64,000 nucleotides of DNA from positions 116,050-180,049 of the forward strand of contig JAKSQM010000006.1 in the NCBI GenBank assembly GCA_024404115.1, written 5' to 3'. Origin of the DNA: Clostridia bacterium. Its GTDB lineage: Bacteria > Bacillota > Clostridia > Oscillospirales > Acutalibacteraceae. The notes beneath the pieces are model-generated. The model was not told the origin of the DNA and made no database searches. It saw nothing but the letters and a program-made list of their open reading frames with translations. Every line of letters begins with the position of its first letter. Position 1 is the stretch's first letter. The position numbers were made by a program, and so were the translations under genes. This document shows positions 1 through 64,000 of this stretch, in pieces.

Positions 1-34
1 TGATTATGCCGAGATTTTCAGAAGTGTTTGCCAT
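1..34 (-). CDS. 5' end of a gene running off the left edge
   Basis: A minus-strand ATG at 34 opens a frame reading MANTSENLGII up to the window edge, with no stop. An AAGGAG ribosome binding site (44-49 on the plus strand as ctcctt) lies 9 bases upstream of the ATG. Eleven residues are too few to recognise a family. Confidence 0.5.
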   Translation of the reverse strand, partial: MANTSENLGII

Positions 35-255
35 AGTAATAAACTCCTTAGTCCAAAAATTAAATATTATTTCATTATACTGTTATATTATAACATATTA
101 TAGCCGATTTGTCATCATTTTTTGCAAGAAAATTGCCAAATTTCTAAAGAAATTTTTGTATAAGCAACGCTTTTTGAATATGAGAATAAAAAAGGCAGAT
201 AATAAGAGGGACAAATAAAAAATCAGCCACTAAAAGGCTGAAAGGAGAGCTTTAC

Positions 256-525
256 ATGAAGAAAATTTTACCTGCAATAACAGCCCTTATGCTGATTGGT
301 GCAGTTGCACTGACAGCCTGCGGCAAAAAGAGCAATATGGACGAAAAGAGCACAACCGAAAGCACCACAAGAAGCACAACCAATCTTTCACAGGCGGCAG
401 ATGAATTTGCAGACGATATGAAAACAACCATTGAGGACATCAAATCTGATGTCAGCGAAATGATGCCCGACAGAGATAAAACCACCGACACATCAAACAC
501 AACATCCACAACCAAAGGCGAGTAA
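256..525 (+). CDS. small Ser/Thr-rich lipoprotein, unknown function
   Basis: The 89-residue product starts with a classic lipoprotein signal: MKK, a hydrophobic stretch to about residue 19, then the lipobox LTAC with the acylated Cys at about residue 22. The mature part is short, rich in Thr, Ser, Asp and Glu, and looks mostly disordered. It should be anchored to the outer face of the membrane. An AAAGGAG site precedes the ATG. No domain is recognised. A shared terminator follows at 551-600. The lipoprotein call is firm from sequence; the function is unknown. Confidence 0.75.
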   Translation: MKKILPAITALMLIGAVALTACGKKSNMDEKSTTESTTRSTTNLSQAADEFADDMKTTIEDIKSDVSEMMPDRDKTTDTSNTTSTTKGE

Positions 526-550
526 CATTAAATACAAAACAAAAATAAAA

Positions 551-600
551 AAGATGGCTATGATTTGGCGCATTGTCCCTCATAACCATCTTTTGTTTTT
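551..600. terminator. bidirectional intrinsic terminator
   Basis: A 13-bp stem (AAGATGGCTATGA pairing with TCATAACCATCTT, one G-U) is followed by T-runs on both strands. It can end the lipoprotein gene from the left and the flavoprotein gene from the right, whose stop codon lies inside the element. Confidence 0.8.
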
Positions 601-1867
601 ATCCTAAGAAAGCTCCGTTGTTGAGAAGTATTTTCTGAATAGCTTTAATGTCAGCGTCTTTAGGCATACAACCGCTTTTAACCGCAACAGATGCACCTGT
701 TCCTGCGGCTTCGCCAAGGCAGCAGACAATTGGCATAATCCTGTATGATGCCTGCGCTTCGTGGGTGGAAGAAATACATCTTCCAGCCACAAGCAGATTA
801 TCAATTCCTTTCGGAATAAGGCTTCTGTAAGGAATGGTGTAGTATTCACCGTCTGGAAAATAATAGTGGCTTGTGCCGCTTCCCTCAGGGTTGTGAATAT
901 CAATGTCATAGTTGCCTGCGGCAATTGCATCGTCAAATTTTGTGCAGTTTACAAGCTCATCACCTGTGAGAATGTGTTCGCCGTCAATCATACGGCTTTC
1001 ACGGGCGCCAATCCATGATGCAGATGAAACAATCTGTGCATTTCTGAATGAGTGAAGCTCCTCTTTAAGCATTCTGTAAATATCATACATCTGCCGTCTT
1101 GCCTCACGCTCTGCCCATGAAACATCAAAGGGGTCAACAGGGTTTCTCTTAACAACTCTTGTGGTGTTGAAGTGAATAACGCCGTCAACCATTGTGCGGA
1201 AAAGAAGAATGTTTTCTCTGGGGTTGGAGGTTTTGCCCTCAGCTTTCCATCGCTTGTAAATTGCCTGTCTTTGCTCTTTACATTCGGGAGTAAAAAATTC
1301 TTTTTCATCAACATTTGCAATGCGGAAGCAAAGGGTCATTGGCTGGCAGAGATTATCGCTTTCTCTGCCAAGGTGATACGGGCATCCGCTCATAACTGCA
1401 AGGTCAGCATCACCTGTGCAGTCAATAAATTGCTTTGCGTTAAATGTGATTTTGCCAGCCTTTGTAATAACTGTTACGCTTTTAATTGAGCCGTTTTCAG
1501 CTTCACATTCGCAAAGTGTGGCATGAAAAAGAACATCAACGCCCGCCTCTTCCATCATATCGTCAAGAATCATTTTAAGATATTCTTCGTGGAAAGAAAT
1601 ACCCTCTTTTGCACCCATTGATTCAAGCTTTTCGCAGATTTCTGCAAAAATGCCACGGCTCAATTCAAGTCGCTCAAATGTGCCGTCATCCTTGTGGATT
1701 TTGGTTGAGTTTGGCATAAACGGGTTAATAAGGCAGGTGTTTGCCGCACCGCCCAAAGCACCAGACTGCTCAATGAGCAAAACACTGCTTCCGTTTCTTG
1801 CGGCGGCAAGTGCTGCGGCGGAGCCTGCAAAGCCACCGCCAACAACAACTATGTCATATTGTTTCAT
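599..1867 (-). CDS. FAD-dependent oxidoreductase (FAD_oxidored family)
   Basis: The 422-residue flavoprotein has an N-terminal Rossmann dinucleotide-binding motif GGGFAG at residues 10-15, an acidic ribose-binding residue near 33 (LLIEQSG) and a GALGG loop. A second FAD motif lies near the C-terminus (LLVAGRCISSTHEA). This layout matches the family of FAD-dependent oxidoreductases often found with sugar or carboxylate catabolism genes. The substrate cannot be told from sequence. It lies 18 bp downstream of a second flavoprotein on the same strand, so the two are probably co-transcribed. The ATG at 1867 has a GGGAG site. Confidence 0.85.
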   Translation of the reverse strand: MKQYDIVVVGGGFAGSAAALAAARNGSSVLLIEQSGALGGAANTCLINPFMPNSTKIHKDDGTFERLELSRGIFAEICEKLESMGAKEGISFHEEYLKMILDDMMEEAGVDVLFHATLCECEAENGSIKSVTVITKAGKITFNAKQFIDCTGDADLAVMSGCPYHLGRESDNLCQPMTLCFRIANVDEKEFFTPECKEQRQAIYKRWKAEGKTSNPRENILLFRTMVDGVIHFNTTRVVKRNPVDPFDVSWAEREARRQMYDIYRMLKEELHSFRNAQIVSSASWIGARESRMIDGEHILTGDELVNCTKFDDAIAAGNYDIDIHNPEGSGTSHYYFPDGEYYTIPYRSLIPKGIDNLLVAGRCISSTHEAQASYRIMPIVCCLGEAAGTGASVAVKSGCMPKDADIKAIQKILLNNGAFLG

Positions 1868-1885
1868 GATGGATACTCCCGCTTA

Positions 1886-3256
1886 TTATAAAGTTTCAAT
1901 AATATTTCTTGCTACCTGAACACCGCTGGCTGATGCGTGAGAAAGTGAATGTGTAACACCTGAGCAGTCGCCGATTACATAGAATCCGGGGAAAACAGTG
2001 TGAAGCTTTTCGCCGATTTCAACTTCCATATTGTAGAATTTAACCTCAACACCGTAAAGAAGTGTGTCATCATTGGCAGTACCGGGTGCAATTTTATCAA
2101 GAGCATAAATCATTTCGATAATGCCGTCAAGAATTCTCTTTGGAATAACAAGGCTCAGATCACCAGGTGTTGCAGAAAGTGTGGGTGTCATAAAGTTTTC
2201 ATCAATTCTGCTCTGTGTGCTTCGTCTGCCTCTAACAAGGTCGCCGAAACGCTGAACAATAACACCGCCGCCAAGCATATTTGAAAGGCGTGCAATGCTT
2301 TCGCCGTAGCCGTTGCTGTCTTTGAAAGGCTCTGAAAAATGCTTGCTTACAAGAAGAGCAAAGTTTGTGTTTTCTGTGTGCTTGCTCTTATCCTCATAGC
2401 TGTGTCCGTTAACTGTAACGATTCCGTTTGTGTTTTCGTTAACAACAACGCCGTTGGGATTCATGCAGAATGTACGCACAAGGTCCTCAAACTTCTCTGT
2501 TCTATACATAATCTTGCTTTCATAAAGCTCGTCTGTAAGGTGAGAGAAAACAGAGGCAGGGAGCTCAACTCTTACACCGATGTCAACACGATTAGACTTT
2601 GTTGGGATGTTCATTTCATCACAGATTTTTTCCATCCACTTGCTTCCGCTTCTGCCAACTGAAATAATACAGTTTGTGCAGGTGTATGTGCCGCTCTTTG
2701 CGTTGATTGTGTATCCCTTGTCAGTTTTTTCCACAGCTGAAACAGGGTCATTGAAATAAAAATCAACGCTCTTTTTCAGTTCGTTATAAAGATTTTCAAG
2801 AACAACATAGTTTATATCTGTGCCAAGATGGCGAACCTGTGCGTCAAGCAGATGAAGTCCGTTTTCAAGGCACTGCTTTTTAATTTTTGTGTTTGCTGTT
2901 GAATAAAGCTTTGTGCCCTCGCCGCCGTATGCAACGTTGATTTCGTCAACATATTTCATAAGGTCAAGAGCCTCCTGCTTGCCAACATACTGATAAAGTG
3001 TGCCGCCAAACTGGTTTGTGATATTGTATTTACCGTCAGAGAATGCGCCTGCTCCGCCAAAACCGCTCATAATAGCGCAGGTGGGGCATTTAATGCAGGA
3101 TTTCACCTTTTTGCCGTCAATGGGGCAATGTCTTCTTTCAAGTGAATTGCCTAACTCAAAAACGGCAATTTTGAGGTTTTTCTCAGCCTTAACAAGCTCA
3201 TATGCAGAGAAAATTCCTCCAGGACCTGCACCAACAATGATTACGTCATAATTCAT
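1886..3256 (-). CDS. FAD-dependent dehydrogenase, COG2509-like
   Basis: The 456-residue protein starts with GAGPGG at residues 9-14 (FAD-binding Rossmann fold). Four cysteines follow in the segment HCP...SCIKCPTC at about residues 43-60. The C-terminal motif is YVIGDCSGVTHSLSHA, the flavin-proximal GD motif. This pattern fits the uncharacterised FAD-dependent dehydrogenases of COG2509. The Cys cluster could bind metal or form disulfides, but that is inference. AAAGGA precedes the ATG at 3256. The gene is first in a two-gene flavoprotein operon with the 599-1867 gene. Confidence 0.85.
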   Translation of the reverse strand: MNYDVIIVGAGPGGIFSAYELVKAEKNLKIAVFELGNSLERRHCPIDGKKVKSCIKCPTCAIMSGFGGAGAFSDGKYNITNQFGGTLYQYVGKQEALDLMKYVDEINVAYGGEGTKLYSTANTKIKKQCLENGLHLLDAQVRHLGTDINYVVLENLYNELKKSVDFYFNDPVSAVEKTDKGYTINAKSGTYTCTNCIISVGRSGSKWMEKICDEMNIPTKSNRVDIGVRVELPASVFSHLTDELYESKIMYRTEKFEDLVRTFCMNPNGVVVNENTNGIVTVNGHSYEDKSKHTENTNFALLVSKHFSEPFKDSNGYGESIARLSNMLGGGVIVQRFGDLVRGRRSTQSRIDENFMTPTLSATPGDLSLVIPKRILDGIIEMIYALDKIAPGTANDDTLLYGVEVKFYNMEVEIGEKLHTVFPGFYVIGDCSGVTHSLSHASASGVQVARNIIETL

Positions 3257-3285
3257 AAAATCAATCCTTTCTTTTACTTATTACA

Positions 3286-3320
3286 ATAAAAAAGACCTAC
3301 CCTTTGGGGGTAGGTCTGAA
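3286..3320 (-). terminator. intrinsic terminator
   Basis: A G+C-rich hairpin (AGACCTACCC against GGGGTAGGTCT) is followed on the minus strand by TTTTTT. It ends transcription of the secreted-protein gene at 3437-3985, just before the flavoprotein pair begins. Confidence 0.8.
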
Positions 3321-3436
3321 AAAATGTATCCTCAATAATAATATCACTAATGAGCCTTAAAGTCAAGAAATATCTTTTATGTGTTACATATTACGGCAAT
3401 TATCTTATATCCGTTTTAAAGCGAAGTTTCTCAAAT

Positions 3437-3985
3437 TTATTTAATAGTTGCTAACTTTCTTTCGATAATCATATTCTCAATTTTGTCTATCAATAGTTCT
3501 ATCAGAACAGTAGGCGTAACTGTAATAAGACCAATGGGTGTGAAAGCACTTAAAAATAATGAGCCTGATATAGCTTCTTCAGCCTTGTCAAATATGGTTG
3601 CTTTGTGCTTTTTTAAAGTGAAGTTTTCGCTTTTCACTTTGTATTCGGGATGATTGCTGTTAAATGCCACCAAATAATACTCACCCTCGGCACAAGAACC
3701 TGAAATAGCTATGCCAGAAATTTTTTTGGATACATCAGTTTCTGCACCTGTTTCAGGGTCAATGTAGAAAAGGCTGTATTCTACAGCATCACCACTGGGA
3801 ATGGCTGCCTTGATTTTAGTGCTTTTTGCACCTGAATAATCGGTGCTTATTTTCACATCTTTCGGCTGCTTAAAGATAATGGGCATAAGTTTTGCGTCAT
3901 ATGTTTCATCTGCTGCAAATGCTGAAAGGGGAAGAACAGAAAACATCATTAAAACGCAGAGTAACAAAGAAATAATTTTTTTCAT
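3437..3985 (-). CDS. small secreted protein with C-terminal hydrophobic segment
   Basis: The product is 182 residues from the ATG at 3985, which has GGAGG 9 bases upstream; an in-frame ATG 15 bases further up lacks a site. It has a signal peptide (MKKIISLLLCVLMMFSVLP) cleaved near AFA-ADE. An immunoglobulin-like stretch of beta-strands follows (about residues 25-125), with prolines and PKDVKISTDYSG reminiscent of bacterial Ig-like domains. A hydrophobic segment sits near 140-165. It is probably a cell-surface or membrane-associated protein. No specific family is recognised. Confidence 0.7.
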   Translation of the reverse strand: MKKIISLLLCVLMMFSVLPLSAFAADETYDAKLMPIIFKQPKDVKISTDYSGAKSTKIKAAIPSGDAVEYSLFYIDPETGAETDVSKKISGIAISGSCAEGEYYLVAFNSNHPEYKVKSENFTLKKHKATIFDKAEEAISGSLFLSAFTPIGLITVTPTVLIELLIDKIENMIIERKLATIK

Positions 3986-4051
3986 AGTTTTATCCTCCAT
4001 AAAATAGGCAAAACAAACGCCGCAATATGTAACAGATTCTGAGGATTATTT

Positions 4052-5713
4052 TTATATGCTCTTTTTGATATTCTTGAGTCGCTTCATAACATCATTTACG
4101 CCTGTGCCGAAATAATCGTGAAGAATGTTGTATTCCTCATAAAGCTTATCATACATTTCAGCATTCTCTTTAATGGGAGTGTAAACAGTATCTTTAAGTT
4201 TGCCCATTGCACCTGCGGCTGTGAAGATGTCAGCGTATCCGCCATTTTCAACGCCTGCTGCAACAGATGCGTAAATTGCACTGCCAAGAGCGCCGCACTG
4301 TGTTGTGCCTGCAATTTTAATAGGCTTGTTGAGGATGTCAGCGTAAATCTGCATTGTCATAGGATCTTTCTGACTGATTCCGCCAGAAGCGATGATTTCA
4401 TCAACCTTAACCCCGTTATTCTGATATGTTTCAACAATTTTTCTTGTGCCGTAAGCGGTAGCTTCAATAAGCGCACGGTACATTTCTTCGGGCTTTGTCT
4501 GAAGTGTCATACCAAGCATCATACCTGTAAGGTCGCCGTCAACAAGAATACTTCTGTTGCCGTTCCACCAGTCAAGTGCAATAAGTCCGCTTTCGCCGGG
4601 TTTATATTTCTCTGCCTTTGAGCGGAGATATTTGTGAATGTTTATGCCCTGCTTCTCTGCTTCTTCAACATAGCTGGCAGGAACACAATTTTTAATAAAC
4701 CATGAGAAATGGTCGCCAACGCAAGCCTGACCAGCCTCATAAGCATAAAGGTTGGGATAAACACCGCCTGCAACAACACCGCTGATACCAGGAACAAGAT
4801 GTTCCTCCTCAGAAACAAGAATGTGACAGGTTGATGTGCCCATAATAGCAAGAAGAATGTTTGGCTTTGTGATTTTAACTGCGGGAACAGCAGCGTGAGC
4901 ATCAATGATAGCAGTTGTAACTGTCATGCCCTCGTTAAGACCCAGCTTCTCTGCCATATCTGCGGTAAGACCGCCAACTCTGTCGCAAAGCTGAACGATA
5001 GGATAGTTGAGCTTATCTTCAACAAAGTTTTCAAGGCGTGGGTCAAGTGCTTTAAGGAAATCCTTTGAGGGATAGCCTTCTTTGTTGTGCCACAAACCCT
5101 TGTAGCCTGCACAGCATGTGTTCTTGCCAAGAACTCCGCAAAGCTGCCAGATAACCCAGTCGGCTGCTTCAACTATGTAATCTGCTTCGTCATAAATTTC
5201 GGGTGCTTCGTCAAGAATCTGCCATGCCTTTGGAAGCTCCCATTCACTTGAAACTTTTCCGCCGTAACGCTTAATCCATTCCTCGCCCATTTCGTTTGCC
5301 TTTTCGTTAATGAGGTTGGCTTTGTCCTGTGCAGCGTGATGCTTCCAAAGCTTAACATATGCGTTAGGCTCGCTCTTGTATTTCTCCATCATGCAAAGAG
5401 GTGTGCCGTCTTTTTTAACAGGGAGAATGGTGCAGGCTGTGAAGTCAACACCAAGACCGATAACATCGTCAGGTGAAACACCGCTCTCTTTCATAACAGC
5501 AGGGATAGTGTTGTAGAAAACATCAAGATAATCCTGTGGATACTGAAGTGCCCAGTCAAAGCCTAACTTTGTGCCGTCTGGCAATGTGTCATCCATAACA
5601 CCGTGTGGATATTCAAATGTGCTGTCTGCAAGCTCTTTGCCTGTTTTAACGTCAACGATTGCGGCTCTGCCCGAAGCTGTGCCGAAATCTACACCGATAG
5701 TATATTTACTCAT
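4052..5713 (-). CDS. araB: ribulokinase
   Basis: The 553-residue FGGY-family kinase phosphorylates L-ribulose (or D-ribulose) to the 5-phosphate in arabinose use. The first actin-like domain opens with GVDFGTASGRA at residues 7-17, typical of AraB, followed by GLGVDFTACT. The second domain carries IMGTSTCHILVS and the ATP-binding IIASGGISQKDPM. The length is normal for ribulokinase. The gene has its own promoter and no araA or araD beside it. A rpe gene at 46.1 kb could use the pentose phosphate product. GGAGG precedes the ATG. Confidence 0.9.
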   Translation of the reverse strand: MSKYTIGVDFGTASGRAAIVDVKTGKELADSTFEYPHGVMDDTLPDGTKLGFDWALQYPQDYLDVFYNTIPAVMKESGVSPDDVIGLGVDFTACTILPVKKDGTPLCMMEKYKSEPNAYVKLWKHHAAQDKANLINEKANEMGEEWIKRYGGKVSSEWELPKAWQILDEAPEIYDEADYIVEAADWVIWQLCGVLGKNTCCAGYKGLWHNKEGYPSKDFLKALDPRLENFVEDKLNYPIVQLCDRVGGLTADMAEKLGLNEGMTVTTAIIDAHAAVPAVKITKPNILLAIMGTSTCHILVSEEEHLVPGISGVVAGGVYPNLYAYEAGQACVGDHFSWFIKNCVPASYVEEAEKQGINIHKYLRSKAEKYKPGESGLIALDWWNGNRSILVDGDLTGMMLGMTLQTKPEEMYRALIEATAYGTRKIVETYQNNGVKVDEIIASGGISQKDPMTMQIYADILNKPIKIAGTTQCGALGSAIYASVAAGVENGGYADIFTAAGAMGKLKDTVYTPIKENAEMYDKLYEEYNILHDYFGTGVNDVMKRLKNIKKSI

Positions 5714-5751
5714 AGAAAATTCCTCCGTAAATCTTTTGTTTACACTAAAAC

Positions 5752-5780
5752 ATTATATAGTAATATGCTTTATATGTCAA
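5752..5780 (-). promoter_or_regulatory. sigma-A promoter for ribulokinase
   Basis: On the minus strand TTGACA (5775-5780) and TATAAT (5752-5757) are separated by exactly 17 bases. This places the start about 30 bases upstream of the araB ATG. Confidence 0.75.
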
Positions 5781-5866
5781 AGATTTATTTTAAAAAATGT
5801 AGAAATAAGAGGGATAATGTGGTATAACATACAGACGAAAGTCTATTATTAAAAGGAGAATGTAAA

Positions 5867-6157
5867 ATGGCAGATATTTTTGAAGCGATAATGATAATTC
5901 TTTTTGGTATTTCATGGCCTGTGAATATCAGTAAGCTTGTAAAAAACAAAACGGCAAAGGGCACGAGCGTGCTGTTTTATTATCTTATTGAGGCAGGCTA
6001 TGCCGTTGGTATTGCGGCAAAATTCGTCAAGCTCAATAACGGAATTTCAACCCCGTGGTATGTGTGGTTTTTCTATATTCTCAATTTCTGCATGGTCTTT
6101 GCAGGCATTGTGATTTATTATAGAAATAAAAAACTTGATAAAGAAAAAATCTCTTGA
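5867..6157 (+). CDS. SemiSWEET / PQ-loop-like small membrane protein
   Basis: The 96-residue protein has three predicted membrane helices (about residues 5-22, 37-58 and 66-86) and a basic tail. This is the size and topology of bacterial SemiSWEET sugar transporters. The first helix holds GISWPVNISK followed by TAKGTS, similar to the PQ-loop region but with Pro-Val instead of Pro-Gln. It is divergent from araB, which makes a sugar role plausible but unproven. AAAGGAG precedes the ATG. The membrane topology is clear; the transport role is inference. Confidence 0.65.
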   Translation: MADIFEAIMIILFGISWPVNISKLVKNKTAKGTSVLFYYLIEAGYAVGIAAKFVKLNNGISTPWYVWFFYILNFCMVFAGIVIYYRNKKLDKEKIS

Positions 6158-6182
6158 CATCTTGTCAATATTTTGCTATAAT
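6154..6182 (+). promoter_or_regulatory. promoter of the rpsF-ssb-rpsR operon
   Basis: TTGACA (6154-6159) and TATAAT (6177-6182) with a 17-base spacer, both perfect consensus, as expected for a ribosomal protein operon. The -35 box overlaps the stop codon of the preceding gene. Confidence 0.9.
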
Positions 6183-6188
6183 TCTTGC

Positions 6189-6235
6189 CCGTGGTAAATT
6201 TTATGCCACATCCTTGGCACGCAAGTGCCCATTAT
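6189..6235 (+). promoter_or_regulatory. structured rpsF leader, possible S6:S18 autoregulatory element
   Basis: The leader between promoter and rpsF contains a stem GGCAC-gcaa-GTGCC (6216-6229) and an adjacent GTGG/CCAC pairing (6191-6209). rpsF leaders in many bacteria carry an RNA motif bound by the S6:S18 complex. Position and hairpins fit, but I did not match the conserved motif base by base. Confidence 0.4.
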
Positions 6236-6258
6236 GTCCAGAAGGAGGTGCTTCAGAG

Positions 6259-6537
6259 ATGGTTAAATACGAAACAATGTTCCTTTTCTCAGTTAAAAAC
6301 GGTGAAGAGGCAACAACAGCTCTTGTTGAGAAGATGAAGGCTCTTGTTTCTGCTAACGGTACACTCGAAAGCGTTGATGAATGGGGTAAGCGCAAGCTTG
6401 CATATGTTATCGACCACGAGACAGAGGGTTACTATGTTCTTATGAACTATGAGTGCAACCCCGAGTTCCCTGCAGAGCTTGATCGTATCGTTAAGATTAC
6501 TGACGGTGTTCTTCGTGCTCTCATTATCAAGAAGTAA
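6259..6537 (+). CDS. rpsF: 30S ribosomal protein S6
   Basis: The 92-residue protein has the S6 pattern: MVKYETMFLF at the start, the WGKRKLAYVI strand and a final RALIIKK. It binds the central domain of 16S rRNA as a pair with S18, encoded two genes downstream. The start is set at the ATG at 6259 because GAAGGAGG (6241-6248) lies directly upstream; longer in-frame reading would cross the promoter. First gene of the classic rpsF-ssb-rpsR operon. Confidence 0.97.
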   Translation: MVKYETMFLFSVKNGEEATTALVEKMKALVSANGTLESVDEWGKRKLAYVIDHETEGYYVLMNYECNPEFPAELDRIVKITDGVLRALIIKK

Positions 6538-6551
6538 GGAGGATAAACCCG

Positions 6552-6995
6552 ATGATTAACAACGTTGTTCTCATGGGCAGATTGGTGGCAACACCGGAAC
6601 TGCGCAGCACAGGAACAGGGATTTCCGTTGCTTCTTTCACAATTGCTGTTGAGCGTGCATATGCAAAAGCAGGCGAACAGAGACAGGCTGATTTTGTGGA
6701 TTGCATCGCATGGAGAAACACTGCGGAATTTATCACAAGATATTTCCAGAAAGGCTCAATGATAGCCATTACAGGTTCTATTCAGACCCGCAATTATGAA
6801 GATAAAAACGGTAACAAGCGTAAGGCTGTTGAAGTAGTTGTTGATAATGCCAGCTTCTGCGGTTCAAAGGCAGAGTCAGGCACAACAGGCGGCTATTCAG
6901 CTCCCGTAGCACCCGCTGCTCCTGCTCCCTCATTCACTTCAGGCAGTGAAAGTGATTTTGAGGAAATTTCAGAAGATGACGATCTTCCATTCTGA
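6552..6995 (+). CDS. ssb: single-stranded DNA-binding protein
   Basis: The 147-residue protein has an OB fold (residues 1-105; start MINNVVLMGRLVATPELR, with the core strand DFVDCIAWRNTAEF). A low-complexity Ala/Pro/Ser linker follows. The acidic tip DDDLPF is the conserved docking peptide for replication and repair partners. Its place between rpsF and rpsR is the standard Firmicutes arrangement. AAGGAGG precedes the ATG by 7 bases. Confidence 0.97.
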   Translation: MINNVVLMGRLVATPELRSTGTGISVASFTIAVERAYAKAGEQRQADFVDCIAWRNTAEFITRYFQKGSMIAITGSIQTRNYEDKNGNKRKAVEVVVDNASFCGSKAESGTTGGYSAPVAPAAPAPSFTSGSESDFEEISEDDDLPF

Positions 6996-7032
6996 TTATC
7001 GCCATCAACTATAATTTAAGGAGGTTTTTTAA

Positions 7033-7275
7033 ATGGCTTACGATAAAAGCAACCGTCCTAACAGAAAAGGACGCAAGAAAGTTTGCTCATTCTGTGTAGA
7101 TAAAGTTGATTACATTGATTACAAAGACATCAACAAGCTCAGCAAGTACACTTCAGACAGAGAGAAGATCCTTCCCCGTCGTGTAACTGGCACTTGCGCA
7201 GCTCATCAGCGTGCTCTTACAACAGCTATTAAGCGTGCACGTCAGATAGCTCTTCTCCCCTACACAAACGACTAA
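7033..7275 (+). CDS. rpsR: 30S ribosomal protein S18 (Cys-containing form)
   Basis: The 80-residue S18 shows [25 protein letters not shown], the signature [15 protein letters not shown] and the end [12 protein letters not shown]. Cysteines in VCSFC and GTC indicate the zinc-ribbon-capable (C+) form seen in many Clostridia. It pairs with S6 in the 30S platform. AAGGAGG precedes the ATG, and a terminator follows at 7297. Confidence 0.97.
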
Positions 7276-7296
7276 TTTTCGTTTGATTTAAAATTT

Positions 7297-7330
7297 ACGA
7301 GGTATTGCTTATGCAGTGCCTCGTTTTTTT
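7297..7330 (+). terminator. terminator of the rpsF operon
   Basis: ACGAGGTATTGC pairs with GCAGTGCCTCGT around a 4-base loop and is followed by TTTTTTT. Confidence 0.85.
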
Positions 7331-7331
7331 A

Positions 7332-7361
7332 TTGACAAACACGGAGGATTGTGTATATAAT
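7332..7361 (+). promoter_or_regulatory. promoter of the zinc-ribbon membrane protein gene
   Basis: TTGACA (7332-7337) and TATAAT (7356-7361) are separated by 18 bases, immediately after the rpsR terminator. Confidence 0.75.
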
Positions 7362-7381
7362 TCAATCAAGGAGGTATGGAT

Positions 7382-8650
7382 ATGTTCTTAATTGCTATTC
7401 TTGTGGCGGCAATTTTAGCTTTTGCCTGCTATAAAATTTTTATCGAAACCAAAACCGATGACATTGGCGAAGAAATCAAAAAAATTGAAAAGAAAGATAA
7501 CAAAAAAGCAAAAAAATCGGGCAACATTGTTACCTGCAAACTTTGCGGCGAAAAAATCAACACACTTAAATATGATTTTTGCCCAAGCTGCGGCGGAAGA
7601 TTCTGTGTTGATGAAAAACCAAAGCTTCCGCAAAATTATAATTATCCCCAAAGCACTTCCGCAACTCCCCCAAAAACAACATATGTGAGGACTACTCCCA
7701 CAAGAACTGTTGCACCTTTAAATAATACACAGCCTCAGAGCGGTAATACAGTTTCAAAGAATGGCAAAAAGGCATCACCTGCAGTGATTGCAGTGATTGC
7801 GTTTGTGGTTATCGGCACAATTATGACAGCCATTGTTTCCGCAAACTTTGATGATAAAGATTTTTATGATTATACAGACGATGTGTATGACTATATCTAT
7901 GGAGAAGAAAATATTCCTGATTATTATGAAGAGCAGAATTATGCCCTTGACGGCTCCGATGTTCTCTTTGAAGAAGACGATGTTTCAGTTTCTATAACAA
8001 AATTCTATCAGGATACATCTGGCAGTGAGGAAACAGGTGAGCCTCTTGTTCAATTTACTTTTTCAAACGATAGTGAAAATGATGTGTCTGTATTCTTTGA
8101 TATTGTAGCTGTAAACAATGATTGCAGTATGTATAATCAAACAACCATTGATGCCAAGGTAGATAGCGGCGAAGAAATTGATGTGTTAAGGTATGTTGAT
8201 GCCGGTTTATCATTGTCTATAAAGGAGCTTGCTGTTAGCCATATAAGAATAAGCGACCAGGACACAGGCGAGGTTTATTATGGCGAAACAGAGGAAGAGT
8301 ATAACAAGCTGATTTATGTTACCACAGATACAGACGAAAAAATCGTAAATCTTCACGACTTTGATGGTAAACCGATATACGATAAAAACGGGATTAAAAT
8401 TTTCAGCGGTGAGAATTGGTTATATCTCGAAAATAATTCAGATAACGATTTCAAAGCTGGCGCTTATTCGTTTACGAACAGCACTAAGCTTCAAGGGTTC
8501 GTTGCAGAGAATATGCTCTTTCTTCACGGCTGCAATATGACCATTGACTATGATGTGGATTATGAGGATGAGGGTAATGTTTCATTCTCCTTTAACTTTG
8601 AATGTAAGGCAGACCCAAACGCAAACTTCACAACAGGTCGAATAAGCTAA
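7382..8650 (+). CDS. membrane protein with zinc ribbon and extracytoplasmic domain
   Basis: The product is 422 residues from the ATG at 7382, which sits 7 bases after AAGGAGG; an ATG 6 bases earlier abuts the site. A short N-terminal hydrophobic helix is followed by a Lys-rich stretch and a zinc ribbon (CKLCGEK...FCPSCGG, about residues 55-85). A Pro/Thr linker leads to a second membrane helix near 135-160. The C-terminal 260 residues are acidic and beta-rich. Zinc ribbon plus membrane helix plus exported domain is common in uncharacterised Firmicutes envelope proteins. No function is assigned. Confidence 0.75.
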   Translation: MFLIAILVAAILAFACYKIFIETKTDDIGEEIKKIEKKDNKKAKKSGNIVTCKLCGEKINTLKYDFCPSCGGRFCVDEKPKLPQNYNYPQSTSATPPKTTYVRTTPTRTVAPLNNTQPQSGNTVSKNGKKASPAVIAVIAFVVIGTIMTAIVSANFDDKDFYDYTDDVYDYIYGEENIPDYYEEQNYALDGSDVLFEEDDVSVSITKFYQDTSGSEETGEPLVQFTFSNDSENDVSVFFDIVAVNNDCSMYNQTTIDAKVDSGEEIDVLRYVDAGLSLSIKELAVSHIRISDQDTGEVYYGETEEEYNKLIYVTTDTDEKIVNLHDFDGKPIYDKNGIKIFSGENWLYLENNSDNDFKAGAYSFTNSTKLQGFVAENMLFLHGCNMTIDYDVDYEDEGNVSFSFNFECKADPNANFTTGRIS

Positions 8651-8665
8651 ATTAAAATAACTCAG

Positions 8666-8697
8666 TCGGCATTTCAGCAATGAAGTGCCGATTTTTT
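8666..8697 (+). terminator. intrinsic terminator
   Basis: An 11-bp stem TCGGCATTTCA/TGAAGTGCCGA with a short loop and TTTTTT follows the zinc-ribbon membrane protein gene. Confidence 0.8.
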
Positions 8698-8747
8698 ATG
8701 CAATTTTGAAATTAAATAAAAAAATATCGAAAAACGATAAATTTATG

Positions 8748-8776
8748 TTGACAAATCAAATTTCTTAGTATATAAT
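8748..8776 (+). promoter_or_regulatory. promoter of the DUF2809/DUF2975 cluster
   Basis: TTGACA (8748-8753) and TATAAT (8771-8776) with a 17-base spacer. It lies 25 bases upstream of the GTG start of the first gene. Confidence 0.85.
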
Positions 8777-8800
8777 ACATTCTCGAAAGGGGGCGAGAGA

Positions 8801-9184
8801 GTGAAGAAAAGGCTTATGTGGTTTTCGTTCTTCCTTCTGCTTCTTGCAACAGAGGTGGTTATTGCACTTTATTGCCACGATGATTTTATAAGGCCGTATG
8901 TGGGCGATGTTCTGGTGGTAATTTTGCTCTATTGCCTTGCAAAGGCGGTGGTACTCGATAAAATGAAGCTTCTGCCATTGTGGATTTTTATTTTTGCCTG
9001 CCTTGTGGAGGTGGGTCAGTATTTCAACTATGTTGAATTGCTTGGATTTTCAGACAATCCGATTCTTTCAACTGCAATGGGAACATCATTTGCATTTGAA
9101 GATATAGTCTGCTATTTTGTCGGCTGTGCAATTTGCGCCGCTGGTCAGATTATTTATAAATTTATTAAGAAAAAAGGAGAATAA
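8801..9184 (+). CDS. DUF2809-like four-helix membrane protein
   Basis: The 127-residue, very hydrophobic protein has about four membrane helices. The segment FIRPYVGDVLVVILLY and the later ACLVEVGQYF match the DUF2809 family pattern (an R-x(2,3)-GDxLV helix and an E-x-x-QYF helix). The start is the GTG at 8801 after a G-rich site. The molecular role of DUF2809 is unknown. It is first in an operon with the DUF2975 protein and its HTH partner. Confidence 0.75.
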   Translation: MKKRLMWFSFFLLLLATEVVIALYCHDDFIRPYVGDVLVVILLYCLAKAVVLDKMKLLPLWIFIFACLVEVGQYFNYVELLGFSDNPILSTAMGTSFAFEDIVCYFVGCAICAAGQIIYKFIKKKGE

Positions 9185-9186
9185 TT

Positions 9187-9663
9187 ATGTCGCAGAAAAA
9201 AATAGCTCGTTGGTTAAAGGTTATGCTGGTTGTGATGGGGCTTTTAGCTTTTGGAATTCTTTCAGCTCTTTCACTTATCTTCCTCGTTTCAGAGGTTGAA
9301 GAAATCCATGCAATTCAGGTGCCGTGGCTTGCATTTATCTGGACTACCGCAGTTCCGCTTATCCCCGCACTTTTATATTCATGGTTCACTGTCAGTGATG
9401 TTGGAAAGGGCAAGGCATTTTGCTTTGATAACGCACGCAGACTTCACGGCATTTCTCTTTGCGCCGCCGCAGATGCTGCATGGGTTTTTATTGGCAACGC
9501 AATTATGCTTTTTGGCAGACCTGGTATGAGCCATCCAATCGTTTTCATTTTGTCAATGGTTGTGGTTTGCATCGGCATTTCAATTGCAATTTGTGCAGAG
9601 GGACTTTCTCAGCTTATTAAAAATGCAGCTGCTCTTCAGGAGCAGTCAGACCTTACAATATGA
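9187..9663 (+). CDS. DUF2975-like membrane protein
   Basis: The 158-residue protein has four predicted membrane helices (about residues 10-35, 45-67, 92-115 and 117-140). This topology, and a small XRE-type regulator encoded just downstream, is the hallmark of DUF2975 proteins, which occur as membrane-protein/HTH pairs. The partner may be held at or released from the membrane by this protein, but this is inference. AAAGGAG precedes the ATG at 9187, two bases after the previous stop. Confidence 0.7.
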   Translation: MSQKKIARWLKVMLVVMGLLAFGILSALSLIFLVSEVEEIHAIQVPWLAFIWTTAVPLIPALLYSWFTVSDVGKGKAFCFDNARRLHGISLCAAADAAWVFIGNAIMLFGRPGMSHPIVFILSMVVVCIGISIAICAEGLSQLIKNAAALQEQSDLTI

Positions 9664-9672
9664 GGTGAAATT

Positions 9673-9897
9673 ATGGAAGATCAGATTATTATAAACATTG
9701 ATGTTATGCTTGCCAAAAGAAAGATGAGTGTTACCGAGCTTTCTGAAAGAGTTGGTATCACAATGGCAAATATTTCTATATTAAAAAACGGAAGAGCAAA
9801 GGCGATTAAATTCTCAACACTTGCAAAGCTGTGCGCTGCTCTTGATTGCCAGCCCGGCGATATTCTGGAATTCAGAAAAGGCGAAAAAGATGAATAA
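9673..9897 (+). CDS. small XRE-family HTH regulator, YozG/Cro-like
   Basis: The 74-residue protein is a single helix-turn-helix domain. The recognition region ELSERVGITMANISILKNG and the following FSTLAKLCAALDCQPGDIL are typical of the short Cro/C1-type regulators that pair with DUF2975 proteins. It starts 9 bases after the DUF2975 stop (TGAGGTGAAATT ATG), so the two are co-translated. Its last codons overlap the start of the next gene by 8 bases. The DNA-binding role is solid; its targets are unknown. Confidence 0.85.
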   Translation: MEDQIIINIDVMLAKRKMSVTELSERVGITMANISILKNGRAKAIKFSTLAKLCAALDCQPGDILEFRKGEKDE

Positions 9898-11020
9898 CTT
9901 TGTTGATATAAAAGAACTTGGCGCACTGGGCAACGGTGTTGCAGATGATTCTGCAGTGTTCAATAAAGCATTCAGAGAGAATGAAAATATATTCATCCCC
10001 GAGGGAGTTTATGTTATGGGCAGCACCCTTGTTTTGCCGTCAAAAACACATATTGTTGCAGACAAAAACGCTGAAATAAAACTCCTTGACCATATGCAAA
10101 AAGGCAGATACGATTTTCTTATTACAGCCGAAGAAAATTCAACGGATATATCTGTAAGCGGTGATGTGTGGAATGGCAACTGCTTTGAAGAGGACAGAGG
10201 AAATGATCTGTTCAACGAGAAAGCAACAACAGGCGTTCTTCTGAATTTTAAAGGTGTCAGCAATCTTTCACTTTCAGATATGACGCTTAAAAATCCGCTG
10301 TGTTACTATATGAGATTCTGCATGGCTGAGGATGTAAAAATTGAAAATATCCGCTTCGATTCTGACAAAATAATTGCTAATCAGGACGGCATACATTTTG
10401 CAGGCTTTTGCAAGAATTTTGTGATTAAAAATCTGTGGGGAAACAACGGCTCGCCTAACGATGATTTTCTTGCATTTAATGCAGATGATGCTCTTTTCAG
10501 ACAGGAGAGTTTTGATGTAATCAACGGACCTATTGAAAACATTTTTGCAGAGAATATTCATTCAGAAAAATGCCATTGCTTTATAAGGCTTTTGAGTGTG
10601 GATTCTGAAATAAAAAATGTAACTGTAAAAAATATTTCGGGTGCGTGCAAAGGCACTGCTGTTTGTATGGATGCCGCAAGATATTGCCGTGTTCCACTTT
10701 TTAAAAATGAGGACAGACCGCTTGGTGTCGGCAAAATCAAAAATGTGCTTATTGAGAATATGTCTGTTACTCACACCGACGAAAAGAACGCACCGTTTGT
10801 GAGCCTTGAAACAAACTGCGAATCTTTCAGAATAAATAATTTTGAAAATGTTGCAGATGACGGCGGTGTGTTTGCACTTATCAGAAACACTGATAAGCAC
10901 TGCTGTAAATTCACAAAAATTTCTTCTGAAAAATCGGAAGAAAAAATAATAAATCCCAACGAAAAAGTTCCGCTGATTTATGACGGAAAATGCTCGCTGG
11001 AATTTAAAAAACTTAATTGA
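9890..11020 (+). CDS. right-handed beta-helix protein, GH28/pectate-lyase-3-like
   Basis: The product is 376 residues from the ATG at 9890, which overlaps the HTH gene by 8 bases and follows AGAAAAGGCG. The N-terminus VDIKELGALGNGVADDSAVF is the typical opening of GH28 and Pectate_lyase_3 beta-helix proteins. Repeated short strands with Asn ladders (IENIRFDS, FVIKNLWGNNG, IKNVTVKNISG, IKNVLIENMSV) follow. An Asp-rich site, NDDFLAFNADDALF at about residues 195-210, sits where GH28 enzymes keep catalytic Asp residues. There is no signal peptide, so it probably works in the cytoplasm on imported oligosaccharides. The substrate is unknown. Confidence 0.75.
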   Translation: MNNFVDIKELGALGNGVADDSAVFNKAFRENENIFIPEGVYVMGSTLVLPSKTHIVADKNAEIKLLDHMQKGRYDFLITAEENSTDISVSGDVWNGNCFEEDRGNDLFNEKATTGVLLNFKGVSNLSLSDMTLKNPLCYYMRFCMAEDVKIENIRFDSDKIIANQDGIHFAGFCKNFVIKNLWGNNGSPNDDFLAFNADDALFRQESFDVINGPIENIFAENIHSEKCHCFIRLLSVDSEIKNVTVKNISGACKGTAVCMDAARYCRVPLFKNEDRPLGVGKIKNVLIENMSVTHTDEKNAPFVSLETNCESFRINNFENVADDGGVFALIRNTDKHCCKFTKISSEKSEEKIINPNEKVPLIYDGKCSLEFKKLN

Positions 11021-11035
11021 TTTATGAGGTCTTAT

Positions 11036-11878
11036 ATGAGAGAAATTGATGTAAAAAATATAACCGAAACTGTGGCAAAGCTTTGCATAAATGCAAACCG
11101 CCACTTGCCGCAGGATGTGCGCTGTGCCATTAAAACCTGCCGTGAATGTGAGGACGGCAAAATTGCACAGGGTGTGCTTGATAACATAATTGAAAATTTT
11201 GAAATTGCAGATAAAGAGTGCGTGCCCATTTGTCAGGATACTGGTATGGCTTGCGTTTTTCTTGAAATCGGTCAGGATGTTCACTTTACGGGCGGTAATT
11301 TACAGGATGCCATTAACGAGGGTGTTCGCAAAGGCTACACCGAGGGTTATCTTCGCAAATCTGTTGTGAAAGACCCAGTTCGCAGAGGGAACACTGGCGA
11401 CAACACACCTGCCATGATTTATACAGAAATTGTTGACGGCGAAAAGGTTAAAATCACAGTTGCGCCAAAAGGATTTGGTAGCGAAAATATGAGCGCAATC
11501 CGTATGTTCAAGCCGTCAGCAGGCTTGCAGGGCATTAAAGATTTCATTGTTGAAACTGTTGAGAATGCAGGACCTAACCCATGCCCGCCTATGGTTGTTG
11601 GCGTTGGCATTGGCGGAACATTTGATAAAGCGGCTCTTCTTGCAAAGAAAGCGCTTCTCCGCCCCCTTGGCTCACATAATAAGGATGAATTTTATGCTTC
11701 ACTTGAAAGCGAAATGCTCGAAAAGGTGAATGCTCTCGGCATTGGTCCGCAGGGATTTGGCGGAAAGACAACTGCTATCGGACTTAACATTGAAACAATG
11801 GCAACTCATATTGCAGGAATGCCCTGCGCAATCAACATCAACTGCCATGTTACCCGCCACGAAACGGAGGAAATATAA
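11036..11878 (+). CDS. fumA: class I fumarate hydratase, alpha subunit
   Basis: The 280-residue protein is the alpha subunit of the two-subunit, oxygen-sensitive 4Fe-4S fumarase/tartrate dehydratase family. It shows VPICQDTGMACVFLEIG with the first cluster Cys, the GNTGDNTPAMIYTEIV loop, and GGTFDKAALLAKKALLRP. Cluster cysteines lie in PICQDT, GPNPCPP and the C-terminal INCHVTRH. The ATG at 11036 has GAGGT 6 bases upstream; the ATG at 11024 has no site. The beta subunit starts at the next base after this stop. It interconverts fumarate and malate. Confidence 0.92.
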   Translation: MREIDVKNITETVAKLCINANRHLPQDVRCAIKTCRECEDGKIAQGVLDNIIENFEIADKECVPICQDTGMACVFLEIGQDVHFTGGNLQDAINEGVRKGYTEGYLRKSVVKDPVRRGNTGDNTPAMIYTEIVDGEKVKITVAPKGFGSENMSAIRMFKPSAGLQGIKDFIVETVENAGPNPCPPMVVGVGIGGTFDKAALLAKKALLRPLGSHNKDEFYASLESEMLEKVNALGIGPQGFGGKTTAIGLNIETMATHIAGMPCAININCHVTRHETEEI

Positions 11879-12436
11879 ATGACTAAAAAAATCACACTTC
11901 CCCTCACAGAGGAAAAGGCAAAAACTCTCCACGCAGGCGATTCCGTTTTGCTGACAGGTACAATCTACACTTCAAGAGATGCTGGACACAAAAGAATGTG
12001 CGAGGCTCTTGCAAGGGGCGAAGAGCTTCCCTTTGACCCAACAGATGCAACAATTTATTATGTTGGCCCCACACCTGCCGCACCAGGGCAGATTATCGGC
12101 TCCGCAGGACCCACAACAAGCGGCAGAATGGATGCCTATGCCCCCACAATGATGAGCGTTGGCGCAAGGGGAATGATTGGCAAAGGTGCAAGACTTCCCG
12201 AAGTTATTGACGCTATGAAAAAATACAGCGGAGTTTACTTCGGTGCAATCGGCGGCGCAGGTGCGCTCCTTGCAAAGTGCATTAAAAAGTGCGAGCTTAT
12301 AGCTTTTGAAGATTTAGGCGCAGAAGCTCTCAGAAAGCTTTATGTTGAGGATATGCCACTGACGGTTATTATAGATTCAGAGGGCAACAACCTTTATGAA
12401 ACTGGCAGAAAAAATTACCTCGAGGGCAAGGAATAA
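11879..12436 (+). CDS. fumB: class I fumarate hydratase, beta subunit
   Basis: The 185-residue protein is the beta half of the heteromeric class I fumarase. It shows LPLTEEKAKTLHAGD, LTGTIYTSRDAGHKRM, the loop YYVGPTPAAPGQIIGSAGPT and TTSGRMDAY. It lies directly after the alpha gene without a gap, as in other Clostridia where the single-chain enzyme is split. Together they form the active hydratase, which links the reductive TCA branch to malate. GAAACGGAGG lies upstream of the ATG. Confidence 0.92.
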   Translation: MTKKITLPLTEEKAKTLHAGDSVLLTGTIYTSRDAGHKRMCEALARGEELPFDPTDATIYYVGPTPAAPGQIIGSAGPTTSGRMDAYAPTMMSVGARGMIGKGARLPEVIDAMKKYSGVYFGAIGGAGALLAKCIKKCELIAFEDLGAEALRKLYVEDMPLTVIIDSEGNNLYETGRKNYLEGKE

Positions 12437-12446
12437 TTGAAAAACC

Positions 12447-13589
12447 ATGCAAAAAATCATAGCACTTTTTAAAAAAGATATTATGCTGAGCGTTTCGATT
12501 CTGGCGGCGATCATAGCACTTTTTATAACACCGCCGTCAAAGGCTCTTCTTTATGACATTGACTGGCACACTCTTGCAACACTTTTTATGATGCTCACAG
12601 TTTTGGAGGGCTTCAAAAAAGAAAATATTTTCAGACCAGTTATAAAACTGACAGAGAAAATCGGCACAATGGTCGGACTTTCTTTCTTCTTTGTTTTTGC
12701 TGTTTTCTTTTCGTCAATGTTTGTTACAAACGATGTTTCGCTGATTATTTTTGTGCCGCTGACAATTCTTCTTTTCAGAGCAGGCGATAAAGAAAAATAT
12801 ATTCTCCCCGTTATTTCTATGGAAAATATTGCCGCTGTCAGAGGGTCAATGCTCACTCCTTTTGGCAGTCCGCAAAATCTTTTTATTTTCGGTCAGTCGG
12901 GCGTCAGCACAGGCAGATTTTTTCTTCACACGCTTCCGCTGTGTGCATTTTCGGGTGTTCTTCTTTGCGGATTTATCACCTTTCTTTACAGAAAAAATCT
13001 GAAAGAAAAAATTGATTTCAACAAAGATTCCGCAGGCGAGGATTGGCAAAAAAACAGACGGGCGCAGAGAATAATTTATCTTGTTCTTTTCACGCTGATT
13101 ATCTGGACAATTGTCAGCCGAACAAAATACTGGTACATATCCGCTTTGATTGTTTTAATTTCTGTTTTGATTTCAGACAGAAAAACGCTTCTCAAAACAG
13201 ACTATGTTCTTCTCGTAACATTCCTTTGTTTCTTTATTTTTTCGTCATCAGTTACAGCCAACAGTGCCATCTCATCGTTTCTCAAAAATGCCGTTGCAGG
13301 CAGAGAATACTGGTGGGGAATTCTGTTAAGTCAGCTGATTTCAAATGTGCCTGCGGCAATCGTTCTTTATCCCTTTACAAAGAACCTTTCGGCACTGCTT
13401 TACGGCGTTGACACAGCAGGACTTTGCACCCTTATCGGCTCCCTTGCCTCTGTTATAAATTACAGAATTTATGTGAGGGAATACCCGAAAAACGGAATGA
13501 AATTTATAAAGGTTTTCACTTTTGTGAGCCTTGCGTTTTTTGCAATAGTTGTTATTCCGGGATATATTTTAAGCGGTTGGAGGTTATAA
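12447..13589 (+). CDS. carboxylate/anion transporter of the CitMHS/ArsB-NhaD type
   Basis: The 380-residue integral membrane protein has about ten helices. It shows the ion-transporter superfamily pattern, with the loop VTNDVSLIIFVPLTILL near residue 90 and the second, repeat-related SNVPAAIVLYPF near residue 300. These paired T/S-N-[D/V] hairpins form the substrate and Na+ sites in SLC13/ArsB-type carriers. MLTPFGSPQNLFIF near 135 is another family hallmark. It follows the fumarase genes by 10 bases, so a C4-dicarboxylate substrate is a reasonable inference. It is shorter than many family members. Confidence 0.75.
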   Translation: MQKIIALFKKDIMLSVSILAAIIALFITPPSKALLYDIDWHTLATLFMMLTVLEGFKKENIFRPVIKLTEKIGTMVGLSFFFVFAVFFSSMFVTNDVSLIIFVPLTILLFRAGDKEKYILPVISMENIAAVRGSMLTPFGSPQNLFIFGQSGVSTGRFFLHTLPLCAFSGVLLCGFITFLYRKNLKEKIDFNKDSAGEDWQKNRRAQRIIYLVLFTLIIWTIVSRTKYWYISALIVLISVLISDRKTLLKTDYVLLVTFLCFFIFSSSVTANSAISSFLKNAVAGREYWWGILLSQLISNVPAAIVLYPFTKNLSALLYGVDTAGLCTLIGSLASVINYRIYVREYPKNGMKFIKVFTFVSLAFFAIVVIPGYILSGWRL

Positions 13590-13592
13590 AAA

Positions 13593-13991
13593 ATGATTAA
13601 AAAAATCTTAACTTTTATCGGCGTTTTCTTGCTGATTATCTGCGTTATGGGCGCAGGCTTTATGTATAAAACTGATTATAAAAAAACAGAGATAAAATCC
13701 AGCGTTTCTGACGATAAAAATTACACGCTTACCGTCTATGAAATCGGCGAGCCTGAGTTCTCTTTCGGCAGTGCAAATTGCAGATTTGTTTTGAAAAATA
13801 ATGATAAAAAAATAAGCCAGCTTGATTTTGAAATTCGCAATGATGGTGGCTGGGCACTTCCGCAGAATGTTGACATCAAATGGCAGGATGATTGTGCAGT
13901 TGCTTATGTTAACGGTGAGGAACAGGAGGACACAATTTATTATCTTTATTTTGACGGAAAAACTAAAGAAGTTTTAAACCCAAAAGGTTAA
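13593..13991 (+). CDS. small membrane-anchored protein, DUF5412-like
   Basis: The 132-residue protein has one N-terminal membrane helix (residues 5-25) followed by an exported beta-rich domain. The pattern KNYTLTVYEIGEPEFSFGSANCRFVL then VDIKWQDDCAVAYVNGEEQ resembles DUF5412-type proteins. It sits 3 bases after the transporter stop with GGAGG upstream, so it is the last gene of that operon. Function unknown; the family assignment is a weak recollection. Confidence 0.6.
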   Translation: MIKKILTFIGVFLLIICVMGAGFMYKTDYKKTEIKSSVSDDKNYTLTVYEIGEPEFSFGSANCRFVLKNNDKKISQLDFEIRNDGGWALPQNVDIKWQDDCAVAYVNGEEQEDTIYYLYFDGKTKEVLNPKG

Positions 13992-13995
13992 ACAA

Positions 13996-14030
13996 AAAGA
14001 TGGTTGAATTTAAAACTCAACCATCTTTTT
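13996..14030. terminator. bidirectional intrinsic terminator
   Basis: AAAGATGGTTGA pairs with TCAACCATCTTT around a 9-base loop, with T-runs on both strands. It lies between convergent genes. Confidence 0.8.
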
Positions 14031-14042
14031 ATTTGTTTTCTG

Positions 14043-14540
14043 TTATCTCTTTTCGGGAACCATCTTCATTTTAGAGAATTTCTGACCGAATGCGTTTGCC
14101 CATGCTTCGCAATAGAGCTTGTAATATGAAATATCATTTTTCTTTCTGTAATTGCCAAAGAAATTGCACCATACAGCTGAGGGAATTGCAATAACAATGT
14201 AGTAGAGAGGTCCTAAAATAAGTGCCTGCCATGTATGACCGTATTCGTGAATTCTTGTGTTATAGGTCCAGCGTTTTGTGTGGTTATCTTTTACAAAGAT
14301 GAAAAGACCCATTGAAAGTCCGCCAGATTTCCACGGAAGATAAACAATGTAGCTGTAGCCGAATCTCTGCCAGCGTCTGCCTCTGATTTTTGTGCAGAAG
14401 AGGAAAGCAATTCCGCCAACAATGTTAACGGGCAGTCCCCAAGTCCACTGAATTAAATAAAACAGGAATTTCTTTAAGGATGTTTTGAATCCTTTAGGCG
14501 CGGGGGTGGGTTCTTTTTTGTTAATGTCAATGAGTTCCAT
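14043..14540 (-). CDS. membrane protein with HEXXH motif
   Basis: The 165-residue protein has two or three hydrophobic segments (about residues 25-50, 60-90 and 115-135). The motif RIHEYGHTWQALILGP near residues 98-113 is an HEXXH zinc-binding pattern. A later Glu in CEAWANAFG could be the third ligand. It looks like a small membrane metallopeptidase-like protein, but activity is unproven. Its first 14 bases overlap the end of the MFS gene, so translation is coupled. AAAGGAAAATG precedes the ATG. Confidence 0.6.
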   Translation of the reverse strand: MELIDINKKEPTPAPKGFKTSLKKFLFYLIQWTWGLPVNIVGGIAFLFCTKIRGRRWQRFGYSYIVYLPWKSGGLSMGLFIFVKDNHTKRWTYNTRIHEYGHTWQALILGPLYYIVIAIPSAVWCNFFGNYRKKNDISYYKLYCEAWANAFGQKFSKMKMVPEKR

Positions 14541-16233
14541 TTTTCATTTTCCTTTCTTCTTCTATTTGTTCATTTTCAAGAGCCTTTTTAAGAATCTCCT
14601 GTTCAACAAGAATGTCATATTCACCGTCTGCATTCATTTCAACGGTGTGGTTTTCTTCGCTGCTGTTATCTTTGCCAAGCCATGTGTGTTCCAACTTCTG
14701 ACCCGAGATTGCTTCACAGCGTTTTATCTGCTCCTCTGTAAGTGAAACAGAGCCATATTTTTTCTTTGTTGCAATAGCTGCACGGATAAGTGCGTGGTCG
14801 TCTTTTGTCATTTCAAACTTTCTTAAAAGCCAAAGTGAAATAACAGCCGCAACAATGGGGATAATTGCAACGCAGACTCTTACACCTGTAATTGCGTGAG
14901 CTGTCTGTGTATAAAGCATACCGCTTGTTTTTTCGTAATTTGCAACCTTGTCGCCTGTTACAAGACCGAATCCGTTAAGGGTGAAGCCAACCATTGCCGC
15001 CATAACGCCAGCAACGCTCTTTTTAATAAGAGTTGAGAATGTTGAAATAACGCCCTCTCTTCTTCTGCCTGTAATCATTTCATCAACATCTGTAATATCG
15101 GGGAAAATGTTGTTTGAAACAAATCCAAGACCCGACATACCAAACGGATAAAGAATCATACTTGCCATCATAAGCACAAACCATACGATAGACATTGAGC
15201 CGCCTTTATCGGGCTGCATAAACAAACCGATTGCAAGACCTGCCACCATAAGGGGTGTAACAATGCCACCGCATTTCTTTTTGCCGTATTTCATTGTGAG
15301 CGCATAGTTGAGCGGGAATGCCGAAGCCTCTGCCACGCCTGCAACCGCATTGAAAAGGGCATATTTGCTATATTGATTTGCAAGGTATTTGATGTAATAA
15401 ACCTTTGTGTTGTTGTAAAATCCTGTTGAAATATAATAGGCAAAGGTCATTACAAAATATTGCCTGAAGGATTTGTTTTTGAAAACATAAGCATATTCTC
15501 TTAAAATATACTTGAGGTCAAAAGGCTCATACTGTGCGTTAAGTGAGCTGGGCTCTCTTGTGGTTTTGAATGTTGCAAAAACTGCCGCACAATAAAATAC
15601 CGAAAGTGCAAGACCGATAATAAGGAAAGGCTTTCTTGAAATTTCTGAAGAAAGCGTATCATTTGAATTGAAAAGAGAAAGAATCAGAACCGCAATACCA
15701 AAAGACGGCACCATACCAGCCGAGTTGAATATGTAACCAACTGAATTATACTGCGTTCTCAGGTTGTATTCAGGCGCAAGCTCGGGGAGCATTGCAGTGT
15801 GAGGAACAGCGATAATTGTGTAAGCGGTTTTGTAAAGCATATACATAATAATGAAATATGCCATTGTGCCTGCGGGGTTGTTTTTGCCGTCAAGACCGAA
15901 TGAATTCCACATCAGTGTGTAAGAAACAAACAACAGCGGAATACCCCAGAGAAGATAGCGTCTGTGCTTGCCGTATTTTGACCTTGTTCTGTCGGTAAGG
16001 ATACCCATAACAGGGTCGGTAACAGCGTCCCATATTGTTGCAATCATAACAACAATGCCAGCCTTTGCAAGGTCAAGGTTAACAACGTCTGTTAAAAACA
16101 CCATGAAATACATGCTGATAATGTAGCCTGCACCGCCCATGAAAATGTTGGCGTAGCTGTAATTCATCATCGGCAGAATGGTGGATTTAAAATCGCCCTT
16201 GACACCCAAGGCTTTTTTGATTTTTTCACCCAT
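14527..16233 (-). CDS. MFS transporter, GPH (glycoside-pentoside-hexuronide) family
   Basis: The product is 568 residues from the ATG at 16233, preceded by CGGAGTG; upstream in-frame starts lack a site. About twelve membrane helices carry GPH-family marks: ATIWDAVTDPVMGILTDRTRSKYGKHRRYLLW in the loop between helices 2 and 3, and a later DITDVDEMITGRRREG. The C-terminus carries an extra cytoplasmic tail of about 90 residues, longer than usual. It probably imports a glycoside or hexuronide with a cation; the substrate is unknown. A coupled HEXXH protein gene follows. Confidence 0.85.
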   Translation of the reverse strand: MGEKIKKALGVKGDFKSTILPMMNYSYANIFMGGAGYIISMYFMVFLTDVVNLDLAKAGIVVMIATIWDAVTDPVMGILTDRTRSKYGKHRRYLLWGIPLLFVSYTLMWNSFGLDGKNNPAGTMAYFIIMYMLYKTAYTIIAVPHTAMLPELAPEYNLRTQYNSVGYIFNSAGMVPSFGIAVLILSLFNSNDTLSSEISRKPFLIIGLALSVFYCAAVFATFKTTREPSSLNAQYEPFDLKYILREYAYVFKNKSFRQYFVMTFAYYISTGFYNNTKVYYIKYLANQYSKYALFNAVAGVAEASAFPLNYALTMKYGKKKCGGIVTPLMVAGLAIGLFMQPDKGGSMSIVWFVLMMASMILYPFGMSGLGFVSNNIFPDITDVDEMITGRRREGVISTFSTLIKKSVAGVMAAMVGFTLNGFGLVTGDKVANYEKTSGMLYTQTAHAITGVRVCVAIIPIVAAVISLWLLRKFEMTKDDHALIRAAIATKKKYGSVSLTEEQIKRCEAISGQKLEHTWLGKDNSSEENHTVEMNADGEYDILVEQEILKKALENEQIEEERKMKNGTH

Positions 16234-16298
16234 ATAATCACTCCGAATAAAATGTAAAAAAATTATATCATTACTTAAAACTTTAGTCAATAAAAAAG

Positions 16299-16362
16299 TT
16301 AGACCGTCAGTGCAAACATTGACAATCTTTTTATATAATGTTAAAATCTTAGTCTGTCAAAA
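16299..16362. promoter_or_regulatory. repeated TTAGNCNGTCA boxes in a divergent promoter region
   Basis: TTAGACCGTCAG at 16299 and TTAGTCTGTCAA at 16349 are two similar boxes on the same strand, 50 bases apart, between the divergent MFS and DUF6198-like genes. A weaker TTTAGTCAA lies at 16282. They could be binding sites for a TetR-type regulator. No regulator gene is adjacent, so this is tentative. Confidence 0.3.
16319..16347 (+). promoter_or_regulatory. promoter of the DUF6198-like gene
   Basis: TTGACA (16319-16324) and TAAAAT (16342-16347) with a 17-base spacer. A perfect TATAAT at 16334 is spaced too closely to this -35 to be used with it. Confidence 0.6.
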
Positions 16363-16373
16363 GGAGGAGTTAT

Positions 16374-17072
16374 ATGACAAATAAAAAAATAAAAATTCCT
16401 GGCGAGATAGTGTTTTTGATTGCAAATATTCTGCTTGCCCTTTCAGTTTCAATGATAAGTGCGTCAAATTTTGGCGTTTCAATGATTGTTGCCCCTGCGT
16501 ATATATTAAGTCAGAAGCTGACATTTCTCACATTCGGTCAGAGCGAATATATCATACAGGCAATATTGATTATTGTTTTCTGCATTGTTATGAAAAAAGT
16601 GAAGCTCGTTTATTTCAGCTCATTTGTAACTTGCTTAATTTATGGATTTATTCTTGATATGTGGCGAAGCGTTGTGCCTCTTTTTAATCCAAATGTAACC
16701 GCCCCAGGCAGCATGGCAATGCCCGTGAGAATCACACTTTTTGTTGTGGGAATGGTGATGACATCTTTTTCGGTTGCACTTTTCTTTCATACATATCTTT
16801 ATCCGCAGGTTTATGATTTCTTTGTTAAAGGTGTCAGCAAAAGATATGATATAAAGCTTTCAAAGTTCAAGACCTGTTTTGATTTTTCGTGCCTTGCAGT
16901 TGCCTGCATAATGACCCTTGTTCTTTTCAGAAAGTTTGTGGGTGTTGGCATCGGCACATTGATAATGACAGCGCTCAACGGCACAATAATCGGCTTTTTC
17001 AATAAGATAATCGAAAAGTATATCGACACCACCCCCCTCGCCCCCAACTTCGCAAAGAAGTTTGAGCTGTGA
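16374..17072 (+). CDS. DUF6198/YitT-like integral membrane protein
   Basis: The 232-residue protein has about six membrane helices. It matches the YitT/YczE-like and DUF6198 pattern of small permease-like proteins: ALSVSMISASNFGVSMIVAPAYILSQ in the first helical pair and VGVGIGTLIMTALNGTIIGFFNK near the end. The conserved GxGT...NG helix is typical. Function is unknown. AAGGAGGAG precedes the ATG. It is divergent from the GPH transporter and may be regulated with it. Confidence 0.7.
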   Translation: MTNKKIKIPGEIVFLIANILLALSVSMISASNFGVSMIVAPAYILSQKLTFLTFGQSEYIIQAILIIVFCIVMKKVKLVYFSSFVTCLIYGFILDMWRSVVPLFNPNVTAPGSMAMPVRITLFVVGMVMTSFSVALFFHTYLYPQVYDFFVKGVSKRYDIKLSKFKTCFDFSCLAVACIMTLVLFRKFVGVGIGTLIMTALNGTIIGFFNKIIEKYIDTTPLAPNFAKKFEL

Positions 17073-17079
17073 ATAATCA

Positions 17080-17114
17080 AAGAGCTATCTGATTTGATGT
17101 CAGGTAGCTCTTTT
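17080..17114 (+). terminator. intrinsic terminator, copy 1 of an identical pair
   Basis: AGAGCTATCTGA pairs with TCAGGTAGCTCT and TTTT follows. The 35-base sequence is identical to the terminator at 20189-20223. Confidence 0.85.
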
Positions 17115-17179
17115 GTTAATGTGATATATGATAACATTTGGAAATAATATTCACATAGGAGATGATTAAATGAATATTA

Positions 17180-17208
17180 TTGAAAAATGTCAAAATATGG
17201 TGTATAAT
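17180..17208 (+). promoter_or_regulatory. promoter of the AIPR gene
   Basis: TTGAAA (17180-17185) and TATAAT (17203-17208) with a 17-base spacer. It lies inside a possible longer reading frame that starts at 17170, so it argues for the shorter start at 17239. Confidence 0.65.
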
Positions 17209-17238
17209 CAAAATGCATACTATATTGGAGGTGCTCGT

Positions 17239-18981
17239 ATGGATAGAATTACACAAAGTATGGTAGAAGCATTCAAAAACGATTTTAGCATTAGTATAAA
17301 TGATGAATGCTTATTGTTTGAAAATTTTTCAAATTATTGTATTGTCAATAATGTTTATGGTTTAAATGATTTTGAAATAGAAGATGTTACAACAGGAAAA
17401 AACACACAAGGTATTGATGGAATTGCGATAATCGTTAATCAAAAACTCATTAACACAACGGATGATATTGATTTGTTGATTTCATATAATCAACAAATTT
17501 CTGTTAAATTTGTACTAATACAAACCAAAACATCAACATCCTTTGATAACACAGAAATCTCTAATTTATTAACTTATGCTAAATTGTTCTTTGGCGATGA
17601 TAACTCTATTTTTCGCACACCTGAAATGCAGAAGTTTATTGAATTAAAAAACTATATTTTTAGCAAAGGAAGTAAATTAAGAAAGAATCCTGAATTGTTG
17701 TTGTATTATGTTACATTGGGCACTTGGATGAATGATGCCAATCTTGAAGCAACTATTACGGTTGGAAAAGAAACATTAAGAGCGACAAACTTATTCTCAG
17801 AAATAGAGTTTATTCCATGTGGTTCAGCTGAAATCCAATCATTATATAGAAAAACAAAAGCAAAATTGTCAGCTACATTTAAATTCGAAAAAAGAATTAC
17901 AATGTACTCAATAAGCGATGATGAAGTTGGCTATAGTGGCGTTTTACCGTTTAAGGAGTTCAAAAAACTTATAATTGAAGATAACGGAACAGTAAAGCCA
18001 GTTTTTGAAGATAATATTAGAGATTATCTTGGTCCAAATCCTGACGTGAATAAAAGCATATGTGAAACAATAAAGTCTGGTGATATAAATGCATTTAGTA
18101 TGCTAAATAATGGAATAACAATTGTAGCTTCAAGTATTTCTATGCCTGGTGATATAGCGACAATTGAAGATTATCAAATTGTCAATGGATGTCAAACAAG
18201 TAATATACTCATTAATAATATGGAATCAACGAGCAATATCGACGATTTAATTATTCCTATTAGAATAATTGCAACAAAAAATGAGAACTTGAAGAATAAC
18301 ATTACAAAAGCAACTAACAGTCAGACTGCAATAAAGAAAGAACAATTGGAAGCGTTATCGACTTTCCAAAAAAATCTTGAAGAATATTACAAAACCTATA
18401 CTAGTTCTGACTCATTGGTTTATGAAAGACGTACTGGACAGTATAGAGATAGCGATATTTCTAAAAATCGAATCGTTACTATTCCTACGCAAATCAAAAC
18501 TGTTGCTGCTATGTTTTTAAACGAACCAAGTGCTGTATCAGGTCAGTATGGCACAGTAGCTAAACGAGTCGGCAACAAAATATTTAAAACATCAGATAAA
18601 TTGAGCATGTATTATTTAAGTGCATTGGCATTGTATAAAATAGAAAATTTGTTTAGAACAAATAAGATTGATAAAAAATATCGACGATGTCGATATCATG
18701 CTATGATGCTTTTTAGAATTGCAATGTCTAAAGAAGATTTACCTAGACAGTTTAACCAAAAGAAAATGGAAACTTATTGTCAGAATTTATTAGATATATT
18801 AAATGATAATGATAAATGTGAAAAAGTTTTTAAAGAAATCGTTTCTTTTATTATATCTAAAGGTACTGAAATAGATATTGAGAATAGAAAGTGCTTTGAA
18901 AGGAAGGAAACAACTGATTATCTTCTTCAGAGAAAAGATGAGTTGATTGAATATTTAAAGCAACATGGCATAGAAATATAA
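17239..18981 (+). CDS. AIPR family (abortive phage infection) protein with nuclease-like N-terminus
   Basis: The product is 580 residues from the ATG at 17239, preceded by GGAGGTG and a promoter at 17180. A start at 17170 also has AGGAGA and would add 23 residues. The N-terminal part shows a PD-(D/E)XK-like site: Asp60 in QGIDGIAI and QTK at 95-97 in FVLIQTKTS. The central AIPR core has NIRDYLG, AFSMLNNGITIVAS and YQIVNGCQTSN. AIPR proteins are linked to phage defence by abortive infection. The gene is clearly AT-richer than its neighbours, with many ATA, AGA and TTA codons, and carries its own promoter and terminator, which suggests transfer. No partner gene is present. Confidence 0.85.
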   Translation: MDRITQSMVEAFKNDFSISINDECLLFENFSNYCIVNNVYGLNDFEIEDVTTGKNTQGIDGIAIIVNQKLINTTDDIDLLISYNQQISVKFVLIQTKTSTSFDNTEISNLLTYAKLFFGDDNSIFRTPEMQKFIELKNYIFSKGSKLRKNPELLLYYVTLGTWMNDANLEATITVGKETLRATNLFSEIEFIPCGSAEIQSLYRKTKAKLSATFKFEKRITMYSISDDEVGYSGVLPFKEFKKLIIEDNGTVKPVFEDNIRDYLGPNPDVNKSICETIKSGDINAFSMLNNGITIVASSISMPGDIATIEDYQIVNGCQTSNILINNMESTSNIDDLIIPIRIIATKNENLKNNITKATNSQTAIKKEQLEALSTFQKNLEEYYKTYTSSDSLVYERRTGQYRDSDISKNRIVTIPTQIKTVAAMFLNEPSAVSGQYGTVAKRVGNKIFKTSDKLSMYYLSALALYKIENLFRTNKIDKKYRRCRYHAMMLFRIAMSKEDLPRQFNQKKMETYCQNLLDILNDNDKCEKVFKEIVSFIISKGTEIDIENRKCFERKETTDYLLQRKDELIEYLKQHGIEI

Positions 18982-19024
18982 TGGCTTTATATTTGAGAAT
19001 GAAAATGATAATACTGTAAAAAGT

Positions 19025-19054
19025 AAGAGGCTTGGATTACCGAGCCTCTTTTTT
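19025..19054 (+). terminator. terminator of the AIPR gene
   Basis: AAGAGGCT pairs with AGCCTCTT around a 10-base loop, followed by TTTT. Confidence 0.8.
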
Positions 19055-19125
19055 CAACCCCCACTGACTTAACTGCGTAGCCATAAACAGTTTTTGAGAA
19101 ATTCGCACAATATTTTAATTTGTGA

Positions 19126-19154
19126 TTGAAAATTAAGGGCGATTATTGTATAAT
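19126..19154 (+). promoter_or_regulatory. promoter of guaA
   Basis: TTGAAA (19126-19131) and TATAAT (19149-19154) with a 17-base spacer. It lies 36 bases upstream of the chosen ATG, leaving no room for an upstream amidotransferase domain. Confidence 0.75.
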
Positions 19155-19190
19155 ATGGTTGTATCTTTTAATAAATTGGAGGATAAAACT

Positions 19191-20174
19191 ATGGATAGTA
19201 ATGTAAGACCCGATTCAATGAAAAGAATCAACACACCCGAGCTTGCAAAAGCATTTATTGATGAGCAGGTTGAGGCTATTAAAGCACAGGTTGGCGACAA
19301 AAAAGTTTTACTCGCACTTTCAGGCGGCGTAGATTCTTCAGTTGTTGCAGCTCTTCTCATCAAGGCTATCGGCAAACAGCTTGTATGTGTTCATGTTAAC
19401 CACGGACTTCTCCGCAAAGGCGAGCCCGAGCAGGTTATAGAGGTTTTCCGTAATCAGATGGATGCAAACCTTATTTATGTTGATGCAGTTGACCGCTTCC
19501 TTGATAAACTTGCAGGCGTTGCAGAGCCCGAAAAGAAGAGAAAGATTATCGGCGAAGAGTTCATTCGTGTATTTGAAGAAGAAGCAAGAAAGCTTGATGA
19601 TGTTGATTTCCTTGCACAGGGAACAATTTATCCTGACATTCTTGAAAGCGACGGCGTAAAGGCTCACCACAATGTTGGCGGACTTCCCGAGGATATTCAC
19701 TTTGAAGGACTTGTTGAGCCTGTTAAACTCCTTTATAAGGATGAGGTTCGTGTAGTTGGTAAAGAGCTTGGTCTTCCCGATAATATGGTATATCGTCAGC
19801 CGTTCCCAGGTCCAGGACTTGGCGTTCGCTGCACAGGCGCAATCACAAGAGACAGACTTGAGGCAGTAAGAGAGTCAGACGCAATTCTTCGTGAGGAGTT
19901 CGCAAAGGCAGGACTTCAGGGTGTTGTATGGCAGTATTTCACAGCTATCCCCGATATGAAGTCAACAGGTATCAAAGACGGCAAGCGTTATATGGGTTGG
20001 GCAGTTGTAATTCGTGCTGTCAACACAGTTGATGCAGTTGTTGTAACTGTTCCCGAGCTTTCAATGTCTCTCCTTTTCAAAATCCGTGACAGAATCGTTA
20101 AAGAAGTTCCCGGTGTAAACCGTGTCCTCTTCGATATGTCTGAAAAACCCATCTCCACAATCGAGTGGGAATAA
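19191..20174 (+). CDS. guaA: GMP synthase, ATP-pyrophosphatase subunit without glutaminase domain
   Basis: The 327-residue protein carries the ATP-PPase P-loop SGGVDSS (residues 44-50), FLAQGTIYPDILES, the XMP-binding RQPFPGPGLGVR and the C-terminal dimerisation domain ending in KPISTIEWE. It makes GMP from XMP. Usual bacterial GuaA (about 510 residues) begins with a class I glutamine amidotransferase of roughly 190 residues, which is absent here. The start has GGAGG 9 bases upstream and its own promoter. This resembles the archaeal two-gene form. The glutaminase is not in this window. Confidence 0.9.
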   Translation: MDSNVRPDSMKRINTPELAKAFIDEQVEAIKAQVGDKKVLLALSGGVDSSVVAALLIKAIGKQLVCVHVNHGLLRKGEPEQVIEVFRNQMDANLIYVDAVDRFLDKLAGVAEPEKKRKIIGEEFIRVFEEEARKLDDVDFLAQGTIYPDILESDGVKAHHNVGGLPEDIHFEGLVEPVKLLYKDEVRVVGKELGLPDNMVYRQPFPGPGLGVRCTGAITRDRLEAVRESDAILREEFAKAGLQGVVWQYFTAIPDMKSTGIKDGKRYMGWAVVIRAVNTVDAVVVTVPELSMSLLFKIRDRIVKEVPGVNRVLFDMSEKPISTIEWE

Positions 20175-20188
20175 TAGCTGAATAATTT

Positions 20189-20223
20189 AAGAGCTATCTG
20201 ATTTGATGTCAGGTAGCTCTTTT
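20189..20223 (+). terminator. terminator of guaA, copy 2 of an identical pair
   Basis: The 35 bases are identical to 17080-17114: an AGAGCTAYCTGA stem, loop TTTGATG and a T-run. The flanking GAATAAT is also shared. Confidence 0.85.
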
Positions 20224-20260
20224 TCGTTTATTTAATTGTCAAATTTGGAGTTATTGAAAC

Positions 20261-20360
20261 AAAGGCGCCCCTTTGGGGAGCTGTCTGCGGAGCAGACTGA
20301 GGGGGTTACCCCCACCGTCAAAATCAAGAATTTTGCCACCTCCCCCAAGGGAGGCTTCGT
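20261..20360. repeat. G+C-rich palindromic intergenic repeat (REP/MITE-like)
   Basis: About 100 bases between guaA and trxB are much more G+C-rich than the surroundings. They consist of nested hairpins: GGCGCCCCTTTGGGGAGC, GTCTGC-gga-GCAGAC, GGGGGTTACCCCC, CAAAATcaagaATTTTG, and CCTCCCCCAAGGGAGGC. The outer ends (GCC...GGGGAGCTGTC and CACCTCCCCCAAGGGAGGC) form a partial inverted repeat. Such elements are widely scattered between genes in gut Clostridia. There is only one full copy in this window. Confidence 0.75.
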
Positions 20361-20400
20361 ATTGATAATTTCCGATTTATCGTAATATTTTATGATGTTT

Positions 20401-21309
20401 TTATTCTAAATTATCCACATACTCGCTCGCCTTAATTGCGGAGATTGCTCCGTCTGCGGCGGCGGTGGTCAGCTGGCGGATTTCCTTTGCCCTGCAATCA
20501 CCTGCGGCAAAAATTCCGTCAGTTTTTGTTTTGCAGGCTTCGTCTGCCACAATAAATCCCTGCCCGTCAAGCTCGCACACATTTTCAAAAATTCCGTTAT
20601 CGGGGATTTGACCCACAGCTTCAAAAAGTCCCTTGACTGAGAGCTCTTTCTCTTCACCGCTCAGCTTATTTTTAACGGTGATTCCGCTGAGCTTTTCTTC
20701 GCCTTTAATTGCCACAACTTCGCTGTTCAGAACAAGCTCAATATTTTCTTTCGCCCTCACCTTTTCCACAAGGCTCTTTTCGCCTCTGAAAGCATCACGC
20801 CTGTGAATAAGATAAACCTTTTCGCAGTTGTTTGAAAGATAAATTGCATCCTGCAACGCTGTGTTGCCGCCGCCCACAACTGCAACTGTCATTCCCTTAA
20901 AAAATGAGCCGTCGCAAACAGCACAAAAAGAAATGCCTTTGCCGATAAATTTATTTTCATTTTCGATTTCAAGTCGCCTGTTTTTAACGCCCGTGGCAAT
21001 AATAACCGCTTTTGCTTCGTATTCGCCTTTGTTGGTGATAACCTTTTTCGTTTCGCCGTCTATGATTTCTTTAACGGATTCTATTTTAAACTCCGCCCCA
21101 AGGCTCACCGCCTGCGAATAAAGGTTCATTGCAAAATCCGCACCACTGATTTTTTGAATAGCAGGGTAATTCTCAACGCTTTCTGAATAAATTATCTGAC
21201 CGCCAAAAACACTTTTTTCAAAAACAATAACGCTTTTGCCAGCTCGCAGGGCATAAATTGCGGCGGTAATCCCCGCTGTGCCTGCACCGATTATGATTAT
21301 ATCTGCCAT
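20401..21309 (-). CDS. trxB: thioredoxin reductase (NADPH/flavin)
   Basis: The 302-residue pyridine nucleotide-disulfide reductase has an N-terminal FAD motif GAGTAG near residues 8-13. The redox-active CAVC lies near 133-136 in SFCAVCDGSFF, the second dinucleotide motif is VVGGGNTA, and GIFAAGDCR is near the C-terminus. This is the standard short TrxB layout. It transfers electrons to thioredoxin or a related partner. The start at 21309 (MADII) is chosen because AAAGGTGAT lies upstream; an ATG 21 bases further up has no site. No thioredoxin gene is adjacent. Confidence 0.9.
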   Translation of the reverse strand: MADIIIIGAGTAGITAAIYALRAGKSVIVFEKSVFGGQIIYSESVENYPAIQKISGADFAMNLYSQAVSLGAEFKIESVKEIIDGETKKVITNKGEYEAKAVIIATGVKNRRLEIENENKFIGKGISFCAVCDGSFFKGMTVAVVGGGNTALQDAIYLSNNCEKVYLIHRRDAFRGEKSLVEKVRAKENIELVLNSEVVAIKGEEKLSGITVKNKLSGEEKELSVKGLFEAVGQIPDNGIFENVCELDGQGFIVADEACKTKTDGIFAAGDCRAKEIRQLTTAAADGAISAIKASEYVDNLE

Positions 21310-21374
21310 AATATCACCTTTAATTTTCATAAATCAAAATATATTATTCCTTGTATTCGTTGTGGTTATACTGC

Positions 21375-21421
21375 AAAAAAGGTGGTTATGCAAGCTCACG
21401 CTTTTCATAGCCACCTTTTAT
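21375..21421 (-). terminator. intrinsic terminator
   Basis: AAAAGGTGGTTATG pairs with CATAGCCACCTTTT and has a T-run on the minus strand. It ends the 21430-22269 gene upstream of trxB. Confidence 0.75.
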
Positions 21422-21429
21422 TGATTTAT

Positions 21430-22269
21430 TTAGCTGTCAAATCCGAATTTTTTAACTGCTGAGTTTGGCTTCATATTGTCTGCAATGCTGTATGGAACAG
21501 ATGCAAGACTTCTGCCAAGAAGTGTGGGGAATTCATACTCAACAAACGGGAACTGTGCGCCGATATATTTAAACTGGAAGCTGACTTTAATATCGGCTGG
21601 TGCAATGCCAAGATAGCTCTGATAAATTGCAGACTGGCAATAAGTATGCTTTAAAAGCTTGTAATATTTATCGGGGATAAAAGGCTTGCTGTCGTCAATT
21701 GTAACAGTGAATTTCTGCATGTATGAATACTGTGCAAAGCGGAGAACATTGTTATCTTTAAGGAACTGATCTTTCTGATATTCGTCAGAATGATATTCAT
21801 AAAGATTTGAAACAATTGAGGGATAGTAAGATGTTTTGATGGTGTAGATTACATTACCGCCAGCCTTTTCAACATCAACATATCCGCTTGCCTGCTCAGC
21901 CTCTGTAAGTGTGTCGGCAGGCTGTTTGTCCTCATAATATTTAAGAGGAATTGTAACCACAACAACGGGGCCTGATAAATCAAGCAGGCAGCCGTCAACC
22001 TCTTCGCCTGTGCCTTCAACAGCTTTTGCAACTGCGTCTGCGGCAACAACACCGTCAACATCATAATTCTGCTCTTTTGTTTTTTCGTGAATGTTTCGCA
22101 TAAGCAAAAGAATGAAAACAATCACAATGAAAAGGATGATTGCAATAATAACCTTTGTTATTTTATGCTTTTCTTTGACATCCTCGTCCTCTTCTTTTTG
22201 ATAATCTTTTTCAAGTGCCTCATCCTCTGGGGCAAGAGTATCTTCAGGTGCTTTTTTATCTTTTTTCAT
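21430..22269 (-). CDS. membrane-anchored protein of unknown function
   Basis: The product is 279 residues from the ATG at 22269, preceded by AAAGGAG. A 45-residue highly charged cytoplasmic segment (many Glu, Asp, Lys) precedes a single membrane helix near residues 40-60 (VIIAIILFIVIVFILLL). The exported domain of about 215 residues follows. It contains VVVVTIPLKYYED and several Tyr-rich strands. No family is recognised. It could be a surface sensor or assembly factor, but nothing in the sequence proves it. It is transcribed divergently from the secreted hydrolase gene at 22414. Confidence 0.7.
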   Translation of the reverse strand: MKKDKKAPEDTLAPEDEALEKDYQKEEDEDVKEKHKITKVIIAIILFIVIVFILLLMRNIHEKTKEQNYDVDGVVAADAVAKAVEGTGEEVDGCLLDLSGPVVVVTIPLKYYEDKQPADTLTEAEQASGYVDVEKAGGNVIYTIKTSYYPSIVSNLYEYHSDEYQKDQFLKDNNVLRFAQYSYMQKFTVTIDDSKPFIPDKYYKLLKHTYCQSAIYQSYLGIAPADIKVSFQFKYIGAQFPFVEYEFPTLLGRSLASVPYSIADNMKPNSAVKKFGFDS

Positions 22270-22413
22270 AAAAGTCGCTCCTTTCGGTTCAATACAAATA
22301 ATCACTTTAAATTATAACTTGTTCTTTTTTATTTGTCAATCAAAAGTTTATTGTTGAAAAATTTGTATTTTATGTTATCATATCCACAAAGGGATTTTCA
22401 GGAGGTTGACTTT

Positions 22414-24270
22414 ATGAAAAAAATAATTGCATTGATTCTTTCAGCGGTGCTTGTTTTTTCTGTCTGCACTGTTGCATTTGCAGAGAGCAAAAATGGCGGC
22501 TATATTGAGGCTGACTCTGTTGAAGCTGCAGCAGATGCGCTTATGCAGGGCGACAATCAATATCCGCTGGTTATTTGCCCAGGTATCAACCATTCGCCCG
22601 TTTATGTTTGCGATGATAACGGCGAATATATCTGCGATAAAGACGGCGCACCGCTTAATGGCACAATTTTTATCACAAAAACAGATAAAATTGCATCAGT
22701 AATTCTTAAATATCTTGCACTTCCGCTTTTTCTGACGCTTATTACACAAAAAGACTGCGGTTTGTGCAGAGGAGTAAAAAAGGTTACAGAGGAGCTGTTT
22801 TCTTATCAGAAAACTTATGCAGACGGCTCGCACGATTACAACCTTGAGTTAAAGGATTTCCACTTCCCTCTTTCAGAGTTTGACGAACATTCTTTTGACG
22901 GCAATTATGATAAAAAGTGGTTTTACCGTATGCTCCCCATTCAGCGTTACACTGAGGTTGCAGGCGAAGAAAATGTTTTTCTTTACACATTCAATCTTTT
23001 TGGCAATGTAATTGATTCAGCAGACGGACTTGACGAATACATTCAGTTTGTAAAAGAAACAACAGGCAAGGATAAGGTCAATCTTCTTAATGTAAGCCTT
23101 GGCGGCTCAGTTTTTACAGCTTATATGAATAAATATGCCGAAAAGGGCGATATTGCAAAAATCGTGAATGTTGTTGCAGTGTTCCACGGCTCAAGCGTTT
23201 TTGGCGATTTCTTTGCCCGTGAATGGAATTTGGGCGACGAGAGCGTTTACCGTGATTCCATGCCGTATATTATGAAGCTTGAGGCAGAGAATGAAGCACT
23301 TGGTTATATTATAAATATCGCACTGCGTATCCTCCCAAAGCAGGAGCTTGGCGCAATTCTCACTTCGTTTTATGATGTTCTGCTCCAAAATCTGATGGTT
23401 AACACTTCACAGTTCTGGGCAACGCTCCCAGTGGCAAGGTATCAGGAGTTAAGAGAAAGATACCTTTCAGATGATGCCCATGCAGAGCTTCGCAAAAGCA
23501 CAGATGAATTTTATGAAGCACAGTTAAATCTTGTTGACAACATCAAAAAATACAAGGCAACGGGCGGAGAGATTTTCTTTATCTGCGCTTACGGTATGCA
23601 GTTTGGCGAACAGCAGTATTCTTTCCTTTCGCTTGTGAATAGCTACGATAAAGTGAACAGTGACGGCATAATTGAAATTGCATCAGAATCCCTCGGTGCA
23701 ACATCTGCCGTTGCAGGCAAAGAGCTTTCAAAAGAATACCTTGACTCTGTTGAAAATAAAAAATATATTTCACCCGATAAATCTGTTGATGCTTCCACCT
23801 GTGCATTCCCTGACAGCGTGTGGTTCTTTGAAAAACAGCATCACGAAATCGGCGGCAACGATGTTGCGTTAAGGCTCGCTTCAGAAATTCTTTGCGGCAA
23901 CGAAATTAAAGATGTAAACTCTGCACCTGAGAAATATCCGCAGTTTAACGGAACAAGAGATACAAAGTGGGTAACAAGAAGCTATATGTCAAAGGCTCTC
24001 AATGTGGATAGAAGCCTTTACACAGACGAACAGCTGGCGGCGCTTGATAAGGCTGTAGCTGAAACATCTGCTATGATGAACAGAACGGTTATCGACTCTG
24101 AAAATGATAACAAAATTGTAAAGAATTTCAAGAAAACTCTTGCAGATTTAGGACTTGAAAAATATGATAAAGTTCCATCAAAGGGCGAAGAAATTGGCTT
24201 GAATATTGCAAAGTGGCTCAGCGATTTTGTTTACAAGGTTGTTGGTCCCAACGGATTTTCAGATATGTAA
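22414..24270 (+). CDS. secreted alpha/beta-hydrolase-like protein
   Basis: The product is 618 residues from the ATG at 22414, with GGAGG upstream. A signal peptide (MKKIIALILSAVLVFSVC) ends near AFA-ESK. PLVICPGINHSPVY gives the first core strand and oxyanion region. LLNVSLGGSVF has the nucleophile-elbow pattern small-x-Ser-x-Gly-Gly. EKQHHEIGGND near residue 500 supplies a candidate catalytic His. Order and spacing fit a lipase/esterase-type fold of unusual size. It has no cell-wall anchor, so it is probably released. The substrate is unknown. Confidence 0.7.
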   Translation: MKKIIALILSAVLVFSVCTVAFAESKNGGYIEADSVEAAADALMQGDNQYPLVICPGINHSPVYVCDDNGEYICDKDGAPLNGTIFITKTDKIASVILKYLALPLFLTLITQKDCGLCRGVKKVTEELFSYQKTYADGSHDYNLELKDFHFPLSEFDEHSFDGNYDKKWFYRMLPIQRYTEVAGEENVFLYTFNLFGNVIDSADGLDEYIQFVKETTGKDKVNLLNVSLGGSVFTAYMNKYAEKGDIAKIVNVVAVFHGSSVFGDFFAREWNLGDESVYRDSMPYIMKLEAENEALGYIINIALRILPKQELGAILTSFYDVLLQNLMVNTSQFWATLPVARYQELRERYLSDDAHAELRKSTDEFYEAQLNLVDNIKKYKATGGEIFFICAYGMQFGEQQYSFLSLVNSYDKVNSDGIIEIASESLGATSAVAGKELSKEYLDSVENKKYISPDKSVDASTCAFPDSVWFFEKQHHEIGGNDVALRLASEILCGNEIKDVNSAPEKYPQFNGTRDTKWVTRSYMSKALNVDRSLYTDEQLAALDKAVAETSAMMNRTVIDSENDNKIVKNFKKTLADLGLEKYDKVPSKGEEIGLNIAKWLSDFVYKVVGPNGFSDM

Positions 24271-24276
24271 AACAGG

Positions 24277-24304
24277 GCGGTGCATCGAAAGGTGTACCGC
24301 TTTT
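24277..24304 (+). terminator. intrinsic terminator
   Basis: GCGGTGCA pairs with TGTACCGC around an 11- or 12-base loop, with TTTT just downstream. The next 60 bases hold small palindromes (GGGGCGTCAGCCC, GTCAGccttgcCTGAC) that may be remains of an intergenic repeat. Confidence 0.7.
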
Positions 24305-24419
24305 AATACCTCCGCCTTGAGGGGCGTCAGCCCATCTGCGTCGTCAGCCTTGCCTGACAAAATTATATTTGCATCCTATGTAAACTTTTAACTGTTACAA
24401 GGTACTAAGGGAGATTAAA

Positions 24420-25769
24420 ATGAGTGTTAAATCGCAAAACCTCACAAAAGGGAATTTAGGCAGGCAGATACTTTTCTTTTCTGTTCCGCTTATGATTTCT
24501 CACATTTTGCAGGTTCTTTTTAATATGTCAGATATTGCAGTGGTGGGTCGCTTTTCGGGAGCCGTGGCACTTGGTGCAGTTGGCTCAACCACAACGCTTG
24601 TTACACTTTTTACCGATTTTCTTATTGGCGTTGGCAACGGGGTCAATGTTTTTGTTGCCAGATATTTTGGCGCAGGGAATAAAAAAGATGTTGAAGAAAC
24701 TGTTCATTCCTCTGCACTTATCTGCATTGTTTCGGGTCTTGCAATTGCCCTTATGGGTGTTGGATGTTCACGGATTTTCCTTACAATTCTTCACACAAAA
24801 AGTGATTTGCTGAGTGGTGCAGTGCTTTATTTAAAAATTTATTTTTGCGGTATGCCTGCCCTTGCAATTTTTAATTTTGGCAGCGGAGTTTTAAATGCAA
24901 TTGGCGACACCAAAAGACCGCTTTATTATATGACTTTTGCAGGTGTGATAAATGTAATTCTTAACCTGTTTTTTGTTATCGTTTTAAAAATGAGCGTTGC
25001 AGGTGTTGGCTTGGCGAGTGTTATTTCGCAGTATATTTCAGCGTTTCTCATTATAAAATGCCTTGTGAAAACCAGCGAATGTTACAGGCTGAATTTCAGA
25101 AAACTGCGGTTTTATAAAGGCAAAACAAGGCAGATTTTATCTGTCAGCCTGCCAGCAGGCATACAAAATGCAATATTCCAGCTGGCAAATCTTTTTGTGC
25201 AGGGCGGAGTAAATTCATTCCCCACAATTATTGTTGAGGGCAACTCTGCCGCATCAAATGCAGACGCTTTTGTTTATAATGTGATGGGTTCGTTTTATGT
25301 TGCCTGCTCCAGCTTTATGAGCCAGAATTACGGTGCAGGCAAAGAAAAAAGAGTGATAAAAAGCTACTGCATAAGCCTTGCGTATTCTTTTGGCTCGGCG
25401 GCAATTCTTGGTGGACTTCTGGCAATTTTTGGCAGATTTTTTCTTTCGCTTTTCACCGCAGAGTCGGCGGTTGTTGATGCAGGCATGACAAGGTTGCAGG
25501 TGATGGGGCTTTCATATTGCGTTTCTGCATTTATGGATTGCACAATTGCCGCTTCAAGGGGACTTGGCAAAAGCCTTGTGCCAACGGTGATAGTTTTCCT
25601 CGGCTCCTGCGTTTTCAGAGTAGTGTGGGTCTATACGGTTTTCGCCCACTTCGGCACAATCTTTTCACTGTATATGCTCTACCCGTTTTCGTGGGCAATT
25701 ACCGCCGCCGCAGAGATAATTTATTTTGTATTGTTTTATCGCAAAAGTGTAAAACAAAACAGAGCATAA
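24420..25769 (+). CDS. MATE family efflux transporter
   Basis: The 449-residue protein has twelve predicted membrane helices in two homologous halves. It shows the family features LFNMSDIAVVGRFSGAVALGAVGST near the start and LIGVGNGVNVFVARYFGAG in the first half, with the matching SFMSQNYGAGKEKRV in the second. MATE pumps exchange Na+ or H+ for cationic drugs or metabolites. The substrate is unknown. AAGGGAGA precedes the ATG. It is a stand-alone gene closed by the 25772 terminator. Confidence 0.9.
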   Translation: MSVKSQNLTKGNLGRQILFFSVPLMISHILQVLFNMSDIAVVGRFSGAVALGAVGSTTTLVTLFTDFLIGVGNGVNVFVARYFGAGNKKDVEETVHSSALICIVSGLAIALMGVGCSRIFLTILHTKSDLLSGAVLYLKIYFCGMPALAIFNFGSGVLNAIGDTKRPLYYMTFAGVINVILNLFFVIVLKMSVAGVGLASVISQYISAFLIIKCLVKTSECYRLNFRKLRFYKGKTRQILSVSLPAGIQNAIFQLANLFVQGGVNSFPTIIVEGNSAASNADAFVYNVMGSFYVACSSFMSQNYGAGKEKRVIKSYCISLAYSFGSAAILGGLLAIFGRFFLSLFTAESAVVDAGMTRLQVMGLSYCVSAFMDCTIAASRGLGKSLVPTVIVFLGSCVFRVVWVYTVFAHFGTIFSLYMLYPFSWAITAAAEIIYFVLFYRKSVKQNRA

Positions 25770-25771
25770 TA

Positions 25772-25815
25772 AAAGAGTATGGATTCGTCTTTCGATTATC
25801 CATACTCTTAATTTT
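25772..25815. terminator. bidirectional intrinsic terminator
   Basis: AAGAGTATGGAT pairs with ATCCATACTCTT, with A/T runs on both sides. It lies between the convergent MATE and murI genes and overlaps the murI stop. Confidence 0.8.
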
Positions 25816-26626
25816 ATACATCTGCGTGCTGAACCTTACCGCCCAAAGCATCACCCATAAAAATAAGTGCCTGCTTTTCAAAAAATTCTGCATTGTCGCT
25901 TACAAAATATTTTCTCTCACTGCCCTTTGTGGCTTTGAGAAGCTGACGGCTTGAAAGCTCGTTTTTAAGTGTTTCTGCCGCCGCCTCTGATGAGCTGATA
26001 ACATCAACGCCCTCGCCCATTATATCTTTGATAATATCATAAAGCAGAGGATAGTGTGTGCAGCCGAGAATCAGTGTGTCAATTCCCTGCTCTTTAAGGG
26101 GTGTGAGGTATTCATTCAGCACCCTTTCAATAACCTTGTCGCCTTTGTGGAAACGCCCCTCCTCCACAAGCGGAACAAGAAGCGGACACGCAAGGGAGAT
26201 AACCTCTGTCTTTTCATTATATTTATGTATCGTCTTTTCATATGCCTTACTGTTGACAGTGGCATTTGTGGCGATAATTCCAATCTTTCCGCTCTTTGTT
26301 GAAAGGGCGGCTTTTTTTGATGTTGGTTCAACCACGCCAAAAACGGGAATCTGACTGTATTTTTTCTCAACAGTTTCTCTTGCAATGGCATCTGCCGTGT
26401 TGCAGGCAATCACAACCGCCTTTATGCTGAATTTGTGAAGAAATTTCACATCGTTCAGAACATATTGAGTGATCTGCTCCCTTGAGCGTGTGCCATAAGG
26501 AACATGGGCAGTGTCGCCAAAATAAATTATGTTTTCATCGGGCATTGATTCAACAATGCTTTTAACCACGGTCAGACCGCCAATGCCTGAATCAAAAACT
26601 CCGATGTACTGTTCATTGTTATTCAT
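25814..26626 (-). CDS. murI: glutamate racemase
   Basis: The 270-residue enzyme makes D-glutamate for peptidoglycan. It shows IGVFDSGIGGLTV at the start and FGDTAHVPYG. The two catalytic cysteines are in VIACNTAD (about residue 73) and LGCTHYPLL (about 184), in the family order. It lies just downstream of murD on the same strand (10 bases), forming a small cell-wall precursor operon, since MurD adds the D-glutamate made here. GAGGT precedes the ATG. Confidence 0.95.
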   Translation of the reverse strand: MNNNEQYIGVFDSGIGGLTVVKSIVESMPDENIIYFGDTAHVPYGTRSREQITQYVLNDVKFLHKFSIKAVVIACNTADAIARETVEKKYSQIPVFGVVEPTSKKAALSTKSGKIGIIATNATVNSKAYEKTIHKYNEKTEVISLACPLLVPLVEEGRFHKGDKVIERVLNEYLTPLKEQGIDTLILGCTHYPLLYDIIKDIMGEGVDVISSSEAAAETLKNELSSRQLLKATKGSERKYFVSDNAEFFEKQALIFMGDALGGKVQHADV

Positions 26627-26636
26627 ATATTTGACC

Positions 26637-27980
26637 TCAAAGAGAATTTACAATTTTTTTGAAGTGCTCTCCTCTTTCTTCAAAGCAGGTGTACTGGTCA
26701 AAAGAACTGGTGGTTGGTGAAAGAAGAACGGTGTCTCCACTTTCTGCAATTTTGTTGGCTTCTGCAACAGCTTCGTTAAGGTCAGAAACAACAATGCCGT
26801 CATCACCAACAAGGTCTTTTACAAGTCTGGGACCGCATGCGCCAAAGCCGATAACCTTTTTAACACAGCCAAGGTGCTTTTTCATTTCGTCCATTGAAAG
26901 ACCTTTTTCAAATCCGCCAACAAGAAGAATAACTCCCTTTGGGAAAGATTTAAGTGCAATAATTGTTGCGTCTGTGTTTGTGCCCTTTGAATCGTTATAA
27001 TATCTGATGCCGTCAATTTCACGGACAAACTCAATTCTGTGCTCAACACCGCTGAATGAAGAAACAGCGTCTTTGATAATCTCATTTGAAACGCCCTCTG
27101 CTTTTGCAAGGCTGATGGCAATCATAACATTCTGAAGATTGTGCTTGCCAACAAGCTTAACATCATCAACAGAGATAACCTTTTCGCCCTTAACCCACAT
27201 ATAGCCGTCTTTAATGAAGTTTTCTGCGTTTTCATCATCAATGCTGAAAGAGTTGATTTCGCAGTTAACAGGGTAACGGTCAGTGTATTCTTTAACAAGA
27301 TTATCGTCATTGTTGAGAACAAAAACATCACTGCCCTGCATGTTGCGATAAACCTCTGTTTTTGATTTATAATAAGCGTCAAGACCGCCCATAAAATCAA
27401 CATGGTCAGGTGTGAGGTTGATGATTGTGGCAGCTTCGGGTCTGAATTTATCAATATTAACAAGCTGGAAGTTGGAAATCTCAAGAGCTATGTAATGACC
27501 CTCGTTTTCCATAAGTCCGTTTTCCATAACAATATCACAAAGCGGTGTGCCGATGTTGCCGCAAAGGTGAGTTATGTTGGGGAATGCTCTTGAAAGAATC
27601 TCATAAACCAGAGTTGTGGTTGTTGTTTTGCCGTTTGTGCCTGTTATGGCAATATAATGCTGTGGCTTTGATACCATATAAGCCAGCTCAATTTCTGTAA
27701 TAACAGGGATGTTTCTTTCATAAAGTCGCTGAATCATAGGGCTTCTGAAAGGTACACCGGGGTTTTTAACAACAAGGTCAAAATCTCTTTCAAAAACTGC
27801 CATGCTCTGGTCAGTTATTTCAACGCCATATTCATTTAAAAAATCTATCTCTTTAATATCTTCTTTTTTCTTGCTTTCTGAAAGGGTAATTTCAGCACCA
27901 AGCTTTTTAAGAACCTTGATTGCAGCCATTCCGCTTCTTGCAAGGCCTACAACCAAAACTTTTTTACCCGTGAAATCCAT
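26637..27980 (-). CDS. murD: UDP-N-acetylmuramoyl-L-alanine--D-glutamate ligase
   Basis: The product is 447 residues from the ATG at 27980, preceded by GGAGGCG; a longer frame upstream has no site. The Mur ligase domains are in order: the UMA-binding Rossmann-like domain (KVLVVGLARSGMA), the ATPase with P-loop ITGTNGKTTTT, and the C-terminal domain with YYNDSKGTNTDA. It adds D-Glu to UDP-MurNAc-L-Ala in the cytoplasm. It is followed by murI, which supplies its D-Glu substrate. Confidence 0.95.
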   Translation of the reverse strand: MDFTGKKVLVVGLARSGMAAIKVLKKLGAEITLSESKKKEDIKEIDFLNEYGVEITDQSMAVFERDFDLVVKNPGVPFRSPMIQRLYERNIPVITEIELAYMVSKPQHYIAITGTNGKTTTTTLVYEILSRAFPNITHLCGNIGTPLCDIVMENGLMENEGHYIALEISNFQLVNIDKFRPEAATIINLTPDHVDFMGGLDAYYKSKTEVYRNMQGSDVFVLNNDDNLVKEYTDRYPVNCEINSFSIDDENAENFIKDGYMWVKGEKVISVDDVKLVGKHNLQNVMIAISLAKAEGVSNEIIKDAVSSFSGVEHRIEFVREIDGIRYYNDSKGTNTDATIIALKSFPKGVILLVGGFEKGLSMDEMKKHLGCVKKVIGFGACGPRLVKDLVGDDGIVVSDLNEAVAEANKIAESGDTVLLSPTTSSFDQYTCFEERGEHFKKIVNSL

Positions 27981-28052
27981 ATAACACGCCTCCGAGCGAA
28001 CAAAAATATCACCTGTTATTATATGCAAATTGACCTTAAAAGTCAATCTATT

Positions 28053-28085
28053 AAACAAAAAAGCCCTGCCGAAAGGGCAAGGCTT
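28053..28085 (-). terminator. intrinsic terminator
   Basis: AAGCCCTGCC-gaaa-GGGCAAGGCTT hairpin with a T-run on the minus strand. It ends the amino acid permease gene. Confidence 0.8.
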
Positions 28086-28094
28086 GTAAAATTT

Positions 28095-29519
28095 TTATTC
28101 AGCTTTTTGTTTAGAACCGCTCTTTCTTGTTAATGCACCGATGAGCATAATCACCGCCGCAACTACAAGGAAGCCGAGATTCATAATTCCGTGCTTTGTA
28201 ATTGCCGCATAGATGAAAAGGCATGCGCCCAATGTGGAGAATATGGGCATAATAAATCTTTTGAATACGCCAAGATGCTTGCCCTTAACCATAAGCATAA
28301 TGTAAACGGGTATGTAGAATGTGTAAACACAAATAAGGGGAAGCTCTGTTGAGTCAAACAGGAACATATTCTTGTTTGCAAAGGGTGTAAGGTTTGCCAT
28401 GAAGAAATAGAAGAGCCACGCAACATTAAAGAAAAGTGCAACGATTGATGCGTTTGAGGGCATATTTGTTGATTTATCAACTTCGCCCAGTACCTTTGGT
28501 GCAGGGCCCTGATTTCTTGCAGCGAGAGAATAGAAACCTCTGTTGCATGCAAGGGTAAGACCGTTAAGTGTGCCAAGGCATGAAACTGCAATGAAAACTG
28601 TAAGAATGTTGCCTGCAATGTTGCCAAAAATGCTTATAAATGCTTTGCTTGCGCCGTTTGGTGTGGCAGCGTTGGGAAGAAGCTCTGATGTCTGAATACT
28701 TCCTGAAATACCAAGATAATAAAGCATATAAACAGCCATAACAATAATTGTGCCTAAAACAAGAGCACGGGGAAGATTTTTCTTTGAATCTTTCAATTCA
28801 GAGTTGATAGCTGTTGCAATAATCCATCCTTCATAAGCAAAAACGGATGTGCAGACACCTGGGAGAATAAGTCCCCATGAAATGCCTTTGCTTGGAACAG
28901 CTGTGCATGAAACTAAGTTGCCGTTGGCATCCTTTACAAAATCGGTAACAGCTGAGGTGAAATTCACACCGAGAATACCTGATTTAATGCCGTAAATTGT
29001 GCCGACAACTGCCATAAGAATAAGAGGAATGAGCTTGATAAATGTTGCGGAAACCTGAATTTTGCCAGCAAGCTTTGGAGATAATGTGTTGATAGCGAAG
29101 CTTGCGATAAGATAGAATCCAGCCAGCGTCATTACTTCGGCAGAGTTAAGGCCAAAACCGAAAACTGATAGGGTGTATCTTGCTGAGAGCCAGGCAAGTG
29201 CTGAGGTCATAGCAGGGTAATAGATTGTTGCCATAAACCAGCCAACATAATAAGCAAATTTACTGCCCACAAGAGCCTCTGAATAGTCAACAATGCCGTT
29301 GACCTTTTCAAATTGAGTGCCCATAACAGCAAATGTGTATGCGCTGATTATCATTACAATGCCGCCGATTAACCATGAAAGAAGTGCTGTGGGAAGATTA
29401 CCTTTTGTGATGTTGAGCATCGCTTCAGCTTTAAAGAATACACCAGAGCCGATAACGATACCTACAACCATGCAGATAGCAGTAATAAGACCATACTTTC
29501 TTTCTAGTTTGCTTTCCAA
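28095..29519 (-). CDS. APC-superfamily amino acid permease, LAT-like
   Basis: The product is about 474 residues with twelve membrane helices. It starts with the APC signature VGIVIGSGVFFKAE in helix 1 and has SVFAYEGWIIATAINSELKDSKKNLPRAL in the helix 6 region, the substrate-binding part. This is closest to the L-type/SteT amino acid exchangers. The start is set at the TTG at 29519, about 8 bases after AGGAG; the GTG at 29528 overlaps that site. The substrate is not predictable. Confidence 0.85.
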   Translation of the reverse strand: MESKLERKYGLITAICMVVGIVIGSGVFFKAEAMLNITKGNLPTALLSWLIGGIVMIISAYTFAVMGTQFEKVNGIVDYSEALVGSKFAYYVGWFMATIYYPAMTSALAWLSARYTLSVFGFGLNSAEVMTLAGFYLIASFAINTLSPKLAGKIQVSATFIKLIPLILMAVVGTIYGIKSGILGVNFTSAVTDFVKDANGNLVSCTAVPSKGISWGLILPGVCTSVFAYEGWIIATAINSELKDSKKNLPRALVLGTIIVMAVYMLYYLGISGSIQTSELLPNAATPNGASKAFISIFGNIAGNILTVFIAVSCLGTLNGLTLACNRGFYSLAARNQGPAPKVLGEVDKSTNMPSNASIVALFFNVAWLFYFFMANLTPFANKNMFLFDSTELPLICVYTFYIPVYIMLMVKGKHLGVFKRFIMPIFSTLGACLFIYAAITKHGIMNLGFLVVAAVIMLIGALTRKSGSKQKAE

Positions 29520-29563
29520 AAAAACCACTCCTAATATTATATTTTTTGCTAAAGAGTTGAGCT

Positions 29564-29592
29564 ATTTTAACATTTATTACTCTAAATTACAA
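29564..29592 (-). promoter_or_regulatory. promoter of the amino acid permease
   Basis: On the minus strand TTGTAA (29587-29592) and TAAAAT (29564-29569) have a 17-base spacer, about 45 bases upstream of the start. Confidence 0.55.
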
Positions 29593-29633
29593 CCCATTTT
29601 TAATAAAAACATAAAAAACAAAATAAAATTGTC

Positions 29634-29680
29634 AAAAAAATATGTTTGTATTTTCTGAATCAAAAAAAAATACAAACATA
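29634..29680 (-). terminator. intrinsic terminator
   Basis: TATGTTTGTATTTT pairs with AAAATACAAACATA, with a run of T on the minus strand. It ends the 29685-30593 gene. Confidence 0.7.
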
Positions 29681-29684
29681 GATT

Positions 29685-30593
29685 TTATTCGTGATGCTCC
29701 TTGTAATAATCCTCTGCTTCATAATAATCAAAGAAGCTGTCATAATTATCATCATAAAAATCTTCTTCGTTAGAGTAATCGTTTACATTATAAGGATCAT
29801 CATCTTTTTTCTGATTTGTTTTGTTTTTAAATGTATAACTGTAGCTTTTTGTGGTGGTCGGGATGCGGTAGTACTTCTTTACATTCGTCTGCTCTTTTTC
29901 TTCTGCTTTCGAGTAAGAGTCATATTCAGCTTTGACTTTTTCTTTAAAATCCGCTATGGCTTTTGCCTGCTCGTCTATAACATCTTTAAAGCATAAATCA
30001 ATCGTTTCAAAATACGCTTTTTTGATTTCTCCGTTATCATAAGCAATATGAGCTTCGCAAAGGCTTACATAAGATTTTGTGTCATTATAATCATCTTTTG
30101 GCAGTTTTTTAAAAGCATTTTCCGCCTCTTCATATGAGCCATTTTCAAAAATGGCAACTGCTTCCTTATAGCCTTTTGAAAGATTAAGATTAAAAGAAAC
30201 AATGGGCGTTATAATCAATGCCAAAATTACAATAATTGAAACAATGGCGATTATTCCGTTTCTGCGCTTTGTCTTCTTAAGTTCAATCTTTTCTTCTTCT
30301 GAAATAAGCGATTGATATTGAGCATTTATTTCTTTCAATTTTTTTACATTGTGCCTTATGTAATCAACCGCAACATAAATGATAATAGCAAGAAGTGCCA
30401 CATTAATTAAGAAAATCAGCAGTCCTTTAAGCTCAAAAATATCAAGTATTTCAATCATTGACCACACGGCAAATACCGCAGGGATAACCGAAGCCAGCAA
30501 GCCAAGTGCCACTTCGCAGATGATAGAATTTGTTATGGAGCCTTTTTGTTGCAAACAGCTTTCTTTGCTGTCTGTTATGTTTTTCTCGCTCAC
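29685..30593 (-). CDS. membrane protein with acidic Tyr/Asp-rich tail
   Basis: The 302-residue protein starts at a GTG with GGTGGTGAT upstream. Two helices near residues 25-80 are followed by a charged cytoplasmic segment (KKLKEINAQYQSLISEEEK), then a third helix near 112-135. A stretch after it (VAIFENGSYEEAENAFKKL) looks like a TPR-type helical repeat. The last 50 residues are extremely rich in Asp, Glu and Tyr. A repeat domain after one membrane helix is common in uncharacterised Firmicutes proteins. No function can be given. Confidence 0.65.
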   Translation of the reverse strand: MSEKNITDSKESCLQQKGSITNSIICEVALGLLASVIPAVFAVWSMIEILDIFELKGLLIFLINVALLAIIIYVAVDYIRHNVKKLKEINAQYQSLISEEEKIELKKTKRRNGIIAIVSIIVILALIITPIVSFNLNLSKGYKEAVAIFENGSYEEAENAFKKLPKDDYNDTKSYVSLCEAHIAYDNGEIKKAYFETIDLCFKDVIDEQAKAIADFKEKVKAEYDSYSKAEEKEQTNVKKYYRIPTTTKSYSYTFKNKTNQKKDDDPYNVNDYSNEEDFYDDNYDSFFDYYEAEDYYKEHHE

Positions 30594-30623
30594 ACTATCA
30601 CCACCCGCACGGTTTATTAAATA

Positions 30624-31325
30624 TTACATAAATTCCTTTAATATGTTGGGGTTATCCATAATCAGCTCAGGTTTATGCTGATTATCTTTTCTGAAAAGGT
30701 TGATGTCGCCGTCCTCGTTGCCGCAAACATATTTAAATTCACCGTCAATATAAATAAGGCACGCACCGTCATCAATGGCAATGCCGTTTTCATCACGGGT
30801 TTTCACCGCTTCCCAGAAGCTTCGCCAGCTATCACTTTCTGCGTGAGGGCAGCAGCAAAAGGGCAGAATCCCAAGGCACTTAACAAAAATATATGCGTGG
30901 TCCTTGCCGCAATCGTCATATCCGTTATCAAACCAGCAAAGTGCGCCTGCGCTGTAGCCAGACATAACAGTGCCTTTTTCATACGCTTTTAAAAGGAGCT
31001 TGTCTGCACCTGTCTTTTTCCATGTGCGCATCATAAATCCTGTGTCGCCGCCGCCAACATAAATAATGTCAGCAGAAAGAATTTTTTCTTCAATCTCTTC
31101 GTGAGTGAGAGATTTATCTGTTAAAAAAAGATAGTCAACTGTGCAGCCGTTATCTTTAAATGCCTGCGTCATGAAGTGGTCGCCGTCTGTGTTGTCATGA
31201 CCTGCGGTGGGAATAAAAAGCATCTTAGGATTTTCTGCTTCGCTTAAATCCCTTATATCTTTAACGATAGAAATTATCTCACCGTTTTCGTATCTTCCGC
31301 CGCCGATTGCAGCAATTTTACCCAT
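30624..31325 (-). CDS. peptidase S51 family protein (PepE-like, class I glutaminase fold)
   Basis: The 233-residue protein starts GKIAAIGGGRYENGE and has IIYVGGGDTGFMMRTW and the nucleophile elbow MSGYSAGALCWF with Ser in place of Cys. These are marks of the S51 peptidases related to dipeptidase E and cyanophycinase. The likely substrates are Asp- or other acidic peptides, but that is inference. It ends the tadA operon: its first 8 bases overlap the tadA stop, and GAGGGG lies in the end of tadA. Confidence 0.8.
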   Translation of the reverse strand: MGKIAAIGGGRYENGEIISIVKDIRDLSEAENPKMLFIPTAGHDNTDGDHFMTQAFKDNGCTVDYLFLTDKSLTHEEIEEKILSADIIYVGGGDTGFMMRTWKKTGADKLLLKAYEKGTVMSGYSAGALCWFDNGYDDCGKDHAYIFVKCLGILPFCCCPHAESDSWRSFWEAVKTRDENGIAIDDGACLIYIDGEFKYVCGNEDGDINLFRKDNQHKPELIMDNPNILKEFM

Positions 31326-31797
31326 TCTGATTTCCCCTCTGCTTTGATTTTCTTACCCTCAGCTCTTTAAAAAAGCTGCTGAGAATTTCTGAACATTCCT
31401 CTTTCATAAAACCGCTTTCAATTTCGGGTTTGTGATTATACGGAATTTCAAAAAGATTTGTGAGCGTTCCGCAAGAGCCTGCTTTAAGGTCAGACGCTCC
31501 AAATGTAACTTTCTTTATTCTGCTGTTTATAATTGCACCTGCGCACATGGGGCACGGCTCAAGGGTAACATAAATTTCGCATTGCCACAGCCGCCATCCG
31601 CCAAGATTTTTGCAGGCATCGTTGATAGCTTCAATCTCTGCGTGAGCAAGGGCATTTTTTGCAATTTCTCTTCTGTTTCTGCCTCTGCCAACTATTTTAT
31701 CGCCCGTTGTTACAACTGCACCAACGGGGACTTCGCCCTCGTCTGCGGATTCTTTTGCAAGACGCAGTGCTTCAAGCATAAATTCATCTTTGTTCAT
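31318..31797 (-). CDS. tadA: tRNA adenosine(34) deaminase
   Basis: The 159-residue zinc deaminase shows DEGEVPVGAVV, the catalytic LAHAEIEAI (His and Glu) and PCPMCAGAI (two Cys ligands). It converts adenosine 34 to inosine in tRNA-Arg(ACG), which allows CGN decoding. The C-terminal FGASDLKAGSCGTL and EIPYNHKPEIESGFM are typical of TadA rather than cytidine deaminases. AAGGTGAT precedes the ATG. It overlaps the S51 gene by 8 bases and follows the CPBP gene by 9 bases. Confidence 0.92.
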   Translation of the reverse strand: MNKDEFMLEALRLAKESADEGEVPVGAVVTTGDKIVGRGRNRREIAKNALAHAEIEAINDACKNLGGWRLWQCEIYVTLEPCPMCAGAIINSRIKKVTFGASDLKAGSCGTLTNLFEIPYNHKPEIESGFMKEECSEILSSFFKELRVRKSKQRGNQNG

Positions 31798-31806
31798 ATT
31801 ATCACC

Positions 31807-33216
31807 TTACGAAACGAAAAACAGAATAGCTGTGTAAAGCACCAGTATAACCATTGCAATAACAGATATGGTGTAAGGCTTTTTATATTCAATAAGGCTC
31901 GATTTTCTTACAGTTGAAATGGTGAAAATTGAAACAGCAAAATAAGCCGCAAATAGCAAAAAGCTGAAAAGGTAACTGCTAAAACCGTTAAAAGAAATCA
32001 GCCTGAATGTAATAAGAGTCAGCGAGAAAAATGCAAGGATAACTGTTGGTGTTGCAATATAAAGCGAAGCCATAAGCTTTGTTGAAAGTCCCCTGCTTTG
32101 ATTGCCAAGCTCTTTTTTGTTGGCTGAAAGGTAAGCGTAAATAACAACAGCCGTTGCAATAACAAAACCTATATAAATAAGTCCAATGGTTCTTTCAAAC
32201 ATTGTGCAGATATATGAAAACGCAATAAACAAAACAGAGAATATTATAAGAAGTGTTTTCTCTGCCTTTGGTGCAAAGGTAAGACCAATGCCGTCATGCT
32301 CAGTTTTGATAAATTTAATAAGGCAGATGATGCCCACAGCGACCATCACAACTGAAAAAACAGTGTAGAACACGCCTAAAATCATATCGTTTTGCCCTGC
32401 AGAAATAATAACTGCAAGGAAGTTGTTGACAAAATGAATTGCAACACTTGTCCAGATGCTCTTTGTTGCAATTGCAAAGTAGCCGAGTGCAACACCGCCA
32501 ATGAGCGCAACAGGAATCTGAAGCATATTGCCGTGCATAAGTGCAAAAATCAAAGATGACATAACAATTGCAAATCTGTCGCCATATCGTCTTAACGGCT
32601 GCATGATAACGCCACGGATTGCAAATTCTTCCACCAGTGCAGGCACAACGGCACATTGAATGGTGTAAATGAAAAATTCAAAAACATTGGACGGCGTTTT
32701 AGTGTCAACATCCATAAATGAAACACCGAATCCCTTTGCAAAGCTGACGAAGCCTGCGCTGACATAGTCGCTTAAAATGCAAATCATAACACCTGCGCCG
32801 AGAGCTAAAAGGAACGCTCTTTTTGAAACAGGCTTGCCGAATTCAAAGCACATAGCCTTGTCGCCCGCTGGGTAAAGGGCATAAACTGCCAAGAACGGCA
32901 CAAAAATACAAATGATACTGACAAGAATTTCAACAATCATCTGGAATGAGTAGTTATTCATATAAATGTCAGTAAGATGAAAATGAGAAAGCAGAACACC
33001 GATAATATTCTGCATACCTAAAAATGAAAGGATTGCCGCACCTGCAAGAAGTCCCAGCTTTGTCAGATGCTTTGCCTCACGGCTGATAAATGGGTCAGCT
33101 GGCATAGGTCTTTGCGGCTGGAAGCTGTAATTGTAGCTGTAAGTGTTTGCGTCTGCCCCCTGATTATTATAGGGAGCGTTTCCATTTTGATAATAATATC
33201 CGTTATTGTTATCCAT
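31807..33216 (-). CDS. CPBP family intramembrane metalloprotease-like protein
   Basis: The 469-residue protein has a Tyr/Asn-rich cytoplasmic N-terminus of about 45 residues followed by roughly twelve membrane helices. The CPBP (CAAX protease/bacteriocin-processing) core is complete: LVEEFAIRGVI (EExxxR), LIFALMHGN (FxxxH) and IHFVNNFLA (HxxxN). The C-terminal half adds five or more helices not needed for the protease. Members process bacteriocins or provide self-immunity. It is first of a three-gene run with tadA and the S51 gene. Confidence 0.85.
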   Translation of the reverse strand: MDNNNGYYYQNGNAPYNNQGADANTYSYNYSFQPQRPMPADPFISREAKHLTKLGLLAGAAILSFLGMQNIIGVLLSHFHLTDIYMNNYSFQMIVEILVSIICIFVPFLAVYALYPAGDKAMCFEFGKPVSKRAFLLALGAGVMICILSDYVSAGFVSFAKGFGVSFMDVDTKTPSNVFEFFIYTIQCAVVPALVEEFAIRGVIMQPLRRYGDRFAIVMSSLIFALMHGNMLQIPVALIGGVALGYFAIATKSIWTSVAIHFVNNFLAVIISAGQNDMILGVFYTVFSVVMVAVGIICLIKFIKTEHDGIGLTFAPKAEKTLLIIFSVLFIAFSYICTMFERTIGLIYIGFVIATAVVIYAYLSANKKELGNQSRGLSTKLMASLYIATPTVILAFFSLTLITFRLISFNGFSSYLFSFLLFAAYFAVSIFTISTVRKSSLIEYKKPYTISVIAMVILVLYTAILFFVS

Positions 33217-33337
33217 CAGAATTCCTCTAATCAGTTAATATTACTATATATAATATATCAGATTTGTGTCATATTCAACTATATGGTATAAACAAAATGT
33301 AAATTTTAAAAAATTAAGCTAAAAAAATCCCAAATAC

Positions 33338-33366
33338 TTGTAATAAACACAAAAATGATATATAAT
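33338..33366 (+). promoter_or_regulatory. promoter of the 33418 gene
   Basis: TTGTAA (33338-33343) and TATAAT (33361-33366) with a 17-base spacer, about 50 bases upstream of the ATG. Confidence 0.65.
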
Positions 33367-33417
33367 AGCTGTAATTCGGTCAATAATCCGAACAAGAATA
33401 GTTAAGGAGTTGTTTAA

Positions 33418-35175
33418 ATGGACCCAATTAAGGTTGATTTTTCAGCAGACAACAACAAATCAGACAATAGCAAATTTGTCATCCCACCCGAAAAAAAGGT
33501 TTTGAGAATAATACTCAGCCTTGTAATAACCCTTATCGGTGCTGCAATTGGCTATTATTTCTACCTGCCCGCTCTTAATTTCAAAAGCATAGAGATGTAT
33601 ATTTTCATCGGCGCTGCAATCGCTTTCTATTGCTTATTGAATTATGTTATGACAGGCGCACTCAGAACCCCCGACTATGCACCGTATGCTAAAAAGGCAA
33701 ACACTGTGCCGATTATTATATTGGTTGTTCTGGCAGTTGTTGTTGCAGGCGGTTATGTTGTTTCATCTGTTTTCTTCAGAGCTAAGGATTACAGCGGAAT
33801 CATTGATGTAAGACCCGGCTCATTTGCAACAGAGGTTGCAAACCCCTCAGATGATGACTTCAACACAGTTCCCAGAATTGATTCAGACACAACACAGGTT
33901 CTTGCAGAAAGAGCGTTGAGTGATCTTTCTGAAATGGGCTATGTTTCACAGTTCACTGTTGAGCCTTCATACAATCAGATTAACTACAAAAACAGACCTG
34001 TAAGAATTGCCACACTTCAGTATTCAAACATCATCAAGTGGCTCACAAACAGAAGCACAAGAATCCCCGCTTTCATCAAGATTGACACAATCACACAGAA
34101 AACAAATCTTGTAACAGTTAAGGGCGGTATTCAGTATTCAACAGCTGACCACTTCGCTCACAATGTTAAGCGTCAGATTCGTTTCGCTTATCCCACATAT
34201 CTTTTTGATGCTCCCCAGTTTGAAATTGACGATAACGATAAACCATACTGGATCACCGCAAGACTTAACAAAACAATCGGTCTTTTCGGCGGAACAGATG
34301 TAATCGGCGTTGTTCTTTGTGATGCTGTTACAGGCGAATGCACAGAGTATTCAATGGAGCAGATTAAATCAGATGAATCACTTGAATGGATAGACAGAGT
34401 TTATTCTGCAAATCTTCTTGTTGAGCAGTATGACTACTACGGCTCATACCGTGGCGGCTTCTGGAACTCAATCCTCGGTCAGAAAAACACATACCGCACA
34501 ACAGACGGCTACAGCTACCTTGCAATGAACGATGACGTTTATCTTTACACAGGCGTTACATCACTTACAAACGATGAATCACTCACAGGCTTCACACTTA
34601 TCAATATGAGAACAAAAGATGCTGTTTATTACACCATCTCAGGTGCTAAAGAGGCATCAGCTCAGACATCTGCTGAGGGTCTTGTTCAGCAGTATGAATA
34701 CAAGGCAAGCTTCCCGCTTCTTCTTAATATTGACGGTGTTCCCACATACTTTATGCCTTTGAAAGACTCCAGCAACCTTGTTAAGATGTATGCAATGATT
34801 AACGTTAATCAGTATTCAATCGGTGCTTACGGCACATCACTTAAAGATTGTATTGATAACTACGCAAGCGAGCTGAAGAAAAACAACATCACCGTTGATG
34901 TTTCAACAGATAACATCACAGAGTCAACAGAGGGTGGCGAGGGCGAAATCGTTGAGCCAACAACAGTTGATGTAACAGGTAAGATTGTTGAAATCAGAAC
35001 AGCAGTTATCAACGGCAACAGCGTATATTATATTAAGCTTGATTCTTCAAAGAGCTTCTATTCGGTTAAGGCTGCCGATTTTGAAAAGGTAGTTACACTT
35101 AATGTAAATGATACTGTAACAATCACAGTTAACGATACAGAGGGCGAGATTATCTCAGCACAGTCTGTTAAATAA
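33418..35175 (+). CDS. large membrane-anchored protein with C-terminal OB-like domain
   Basis: The 585-residue protein has three membrane helices (about residues 28-50, 58-78 and 95-120) and a large extracytoplasmic domain of about 460 residues. The middle part (residues 150-480) is rich in aromatic residues and beta-strands, with YDYYGSYRGGFWNSILGQ. After a Glu/Thr-rich linker, the last 65 residues (VTGKIVEIRTAVINGNSVYY...IISAQSV) resemble an OB-type nucleic acid or ligand-binding fold. AAGGAG precedes the ATG. It is a monocistronic gene with its own promoter and terminator. No function is recognised. Confidence 0.7.
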   Translation: MDPIKVDFSADNNKSDNSKFVIPPEKKVLRIILSLVITLIGAAIGYYFYLPALNFKSIEMYIFIGAAIAFYCLLNYVMTGALRTPDYAPYAKKANTVPIIILVVLAVVVAGGYVVSSVFFRAKDYSGIIDVRPGSFATEVANPSDDDFNTVPRIDSDTTQVLAERALSDLSEMGYVSQFTVEPSYNQINYKNRPVRIATLQYSNIIKWLTNRSTRIPAFIKIDTITQKTNLVTVKGGIQYSTADHFAHNVKRQIRFAYPTYLFDAPQFEIDDNDKPYWITARLNKTIGLFGGTDVIGVVLCDAVTGECTEYSMEQIKSDESLEWIDRVYSANLLVEQYDYYGSYRGGFWNSILGQKNTYRTTDGYSYLAMNDDVYLYTGVTSLTNDESLTGFTLINMRTKDAVYYTISGAKEASAQTSAEGLVQQYEYKASFPLLLNIDGVPTYFMPLKDSSNLVKMYAMINVNQYSIGAYGTSLKDCIDNYASELKKNNITVDVSTDNITESTEGGEGEIVEPTTVDVTGKIVEIRTAVINGNSVYYIKLDSSKSFYSVKAADFEKVVTLNVNDTVTITVNDTEGEIISAQSVK

Positions 35176-35192
35176 TTAAACATTAAAACAAT

Positions 35193-35227
35193 AAACAGCT
35201 ATGGGAGCGAAATCTCATAGCTGTTTT
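35193..35227 (+). terminator. intrinsic terminator
   Basis: AAACAGCTATGGGA pairs with TCTCATAGCTGTTT around a 6-base loop, followed by a T-run. The next 200 bases up to 35428 hold no gene I can support. Confidence 0.8.
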
Positions 35228-35427
35228 TCTTTGTCTGTATCAATTGTGCGTATGATATAAGTGCGGATAAATTTGACTATATACCGATACGCTTTGATTT
35301 TCACGCTCTTATATGCCTTTACATTAAGTGTGCAGGCGAAGTATTGTTTAGTGCAATAAGATACTTTACAGATTGTGCAAGGACATACTTTACAAAAAGG
35401 CACCGTACCACAATAAAAATGGCAATA

Positions 35428-35463
35428 AAAAATCACGGAAAGGTTTAACCAATCCGTGATTTA
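35428..35463 (-). terminator. terminator of the uracil permease gene
   Basis: AAATCACGGA pairs with TCCGTGATTT around a loop of about 13 bases, with a T-run on the minus strand. Confidence 0.75.
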
Positions 35464-35481
35464 ATTTATCTAAGAATTAAC

Positions 35482-36819
35482 TTATGCTTTCTTTGCGTTT
35501 TTCTTTGAAAGAACGATGTTTGTGATGATACCAAGGATAAGTGCGCAAGCAACTTCTGTAAGTGTAACCTTACCGATTGTAAGTGCCATGCCGCCGATAC
35601 CAGCGATGAGGATAACTGAAACAACGAAGAGGTTGCTGTTGTCATCAAGGTCAACCTTCTGAATCATCTTAAGACCGCTTACTGCGATGAAGCCGTAAAG
35701 AGTAATGCAAACGCCACCCATTACGCAAGCGGGGATTGTTGAAAGGAATGTTACGAAAGGAGCTACGAAAGAAGCAGCGATTGCCATAAGAGCTGTTGCA
35801 AAGATTGTAACGATTGATGCGTTACCTGTGATAGCTACGCAGCCAACTGATTCACCGTATGTTGTGTTGGGGCATCCGCCGAAGATTGCGCCTACCATTG
35901 AACCAACGCCATCACCAAGGAGTGTTCTGTGAAGACCGGGCTCTTCAAGAAGATCCTGCTCAATGATTGATGAAAGGTTTTTGTGGTCTGCAATGTGCTC
36001 TGCAAATACAACGAAAGCAACGGGAACATAAGCAACTGCAATCATTGCAACATAAGCAGCGTCAACCTCTTTGAAGCCTTTTGCAGCTGTGAGGAATGTG
36101 AAGTCGGGGATCCACTGCATATGCTGGAATGCTGACCAGTCAATAACTTTGAGAGCATCGTTGCCAGTTTTCATACCGATAAGTGTGAAGATTGTGCCAA
36201 CTGCATAACCTGCCATGATACCGATAACGAAAGGAATGAGCTTAGCCATCTTTTTGCCGTAAACTGAGCAAATCATAACTGTGAAAAGAGTTACAAGAGC
36301 GCAGATGAAACCAACCCAGCCTTTTGTGCCCATAACGAAGCCTGCATCTGTTTTAGCAAATGTAAGAGCGTCGCCAACTGCGTTGCCAGCAAGTGAAAGA
36401 CCGATGATAGCAACTGTTGGTCCGATAACAACGGGAGGCATAAGCTTGTTGATCCAGTTAACGCCTGCGAACTTAACGATAATTGCGATTACAACATAAA
36501 CAAGACCTGCGAAGATAGCACCGATAAGGATACCTGCGTAGCCTGCAGCTGTTGAAAGTGCGCCGCCGAATGCTGCGAACATTGAGCCAAGGAAAGCGAA
36601 TGAAGAACCAAGGAAAACAGGGCTCTTAAACTTTGTGAAAAGAAGATATACGATTGTGCCTACGCCTGCACCGAAAAGTGCTGCGGACTGGCTCATGCCG
36701 TTACCTACGATTGAGGGAACTGCGATTGTTGCTGCAAGGATTGCGAGCAGCTGCTGGAATGCGAAAACGATCAGCTGACCGAATTTCGGCTTGTCTTTGA
36801 TGTTGTAAACAAGTTTCAT
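35482..36819 (-). CDS. uraA: uracil permease (NAT/NCS2 family)
   Basis: The product is 445 residues from the ATG at 36819, preceded by GGAGGAG. There are about fourteen membrane helices in two inverted repeats. It shows FAEHIADHKNLSSII in helix 8, the family signature holding the uracil-binding Glu, and NTTYGESVGCVAITGNASI in helix 10. The helix 8 AEHIxDH motif is specific for the uracil branch rather than the xanthine/urate branch. It imports uracil with H+. A PyrR-type attenuator in the leader supports this call. Confidence 0.92.
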   Translation of the reverse strand: MKLVYNIKDKPKFGQLIVFAFQQLLAILAATIAVPSIVGNGMSQSAALFGAGVGTIVYLLFTKFKSPVFLGSSFAFLGSMFAAFGGALSTAAGYAGILIGAIFAGLVYVVIAIIVKFAGVNWINKLMPPVVIGPTVAIIGLSLAGNAVGDALTFAKTDAGFVMGTKGWVGFICALVTLFTVMICSVYGKKMAKLIPFVIGIMAGYAVGTIFTLIGMKTGNDALKVIDWSAFQHMQWIPDFTFLTAAKGFKEVDAAYVAMIAVAYVPVAFVVFAEHIADHKNLSSIIEQDLLEEPGLHRTLLGDGVGSMVGAIFGGCPNTTYGESVGCVAITGNASIVTIFATALMAIAASFVAPFVTFLSTIPACVMGGVCITLYGFIAVSGLKMIQKVDLDDNSNLFVVSVILIAGIGGMALTIGKVTLTEVACALILGIITNIVLSKKNAKKA

Positions 36820-36850
36820 TTTTTTACTCCTCCAAAAAATATTATAAAAA

Positions 36851-36947
36851 ATAACCTTATCGCAGAATACGACAAGGTTATAGAAATACAAATTGATTGT
36901 GTTTTTTTAACTCTTGTCGGCATCTCGTACCGATTTAAAGGTTAAAT
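36851..36947 (-). promoter_or_regulatory. PyrR-type attenuator leader of the uracil permease
   Basis: On the minus strand the leader holds a PyrR-like hairpin (36906-36946: outer CTTT/AAGAG, inner TCGG/CCGA, loop with CGAGA). A terminator follows (36851-36881: 12-bp stem ATAACCTTGTCG against CGATAAGGTTAT, then TTTTTT). CGACAAGAGTT from the first hairpin can pair with AACCTTGTCG, the 5' half of the terminator, giving a mutually exclusive antiterminator. This matches UMP-dependent control by PyrR in Firmicutes. Confidence 0.7.
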
Positions 36948-36955
36948 CCTCGAAT

Positions 36956-36984
36956 ATTATACTTTTATGTTCCCTTTTTGTCAA
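36956..36984 (-). promoter_or_regulatory. promoter of uraA
   Basis: On the minus strand TTGACA (36979-36984) and TATAAT (36956-36961) with a 17-base spacer. The attenuator starts within a few bases of the expected transcription start. Confidence 0.85.
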
Positions 36985-37089
36985 TAGAAAAATTAAATTT
37001 AAGTAACGATAATTCAATGTAAAATCATTCCATTTTTGTATGTTAATCACATTTTTTATGTTATCCGTGGTCGATTTAATGAAATACGG

Positions 37090-37118
37090 TTGATTTTGCA
37101 CCTGCTTTGTTTTATGAT
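37090..37118 (+). promoter_or_regulatory. promoter of the 37169-38770 gene pair
   Basis: TTGATT (37090-37095) and TATGAT (37113-37118) with a 17-base spacer, 50 bases upstream of the first ATG. Confidence 0.5.
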
Positions 37119-37168
37119 AAAGCTATGTTACAACAACTAAAATTCATTTTTAAAAGAAAGGGAACAGT

Positions 37169-37696
37169 ATGCGTGAATTGATAAATGATCCTTTTTATGA
37201 AAAAATCAAATCATATAACAGATGTATCATTGACTATTGCCTTATAGAATCTGATACACCGCATCAGGGGTATCGTTCGCATTTGGATACCATACTGTTC
37301 GCTTTAGATAAAGTCAATGAGCGTTATACAGATGATGAACCGTTTTTGTGGAGTGCGGACATTGAAAAAGCGGAGGCTAAATGTATAGACTCAGCCGCAT
37401 TTTTACATATCCCAGATGATTATAAGTCGAAGAGTGCTGTCTTTGGCGGAAAGTTACCATACTGGTACGCATTTTTAAAAACTCCGCATAGAAACGGATA
37501 CGGAAAAGATGATTTTGTGAAAATCAATGATGTTCTGTTCCCGAATGGGATGGAAACGCTGGAAGTTTATGAATGGAACACAGATTGGTCAAATTATTTT
37601 GATGACGGTCATGAATGGTGGGGCGCAGCGTGCTGGAGCATATATGACAGGATACTTAACAGATATGTTGTAATAATGGCATCAACAACAGATTAA
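37169..37696 (+). CDS. soluble protein of unknown function, acidic and Trp-rich
   Basis: The 175-residue, acidic, soluble protein has no signal or membrane helix. Its C-terminal half carries an aromatic-rich block: LEVYEWNTDWSNYFDDGHEW, then WWGAACWSIYDRILNRYVVI and MASTTD. The look (small, acidic, many Trp/Tyr, strand-ending MAS) resembles bacterial immunity-type or SMI1-like proteins. I cannot tie it to a named family, and no toxin gene is adjacent. AAAGGGA precedes the ATG. It is 15 bases upstream of the SGNH hydrolase gene. Confidence 0.6.
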   Translation: MRELINDPFYEKIKSYNRCIIDYCLIESDTPHQGYRSHLDTILFALDKVNERYTDDEPFLWSADIEKAEAKCIDSAAFLHIPDDYKSKSAVFGGKLPYWYAFLKTPHRNGYGKDDFVKINDVLFPNGMETLEVYEWNTDWSNYFDDGHEWWGAACWSIYDRILNRYVVIMASTTD

Positions 37697-37711
37697 AACG
37701 AGGGTGATTCT

Positions 37712-38770
37712 ATGGCAAATATCGGCAATACAGATAAAAACTTAAAGGTTGCAAAAACCATAAATAAAAACGGAATAAAATTCTTTGATGCAAGCAAAAA
37801 GCCTTTTAATATTTACGGCATTTTCTTTGACGGCAAACGCTATAAAAGAATGGATACATCCTTAGCAAATTCCATAAGCTCTGGTGTTGCCACGCTTCAC
37901 ACAAACACCTCTGGCGGAAGAGTTGCCTTTGAAACAGATTCAAAATCCATTTCAATTATGACAAAGGGCAATTTCAATCTTATGCCTCATATGCCTTTAA
38001 CAGGCTCAGCAGGCTTCGATTTATACACCCTTGAGGGCGACGAGCTTGTTTATTACAAAACCTTTGTTCCACCTGTTAACAACAGAAAAAAATACGAAAG
38101 CGTTATTGAATTTGACGATAACAAAATGAAAAAAATCGTTATTCATTTCCCTCTTTACAGTGATGTTGATTCGCTTTATATCGGTGTTGAAGAAAACGCA
38201 GCTGTTAATGAGTATGCGCCTTATAAAGACAGTGCGCCAATTGTTTATTACGGCTCTTCAATTACGCAGGGGGGATGCGCTTCACGCCCGGGCAACAACT
38301 ACCCTGCAATTATTTCGCAAAAGAATATGAGAGATTTTTTCTGCCTCGGCTTTTCTGGTAACGCACACGGCGAAGATATAATGATTGATTATGTAGCCAA
38401 TTTGCCTATGTCTGTTTTTGTGCTTGATTATGAGCATAACGATAGCCACGAGCCTGAAAAATTAGCTGAAAGGCATTATAAATTTTATAAAAAGGTAAGA
38501 GAGAAAAATCCCGATTTGCCGATTGTTGTTATAACCGCTCCGTATTCACGCTTCTTTTCAAAAAAAATGGTGGCGAGCGAAAAATCGGTCAAAGATTCAT
38601 ATAAAAAAGCATACGAAAATGACAGAAATGTTTATTTCATCGACGGCAGAAAATTCTTTGACGAGGAGTTTAAAGGCTGTGCCACCGTTGACGGATGCCA
38701 CCCCAACGATTACGGCTTTGTTAAGATGGCACAAAGCGTAATGGAAACATTGATAAAATATAAGTTGTAA
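37712..38770 (+). CDS. SGNH/GDSL hydrolase with N-terminal beta domain
   Basis: The 352-residue protein has an N-terminal beta-sandwich-like domain (residues 1-165) followed by an SGNH hydrolase domain. The catalytic Ser is in VYYGSSITQGG (block I), with Gly and Asn in GFSGNAHGE (block II) and the EHNDS region as block III. The Asp/His pair is in DGCHPNDYG (block V). This is typical of cytoplasmic sugar-ester deacetylases such as those acting on acylated oligosaccharides. It has no signal peptide. GAGGGTG precedes the ATG. Confidence 0.85.
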   Translation: MANIGNTDKNLKVAKTINKNGIKFFDASKKPFNIYGIFFDGKRYKRMDTSLANSISSGVATLHTNTSGGRVAFETDSKSISIMTKGNFNLMPHMPLTGSAGFDLYTLEGDELVYYKTFVPPVNNRKKYESVIEFDDNKMKKIVIHFPLYSDVDSLYIGVEENAAVNEYAPYKDSAPIVYYGSSITQGGCASRPGNNYPAIISQKNMRDFFCLGFSGNAHGEDIMIDYVANLPMSVFVLDYEHNDSHEPEKLAERHYKFYKKVREKNPDLPIVVITAPYSRFFSKKMVASEKSVKDSYKKAYENDRNVYFIDGRKFFDEEFKGCATVDGCHPNDYGFVKMAQSVMETLIKYKL

Positions 38771-38798
38771 TCAAAGACTGCCGCCTTTAGCAAATAAT

Positions 38799-38836
38799 AA
38801 ACGGTTATGAGAAAAACAAATCTCATAACCGTTTTT
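38799..38836. terminator. bidirectional intrinsic terminator
   Basis: AAACGGTTATGAGA pairs with TCTCATAACCGTTT around a short loop, with T-runs on both strands. It lies between convergent genes (SGNH hydrolase and the transglutaminase-like lipoprotein). Confidence 0.85.
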
Positions 38837-38840
38837 GTCT

Positions 38841-40016
38841 TTAAAACATCAATTCTATTATATTGAAATTATCGTATTTACTGTAGTTTATATTTTCTGC
38901 AATATTAAGGTCGGGGCGAAGATTTTTTATATTTTCCTGAATCTCATATGCCTTGCTTTCAGTAATGAGCGTATAAACTGCGTTGTCAAATGCTTCTTTT
39001 GAGCTGAAACGAAGCTGAACGCAACGCTCACCCTTTTCAAGATTTCTGATAATCACGCTTTGCATATTGAGCCTGCTGTAATAACCAGCGTCAGAAAATA
39101 CGCTGTGAGAAGCGTTAAAATAATTCTCCGCTGTTGCGGTGCATTTAAGGTCTGTTTCAAAATTGCTGTGGTCTGCCATAATCTCACTGTCGGTAAGATT
39201 AAAATAAATGTGAGAAACGGAGCTGCCGCTTTTTACAGGGTCATCCCATGTGGTGTCAAGGTGATAATTCTCCCCGTTGATACTGACAATATTCCACATA
39301 TGATTTTCTTTTTGACCGCTTAAATTTTCTGCTTCACCTGTAACGCAAATACTTTTGATGCCTGCCCTTTCAAGCAGATATTTTGTAGCCTTTGCATACC
39401 CCTCACAAGAAGCGTAGCCGTTAAAAACGCAGGTGTATGCCATGCCCGAATCGGCGGCGTCATTGTTGTAATAGCAGATTTTTACGAGATAATCGTGAAT
39501 GGTAAGCTCCTTTGAAATATCAGATGTGCCGTCGGGAAATTTAGCACATATTTCATCTGCTATTTGTGAAAGCTTGGCGGTGCGATCCCTCATTTCAGCG
39601 GGAATCATGGTGTAATCTGGCTTAAAGAAGCAAAAATCGCCCTCGGTGATAATGCTGGCACCTGTGCCGAAGCACATGATTTCGGGGTTATCATAGGCAA
39701 CCGCCTCATAAACCTGTGTCAGCTCTTCACTTTCCATCAAAGGGACTTCGATTTTTTCGGGGAACATATCCTCCGCTTCCGTTACCTCTTTTAAAATGTT
39801 GTTGTATGCTTTTTTCTGCTTTTCTGAAAGGTGATTGAAATAATATTTATACGCACTGCCTTTGTCGGTGATTTCTTCTGATGAGAAGCTGTCCCAGTCA
39901 ATATAGAAATTTGACATAATGTATGTGTTCATTTTTCTTGCCATAGGGATTTCACCGCAGGCGCAAAGAGAAAACAAAAGAGCGCACACAATCAAAAGGC
40001 AGATACATTTTTTCAT
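38841..40016 (-). CDS. transglutaminase-like lipoprotein
   Basis: The 391-residue protein starts with a lipoprotein signal and lipobox LCAC (acylated Cys near residue 20). The transglutaminase-like core carries the catalytic Cys in NGYASCEGYAKA, His in ENHMWNIVSING and Asp in YHLDTTWDDP. These proteins act outside the membrane and are usually proteases or crosslinkers. It is the last gene of the long minus-strand operon that starts at 45460. GAGGAG precedes the ATG, 3 bases after the LCP-like gene. Confidence 0.85.
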   Translation of the reverse strand: MKKCICLLIVCALLFSLCACGEIPMARKMNTYIMSNFYIDWDSFSSEEITDKGSAYKYYFNHLSEKQKKAYNNILKEVTEAEDMFPEKIEVPLMESEELTQVYEAVAYDNPEIMCFGTGASIITEGDFCFFKPDYTMIPAEMRDRTAKLSQIADEICAKFPDGTSDISKELTIHDYLVKICYYNNDAADSGMAYTCVFNGYASCEGYAKATKYLLERAGIKSICVTGEAENLSGQKENHMWNIVSINGENYHLDTTWDDPVKSGSSVSHIYFNLTDSEIMADHSNFETDLKCTATAENYFNASHSVFSDAGYYSRLNMQSVIIRNLEKGERCVQLRFSSKEAFDNAVYTLITESKAYEIQENIKNLRPDLNIAENINYSKYDNFNIIELMF

Positions 40017-40019
40017 AAA

Positions 40020-40904
40020 TTAAAACTCCTCAACAGATGAAACGGCAACAACCTTTGACTTGTTATTTTCAACAATAAATCTGAAATATTTAATATTGTC
40101 TGCCGCATCATAGAAAGAGATGTTGGTGTTGCCCAAAAGGTCTGACTGAACATCCTTATAAAGCTCAATGCCTTTTTCATAATTTTCTTTTGTAAGGCAG
40201 TTGTTTATGAATGAACAAAGAAGCTTAGTGTTCTGAGATAAGTTTGTGTCTTTCAGATATTTCAGATATTTGATGAACGATTCACCTTTAAGCGTCTGCT
40301 TGCCAGGGGTGAGAATAAGCGTCATATCGGGGGTTCTGTATTCAATTCTTTCTTTGATGGTGTATTCAAAACCGCCCATGTTGTTAACCGCAAGGGCAAA
40401 TGTATTTTCGTTTGAGCAGATGTATTTATCCAGCTTAATATTGTATTCACTTGCAATCTTTTTGGTTAAGGCATAAGGTCCGTTTTCGGTGTATTCATCA
40501 ATATAGCTCTGCTTAACTGAAAGCGGGCAGATTTTAATCTGACCAGAGTAAGCATCTGCGTGAGCAATGGCAAGAAAATAAACTTCCTTTTCGCCTGTTT
40601 CCATAGTCTTTGCTGCTGAAATGCACATAAGCAAAAAGTTGCCTTTTACATTTTTATAAGAATCTCTGTCTTCAAAAGCAGGGATTTCTCTTGAAACAAC
40701 ATCTGTTTCGGGTGTGTCTGCATCAACGGTGGTGAGCTTGCCTGTTTTTGAAAGATAAAACACAGCCACAATCGCAAAAACTGCAATAAAGGCAATGAAG
40801 CCTATAAGATAATTTTTGAATGTGCTTACTCTGCTGACTCTGACAGGGTCAAAAAGCTTTCTTCCTTTTTCTTTATCAAATATAGATTTTATTTTGTCAA
40901 ACAT
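40020..40904 (-). CDS. divergent LytR-CpsA-Psr (LCP)-like membrane protein
   Basis: The product is about 294 residues from the ATG at 40904, which has AGAGGT 8 bases upstream; the ATG at 40910 is too close to the site. One membrane helix near residues 30-55 is followed by an exported domain with LCP-like order: a first strand (VYFLAIAHADAYSGQIKICPL), ALTKKIASEYNI, and LAVNNMGGFEYTI. The canonical IPRDT and its Arg/Asp residues are replaced by ICPLSVKQ, so phosphoglycan transferase activity is doubtful. GH13 precedes it in the same operon. Confidence 0.6.
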   Translation of the reverse strand: MFDKIKSIFDKEKGRKLFDPVRVSRVSTFKNYLIGFIAFIAVFAIVAVFYLSKTGKLTTVDADTPETDVVSREIPAFEDRDSYKNVKGNFLLMCISAAKTMETGEKEVYFLAIAHADAYSGQIKICPLSVKQSYIDEYTENGPYALTKKIASEYNIKLDKYICSNENTFALAVNNMGGFEYTIKERIEYRTPDMTLILTPGKQTLKGESFIKYLKYLKDTNLSQNTKLLCSFINNCLTKENYEKGIELYKDVQSDLLGNTNISFYDAADNIKYFRFIVENNKSKVVAVSSVEEF

Positions 40905-40909
40905 TAGCA

Positions 40910-42763
40910 TTACCTCTTTTTAAAAATAAGGGCGGTGTGCTCCGCAATTTCTGCATAGTTTTCTGCCACATATCCGTCGCCGAATACTTTTTCGCAGTTG
41001 TTCCATTCCTGTGGAAAATAATATTTTATAGAGTGATTGTTGCTGTTTGCAATAACAAGAATATCTTCGCCCCTTGTGAATGCAACACAGCCGAGGGTAG
41101 CCGAAACAGTGGAATATCTGCCGTCAAAAAATGCGCCGTTTTCCCGTCTGATTTTGCCGAGAGCTTTGTAATATTCAATAAGCTCCTTGTCCTCATTGCC
41201 CCACGGGTAAAATCCTCTGTTAAACGGGTCTTTGTAGCCCTCCATGCCTGCTTCGTCGCCATAATAAACCGACGGAACACCGGGGAGAGTGAATTGAAGC
41301 ACAGCCGCTTCTTTTAAAAGCATCAGGCCCTCTTTTCGCTTTTCTGCTGAAAGAATTCTGCCGGCCTGCCACTGCCTGTCTTTATATTCACAGCTTTCAC
41401 CCGCAAGGGCGGTTATGGCTCGTGCAGTGTCGTGCGTTCCAATGTGATTCATGAGCACATCAACAACAGGCTTCGGATAATTCTCTGTGATTTTTAAAAT
41501 CGTTTTGTTAAAATTTTCTGCTGTGCCATATCGTACAAAGTCGATTATCGCATCTGCAAAGGGATAATTCATAACGCTGTCAAGCTGCTGACCCTGCAAG
41601 TATCTTCTTCGTTTGCCATAGCTTGATTTGTTTGAGGCATCCTCCCAAACTTCGCCTAAAATAAGTGCGTCGGGATTTTCTTCTTTAACGCCTTTTCTGA
41701 ATGAATCAAGAAATTCGTCTGGCAGTTCGTCAGCGACATCAAGTCGCCATCCGCCTGCACCAAGAGAAAGCCATTTTTTTGCAATGCCGTTTTCTCCAGA
41801 AATAAAGTCTATAAATTCGGGCGTTTCCTCTATGATTTCGGGGAGAATTTTTACACCCCACCAACATTCATAATCATCTGGCCAATTTTTGAATTTGTAC
41901 CATTTATAATATTCTGAATTTTTACTTTCGTATGCGCCGAGGGTATCGTATCTGCCCTCTTTATTAAAATATCGGCTGTCTGAGCCTGTGTGGCTGAAAA
42001 CACCGTCAAGAATAATCTTTATTCCGTATTCCTCCGCTTTTTTGCAAAGAGATTTAAAGTCATCCTCTGTGCCAAGAAGCGGGTCGATTTTTTTATAATC
42101 AGCGGTGTCATATCTGTGATTACTGTGTGCCTCAAAAATCGGGTTAAGATAAACACAGCTTACACCAAGTGAAGCAAGATAAGAGAGCTTATTTTGAATG
42201 CCTTTAAGGTCGCCGCAAAAATAATCGTTGTTAAGTGTCTTGCCATTTTCGTCCGGTCGCCAGAATGGCTCACCGTCATAGTCAATTCTTAAAATTCTGT
42301 CAGAGGGAACACCCTCTTTCTTTTCGCCGGAAAAGCAGAATCGGTCGGGGAAAATCTGATAAATTATTCCGCCCTTTAACCAGTTAGGTGTGGTGAAGCT
42401 TTTATCATAAACTGTCAGCTGCCAGCTTTCGCCACTGCCTGTTAAAATGCCTTCCTGTCCGCCTGCGTTTGAAAAAATTCCGCTTGAGCCAAAGTTGTAA
42501 TCATATTCAAAATGATAAAAATATAACCCTGCTTCGTTAAAAGGAATCTGAATTTTCCACCATTCCTCATTATTGCCCTGCATACAATCCCAGTTCATAG
42601 GGATTTTCTTTTCGTTTTCGCCGTCTTTTTTTATAACAAGCCTTGCGCCAGTGCAGCAAAAATCCCGTGGCAAAATAATGCGGAATGTTACCTCTGTTTC
42701 AGTTTTCACTGCGCCAAAGGGATATTTGTGATAGTCTTTGCCTGAGTTAAAAGGAATATACAT
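40910..42763 (-). CDS. glycoside hydrolase family 13 enzyme (neopullulanase/cyclomaltodextrinase-like)
   Basis: The product is about 617 residues from the ATG at 42763. An N-terminal carbohydrate-binding beta domain (residues 1-130) precedes the GH13 barrel. The four conserved regions are present: DGVFSHTG, GWRLDVADEL (nucleophile Asp), GEVWED (acid/base Glu) and NHIGTHDT (third Asp). The fused N-domain and NWLKGGIIYQIFPDRF fit neopullulanase/maltogenic amylase-type enzymes that act on maltodextrins in the cytoplasm; there is no signal peptide. Its stop and the next ATG overlap, so it is in a tight operon with Rnf-like genes. Confidence 0.9.
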   Translation of the reverse strand: MYIPFNSGKDYHKYPFGAVKTETEVTFRIILPRDFCCTGARLVIKKDGENEKKIPMNWDCMQGNNEEWWKIQIPFNEAGLYFYHFEYDYNFGSSGIFSNAGGQEGILTGSGESWQLTVYDKSFTTPNWLKGGIIYQIFPDRFCFSGEKKEGVPSDRILRIDYDGEPFWRPDENGKTLNNDYFCGDLKGIQNKLSYLASLGVSCVYLNPIFEAHSNHRYDTADYKKIDPLLGTEDDFKSLCKKAEEYGIKIILDGVFSHTGSDSRYFNKEGRYDTLGAYESKNSEYYKWYKFKNWPDDYECWWGVKILPEIIEETPEFIDFISGENGIAKKWLSLGAGGWRLDVADELPDEFLDSFRKGVKEENPDALILGEVWEDASNKSSYGKRRRYLQGQQLDSVMNYPFADAIIDFVRYGTAENFNKTILKITENYPKPVVDVLMNHIGTHDTARAITALAGESCEYKDRQWQAGRILSAEKRKEGLMLLKEAAVLQFTLPGVPSVYYGDEAGMEGYKDPFNRGFYPWGNEDKELIEYYKALGKIRRENGAFFDGRYSTVSATLGCVAFTRGEDILVIANSNNHSIKYYFPQEWNNCEKVFGDGYVAENYAEIAEHTALIFKKR

Positions 42764-43125
42764 CAATAATTACCTGCCGAATTATTCTGAACAGCAGATT
42801 GCTGTGAAGTACTGCTCTGAGAGTTATCACTTTCAGAAGATGCTGCCGTTGTGGTCGTAGTTGTTGTGGTGTTAATAAAAGCGGCAGTGTATGTGTTTTT
42901 ATCGTTATAAGGCTCCTGCGAAATTGACATAAGGGAATCAGTGATGCCGAAGCCGAGAATTATAAAGAAAATTGTCATAATAACCATAAGGACGATTGTA
43001 ACAATTTTTTTGGCTGTCTTTTTATTTTTTTCAGCAGGGCTTAAAGACACAGTATCGTCATACTGATTTTCTTTAAAATCTGCAAATGCTCTGCGCCGTC
43101 TTGCGCCGTTATATTTTTCATCCAT
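42763..43125 (-). CDS. single-pass membrane protein with Thr/Ser-rich tail
   Basis: The 120-residue protein has a charged, Arg/Lys-rich cytoplasmic N-terminus (about 40 residues), one membrane helix near 41-65 (VTIVLMVIMTIFFIILGFG) and a low-complexity exported tail with eight Thr in a row, then Ser, Gln and Asn. It looks like a small anchor or scaffold. In canonical Rnf operons this position is held by RnfB, which is quite different. Its stop codon overlaps the GH13 start (TGATG). AAGGAGA precedes its own ATG. Confidence 0.7.
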   Translation of the reverse strand: MDEKYNGARRRRAFADFKENQYDDTVSLSPAEKNKKTAKKIVTIVLMVIMTIFFIILGFGITDSLMSISQEPYNDKNTYTAAFINTTTTTTTTAASSESDNSQSSTSQQSAVQNNSAGNY

Positions 43126-43137
43126 CTGAAATTCTCC

Positions 43138-43731
43138 TTATGCAAAAACTCCGCTGCCAGAGATGCCCATAAATGTGAGCGAAAGCATTGCCACATAAAT
43201 AAACATAACGGGCGCACCTCTGAATGCTTTTGGTATTCTTTTTTCTTTAGAAAGCTTTGTGAATCCTGCACCGATTAAAAGTGAAGCCAGAACAAACGCA
43301 ATTCCCGAACCGAAGCCTGTGCCGATACTTTCCCACAAGGTCATGGCTGAGCGGTAGTTGATTAAAGGAATGGCAAGAACAAGTGTGTTCAGTGCGGCAA
43401 TGCCGAAGTTTGACATCAGCTTTTTGTTTGGTCTTAATAAAATAACTGTGAAAATGCAGGTGATAAGGTAAACGAAAATAAGCACACCTACAAAAATGAG
43501 AAAATGAATGGAGCTGTTTTGTGATGCAACTTTTTCGTTAAAATCAAGCAGACGGCATATAACAGATGTTATTGTGGAAAACCACACAATCATACCAGCC
43601 GCAGAAGCAAGTCGCCTTGGCTTCGCCGCCATGCGGACAGCTTCGCTTATACCGTATCCGCCGCTGAATATTAAATTCTGCACAACTATAGCATAAAGTG
43701 CCGCCGACATCATGTCAAAAAAACTGCTCAT
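43138..43731 (-). CDS. RnfA-like membrane subunit lacking cluster cysteines
   Basis: The 197-residue protein has six predicted helices. It aligns to RnfA/NqrE across its length, best at the C-terminus (IPKAFRGAPVMFIYVAMLSL against RsxA [20 protein letters not shown], then FMGISG against FMGFSG). In canonical RnfA, LGICP and TTNCAVLG provide two cysteines for the intramembrane 2Fe-2S cluster. Here the matching positions read YGISEA and ALNTLVLA, with Ser and Thr, so both ligands are lost. It is therefore unlikely to carry electrons in the known way. It is placed with RnfE- and RnfD-like genes in one operon. Confidence 0.8.
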   Translation of the reverse strand: MSSFFDMMSAALYAIVVQNLIFSGGYGISEAVRMAAKPRRLASAAGMIVWFSTITSVICRLLDFNEKVASQNSSIHFLIFVGVLIFVYLITCIFTVILLRPNKKLMSNFGIAALNTLVLAIPLINYRSAMTLWESIGTGFGSGIAFVLASLLIGAGFTKLSKEKRIPKAFRGAPVMFIYVAMLSLTFMGISGSGVFA

Positions 43732-43746
43732 TTTCTCACCTCTTTT

Positions 43747-44463
43747 TTAAAAATTTTCTTCATTCTTTTTAAATCTGTTTTTCAGATTATAGGTGAATGT
43801 TCCCTCTTCTTCTCTCGATTCATCAAGAGTGAATTTCTTTTCAATAGTTCTTGCCTGCTTGGGATAATTTTTAATAACCCTCGCTTTATGAAGTGCCGCA
43901 AGAATACCGATTATAAATAATCCGCCAAAAGGCATCAGCGCACCGTTAAGTCCGCTGATAAACGGAATGTCGAAGCCTGCAATTTTTCCGCTTCCCACGA
44001 TTTCTCTGATAATTCCCACAAGCAGCAGCACAGCGGAATATCCTATAGAAGAAGCGATTGCATCAAAAAACGATTCTTTGACAGAATGTTTAACAGCATA
44101 TTTTTCACTGTGAATACAGGTGAAAGAGTTCATCGCCATCAACGGCAGATAAATGCCGAGAGATGCAAAAACTGGCGACTGATTTTTTTCAAGATAATAC
44201 ATCACAGGGAAAACAATACCTGTATTTATTATAACATAAATGCTCACTCTCAACCATCTTGGCATTTTTTTCATAATAAGGCTTGCAAGCACCTCGCAGA
44301 TAATCAGCGAAACAGTGAATACACCAGCCAGAACAAGAGAGTTAAAAAGTGATGTTGCCGCCGCCGCAACGGGGCAGATACCAATAACATGAACAAGAAC
44401 AGGGTTGCGGAGGTAACCGCCAACTCTTATCATTTTTTTAAGAGAAACTTTTTTATCACTCAA
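43747..44463 (-). CDS. RnfE-like membrane subunit
   Basis: The product is 238 residues from the TTG at 44463, which follows an extended ribosome binding site, GGAGGTGATTCC. It aligns to RnfE/NqrD: NPVLVHVIGICPVAAAATS against the canonical NxALVQLLGLCPLLAVT, then GIYLPLMAMNSFTCIHSE against GIFIPLIVTNCIVVGRAE. The first cluster Cys is kept; the second is Ser, with a different Cys three residues on. The C-terminus has a longer, charged cytoplasmic tail. It overlaps the RnfD-like gene by 8 bases and lies upstream of the RnfA-like gene. Confidence 0.8.
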   Translation of the reverse strand: MSDKKVSLKKMIRVGGYLRNPVLVHVIGICPVAAAATSLFNSLVLAGVFTVSLIICEVLASLIMKKMPRWLRVSIYVIINTGIVFPVMYYLEKNQSPVFASLGIYLPLMAMNSFTCIHSEKYAVKHSVKESFFDAIASSIGYSAVLLLVGIIREIVGSGKIAGFDIPFISGLNGALMPFGGLFIIGILAALHKARVIKNYPKQARTIEKKFTLDESREEEGTFTYNLKNRFKKNEENF

Positions 44464-45460
44464 GAGGAATCACCTCCGAGTCATTCTCTTTTTTGTGTGG
44501 AGAAAAAATATATTTCTCTAAAAGAGGCCACAGTGCATTTATACCGAGAACGGCAAACGCTCCTGCATCCTCAAAAATGCTGAAATGCCTTAAAAGCAAA
44601 TAACCCACTGCACCCAAACAGCCGTAAATAATTCGGTGAATTATCTTTTCGGGGGATTGAGGCTCTTCTGTTATAAGAAAAACTCCAATGCAAAGTGTGA
44701 AGCCCGAAAAGAATCTTATGCAAATCATTCTCAGTGCGTTAAGCTCAAAAATATTGCCATAATCAACCGCAACGGTTATTACACAGCCGATAAAGCAGGT
44801 GGCAATAAAGCTGATGGCATTGACGAAACTTTTAGGTCTTCTTATAAGAATGTAAAATAACAATCCTAAAAGAACAACTGCCGATGTCATACCCATAGGA
44901 CCCGCCACAGAGCCGATAAAGCCGTTTATCAGTTCAACTGCGGTTACGCCGTGAGTTTTATTCTGCAAAAGGCTTTGTGCAAGGGATGTTCCTGCCACAA
45001 AATTCTCTGAACCGAAAGCATCTACAGCCGAGTCGATTTTTAAAACGGGATAAGCAAAAAGCTCATTGCTTTTACATATACATAAAAATGAAAACGCCGC
45101 CGCAGTGCACGAAAACGGCGAAGAGTAAATTCCGCCAAAAGGAATTTTAACCAGCATCACTGCAAAAACACTGCCGAGGGCGGGAATCCACAGCCGAACA
45201 GATGCAGGCAACATTAAAGCAAGCAATACGCCAATATAAATGCTTCCGCAATCGTAAAGCCTTAATTTTTGATTTATGAGCTTGCTTCCTATAATTTCAC
45301 TGATGACCGCTGCCGAAACGCTCACCAAGCAAACAAGAGCGGCTCTTTTGCCATAGAAATGAAGTGCCATTATAAGGGGCAAAATCAGCGCAGGCAACAT
45401 ATCTTTATAAAATGTATCTTTTTTATTTTTTATTGGTGATGCTTCAGGCAATCGGTTCAC
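44456..45460 (-). CDS. RnfD-like membrane subunit
   Basis: The product is about 334 residues with nine or ten helices; a TTG start at 45451 is also possible. It aligns to RnfD/NqrB: YDCGSIYIGVLLALMLPAS, KIPFGGIYSSPFSCTAAAF and the late FFSGFTLCIGVFLITEEPQS, matching the canonical FPPAAFAR and FGGATYLITDPVS-type helices loosely. The flavinylation motif SGAT-x-L is changed to VAGTSLA, so covalent FMN at Thr is uncertain. It is the first gene of the operon. No RnfC is upstream; the divergent mecA-like gene starts 79 bases away. Confidence 0.75.
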   Translation of the reverse strand: MNRLPEASPIKNKKDTFYKDMLPALILPLIMALHFYGKRAALVCLVSVSAAVISEIIGSKLINQKLRLYDCGSIYIGVLLALMLPASVRLWIPALGSVFAVMLVKIPFGGIYSSPFSCTAAAFSFLCICKSNELFAYPVLKIDSAVDAFGSENFVAGTSLAQSLLQNKTHGVTAVELINGFIGSVAGPMGMTSAVVLLGLLFYILIRRPKSFVNAISFIATCFIGCVITVAVDYGNIFELNALRMICIRFFSGFTLCIGVFLITEEPQSPEKIIHRIIYGCLGAVGYLLLRHFSIFEDAGAFAVLGINALWPLLEKYIFSPHKKENDSEVIPLE

Positions 45461-45480
45461 CTTCTTCCATTATTTATTCA

Positions 45481-45509
45481 TTGAAAAGGGACTTGTGCAG
45501 TCCTATAAT
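45481..45509 (+). promoter_or_regulatory. promoter of the mecA-like gene
   Basis: TTGAAA (45481-45486) and TATAAT (45504-45509) with a 17-base spacer, 30 bases upstream of the ATG. Confidence 0.65.
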
Positions 45510-45538
45510 TATTTTATAAATCATTCGGAGGATTTATT

Positions 45539-46078
45539 ATGAATATTCATCTTATTAACAAAAATAAATTTATTGCAGAGCTAAGCGAAAAGGATATGAA
45601 TGACCTCGATATTACATATGAGGAAATGGATTATTCAAACATCGAAACAAGGCGGGTAATCTGGACAGTGATTGATAAAATCCGTGAAACCTCTGGCTGT
45701 GATATTGACCCCACAGGCAATCTGCTTATTGAAGCCGTGGCAGATTCAGAGGGCGGATGCGTTCTTTGCTTCACTGTTACAGAAAGACGCAGACCTGTTT
45801 CGCAGAAATCTCCCGTTCTTAAAAAGAACAGAGGAGGTGCTGTCTATGAATTTGACACAATGGATTCGCTTCTTGATATGATTAAAGCGGTCGGCTATAA
45901 AAATCTCAGCGGAAAATGCAGAGTGTTTAAACGAAAAAGCAGAGTTCGCCTTGTTATGAATAAGCTCCCTGCTCAGCCTGAAAAGAAATCCATTGAAGAA
46001 TACGGCAGATTCATCGGTCAGGATGACCTGCTCAACGCTCAGACTGCGGAGCATTGGGAAAGAGCAGGAGGAATTTAA
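45539..46078 (+). CDS. mecA: MecA-like ClpC adaptor protein
   Basis: The 179-residue protein has the MecA layout. An N-terminal substrate-binding domain (residues 1-75: MNIHLINKNKFIAELSEKDM then DLDITYEEMDYSNIETRRVI) leads to a variable linker. A C-terminal domain (residues 100-170) carries AVYEFDTMDSLLDMIKAVGY and EYGRFIGQDDLLN, as in the ClpC-docking part. It probably delivers substrates to ClpC/ClpP. It is shorter than Bacillus MecA. It is divergent from the Rnf-like operon and convergent with rpe. CGGAGGA precedes the ATG. Confidence 0.75.
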   Translation: MNIHLINKNKFIAELSEKDMNDLDITYEEMDYSNIETRRVIWTVIDKIRETSGCDIDPTGNLLIEAVADSEGGCVLCFTVTERRRPVSQKSPVLKKNRGGAVYEFDTMDSLLDMIKAVGYKNLSGKCRVFKRKSRVRLVMNKLPAQPEKKSIEEYGRFIGQDDLLNAQTAEHWERAGGI

Positions 46079-46731
46079 GCGTTTCTTAATTTTTCGATAG
46101 CTTCTTTTCTATCCTCAGCACCAAAAACAGCACTGCCTGCAACAAGAACGTCGGCACCTGCCTTTTTAACAAGGGCGGCTGTGTCGGCGTTTATTCCGCC
46201 GTCAACCTGTATAAGCATATCTTTAATGCCACGCTTTTCACATTCAGCCTTGATAGCTTCAATTTTAGGCATCATGTCGCCCATGAATTTCTGACCGCCA
46301 AAGCCAGGCTCAACTGTCATAATCAGCACCATGCCGATTTTATCAAGATAAGGGAAAACAGCCTCAGCAGGAGTTTTAGGCTTAACGCTCAAGCCTGCCA
46401 TCTTGCCGTTTTTGTTTATTTCATCAATTGTTGCGTCAATGTCAGAATCACATTCAACGTGGAAAGTTATTCCGTCCGCCCCTGCTTTTACAAAATCGTT
46501 GATATAGAAAAGCGGGTCGCTTATCATCAGATGAACATCAAAGAATTTCTCTGAATAAGAGCGGAAAAATTTCATAACGGGTGCGCCGAAAGTGATGTTT
46601 GGCACAAAATGGCCGTCCATAACATCAATATGAATCCAATCGGCTCCGCAGGCAGAAATATCAGCAATCTCGTTGCCTGCCTTACTAAAATCGCAAGAAA
46701 GAATTGACGGTGCAATCAGTGTTTTTTTCAT
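46075..46731 (-). CDS. rpe: ribulose-phosphate 3-epimerase
   Basis: The product is 218 residues from the ATG at 46731, with AGGAG upstream. It is a TIM-barrel epimerase with IAPSILSCDF, WIHIDVMDGHFVPN (catalytic Asp and His), HLMI, TVEPGFGGQKF and QVDGGIN (second catalytic Asp). It interconverts ribulose-5-phosphate and xylulose-5-phosphate in the pentose phosphate pathway. Its start overlaps the metallophosphoesterase stop (ATGA), so they are translationally coupled. Araban degradation via ribulokinase (4.1 kb) also feeds this pool. Confidence 0.95.
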   Translation of the reverse strand: MKKTLIAPSILSCDFSKAGNEIADISACGADWIHIDVMDGHFVPNITFGAPVMKFFRSYSEKFFDVHLMISDPLFYINDFVKAGADGITFHVECDSDIDATIDEINKNGKMAGLSVKPKTPAEAVFPYLDKIGMVLIMTVEPGFGGQKFMGDMMPKIEAIKAECEKRGIKDMLIQVDGGINADTAALVKKAGADVLVAGSAVFGAEDRKEAIEKLRNA

Positions 46732-47423
46732 TTTACTTTTTCTCCTGTCAGTAATTTTACAAGGTTTCTGTAAACTGCAACATGGGATGGTGAAACCTGC
46801 TTGTCCTCGTGGATACTTCCAAAATACCATCTTGTGAATTTACAGCTTGAGTTAATCTCTTCAAAATATGCGTTAAGACCTGTGAAACGCACATTCTCTT
46901 TGTCTTTAAGGTTAAGGAATGCTTTGATTTTCTGCGGCGGCTCATGGGTGATAATAAAATCAACTGCGAATTTTTCATTTTCAAGATTTTTAACGCCCTC
47001 TTTAAGCTCGTCAGCGGCAGGAATCTCTGCCTTTGACCATGTGTCGTTATCAAATCTTATGTCAATGTCGGGGCTTTCACCGCCGCCCATGGCAAATATG
47101 CGCTCGCCCTCAATTTCAAAAACCTGACCACGCATAAGGTGATATATGTTATCTCTTATTTTATGAGCCTTGCCCCCTGCAAAGCCAACAATGGGGTATC
47201 TTGCCAGCAGGTCAAAGTTTTCGTGAGTGCCGTCAACAAAGCATATAGTGTAAGACTTTTTTGCCAGCTTGTCAAGAACGGTCTTTTCGTTTTTATCACC
47301 GTTCCAGATAAATCCAAAATCACCGCAGATAATAAGCGTATCGTGCTTTTTAAGATTTTTGGTAAATAAGGACTGTTTGAAGATTTTGTAATCTCCGTGC
47401 ATATCTCCTGTTACATAAATCAT
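46728..47423 (-). CDS. calcineurin-like metallophosphoesterase
   Basis: The product is 231 residues from the ATG at 47423, with CGGAG 8 bases upstream; a GTG 9 bases earlier overlaps that site. The metal-binding blocks are present in order: YVTGDMHGD, IICGDFGFIW, FVDGTHENFD, IITHEPP and YFGSIHED. It is a small phosphohydrolase of unknown substrate. It is coupled to rpe by a 4-base overlap, so a sugar-phosphate or nucleotide role is possible but unproven. Confidence 0.85.
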   Translation of the reverse strand: MIYVTGDMHGDYKIFKQSLFTKNLKKHDTLIICGDFGFIWNGDKNEKTVLDKLAKKSYTICFVDGTHENFDLLARYPIVGFAGGKAHKIRDNIYHLMRGQVFEIEGERIFAMGGGESPDIDIRFDNDTWSKAEIPAADELKEGVKNLENEKFAVDFIITHEPPQKIKAFLNLKDKENVRFTGLNAYFEEINSSCKFTRWYFGSIHEDKQVSPSHVAVYRNLVKLLTGEKVK

Positions 47424-47567
47424 TTTTATCACTCCGGATATAAAATTTAATAATTCTCTTTATTTTCTGTGAAATGTTTGCTATAATACCATTCGGGCGC
47501 AGAAATCGGCAAAATTACCGATTAAAAAACCTATTATATATAATACAACATGATACGGTGATTGTCT

Positions 47568-48956
47568 ATGAAAAAAATGATAATTTTTTTAACAGTTTTT
47601 GTTTTAATTTTTACATCTGCGGCACCAATGGCGTCTGCACGCAATTATTTATCCAGCGTTGAGCTTAATTGTGATGTGGATTATCTCATCAGCCTTGATA
47701 CCGGTGCTGTTATTATGTCAAAGAATGAAAATAAAAAAGTGCCTATTGCATCTGTTACCAAAATCACAACAGCACTTGTTGTTTTGCAGAAATGCAAAGA
47801 CCTTTCAGAGGTTGTAACAGTTACCAGCACCGCTCTTCATACCCTTGACGGCACAGGAAGCTCACTTTCAGGCTTAAAGGTTGGCGAAGAGGTTACAGTG
47901 CTTCAGCTGCTTCACCTTTTGCTTATCGCCAGCGGTAACGATGCCGCTGTTACCCTTGCAGAGCATTTTGGCGGAACACAGGAGCAATTCGTTTCAATGA
48001 TGAATGAATGTGCCGCTTCTTTAGGATGTAAAGACACTCACTATAACAACCCTCACGGACTTGACACAAAAGACGGATATTCCACTGCGCACGATATTGC
48101 AATTATTGCTCAGGCTGCGCTGAAATATGATGTGTTTACAAAAATTGTTGGAACTGCAAATTACACAGTTGAGCAGACAAATAAAAATCAGAAGCGTTCA
48201 ATCGTCAACACCAACTCCACAATGAATCCCACATATCTTTCTTATTACCGAAGCTATGTTAAGGGCATCAAAACTGGTACAACCGACGGCGCAGGCTATT
48301 GCCTTACATCATATGCTACAAAGAACGGCTACACTTACCTTGCTGTAACGCTGGGTGGCGACAGACGAGATACAGACGGCGACACAATCGGTGAAAATCA
48401 GGCGTTTATGGATACAATCAGAATGTATGACTGGGCATTCACAAACCTCAGCTATGAGCTTATTGCATCAACATCCCGTATGGTTTCAGAGGTTAAGGTG
48501 AATTATTCCAAAAAGACCGACCATATGCGTCTTGTGCCCGAAAAGGATGTCAGAGCACTTCTCCCCACTGGCACAAATGAGGGCAGCGTGCTTATTGAGC
48601 CTGTGGACAAGCCCGATGAAGTTAACGCACCAATTAAGGCAGGTGATTTCGCCTGCAAGGCAAAGATTTATTTTGCAGACAGTGAAATCGCTCAGATAAA
48701 TCTTGTTTATGCCGAAAGCGTAAGCAAAAACTATCTTATGTTTGTGCTGGCAAAGCTCAAAAATGTAATCACAAACCCTGTGTTTATTGTGCTTATGGTG
48801 GCTCTTGTATCAACAGCGTTGGCATATGCGGTTTATATGTTTAAGATGAATATTAAACGAACCAAAAAGAAAAATAAATTAAGGCTCGTTAAGATAAACG
48901 ATATGGATAACGGAAAAAGAATAAAAAGCAGAAGAAATTATACCCCAAGGCATTGA
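47568..48956 (+). CDS. dacF: D-alanyl-D-alanine carboxypeptidase (S11, DacF-like)
   Basis: The product is 462 residues from the ATG at 47568. It has a signal peptide (about residues 1-25), then the penicillin-binding peptidase motifs in family order: ASVTK (Ser62, Lys65), SGND near 123 and KTGT near 220. It trims the terminal D-Ala of peptidoglycan stem peptides outside the membrane. A C-terminal membrane helix near 405-430 and a basic tail anchor it. The ribosome site is weak (GGTGAT). Length and C-terminal anchor are typical of sporulation/vegetative S11 enzymes. Confidence 0.92.
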   Translation: MKKMIIFLTVFVLIFTSAAPMASARNYLSSVELNCDVDYLISLDTGAVIMSKNENKKVPIASVTKITTALVVLQKCKDLSEVVTVTSTALHTLDGTGSSLSGLKVGEEVTVLQLLHLLLIASGNDAAVTLAEHFGGTQEQFVSMMNECAASLGCKDTHYNNPHGLDTKDGYSTAHDIAIIAQAALKYDVFTKIVGTANYTVEQTNKNQKRSIVNTNSTMNPTYLSYYRSYVKGIKTGTTDGAGYCLTSYATKNGYTYLAVTLGGDRRDTDGDTIGENQAFMDTIRMYDWAFTNLSYELIASTSRMVSEVKVNYSKKTDHMRLVPEKDVRALLPTGTNEGSVLIEPVDKPDEVNAPIKAGDFACKAKIYFADSEIAQINLVYAESVSKNYLMFVLAKLKNVITNPVFIVLMVALVSTALAYAVYMFKMNIKRTKKKNKLRLVKINDMDNGKRIKSRRNYTPRH

Positions 48957-48987
48957 CAATTGAGCTGTGATTTGATAAAATTTCTTG

Positions 48988-49014
48988 TCGGTGAGGGCAT
49001 CGTTCCCTCACCGA
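48988..49014 (+). terminator. hairpin after the carboxypeptidase gene
   Basis: TCGGTGAGGG-catcgtt-CCCTCACCGA is a perfect 10-bp stem but is not followed by a clear T-run, so intrinsic termination is uncertain. Confidence 0.5.
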
Positions 49015-49035
49015 TATAAAAATGAAAATGCGTAT

Positions 49036-49079
49036 GCCTCCTTAGTTAAATGGATATATGACCTCCATAAGGTTAGTTG
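49036..49079 (+). pseudogene. decayed tRNA-Arg copy lacking T-arm and 3' end
   Basis: This stretch copies the 5' part of the tRNA-Arg gene at 49120: 25 bases (49034-49058 against 49118-49142) are identical, followed by a diverged anticodon arm (TGACC, loop TCCATAA, GGTTA). The sequence then stops matching: no T-arm, no acceptor 3' strand and no CCA. Position 33 is C, not the universal U. Confidence 0.75.
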
Positions 49080-49119
49080 AAAATGCTTCGCATTTTGATT
49101 AAAATCAAATAGATTACAT

Positions 49120-49194
49120 GCCTCCTTAGTTAAATGGATATAATAAACCCCTCCTAAGGGTTAGTTGTGGGTTCGATTCCCGCAGGGGGTGCCA
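49120..49194 (+). tRNA. tRNA-Arg (anticodon CCU)
   Basis: The 75-base cloverleaf includes an encoded CCA. The acceptor GCCTCCT pairs with AGGGGGT (two G-U). The anticodon arm AACCC-ctcctaa-GGGTT gives CCU, reading AGG. The T-arm GTGGG-TTCGATT-CCCGC is standard. It has a terminator hairpin just downstream. A truncated copy of it lies 84 bases upstream. Confidence 0.9.
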
Positions 49195-49197
49195 GAA

Positions 49198-49227
49198 AAA
49201 AGCTGTATCTTCGGATATAGCTTTTTA
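49198..49227 (+). terminator. terminator after tRNA-Arg
   Basis: AAGCTGTATC-ttcg-GATATAGCTT hairpin with a stable UUCG tetraloop and a T-run. Confidence 0.85.
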
Positions 49228-49379
49228 TTTTTTATTAAACATCCCGAATAAAACAAGTTGAATTTATTACCGCTTTGTAGTATGATAAAGAAAATGTTTT
49301 TTAAAAAATTGTAGCCACTTTTTCGATTGTATCGTATAAATATATGCAAGGACAAAACAAATCAAAAGGAGAATTTATT

Positions 49380-49526
49380 ATGGAAGATAAGAGAATGCTT
49401 AATGATGAAGAGCTTGAAAATGTAAACGGCGGCGTAGGATACGATAACGAACAGCTTGACACTGTTGACGGTGAGGCATATATAAATGGGATTGAGCCAG
49501 CCGAATCTTTTGAGATTACTCTCTAA
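49380..49526 (+). CDS. small peptide with double-glycine leader (RiPP/bacteriocin-precursor-like)
   Basis: The 48-residue peptide starts MEDKRMLNDEELENVNGG. The LNDEELENVNGG end is a textbook double-glycine leader, the cleavage signal for peptidase-containing ABC exporters in bacteriocin and RiPP precursors. Only about 28 residues follow, acidic with no Cys and one Thr near the C-terminus, unlike typical lanthipeptides. AAGGAG precedes the ATG by 7 bases. No modification enzyme or exporter is nearby in this window. It may be an orphan precursor. Confidence 0.7.
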   Translation: MEDKRMLNDEELENVNGGVGYDNEQLDTVDGEAYINGIEPAESFEITL

Positions 49527-49601
49527 ACCGTTAGACATAAATGACATCAGCACTCCAACTTTGAATGAAAATTCTGCTGAATAATCTACTACTTAAACAT
49601 A

Positions 49602-49637
49602 AACGCTTCGGAAGTATTCGCTTTCGGAGTGTTTTTT
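49602..49637 (+). terminator. terminator of the small peptide gene
   Basis: ACGCTTCGGAAG pairs with CTTTCGGAGTGT (three G-U pairs) and is followed by TTTTTT. Confidence 0.7.
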
Positions 49638-49650
49638 ATAAAAAATCCCC

Positions 49651-49706
49651 TTGACAAGTTGGTTTATCTATGATAGACTAAAGTTAGTTTACAGGCGATA
49701 AACCAA
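49651..49706 (+). promoter_or_regulatory. promoter and BlaI-type operator of the blaI/M56 pair
   Basis: TTGACA (49651-49656) and TAGACT (49674-49679) are spaced 17 bases. TTGGTTTATC (49659-49668) and GATAAACCAA (49697-49706) form a perfect 10-base inverted repeat across the -10 region. An inner TCTATgATAGA palindrome (49667-49677) covers the -10 itself. Such dyads are how BlaI/MecI repressors cover their own promoters. Confidence 0.65.
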
Positions 49707-49719
49707 AGGGGCGATGAAT

Positions 49720-50082
49720 ATGGATTTTGAATTAGGCGAAGTACAGGCAAGGTTTGCCGATTTATTGTGGCAGTGTGAGCCTGTGGCTTCGGGCGAGCTT
49801 GTTAAAATATGCGAAAAAGAGCTTGATTGGAAAAAGTCAACAACATACACTGTTTTACGTAAGCTCTGCCAAAAAGGAATTTTCAAAAACGAAAACGGAA
49901 TTGTTTCATCTGTGATGTCAAAAGAAGAGTTTTATTCTCTTAAAAGTGAGCAGTTTGTGGATGACGCTTTCAACGGCTCTTTGCCTGCGTTTCTGGCGGC
50001 TTTTTCTTCACGAAAGGCTCTTTCTAATGACGAAATATCTGAAATTCAGCAGATGATAGATTCTTTCAGAAAAGGAGGCTAA
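49720..50082 (+). CDS. blaI: BlaI/MecI-family transcriptional repressor
   Basis: The 120-residue winged-helix repressor matches BlaI/MecI: an N-terminal LGEVQARFADLLWQCEP, the recognition part KKSTTYTVLRKLCQKGIF, and the C-terminal dimerisation end with LPAFLAAFSSRKAL. The ATG at 49720 is preferred because AAGGGGC lies 9 bases upstream; the ATG at 49714 is too close. It should bind the dyad upstream and be cleaved or released when the co-encoded M56 protein is activated. Confidence 0.9.
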   Translation: MDFELGEVQARFADLLWQCEPVASGELVKICEKELDWKKSTTYTVLRKLCQKGIFKNENGIVSSVMSKEEFYSLKSEQFVDDAFNGSLPAFLAAFSSRKALSNDEISEIQQMIDSFRKGG

Positions 50083-50083
50083 T

Positions 50084-52081
50084 ATGAACGCACTTTTTTT
50101 GAAGCTGCTTAACATAAGCATCACCGCAGGGTGGATTGTGCTTGCCGTTGTGGCAGTGAGGTTTTTATTTAAAAAAGCACCCAAATGGATTGTCTGCCTT
50201 TTGTGGGCATTGGTCGCTATACGGCTTGTTTGCCCGTTCTCTTTTGAAAGTGTGCTGAGCCTTGTTCCCAGTGCGGACACTATCCCCGACACAATTATTT
50301 CAGAAGAATCTTTCAATGTTGATTCGGGATTCAGCGTGATTGATAACAATGTAAATTCTTTTTTGGATGACCACTATCACGAGGGCGTAACCGTCCCTGC
50401 AAACACGGGCAGTAAAGCAATGACAGCTCTTGGCGCAGTGTGGCTTGCAGGTATGACTTTGATGCTTGTTTATGTGGTGGCTTCTTATGTGAATTTAAAG
50501 AAAAAAGTTTCTGCAAAAATTCAGATTGAAAAAGGAATTTTTATTTGTGATGAGGTGTGCTCGCCATTTATTCTCGGTGTAATAAAACCGCAGATTTATC
50601 TGCCCTCGAATCTAAATGATGAACAGAAAAATTATGTGCTTTCGCACGAGCAGGCACACCTTAAAAGAATGGATAATTTATGGAAGCCGCTGGGGTTTGT
50701 GATTCTTTCAGTTTACTGGTTCAACCCTGTTATGTGGCTTGCATATATCCTCCTTTGCAGAGATATTGAATCTGCCTGCGATGAAAAAGTTATAAAAAAT
50801 ATGGATGATGAAAACAGGGCTGGCTACTCACAGGCTCTACTTGATTGTGGAACAGATAAAAGGTCAATGAGAGTGTGCCCTGTTGCATTTGGAGAAACAG
50901 GAGTGAAGCAAAGAGTGAAATCAGTTCTTAATTATAAAAAGCCTGCGTTCTGGGTGATAATCGGTGCAGTTGTTATTTCAATTGTTGTGGCAGTCTGCTT
51001 TATGACTAATCCGTTAAAAGATAAAATAAATCTTTTGCCCGAAACAGAACACAAGGGTGAAATTAACACAGTATATACGATTGTTGCGGGCAAATCAACG
51101 GAGCCACTCGCCCCGACTCTTGCACTTAATCCGCAAAATAAAACTGCGACTTTTTCTTTCGGTGTAATGAGTAGTTATCTTGCCATGGGCGAATACGAAA
51201 AAACCGAAACATCTTTAAAGTTTGTTTCAAAAGAAAATGATTGTGTTCTTTTCTTTGATAAAAATGAAAACGGCTACACCTTTAACAAAGAAAAATCAGA
51301 AATAAAATCTGAAAGTATGCTTGAGCTTATAACTGACGGCACAAAGCTTATTCCAGAACCGATTGAGGTAAACGATGTTGCAAATCAGGTTATCCTTGCA
51401 GACAATAGCGATAAGGACTGGTCGGGTGAATGTTATACAGCAGGCACAAATATTTTAGGCAGCGAAAAGAAAGGCAACAAAGAAATTATTTATGCAGAAA
51501 CAATGTTTGTTTCTTTTGGCTTTGAAAACGGATATTTCACAGATGAGGGCGCTGCAATAGTTCCTGCGGTGATTACTGTTGACAGAACTAACGGAAAGTA
51601 TTCCATAAAATATGCGCAGGACGGTGCAGATTATGCTTCGTCAATAAAGAGAATGTTCCCGCAAAAATATTATAAAAAGGTGATGGAAGCCTCCGAAGAA
51701 AGCAAAAAAAATATGTGGGATCAGTGCGTTTCACAGGCAGAGGAATATCTTGCCGAAATCGGAAGAGATGAAAAGGTCAAAAGCTGGAGCGAAATCGAGC
51801 ACAAAATGTTTACAGATGTTGGAATGTCCGTTGATGTTTCAAACAGATTGCAGGAGCTGCTTAAATGGGAAAATTATTATGAATACATCGGATATAAAGA
51901 AGTGATTGAAGACGGTGTCCGCTACACTTACAAAACATCTTATTCTGATGTTGATGATGCTCTGTTTTTCCAAAAAGTTCGCAGTGAAAACGGGGAATAT
52001 AATGTTGAAAAAATGGTGAAAATGAACATCAAGACAGGTGAAATTACTTCGATTGTTTCGTATCCTGATAATCAGCAATAA
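50084..52081 (+). CDS. BlaR1-type M56 membrane metallopeptidase with unknown sensor domain
   Basis: The 665-residue protein has an N-terminal membrane part with four helices. The cytoplasmic zinc protease motif LSHEQAHLKRMDNLW (HEXXH) lies near residue 185, and RDIESACDEKVI follows as third ligand. After a helix near 287-310 comes a C-terminal extracellular domain of about 350 residues. Canonical BlaR1 has a penicillin-binding domain with STYK; no such motif is visible here, so the signal may not be a beta-lactam. The start overlaps the blaI end region, and GGAGG precedes the ATG. It probably cleaves BlaI. Confidence 0.85.
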   Translation: MNALFLKLLNISITAGWIVLAVVAVRFLFKKAPKWIVCLLWALVAIRLVCPFSFESVLSLVPSADTIPDTIISEESFNVDSGFSVIDNNVNSFLDDHYHEGVTVPANTGSKAMTALGAVWLAGMTLMLVYVVASYVNLKKKVSAKIQIEKGIFICDEVCSPFILGVIKPQIYLPSNLNDEQKNYVLSHEQAHLKRMDNLWKPLGFVILSVYWFNPVMWLAYILLCRDIESACDEKVIKNMDDENRAGYSQALLDCGTDKRSMRVCPVAFGETGVKQRVKSVLNYKKPAFWVIIGAVVISIVVAVCFMTNPLKDKINLLPETEHKGEINTVYTIVAGKSTEPLAPTLALNPQNKTATFSFGVMSSYLAMGEYEKTETSLKFVSKENDCVLFFDKNENGYTFNKEKSEIKSESMLELITDGTKLIPEPIEVNDVANQVILADNSDKDWSGECYTAGTNILGSEKKGNKEIIYAETMFVSFGFENGYFTDEGAAIVPAVITVDRTNGKYSIKYAQDGADYASSIKRMFPQKYYKKVMEASEESKKNMWDQCVSQAEEYLAEIGRDEKVKSWSEIEHKMFTDVGMSVDVSNRLQELLKWENYYEYIGYKEVIEDGVRYTYKTSYSDVDDALFFQKVRSENGEYNVEKMVKMNIKTGEITSIVSYPDNQQ

Positions 52082-52086
52082 AACTT

Positions 52087-52124
52087 ATATCGGAATTGCA
52101 GAGATGCTTTTCCGATATTTTTTT
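52087..52124 (+). terminator. terminator of the blaI/M56 operon
   Basis: ATATCGGA pairs with TCCGATAT around a 16-base loop, followed by a T-run. Confidence 0.7.
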
Positions 52125-52143
52125 GAAAATTTTTATTTACCTA

Positions 52144-52193
52144 TTGACAAGGTGGGTAATTAGTGATATTATATACCTACCATAAAGGTTGGT
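52144..52193 (+). promoter_or_regulatory. promoter and Rrf2-type operator of the metY operon
   Basis: TTGACA (52144-52149) and TATTAT (52167-52172) with a 17-base spacer. ACCTACC-N5-GGTTGGT (52175-52193) is a near-perfect dyad covering the expected start site. A third half-site, GGTGGGTA, lies at 52151-52158 between the -35 and -10. The spacing and GGT-rich half-sites suit an Rrf2/CymR-type regulator, which is encoded at the end of this operon. Confidence 0.6.
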
Positions 52194-52208
52194 TAAAGGA
52201 GAAACATA

Positions 52209-52259
52209 TGAAAACAATTTTTTTACAACGAATTTTAATTTATTCTGAGCGAATGTGAT
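52209..52259 (+). CDS. 16-residue leader ORF upstream of metY
   Basis: An ATG at 52209 with AAAGGAG 7 bases upstream opens a 16-codon frame, MKTIFLQRILIYSERM, stopping with TGA at 52257-52259, 49 bases before metY. Its position right after the promoter in a sulfur-amino-acid operon suggests a leader peptide, but there is no Cys or Met run. Whether it is translated is unknown. Confidence 0.5.
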
Positions 52260-52308
52260 GCCTTTCGTTTTATGATTATTAAATTTATTTGTGAAAGGAA
52301 TTAAAATT

Positions 52309-53592
52309 ATGTCAGAATATAAATTTGAAACATTACAGCTTCACGTAGGTCAGGAACAGGCAGACCCCACAACAGATTCAAGAGCAGTGCCAATTTATGC
52401 CACAACTTCATATGTTTTTAAAGATTCAGCGCAGGCGGCTGGCAGATTTGCCCTTACCGAAGGCGGAAATATATATACAAGGCTCATGAACCCCACATCA
52501 GATGTTTTTGAAAAACGCATTGCCGCTTTAGAGAGCGGTGCGGCGGCACTTGCAACAGCATCAGGTTCAGCGGCGATTACATACGCAATTCAGAATATTG
52601 CAATTGCAGGGGATCACATTGTTTCATCTGCAAATCTTTATGGCGGAACATACAATCTCTTTGCCAACACACTTAAAGAGCAGGGACTTTCAACCTCTTT
52701 CGTTGACCCCTCTGACCTCCAAAATTTTGAAAAAGCAATACAGGGAAATACAAAGCTTATTTATGCAGAAACTCTCGGCAATCCCAATTCAGATGTAATT
52801 GATATTGAGGCAATTGCAGAGGTTGCTCACGCTCACGGAATCCCCCTTGTTGTTGATAACACATTTGCAACTCCTTATTTTCTTCGTCCCATTGAGCACG
52901 GCGCAGATATTGTTGTTCACTCTGCAACAAAGTTTATCGGCGGTCATGGCACGGTAATGGGCGGCGTTGTGATTGATGGCGGTAAATTCGACTGGGCGCA
53001 GAATGATAAATTCCCCGGACTTTCAAAGCCAAATCCATCTTATCACGGTGTTGTTTTCACAGAAGCCTGCGGAAATATTGCATATATTATGAAGCTTCGC
53101 ACAACACTTATGAGAGATCAGGGAGCTGTAATTTCTCCCTTTAATTCATTTCTGCTTCTTCAGGGTCTTGAAACATTATCTCTTCGTGTTGAGCGTCATG
53201 TTGAAAACGCACTTAAAGTTGTTGATTTCCTTAAAAATCATCCGCAGGTTGAGCGTGTTAATCACCCAGCATTGGCAGAGGGCAAAGAGAAGGAAATTTA
53301 TGACAGATATTTCCCAAACGGTGCAGGCTCAATTTTTACATTTGATGTTAAAGGCACAGCAGAGGATGCAAAAAAATTCACAGAAAGTCTTGAGCTTTTC
53401 TCACTTCTTGCAAATGTTGCAGATGTTAAATCTCTTGTTATCCACCCTGCTTCAACAACACATTCACAGTTAAATGAAGAAGAACTGCTCTCGGCTGGAA
53501 TAAGACCTACAACTGTTCGTCTTTCAATCGGCACAGAGCATATTGATGATATTATTGAAGACCTTAAAAATGGCTTTGAAAAAATAAAGTGA
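52309..53592 (+). CDS. metY: O-acetylhomoserine sulfhydrylase
   Basis: The product is 427 residues from the ATG at 52309, preceded by AAAGGA. It belongs to the Cys/Met metabolism PLP-dependent enzymes: TLQLHVGQEQ at the start, the PLP phosphate loop near SGSAAIT, VDNTFATPY and the PLP Lys in VHSATKFIGGHG. The C-terminus has the FSLLANVADVKSLVIHPASTTHSQ block typical of MetY rather than MetB. It makes homocysteine from O-acetylhomoserine and sulfide. First of the metY-mnmA-rrf2 operon. Confidence 0.9.
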   Translation: MSEYKFETLQLHVGQEQADPTTDSRAVPIYATTSYVFKDSAQAAGRFALTEGGNIYTRLMNPTSDVFEKRIAALESGAAALATASGSAAITYAIQNIAIAGDHIVSSANLYGGTYNLFANTLKEQGLSTSFVDPSDLQNFEKAIQGNTKLIYAETLGNPNSDVIDIEAIAEVAHAHGIPLVVDNTFATPYFLRPIEHGADIVVHSATKFIGGHGTVMGGVVIDGGKFDWAQNDKFPGLSKPNPSYHGVVFTEACGNIAYIMKLRTTLMRDQGAVISPFNSFLLLQGLETLSLRVERHVENALKVVDFLKNHPQVERVNHPALAEGKEKEIYDRYFPNGAGSIFTFDVKGTAEDAKKFTESLELFSLLANVADVKSLVIHPASTTHSQLNEEELLSAGIRPTTVRLSIGTEHIDDIIEDLKNGFEKIK

Positions 53593-53596
53593 TTTT

Positions 53597-54667
53597 ATGA
53601 GAGCATTGATTGCAATGAGCGGCGGCGTTGACAGCAGCGTTGCCGCTCTTTTAACTAAAAAAATGGGATACGATTGCCTTGGTTGCACAATGAAACTTTA
53701 TGAGGGCGAAACAGAAAATGCAGGCAGTAAAACCTGTTGCTCTTTAAGCGATGTTGAGGATGCACGCAGTGTTGCATACAGGCTCGGTATGCCCTATTAT
53801 GTTTTTAATTTTAAAGATGATTTTTATAATAAAGTCATCAGAAAATTTATCGGCTGTTACGAAAAAGGTATAACCCCCAACCCTTGCATTGATTGCAACA
53901 GATACATGAAATTTCAAAAGCTTTTTGACCGTGCAGAGTTGCTGGAATGCGAAAAAATCGTAACAGGTCATTATGCAAGGATTGAAAAGAAAAATGGAAA
54001 ATTTATTCTTAAAAAAGCACTGGATTTATCAAAAGACCAAAGCTATGTGCTTTACTCTTTAACGCAGGAGCAGTTGTCAAAACTGATTTTACCTTTAGGA
54101 GAGCTTGAAAAAACGCAGGTGCGTGATATTGCAGAAAAGAACGGATTTTTAAATGCACATAAGCCTGATAGTCAGGATATTTGCTTTGTGCCAAATGGCG
54201 ACTACGCAAAGGTTATATGCGATTATACAGGTAAAACATATTCGCAGGGCAATTTTAAAAGTGTTGACGGCAAATTTCTCGGCACACATAAAGGGATAAT
54301 TCATTACACTCTCGGTCAGCGTAAGGGACTTGGAATTTCTTATGAAAAAACCCTTTATGTTTGCGGAATTACCACCGAAAAAAATGAAGTTATTCTTGGA
54401 AGCAATGAAGATTTATTTTCTTGTGAAGCGGTGGTAGAAAACTTCAACTGGATTTCGGGCGAGATTTCCACAGAGCCAATAAGATGCTGTGCAAAAGTAA
54501 GATACCGCCAGAAAGAGCAGCCTGCAACAGCGTACCCGCTTGATGACGGCAAGGTTAAAATTGTTTTTGATGCTCCTCAGCGTGCAATTACAGCTGGTCA
54601 ATCGGCTGTGCTTTATGACGGAGATATTGTGCTGGGCGGCGGTGAAATAATCAAAGCAACTGATTGA
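53597..54667 (+). CDS. mnmA: tRNA-specific 2-thiouridylase
   Basis: The 356-residue enzyme makes 2-thiouridine at position 34 of Glu, Gln and Lys tRNAs. It has the PP-loop SGGVDSS (residues 8-14), the nucleophile-containing NPCIDCNRYMKF, the GHYAR loop, the second catalytic Cys in SQDICFVPNGDY, and the C-terminal beta-barrel with GQRKGLGI. It needs a cysteine desulfurase for sulfur, not found in this window. It follows metY by 4 bases and is followed by the Rrf2 gene, so the three form a sulfur-related operon. Confidence 0.95.
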   Translation: MRALIAMSGGVDSSVAALLTKKMGYDCLGCTMKLYEGETENAGSKTCCSLSDVEDARSVAYRLGMPYYVFNFKDDFYNKVIRKFIGCYEKGITPNPCIDCNRYMKFQKLFDRAELLECEKIVTGHYARIEKKNGKFILKKALDLSKDQSYVLYSLTQEQLSKLILPLGELEKTQVRDIAEKNGFLNAHKPDSQDICFVPNGDYAKVICDYTGKTYSQGNFKSVDGKFLGTHKGIIHYTLGQRKGLGISYEKTLYVCGITTEKNEVILGSNEDLFSCEAVVENFNWISGEISTEPIRCCAKVRYRQKEQPATAYPLDDGKVKIVFDAPQRAITAGQSAVLYDGDIVLGGGEIIKATD

Positions 54668-54683
54668 ATTTTGAGGTGTTGTT

Positions 54684-55097
54684 ATGCTTGTTTCCACAAA
54701 AGGCAGATATGCACTGCGAGTTATGATTGACATTGCAGAAAACAGCGGCGGAAAATTTGTGCCGATGAAAGAGGTTTCAGTAAGGCAGGAAATATCACAG
54801 AAATATATGGAAAAAATTATGCCTGCTTTGGTTTCACATAATATGGTGGAGGCTGTCCACGGCAAGGGCGGCGGATACAGGCTGACCCGTGAAGCGCAGA
54901 GCTATTCGGTTGGTGAAATTCTCAGAGCCACAGAGGGAAAGGTTGCGCCTGTTGCCTGCCTTGGATGTGATGAAAACGAGTGCAGCAGAAAAGAAAAATG
55001 CCAGACGCTCCCGATGTGGAAAGAGCTCGACCGCATTATCAATAATTATTTTGACAGCGTAAAACTTTCTGACCTTATGAAGAAATACAGGATATAG
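54684..55097 (+). CDS. Rrf2-family regulator (IscR/CymR-like) with three Cys
   Basis: The 137-residue winged-helix regulator matches the Rrf2 family: STKGRYALRVMIDIAENSGG, VRQEISQKYMEKIMPALVSH in the HTH, and the wing HGKGGGYRLTR. The segment CLGCDENECSRKEKCQTLPMW holds Cys at spacings that resemble IscR-type Fe-S ligands. Placement with metY and mnmA fits either sulfur supply (CymR-like) or Fe-S sensing (IscR-like). It probably represses its own operon through the dyad at 52175. GAGGTG precedes the ATG. Confidence 0.88.
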   Translation: MLVSTKGRYALRVMIDIAENSGGKFVPMKEVSVRQEISQKYMEKIMPALVSHNMVEAVHGKGGGYRLTREAQSYSVGEILRATEGKVAPVACLGCDENECSRKEKCQTLPMWKELDRIINNYFDSVKLSDLMKKYRI

Positions 55098-55119
55098 CTT
55101 CGGTTATATCCTGTTTTGT
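55087..55119 (+). terminator. terminator of the metY operon
   Basis: ACAGGATATA pairs with TATATCCTGT around an 8-base loop, followed by TTTT. It overlaps the end of the Rrf2 gene. Confidence 0.8.
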
Positions 55120-55130
55120 TATATATGGTG

Positions 55131-55160
55131 TTGACGAAAATGGTTTTGCTGTGATATAAT
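55131..55160 (+). promoter_or_regulatory. promoter of the polysaccharide exporter operon
   Basis: TTGACG (55131-55136) and TATAAT (55155-55160) with an 18-base spacer, about 40 bases upstream of the Wzm-like ATG. Confidence 0.65.
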
Positions 55161-55200
55161 AAATTGATTAAGTGGCAGATTTGCCGAAAGGGTTGAAAAA

Positions 55201-56052
55201 ATGGCTGATCGTGAGATGCAAAGAACAATAATTGAGCCTAACGGACATAATTTTCAATATTGGAAAGATATTTGGAGATACAGAGAGTTAGCTTTAAATT
55301 TTGCAAAAAGAGATGTTACCGTAAGATATAAGCAAACTAAGATTGGACTCGGATGGGCACTAATAAGTCCTGTTATCAATATGATAATAATGACATTTAT
55401 TTTTGGTAATGTTGCAGGTCTTTCAAGCGAGCCTGGTGTGCCTTATTCAGTAATGGTTTATGCAGGTATTATTCCTTGGACAATGCTTTCTAGGTCGGTT
55501 CAGGGCGGAGCAGGAACATTCATATCCAACGCAGGCATTATGAAAAAGGTTTATTTCCCAAGAATTTTATCACCTATCGGTTCAGCAATGACTAACCTTA
55601 TAGATACTCTTATTTCATGTGGAGTTTTGGTTATTCTTATGGTTATATTCCATTTTTTGCAGGGCTTTGTTCCGTCTATAAGAATTGTGCTTATTCCTCT
55701 TGTGCTTATATGGGCGCTTATCCTTGGAACATTTGCAGGTCTTTTCCTGTCAGCTTTCAATGTTAAATGGCGTGATCTTAACCATGCATTACCTTTTCTT
55801 ATTTCTTTGGGTCAGTATGCTTCTCCTGTTGCATATTCAGTTAATGCAAACTTTGGCGATAAATGGTGGCTTCCTATTTACTGCATCAATCCTGCAGTAG
55901 GGGTGCTTGAAACATTTAAGTGGTGTGTAATTAACGATATGAAATTTAATACAATGGCATTTCTTATTTCAATAGCATGGACGGTGGCTGTTGTGCCCCT
56001 TGGAGTTCATTTCTTTAGAAAAACAGAAAGAACATTTGTTGATATTGTATAA
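55201..56052 (+). CDS. O-antigen/teichoic acid-type ABC transporter permease (Wzm/TagG-like)
   Basis: The 283-residue protein is an ABC-2 permease with six helices. It has the typical start WRYRELALNFAKRDVTVRYKQTKIGLGWALISP, a LPFLISLGQYASPVAYS segment and GVLETFKW near the end. It exports lipid-linked polysaccharide or teichoic acid with the ATPase encoded 12 bases downstream. No dedicated sugar-synthesis cluster follows beyond a GT2 and a sugar isomerase-like gene. Confidence 0.88.
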   Translation: MADREMQRTIIEPNGHNFQYWKDIWRYRELALNFAKRDVTVRYKQTKIGLGWALISPVINMIIMTFIFGNVAGLSSEPGVPYSVMVYAGIIPWTMLSRSVQGGAGTFISNAGIMKKVYFPRILSPIGSAMTNLIDTLISCGVLVILMVIFHFLQGFVPSIRIVLIPLVLIWALILGTFAGLFLSAFNVKWRDLNHALPFLISLGQYASPVAYSVNANFGDKWWLPIYCINPAVGVLETFKWCVINDMKFNTMAFLISIAWTVAVVPLGVHFFRKTERTFVDIV

Positions 56053-56064
56053 GGGGGAGAAAAT

Positions 56065-57342
56065 ATGGTTGACGAAAGACCCGTTGTAGTAGATCTTAAA
56101 AATGTCAAAAAGAAATATGTTATTAAGCATAATATAAAAAAGCCAGAAACTTTTTCAGGCAAACTAAAGCTTGTAGGTAAGAGAATACTTCATCCCTCAC
56201 AGCGAGTTGAAAAAGAAGATTTCTGGGCACTCAATGGCATAACCTTTCAGGTAAGACAGGGTGAAAAGGTTGGCATTATCGGCAAAAACGGTGCAGGTAA
56301 ATCCACTCTTCTCAAGGTGCTTTCAAGAATAACTGAGCCAACAGACGGCAGAATAGAAATTCTCGGCAAGGTATCAGCTATGCTTGAGGTTGGCACAGGC
56401 TTTAATGATGAACTTACAGGCAGAGAGAATATCTATCTTAACGGAGCAATCCTTGGTATGACAAGAGCTGAGATTGATGCAAAGTTTGACGATATTGTTG
56501 CGTTCTCTGAGGTTGGTAAGTTTATTGACACACCCGTTAAAAGGTATTCCAGTGGTATGTTTGTACGCCTTGCTTTTGCGGTTGCGTCAAATCTTGACCC
56601 GGATATTCTTATTGTTGATGAAGTTCTTGCTGTTGGCGATACAAAATTTCAGCGCAAATGCATTACAAGAATGATGAATATTGCTGAAAGCGGAAAAACA
56701 ATTCTTTATGTAAGCCATCAGATGCACACAATCCGTCAGCTTTGCGACAGAGTAATTGTTCTTAAAGCAGGTCAGGTTATTTTTGATGGTGATGTTGAAA
56801 AAGGAATTGAGATATATTCAGAATCAGCAGATGTTAATGTTAACACTGTTATGAATTTTGAAAATCACAAGCCGAGAGGTACACAAAGCGTGGTTGTTCA
56901 GACTGCCGAGCTTGTAGATAAAGATAAGTTTTCGTGGTTTTATAACGAAAACCTGAAATTTAAGGTTAAAGTCAAGGTGAATTCTGATTGCCTGAATCCG
57001 TTTTTTAAGCTGCTTGTAAAAGATCTTTCACACAGAGTTCTTGGTAGTGCGGAGTCTGATTTTCTTGGAGAATTAAAATGTGGCGAAGAGAAAGAATATA
57101 CCTTTACATTTCATAATGCAGACAGGCTTGCACCTGGCAAATATGTTTTAGGTATTGAAATCTGGCGAAAGAATGACGGATTGGTAACAATTGACGATAT
57201 TGTTTCTGAATTTTTTACATTTGAAATTCTTGATGGAGATTCTGAGCAAAACGGTGTACCTGAGCTTGCATGGAGTGAGCAGCGTGATGGGTATATGATG
57301 ATGCCAAATCTTGATTTAGAAGAATCTGCTGTTGCAGAATAA
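56065..57342 (+). CDS. polysaccharide export ABC ATPase with C-terminal recognition domain (Wzt/TagH-like)
   Basis: The 425-residue protein has an ABC ATPase part (residues 1-255): Walker A IGKNGAGKST near 72, the signature YSSGMFVRL and Walker B ILIVDEVL. The preceding long loop, HNIKKPETFSGKLKLVGKRI, is typical of the O-antigen/teichoic acid exporters. A C-terminal beta-sandwich (about residues 275-405, with FKLLVKDLSHRVLGSAESDF) resembles the Wzt carbohydrate-binding domain that recognises the chain end. It pairs with the permease just upstream. GGGGGAGA precedes the ATG. Confidence 0.9.
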   Translation: MVDERPVVVDLKNVKKKYVIKHNIKKPETFSGKLKLVGKRILHPSQRVEKEDFWALNGITFQVRQGEKVGIIGKNGAGKSTLLKVLSRITEPTDGRIEILGKVSAMLEVGTGFNDELTGRENIYLNGAILGMTRAEIDAKFDDIVAFSEVGKFIDTPVKRYSSGMFVRLAFAVASNLDPDILIVDEVLAVGDTKFQRKCITRMMNIAESGKTILYVSHQMHTIRQLCDRVIVLKAGQVIFDGDVEKGIEIYSESADVNVNTVMNFENHKPRGTQSVVVQTAELVDKDKFSWFYNENLKFKVKVKVNSDCLNPFFKLLVKDLSHRVLGSAESDFLGELKCGEEKEYTFTFHNADRLAPGKYVLGIEIWRKNDGLVTIDDIVSEFFTFEILDGDSEQNGVPELAWSEQRDGYMMMPNLDLEESAVAE

Positions 57343-57379
57343 AAATATAAATATTAATTGACCCAACTGAGGTGATACT

Positions 57380-58402
57380 ATGCCCGAAATCAGCATAATA
57401 ATTCCTGTGTATAAGGTTGAAAAATATCTTTGCAGGTGCGTTGATTCTATTCTGAATCAATCGTATTCTGATTATGAGATTATTCTTGTTGATGACGGCT
57501 CACCTGACCGTTGCCCTGAAATATGCGATGAGTATGCAAAAAAAGATTCAAGAATAAAAGTTATTCATCAAAAAAACAGTGGTGTTTCAGCTGCAAGAAA
57601 TAAAGGAATCGAAGCGTCCAGCGGCAGATACCTGTGGTTTATTGACAGTGATGATTATATAATAGACAATGCTTTTGATGTGATCTGTCAGTTTATAAAA
57701 ATGGATTTTGACGTGTTAAGCACAGGCAAAGTCCCAAATGTAGAATACGCATCTGAGATTGGAAGCATAAATCAAAAAAAATATGTACTTTTAAACTCAG
57801 ACAAAGAAAAAGAACTCTTCCTATCAAAAATACATGGCAAAAATCTTCTCCCATATTCATGGGAAAAAATATTTAAAGCTTCACTTATAAAAGATAATAA
57901 TTTAAAGTTTGATACTGCTCTTAATTATGGTGAAGATTCTGTTTTTAATTACGAAGCACTCTTTTTGTCAGATAAAATTATTTTTTCGGAAGAAATCATA
58001 TATGTATATTTTCAAAGGGATGATGCTGCGAGCAAAACAATCGGTAAGAATTTTACGTTGGATTTTGTCAAGGTTCTGGAGCATAACTGTGTAAACAGAG
58101 AAAAAATTATAAACAAGTACAGTTCTGATTATAAAAAAGAATGCATTGAAGATGAAAGCAGATTTGTTCTTGAAAAACTATTTTGTATTATTATACTTAA
58201 CCGGTTATATAGGAGCGGTGCACAAAAAAAATACAAGCTCTTTAAACACATAGCCTCAATGGATTTTATCAGAAACTGTTTTACGAAATTTGACATAAAT
58301 ATTATGAAAAGCAACAGCCTTGACTGGTGTATGCTTTGGGCTGTTAAACACAGACTATACTTTGCAGGGCATCTTATCTGCAAATATATTCTTTTTAAAT
58401 AA
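57380..58402 (+). CDS. family 2 glycosyltransferase
   Basis: The 340-residue protein has a GT-A fold domain with EISIIIPVYKVEKYL at the start, VDDGSPDRCPEICD and the metal-binding FIDSDDYI (DxD-like). The C-terminal 150 residues vary and have no membrane helix. It probably adds a sugar to the chain exported by the Wzm/Wzt pair upstream. The gene is AT-richer than its neighbours, common for surface polysaccharide genes. GAGGTGATA precedes the ATG. Confidence 0.88.
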   Translation: MPEISIIIPVYKVEKYLCRCVDSILNQSYSDYEIILVDDGSPDRCPEICDEYAKKDSRIKVIHQKNSGVSAARNKGIEASSGRYLWFIDSDDYIIDNAFDVICQFIKMDFDVLSTGKVPNVEYASEIGSINQKKYVLLNSDKEKELFLSKIHGKNLLPYSWEKIFKASLIKDNNLKFDTALNYGEDSVFNYEALFLSDKIIFSEEIIYVYFQRDDAASKTIGKNFTLDFVKVLEHNCVNREKIINKYSSDYKKECIEDESRFVLEKLFCIIILNRLYRSGAQKKYKLFKHIASMDFIRNCFTKFDINIMKSNSLDWCMLWAVKHRLYFAGHLICKYILFK

Positions 58403-58416
58403 GGGAGAAATTTATA

Positions 58417-59295
58417 ATGATATTATCAACGCAGACAGATGTTGCAGGCGCACGATTTGGCGAAGAAAAAACAATCCGCTGGATTTGTGAGTCTGGCTTT
58501 GACGCAATAGATTATTCAATGTTCCGCATGAGGGATGATGAGGATTACATACTTAATACAGACGGCTATGAAAAGTATGTCCTCGAATTAAAGAAACTTG
58601 CCGAAAGCTATGGCAAAACATTTAATCAGGCACACGCTCCGTTCCCAAGCTTTAAGCTGAATGATGAAGCTTACAATAAAAAAGTATTCCCGAAAATCAA
58701 AAGAGCCGTTGAAATTGCAGGTATTTTAGGTGCTGAGAATATCGTTGTTCATCCCACCGATTTCGGCAAACCAAGCGAAGAAAATCTTGAGCTTAACGCA
58801 GAGTTTTATAATAAGCTTCAGCCTGTATGCAAGGAGTTTGGCGTAAAGGTTGCCGTTGAGAATATGTTTGGCAGAGATCAGCGAAGAAAATATATTGTTT
58901 CAAACATATGCAGTGAGGGCGATGAATTTTGCAGAATGGTTGATATGCTCGATCCCGAATGCTTCACCGCCTGCATTGATATAGGTCATGCAGGGCTTGT
59001 TGGCACAACCGCACCTGATTTAATCAGATCATTAGGTCATAACCGACTTGGCTGCCTTCACGTTCACGATAATAATTACAGAGAAGATAAGCATCTTCCG
59101 CCTTATTTCTGCGATCTTGACTGGGAAGAGATTACACAGGCTCTTGCAGATATTCAGTATAAAGGCGATTTCACCTTTGAGTCAGATAATTTATTCCGTC
59201 ATTTCCCAGAGGAGCTTATGCCAGCCGCATACACATTTCTTTGCGCAATTGGCAGAGATTCAATCAGACGAATTGAAAGCAAATTAAATAAATAA
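58417..59295 (+). CDS. sugar phosphate isomerase/epimerase (xylose isomerase-like TIM barrel)
   Basis: The 292-residue TIM barrel of the AP endonuclease 2/xylose isomerase superfamily has DAIDYSMFRM, FNQAHAPFPS, the metal-site strands IVVHPTDFG, KVAVENMFGR, ACIDIGHAGLVG and LGCLHVHDN, and the last metal Glu in FTFESDN. It probably isomerises or epimerises a sugar or sugar acid in the cytoplasm. AAGGGAGAA precedes the ATG, 14 bases after the glycosyltransferase, so they are co-transcribed. Confidence 0.85.
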   Translation: MILSTQTDVAGARFGEEKTIRWICESGFDAIDYSMFRMRDDEDYILNTDGYEKYVLELKKLAESYGKTFNQAHAPFPSFKLNDEAYNKKVFPKIKRAVEIAGILGAENIVVHPTDFGKPSEENLELNAEFYNKLQPVCKEFGVKVAVENMFGRDQRRKYIVSNICSEGDEFCRMVDMLDPECFTACIDIGHAGLVGTTAPDLIRSLGHNRLGCLHVHDNNYREDKHLPPYFCDLDWEEITQALADIQYKGDFTFESDNLFRHFPEELMPAAYTFLCAIGRDSIRRIESKLNK

Positions 59296-59301
59296 TCAAA
59301 T

Positions 59302-59346
59302 AAAAAACAGCGGAGCTGAATTTAATCAGTTCCGCTGCATTTTTTA
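59302..59346. terminator. bidirectional intrinsic terminator
   Basis: AGCGGAGCTGA pairs with TCAGTTCCGCT around 6 bases, with T-runs on both strands. It ends the exporter operon and the convergent PH-domain gene. Confidence 0.85.
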
Positions 59347-59357
59347 ACTTTTGATAA

Positions 59358-59768
59358 TTACGGCTGGTTATATCTTGCCTCGTCAAACTCTTCCATCTCA
59401 TGGTCCATACCAAATGTTGAGAATTCACCGATATGAACTCTGCGCTCAATTTTAGCTTTTTCAACGCCTTCATGAACGATTTCTTTAACTTCCTCAGGAT
59501 ATCTGATATTTTTGAAAACGATTACGGGCAGGGACAAATCTGTTGATGCAAGGGTAATTGTTCCCAGACCGAGCATTCTCTGGAAAAGTGTGCGGCTCAT
59601 GCTTATATCTCTGATTCTGTAGAGAAGAGCTTCGTCATCCTTGATATTAAACAGTCCTGTTTCAACAAAAATTCTGTCATCCGAAAGGGCATAACGGGTG
59701 AAGGTAATCGGTAAACCGAGAATTCTCTTTCTATCCGCCCAGATAAATTTATTAACATCAAATGACAT
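59358..59768 (-). CDS. bacterial PH-domain protein (YdbS/bPH2-like)
   Basis: The 136-residue soluble protein is a single bPH_2 domain: TRYALSDDRIFVETGLFNIKDDEALLYRIRDISMSRT, followed by MLGLGTITLAST and IVFKNI. The sequence TxTxYxLxxxRI...L.Y..I.DI is the family pattern. Unlike many family members it has no membrane helices. A short acidic tail follows. Its role is unknown. A long AAAAGGGGG site precedes the ATG. Confidence 0.8.
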   Translation of the reverse strand: MSFDVNKFIWADRKRILGLPITFTRYALSDDRIFVETGLFNIKDDEALLYRIRDISMSRTLFQRMLGLGTITLASTDLSLPVIVFKNIRYPEEVKEIVHEGVEKAKIERRVHIGEFSTFGMDHEMEEFDEARYNQP

Positions 59769-59906
59769 AAAAAAGCCCCCTTTTGTTTATTCATAAACAT
59801 TATATCACTATTTTTTAAGATAATCAATAATAATTATAGACTTTTATATTTTTGTGTGATAAAATAACACGGTTTTATTTAGCAAAAATAAGGAGTATGT
59901 TTAAAA

Positions 59907-61136
59907 ATGCAAAAGCTCAATCGCAAAAACTCAAACAAATTAACAGCGCTTTGCTCTGCCGCATATTTCGTCAGCTACCTTACAAGGGTTAATTTTGCCG
60001 CAGTTATAGCGGCGATTATCGCAGCGGGCGATGTTGACAAAACCACAGCAGGTGCAGTTACAACAATCGGATTCATAACCTACGGTGTGGGTCAGCTTAT
60101 CAGCGGCAAGCTGGGCGATATTATCAACCCCAAAAAGCTGATGTTTGCAGGCTTCATTCTCACCGCTTTAATGAACCTGTCAATTCCATTCTGCCCAAAC
60201 GGCGTGTTTATGTGCATTGTATGGGGCATCAACGGTTTCGCTCAGTCCCTTATGTGGCCGCCAATGGTTAAGATTATGAAAAGTGCCATGACAAATGAAT
60301 ATTATGACAGAGGCTGTGTGGCTGTCAGCTGGGGAAGCACAGGCGCAACAATTCTCATTTATCTTATTGCCCCTCTGATTATAACCCTCACCAACTGGAA
60401 AGGCGTATTCTTTGTAAATTCATCTATCGCATTTATTATGTCTGCGGTGTGGATGCTTCTCATAACGAAAATCGAAAAAGAAACAGGAATGTATTACCCT
60501 GTTAAGAGCAACACTGAAAAAAGCTCCACTGGCAGAAAAAAGCTCACCGCTTCAATGTGCCTGCCGCTTCTGATTTTTACAATGCTTGCAATTTTCTTCC
60601 AGGGATGTTTGAGAGACGGCATCACAACATGGGTTCCCACCTATGTTTCAGAGGTGTTTAAGCTGGGCAGTGAAAAGTCAATTCTCAGCGGTGTAATTGT
60701 TCCCCTGTTCTCACTTGCAAGTATTCAGCTTGCATCTATCATTTATAATAAGATGGGCAAAAAGCCGTATAAATGCGCTGGTATGATGTTTATTGTAGGC
60801 GTTATCAGCACAGGACTTCTTGCATTGTTCAATGACAAATCGGTGCTTATATCAATTGTGCTCTGCGCACTTTGTGCAGGCTGTATGCACGGAATAAACC
60901 TTATCCTCGTTTGTATGCTCCCTGCAATTTATGCAGATGAAGATAATATGTCCACCCTTTCGGGTACACTGAATTTCACCACTTATGTGGGTAGTGCGGC
61001 ATCAACCTATGGCTTTGCACTTCTTTCAGATAAATTCGGCTGGGGCGGAACAATATTCTCATGGCTTGCAATTGCATCTCTGGGAACGCTGATGTGTATT
61101 CTCGGCTCAATAAAAGCAAAGAGCAACAAAAAATAA
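59907..61136 (+). CDS. MFS transporter, OPA (organophosphate:phosphate antiporter)-like
   Basis: The 409-residue protein has twelve helices. The first half opens with AAYFVSYLTRVNFAAVIAAI, and GYGQLISGKLGD-like ITYGVGQLISGKLGD gives the MFS loop. NGFAQSLMWPPMVKIM is the OPA hallmark seen in hexose-phosphate and glycerol-3-phosphate carriers. The second half has FFQGCLRDGITTWVPTYVSE. It may exchange a sugar phosphate for phosphate. The substrate is unknown. AAGGAG precedes the ATG. Confidence 0.85.
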   Translation: MQKLNRKNSNKLTALCSAAYFVSYLTRVNFAAVIAAIIAAGDVDKTTAGAVTTIGFITYGVGQLISGKLGDIINPKKLMFAGFILTALMNLSIPFCPNGVFMCIVWGINGFAQSLMWPPMVKIMKSAMTNEYYDRGCVAVSWGSTGATILIYLIAPLIITLTNWKGVFFVNSSIAFIMSAVWMLLITKIEKETGMYYPVKSNTEKSSTGRKKLTASMCLPLLIFTMLAIFFQGCLRDGITTWVPTYVSEVFKLGSEKSILSGVIVPLFSLASIQLASIIYNKMGKKPYKCAGMMFIVGVISTGLLALFNDKSVLISIVLCALCAGCMHGINLILVCMLPAIYADEDNMSTLSGTLNFTTYVGSAASTYGFALLSDKFGWGGTIFSWLAIASLGTLMCILGSIKAKSNKK

Positions 61137-61325
61137 ATAAAGTACGGTGCAGAAATCAACGGTGTTTCTGCACTGTTTTATTTTTATACCATAAAATACC
61201 TCTGAAACAGCTTGTCTTTGTTGAAAGCAAACAAATATTAGATAAAAAATTATACGAAACAGAATATAGTATTGTGATGATTAAATATGATATAATTATA
61301 TAAAGTATTTTAAAGGAGGTATAAG

Positions 61326-62207
61326 ATGGCTAACTGTCCCAAATGCGGCAGGCATTTAAAATTGACCGACTGGCGTCAGAACTGCCCTGATTGCGGCGTT
61401 AACATGATTCTTTATAACGAACAGGAACGCCTTATGCAGGACGCTGACATTGCTGAAGTTCAGTATTATCATTTTCAGAAGAAAATTGATAGAGTTAAAG
61501 CAGCGTTCGTTGGTTCAAAGCTTGCCATTGTGAGGATTATCACGTCCATTCTTCCCATAGCGGCTATTTTTCTTCCGTTAATTAAGGGCAAGGTTACAGA
61601 GCCTTTTGAACCTATAGACGGCGGAATAAGCTTTCTTGATATTTACAGCCATATTGACAAAATAAATGGCGATACTATCAACAGCGCAATGGATATGGGA
61701 AAAACACCCACATTATTCTTACTAATTGCCATGGGTCTGTTTGTTTTATCACTTCTGACATTGGTTGTTCATTTCATTCTGCTTACACTTGCTTGCTCAC
61801 CAAAGGGTAAGGCAAGAAATCTTACACTTGATGTAATTCTTCTTGCTACAACAATTGGTTCTGCGGTTGCAATTTTCAGAATGCCCGCAGGCGGAGCTGT
61901 AAGCGGCACTGTTGGTATCGGTGGATACCTTTACATCCTTTTGCAGATAGTGAATGTTCTGGTTGACGTTATTATCCTTAAACAGGGTATTCCTGTTAAT
62001 CACAAGCAGTGCTATGTTGGCGGTATCCCCATTGAAGAGTATTTTGAAATGCAGAGAATGGGAATGCCCACAGAGGAAATCCGTGCCATTCAGTATGCAC
62101 GTATGCAGGCAATGCAGGACGAAAAAGAGGCGGAACTTGCCAGAGCGGCAGAGGAAGCTGAAAAAGAAGCCGAAGAGAAGAAGAGGGAGGCGATGATAGA
62201 TGGCTGA
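61326..62207 (+). CDS. zinc-ribbon membrane protein with Glu/Ala-rich tail
   Basis: The 293-residue protein begins with a zinc ribbon, CPKCGRHLKLTDWRQNCPDCG (two CPxC pairs, residues 4-24). Four membrane helices follow (about residues 70-95, 135-160, 170-190 and 200-220). A charged, predicted coiled-coil tail (residues 255-290, many Glu and Ala) ends the protein. It overlaps the next gene by 8 bases. The pair looks like a membrane module with a metal-binding cytoplasmic head. Function unknown. AAAGGAGG precedes the ATG. Confidence 0.7.
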   Translation: MANCPKCGRHLKLTDWRQNCPDCGVNMILYNEQERLMQDADIAEVQYYHFQKKIDRVKAAFVGSKLAIVRIITSILPIAAIFLPLIKGKVTEPFEPIDGGISFLDIYSHIDKINGDTINSAMDMGKTPTLFLLIAMGLFVLSLLTLVVHFILLTLACSPKGKARNLTLDVILLATTIGSAVAIFRMPAGGAVSGTVGIGGYLYILLQIVNVLVDVIILKQGIPVNHKQCYVGGIPIEEYFEMQRMGMPTEEIRAIQYARMQAMQDEKEAELARAAEEAEKEAEEKKREAMIDG

Positions 62208-63726
62208 AGATAAAGCTAACCGACAGATACAGACTCAGTCATATATGAACCGTCTTTTCTGTTCCACAAAAGAAAGAGTTTCATACATATTATACAGTGC
62301 ATTCGGTCAGACAACTATTGGTAAATACGATGTTGGCTCTGAATTGTGGCTTTATAAAATGTATGGTGTTAAGCCGACAGCTCTTGCAAAAGCTGAAATC
62401 GGCAGAGGTATTTATGATATTATCAATGACCCGCTGACAGCGGCAATTATTGACAATATGCGTACCCGTTGGGGTAAATTCAAGCCTTTCCAGTATTTAT
62501 CACTTATTCCCAGTGTGCTTTTGGGTATATTCATTTGCTTGCTTCCCACTCTTGCAAACGGTATGGGCTTTGATGCAAGCAGAAGATTGCTTTTCTATAT
62601 GATTTATCTTTATGCAAATGAAACAATCGGTGCGTTCTTTGGCGGCGGCGGATACATCAACAATGTTTTCACCCCGAATCCGCAGGAAAGAACTTCACTG
62701 CTTGTTAGCTCAAGATTTGTTGGCGACCTTTTAAGAAAATTCCCTGAGCAGGTAGTTTCAGTTATCCTTGACATTGCAGGTAACACCCTCAGTGAAAAAG
62801 CTTATGCAAAGCTGATGACAAAGACTTTTGTTACAGGTAAATGGATTGTATGGATTCTTTCTATGGTTCCCACAATTATGTGGTATATCAACAGTAAAGA
62901 GCGTGTTGCACAGTCAGAGAAGCCACCGAATCCTATCAAAGGTTTCCTGTCTGTTTTCAAAAATAAGCCACTTCTTATTTATACCCTCAGCGATGTTATT
63001 GACGGCATCAATATTGGTAAGGGCGGCGACCTTTATTATAACGACGTTCTTCACTTCAATACCCTTACAACAATTGCAGGTATCCCCGGCTCACCCATTT
63101 CATATGCAAGCTACGGCTTCGTTTCAAAGTTCAGAGAGAAATTCTCAACAAAAGGCTTATGGTTCCTTTGCAGAGGTTCATCGTTCGTTGCAGATGTGCT
63201 GTTCCTTGGCGTAGGTCTTATAGGCGGCAAGAAAAAAGGACTTTATCTCAAAAAAGTTCCTATGGCTTGTGCATTTGCAGTTGGTAACTGTATCTCCATG
63301 TGCTTCTATGCAACAAAGAGAGTTATCGGCGATGAAATCAACTATGAGGTTCTTGACTATTGCGAATGGAAAAACGGTTATCGTGTTGAAGCAACAGTTA
63401 ACATGATGAAAGGCTATTTCGTAAAGATTAAGGATATTGTTCTTCGAGTTATCAACGCATGGCTTCTTGAAACATGGGCAGGCTTTAAGGTTGGCGAAGG
63501 TCAGGTTCAGACTCTTGAAACAAAATACCGTCTGTTTGTAACTGCTTTCGGTCCAAGTCTTATATTCGATGCTTTCTGCTTCATTCCCATGCTGTTCTAT
63601 GATATTGACGCTAACACACGTAAGAGAATGTATAATGATCTTGCCCGTATGCGTTCAATGCGTTCAACAATGGAAAGCCTTAAAGATGGCGAAACAGTTG
63701 AGAGCGAAATGCCTGACGCAGAATAA
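62200..63726 (+). CDS. GPH/MFS_2-like membrane protein
   Basis: The 508-residue protein has about eleven helices and GPH-family marks: GIYDIINDPLTAAIIDNMRTRWGKFKPFQ in the first cytoplasmic loop (canonical NDPxxG...DRTRxxxGRFRP) and YEVLDYCEWKNGYRVEATV in the later loop (canonical DxxDYxExKTGxRxEG). The middle section is longer than usual. It may transport a glycoside or be a related non-transport protein. Its start overlaps the zinc-ribbon gene by 8 bases, so the two are coupled. Confidence 0.75.
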   Translation: MAEDKANRQIQTQSYMNRLFCSTKERVSYILYSAFGQTTIGKYDVGSELWLYKMYGVKPTALAKAEIGRGIYDIINDPLTAAIIDNMRTRWGKFKPFQYLSLIPSVLLGIFICLLPTLANGMGFDASRRLLFYMIYLYANETIGAFFGGGGYINNVFTPNPQERTSLLVSSRFVGDLLRKFPEQVVSVILDIAGNTLSEKAYAKLMTKTFVTGKWIVWILSMVPTIMWYINSKERVAQSEKPPNPIKGFLSVFKNKPLLIYTLSDVIDGINIGKGGDLYYNDVLHFNTLTTIAGIPGSPISYASYGFVSKFREKFSTKGLWFLCRGSSFVADVLFLGVGLIGGKKKGLYLKKVPMACAFAVGNCISMCFYATKRVIGDEINYEVLDYCEWKNGYRVEATVNMMKGYFVKIKDIVLRVINAWLLETWAGFKVGEGQVQTLETKYRLFVTAFGPSLIFDAFCFIPMLFYDIDANTRKRMYNDLARMRSMRSTMESLKDGETVESEMPDAE

Positions 63727-63733
63727 AAAAATA

Positions 63734-63765
63734 GAGATGGTTGTGGTTTCACAGCCATCTTTTTG
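63734..63765 (+). terminator. intrinsic terminator
   Basis: AGATGGTTGTG-gttt-CACAGCCATCT stem followed by TTTT ends the 61326-63726 operon. Confidence 0.85.
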
Positions 63766-63799
63766 TATGGTGATGATTTATTAAAGATTTATTAAAAAA

Positions 63800-63836
63800 C
63801 AAAAAGCACGGATCGATAATTCAATCCGTGCTTTTC
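63800..63836. terminator. terminator facing the rRNA gene
   Basis: AAAAGCACGGAT pairs with ATCCGTGCTTTT around a 10-base loop, with a T-run on the minus strand. It would end transcription of the 5S gene coming from the right. Confidence 0.75.
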
Positions 63837-63902
63837 AGTTACGAAGAAAAACTCCGTAAAAAAGAAAACAGCCGCCCTTTTGGACAACTGAATTCGATAT
63901 GT

Positions 63903-64000
63903 TGGCGCCTTCCTATTTTCCCAGGCGGCCGCCCGCCAAGTATCTTCGGCACTAATGAGCTTAACTACCGTGTTCGGGATGGGAACGGGTGGACCCTCAT
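63903..64000 (-). rRNA. rrf: 5S ribosomal RNA (3' part, 5' end beyond the window)
   Basis: On the minus strand the sequence has the conserved 5S core: CCACCCGTTCCCATCCCGAACACGG-type region in the middle, AGTTAAGCTC, GTGCCGAAGATACTTGG and the closing GGGAAAATAGGAAGGCGCCA. About 98 of roughly 117 bases are inside the window. It is followed by the 63800 terminator, and 16S and 23S genes would be to the right. Confidence 0.9.

Follow-up and report, generated by a model that had tools for sequence, protein, structure and literature searches.

What might membrane proteins of the RnfD, RnfE and RnfA types do at a locus that encodes neither RnfB nor RnfG? The question is raised by a stretch of 64,000 nucleotides from a Clostridia bacterium (hereafter, the window), in which homologues of these three subunits are encoded together on the reverse strand, in the order D-E-A. 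The gene of D' (RnfD/NqrB homologue, 334 aa, GTG start, positions 44456–45460) shares 8 bp with the reading frame of E' (RnfE/NqrD homologue, 238 aa, TTG start, 43747–44463), which is followed by that of A' (RnfA/NqrE homologue, 197 aa, 43138–43731). These assignments, made from open reading frames, Pfam matches and alignment, agree with the original prediction of three contiguous Rnf-like genes. All the Pfam scores were above the curated cut-offs (PF03116 with 151.1 bits for D'; PF02508 with 110.8 bits for E' and 55.1 bits for A'), and chance similarity to Rnf proteins was rejected on these grounds. With the NCBIfam models rnfD, rnfE and rnfA, D', E' and A' scored 107.4, 100.3 and 46.9 bits, respectively, far under the cut-offs of 207.05, 213.4 and 229.3. 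As the three proteins exceed the Pfam Rnf-Nqr cut-offs, counts of rnfA, rnfD and rnfE based on Pfam only would overstate Rnf bioenergetics in this group.

The cassette is neighboured by a divergent mecA-like gene (45539–46078, forward strand, identified by Pfam), which together with rpe (46075–46830, reverse strand) marks a conserved site. On its 3' side, a gene for a small single-TM protein of 120 aa (42763–43125, reverse strand, an ORF call) and genes for amylase-like and LCP-type proteins follow with tight spacing. As had been anticipated, no match to the RnfB, RnfC or ApbE models was obtained in the window at an E value of 0.01, and the RnfG model gave a single match (10.8 bits), taken as chance, to a frame that overlaps a dacA-like gene. 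Neither NqrF nor NqrA was found among seven locus proteins scanned with Pfam.

The cysteines that hold the intramembrane [2Fe-2S] cluster were located in the window by aligning A' and E' with canonical RnfA and RnfE and with Rnf chains of known structure. Both of those of RnfA are gone in A', where Ser29 and Glu30 (codons at 43642–43647, reverse strand) occupy the positions of the canonical Cys25 and Pro26, and Thr116 (43384–43386, reverse strand) that of Cys113. In E', Cys25 is retained (Cys30) and Cys108 is replaced by Ser113, so that the substitutions read from the sequence in the original prediction were recovered in both proteins. This leaves one of the four ligands in the window, and at most one in all of the 62 D-E-A sets (the window plus 61 further genomes), as Cys25 of A, Cys113 of A and Cys108 of E are found in 0/62 each and Cys25 of E in 51/62; all four are kept in the 9/9 canonical sets. 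Recurrence of the same pattern in 61 further genomes excludes chance, and it is almost certain that the cluster has been lost, as predicted. The conservation of Cys25 in E' has no obvious reason in an ion carrier, the function considered below, and counts against it.

Displacement of the conserved cysteines, which would have contradicted the original prediction, was not seen in A' of the window, where the 6 residues to each side of both sites contain no Cys. Among the 62 A' proteins, a Cys was detected 3–4 residues before the Cys113 site in nine and 6 residues before the Cys25 site in two. A cluster rebuilt with shifted cysteines was considered; with these counts, and no Cys at either site itself in any of the 62 A' proteins, a general four-Cys cluster shared by A and E is unsupported. 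A new Cys at position 114 of E' (A. woodii numbering) is present in 59/62 sets, 48 of which also keep Cys25; E' of the window has Ser at 114 and Cys at 111 instead.

The flavin site of D' presents a less clear picture. The flavinylation motif SGAT had been described as changed to AGTS, and a clean loss was not borne out, since a hydroxyl residue stays at the FMN-threonine column, either Ser159 (MAFFT) or Thr158 (phmmer), depending on the aligner. By MAFFT, this column holds Ser in 56/62 and Thr in 2/62 D-E-A sets, with Thr in 7/9 and Ser in 2/9 canonical RnfD proteins. At the riboflavin-ligand columns, D' of the window has Ser117 for N123 and Glu265 for D249; across the 62 sets, N123 is kept in 2 and lost in 60, and D249 is Asp in 38 and Glu in 13.

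A complete operon, apbE...rnfCDGEAB, lies on another contig of the same genome, with an intact D, E and A set of its own and the sole FMN_bind match of that genome, and the cassette is therefore a paralogue; a scan of the genome contigs with E' found one relative. Thus, the second full operon that the original prediction had suggested looking for does exist. The other finding that would have contradicted it, rnfB, rnfC, rnfG and apbE encoded elsewhere and expressed with the cassette, was made only in part: these genes are present in the genome, but they come with D, E and A genes of their own, and the alternative type, D-E-A or C-D-E-A, persists in relatives lacking the canonical pair. Among 17 genomes tested (16 chosen for showing one copy, plus the window's own), the alternative type was the only Rnf-Nqr pair in 11, and canonical-level matches were also detected in the window's genome and five others. 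Examples with the alternative type only are G320 (100% complete, one contig, C-D-E-A) and G408 (86%, D-E-A), and no FMN_bind protein was found in 8 of these 11 genomes. D-E-A without any canonical pair is represented by G408 and G448, both 86% complete.

A search for such cassettes without B, C and G in related genomes found D-E-A next to rpe or mecA in 61 genomes besides the window's. The carriers are some bacteria of the Ruminococcaceae group, with the alternative type present in many genera, and a sister group has C-D-E-A at the same site. RnfC is absent from the D-E-A loci, and its counterpart in the sister group is divergent. At 91 alternative loci, no RnfG match was obtained at an E value of 0.001, and no RnfB match exceeded the 25-bit cut; the only five matches to the RnfB model (17–23 bits) all fell on C proteins. 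The D-E-A counts leave aside L071 and L146 (short contigs with the upstream end cut, the latter grouping with C-D-E-A in a second tree), three partial loci form a separate count (L131 and L135, which stop at a contig end, and L138, the G448 locus), and L069 was placed in no class. The second tree was built without L063, L147, L071 and any set missing one of the three genes. The block is not always whole, which speaks against a carrier made of the three proteins: in G448, the contig with D'-E' next to mecA does not contain A', which lies on a second contig, and three sister loci encode C-D only, the absence of E and A there being judged from an HMM search and from unlike downstream ORFs. The dN/dS ratios of D', E' and A' in three genus pairs were 0.07–0.18 (0.05–0.23 for neighbouring genes), so these genes are not relics, and a pseudogene interpretation was rejected.

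The residue changes in D-E-A are systematic. The Pro26 position of A is Glu in 62/62 D-E-A sets and Pro in 9/9 canonical ones, and position 33 is Arg in 59/62, with Gly in the 9/9 canonical proteins. E' of the window keeps the ion-gate residues of RnfE, Arg72 (R67; codon at 44248–44250, reverse strand), Leu108 (L103) and Glu120 (E115; 44104–44106, reverse strand). Across the D-E-A sets, Arg67 is found in 62/62, Glu115 in 60/62 (Asp in 2) and Leu103 in 51/62 (Ile in 5, Val in 4, Met in 2). The C-D-E-A sister group has Arg67 in 19/22, Glu115 in 2/22 (Asp in 4) and the A glutamate in 1/22; the C-bearing locus L168 has this glutamate, yet falls outside the D-E-A clade. For Acetobacterium woodii, PMC11889175 describes R67, L103 and E115 of RnfE as important for Na+ gating, with no growth for R67A and E115K, a drastic reduction for E115Q, and 11% of the oxidoreductase activity left in L103G. 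The E115A mutant is described as growing like the wild type, which makes the retained Glu a poor argument for gating. Of the residues that RnfA contributes to the Na+ path, E88 and T111 are lost in 62/62 D-E-A sets and T110 is Ala in 56, an observation against an ion carrier, as the T110G mutant of A. woodii is reported to fail to grow.

The cysteine loss in 62 sets, the lack of RnfG and RnfB at 91 loci, the purifying selection and the genomes with the alternative type only all agree with the original prediction of a redox complex reduced to its membrane core after losing electron transfer. The sequences thus show Rnf homologues under purifying selection, conserved as a three-gene block at one site, with three (sometimes four) of the four cysteines lost and no RnfB or RnfG detected at the locus. 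We tentatively propose, giving it somewhat less than an even chance, that D', E' and A' assemble in the membrane into a complex that descends from a duplicated Rnf operon, no longer transfers electrons and would now serve as a carrier or channel for cations (Na+ or H+) without redox chemistry. When the A/E cluster of Rnf is reduced, a negative charge arises in the middle of the membrane and pulls Na+ into an alternating-access gate. In the cassette, Glu30 of A', beside the former cluster site, could provide a permanent or protonatable negative charge, so that a fixed carboxylate would take the place of the redox-switched charge of the cluster. E' would retain its half of the gate through Arg72, Leu108 and Glu120, and D' could act as a structural partner or as a second pore, with the urea/ammonium transporter-like fold of RnfD. 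Conversion of a respiratory redox pump into a redox-independent ion transporter within one bacterial order, with a glutamate standing for the cluster charge and the alternating-access gate kept, is a possibility that we hold with slightly greater reserve. As the C-D-E-A sister group mostly lacks Glu115 and the A glutamate, this mechanism would be specific to D-E-A.

If true, the cassette would constitute a new family of transporters and, in effect, an uncoupled Rnf mutant made by nature. The coupling of electron flow to Na+ movement in Rnf and NQR and the ion path have been argued differently, the path running through RnfA/E in PMC11889175 and through RnfD in PMC9588780, and a core without the cluster but with the RnfE gate kept could be used as a test of the parts of this path and of its operation without redox. 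The cassette shares with Rnf (RnfABCDGE, the Na+/H+-translocating ferredoxin:NAD+ oxidoreductase) the D-E-A homologues, their order and the E-side ion gate, and differs from it in lacking RnfB, RnfC and RnfG at the locus, in the loss of 3/4 [2Fe-2S] ligands and of the riboflavin-ligand Asn, and in the glutamate beside the lost Cys. Na+-NQR (NqrABCDEF), whose B, D and E subunits are homologous to the cassette proteins, likewise arose, according to the proposal in PMC4014512, by duplication of the rnf operon with loss of rnfB; however, it recruited NqrF and keeps the [2Fe-2S] cluster and flavins, whereas the cassette lost the cluster and shows no recruited redox subunit beside it. Genome surveys have described partial Rnf/Nqr systems (Meheust et al. 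2021; PMC8238504, PMC10979944), in which, as presented there, a fusion of NqrB/RnfD with a NAD domain occurs with an RnfG-like flavoprotein in flavinylation clusters. Unlike these, the cassette has E and A and no detected flavoprotein, and D' shows no PF00175 fusion above the cut-off and no FMN_bind partner at the locus. RnfD/NqrB is described as structurally related to urea/ammonium transporters (PMC12174285, PMC9588780), a likeness that would reach D' through this fold; D' has PF03116 as its sole Pfam match above the cut-off. No counterpart of a redox-stripped D-E-A system was found in the literature searched.

Other explanations fit part of these data. A membrane scaffold or regulator that transports nothing, for instance an anchor for envelope proteins, is unlikely, although it would account for the long, charged, low-complexity C-terminal tails of E' in several relatives (up to 502 aa and 697 aa in two surveys) and for the single-TM proteins encoded 3' of the cassette at a number of loci, with a putative glycosyl-hydrolase domain (PF13200) in 7/7 of those scanned; tails and neighbours would be the partners, and the close spacing of the downstream genes in the window fits too. 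However, the E' tail of the window is short, neighbours differ among genera, and the glutamate found in every set where the cluster once sat would be left unexplained. In addition, a similar single-TM gene is present in 12/12 inspected genus members without D-E-A, so this protein was excluded from the complex and rejected as an obligatory partner. Quite unlikely is also a transporter or sensor of metal ions or small molecules, with a site formed by Cys25 and the new Cys114 of E' and Glu30 of A'; the frequency of these residues would favour it, but the Ser114 of the window and the lack of Cys25 in 11/62 sets indicate that the thiols are not strictly required.

Electrons could instead take another route: a flavin at, for example, Ser159/Thr158 would pass them on inside D', and the 4Fe-4S clusters of C would receive them in the sister group. 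The Ser or Thr at the FMN column in 58/62 sets, the two 4Fe-4S motifs kept in 16 aligned alternative C proteins, the three C-D-only loci and the presence of ApbE in 15/17 genomes tested are all compatible with this route. We nevertheless consider it improbable, given the loss of N123 in 60/62, no RnfG detected, the D-E-A loci without C, the GGxGFP motif missing from the same 16 C proteins, and ApbE not found in G244 (98%) and G448 (86%). That the cassette proteins substitute for or join canonical Rnf subunits is very improbable: both sets coexist in the window's genome, and five others of the 17 have canonical-level matches, but the alternative type stands alone in 11, on which basis sharing of subunits was rejected, and the canonical operon keeps D, E and A intact. 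A decaying duplicate is scarcely credible. The block is present in only 5/18 genomes of the genus, the other 13 showing none between mecA and the amylase gene and no partial copy, and stops within a match occur in a few relatives; against this stand the low dN/dS, the intact frames of the window, the clade-wide invariant residues and the many genera.

The outer limit of the distribution was only roughly drawn by a class-wide alignment-based search of 391 genomes, in which alternative and canonical RnfA are inseparable below ~127 bits. Above 140 bits, this search returned at least nine places, at least six of them in the window's family and at least three in f26, a family of that order.

The original prediction of three contiguous Rnf-like genes was borne out by ORF and Pfam analysis, which placed homologues of RnfD (D', 44456–45460), RnfE (E', 43747–44463), and RnfA (A', 43138–43731) at the predicted place on the minus strand, each above the cut-off of its proper Pfam family. 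The genes are tightly spaced, with an 8 bp overlap between D' and E' and a 15 bp gap between E' and A'. Against the NCBIfam models of genuine RnfD, RnfE, and RnfA, all three proteins fell far short of the thresholds, and their top matches in a solved-structure search were Rnf and Nqr chains. Alignment to solved chains and canonical proteins confirmed the predicted loss of cysteine ligands of the intramembrane [2Fe-2S] cluster, both being replaced in A' (Ser29 and Thr116) and one in E' (Ser113, with Cys30 retained). The change predicted in the RnfD flavin motif is less clear than proposed: the column of the site corresponds to Ser159 by MAFFT and Thr158 by phmmer, and Ser also occupies it in two of nine canonical RnfD proteins.

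Models of RnfB, RnfC, and ApbE gave no match in the window, in line with the original prediction. A second, full operon, whose presence the original prediction had proposed to check, was found in the same genome on contig C14 (apbE, rnfC, D, G, E, A, B), with all four cluster cysteines present and containing the sole FMN_bind and ApbE matches of this assembly (44 contigs, 83.8% complete, further copies being possible). Thus, rnfB, C, G, and apbE are encoded elsewhere in the genome, but there they accompany D, E, and A genes of their own. Given this complete operon, the D'-E'-A' cassette is a diverged paralogue of canonical Rnf.

Residues were compared between 62 D-E-A sets (the window and 61 others) and nine canonical sets, using Acetobacterium woodii numbering. 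As judged from these alignments, the cluster ligands are lost in D-E-A proteins: C25 (Ser 46, Thr 10, others 6) and C113 (Thr 54, Ser 8) of A and C108 of E (Ser 43, Pro 8, Ala 7, Gly 4) in all 62, with C25 of E retained in 51. Regarding cysteines at shifted positions, the window A' had none near either site; elsewhere, one was present 3–4 residues before the C113 site in 9/62 sets and six before the C25 site in 2/62. Position 26 of A was Glu in every D-E-A set and in three partial loci, and Pro in the nine canonical ones. In E, R67 was invariably Arg and E115 was Glu in 60 sets and Asp in two, L103 was Leu in 51 (otherwise Ile, Val, or Met), and position 114 was Cys in 59 and Ser in the window. 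A lost E88 and T111 in all 62 sets, presented Ala at T110 in 56 and Thr in none, and had Arg at position 33 in 59; in D, N123 was retained in two, and D249 was retained in 38 and replaced by Glu in 13. The sister group with a divergent RnfC homologue (C-D-E-A; alignments of A and E from 22 sets) was missing A C25 and E C108 in all sets, with Cys at A C113 in six, Arg67 in 19, and Glu115 in two. Long, charged, low-complexity E' C-terminal tails of cytoplasmic appearance were seen at several loci (L043, L044, L049, L050, L064, and others), a few with a short SLDDII-like motif near the end; the tail is short in the window and in four genus members seen.

In A. woodii Rnf, according to PMC11889175, RnfA C25/C113 and RnfE C25/C108 bind the A/E cluster, whose reduction makes a buried site bind Na+ with higher affinity, and a network of gating ion pairs is made up of RnfE R67–E115 together with RnfA E88; mutants R67A, E115K, and T110G showed no growth, E115Q was drastically reduced, and E115A grew like the wild type. 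PMC9588780 runs the Na+ route through RnfD instead. In the D-E-A proteins, the gate survives on its E side and is lost on its A side, the cluster is gone, and an invariant glutamate adjoins the first lost cysteine. This combination led us to propose that D'-E'-A' may carry cations without redox chemistry, the charge that the reduced cluster provides in Rnf coming instead from the glutamate; we infer that the proteins form a complex, as well as its carrier role, its ion, and the spatial place of Glu30. Rival roles for the cassette are metal transport, a scaffold, and residual flavin chemistry.

Searches with D' against 148 related genomes and with A' against 398 family genomes revealed many second copies. 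Among the A' matches listed, 63 places reached at least 145 bits (D-E-A type, window included) and 77 scored 88–136 bits, mostly C-D-E-A where fetched; below 88 bits, canonical RnfA is matched too. One hundred loci, picked by score and not at random, were labelled by HMM and classified automatically as 63 D-E-A, 25 with alternative C, 8 canonical, 3 partial, and one (L069) in no class. After exclusion of L071 and L146, cut at their upstream end, the search of relatives suggested with the original prediction yielded 61 D-E-A loci, all with mecA or rpe as the labelled gene preceding D' and with no C, G, or B labelled. Loci with alternative C, 22/25 of which included E and A, occupied the same site wherever the upstream end was visible. 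In another family of the order, D-E-A adjoined rpe-mecA at L187–L189, and in a further family C-D-E-A lay at that site at L068; all four kept the second RnfA cysteine (FNCAVLG) and are possible intermediates of cysteine loss. Among the matches listed for the alternative-A model in 391 class genomes, none outside the order exceeded 125.2 bits, a level that canonical RnfA also reaches.

A D+E+A tree of 96 leaves, in which several deeper branches are weakly supported, parted 87 alternative from nine canonical sets by one branch (support 1.0) and clustered the 62 D-E-A sets, window included (0.98); an earlier tree of 38 sets likewise held canonical apart from alternative. The C-D-E-A locus L168/L191 (genome G164) encodes an A protein with the SEA glutamate motif yet branches outside the D-E-A clade, through either convergence or a misplaced branch. 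A single in-frame stop was seen inside A or D matches at G198:C139, G435:C338, G723:C160, and G074:C23.

Within the genus, the D-E-A block was present whole in 5/18 genomes and absent from 13, where an amylase gene follows mecA and no D', E', or A' match was found in the 2.8–3.5 kb examined; therefore, it comes and goes as a unit. Twelve of those 13 were inspected, and all carried a small single-TM gene like that of the window. The dN/dS values (NG86, three genus pairs) were 0.15–0.18 for D', 0.13–0.16 for E', and 0.07–0.14 for A', and 0.05–0.23 for neighbouring genes, all of them rough because dS is high in some pairs. Elsewhere, cassette parts can separate. In genome G448, D'-E' adjoin mecA, while A' is on a different contig (L192, L193), both lying away from contig ends in the stretch seen, due to either rearrangement or an assembly fault. 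Loci L074, L076, and L078 (genomes G049, G034, and G018) presented C-D alone, E and A being undetected by HMM, with rpe-mecA in view at the first two; here the same paralogue has been pared down in another way.

Seventeen genomes, our own and 16 picked for showing one copy, were analysed for Rnf-Nqr E/A pairs. A single pair was found in 11, with completeness of 100% (G320, one contig), 99% (G177, G277, G261), 98% (G164, G244, G380), 97% (G068), 93% (G151), and 86% (G408, G448). All eight that were fetched belonged to the alternative type: G408 has D-E-A, G448 has A split from D-E, and the remaining six have C-D-E-A. G277, G151, and G261 were assigned to this type by score alone. Consequently, in those species at least, the alternative type is independent of canonical Rnf subunits; the genomes that show this for D-E-A proper are G408 and G448. 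No FMN_bind protein was found in eight of the 11, the remaining three having one elsewhere; ApbE was found in 15/17 genomes and not in G244 or G448. The five remaining relatives showed canonical-level matches as well.

No cluster-less D-E-A or C-D-E-A system was found in the literature searched, which included few subscription papers, or in PMC4014512, PMC12174285, PMC9588780, PMC11889175, PMC10979944, and PMC8238504 in particular. The nearest known cases are NQR itself, derived from duplication and rnfB loss (PMC4014512), and the two-subunit, flavoprotein-containing NQR/RNF-like systems described in PMC8238504 and PMC10979944.

The closely spaced genes 3' of the cassette on the same strand encode a small single-TM protein, an enzyme of the alpha-amylase family, and an LCP-type protein, followed by what we take to be a transglutaminase-like protein. 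Consensus scans of this run detected a hairpin at 38799–38834 and promoter-like sites no more frequent than expected by chance. In several relatives, the single-TM protein encoded downstream contains PF13200, a putative glycosyl-hydrolase domain (7/7 scanned); in others, the downstream neighbour is unrelated, and for this reason it was not counted as a partner. The Thr-rich single-TM protein of the window (42763–43125) resembles the N-terminal anchor of those PF13200 proteins, with the enzyme domain missing, and occupies the same position as they do in some relatives. At L044, a CAP-domain (PF00188) lipoprotein-like gene (5418–6191) lies between D' and E', the rnfG slot of canonical operons. 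Finally, the mecA-like protein of the window (45539–46078) matches the MecA profile only in its N-terminal part, over positions 1–81 of 221 in the profile.
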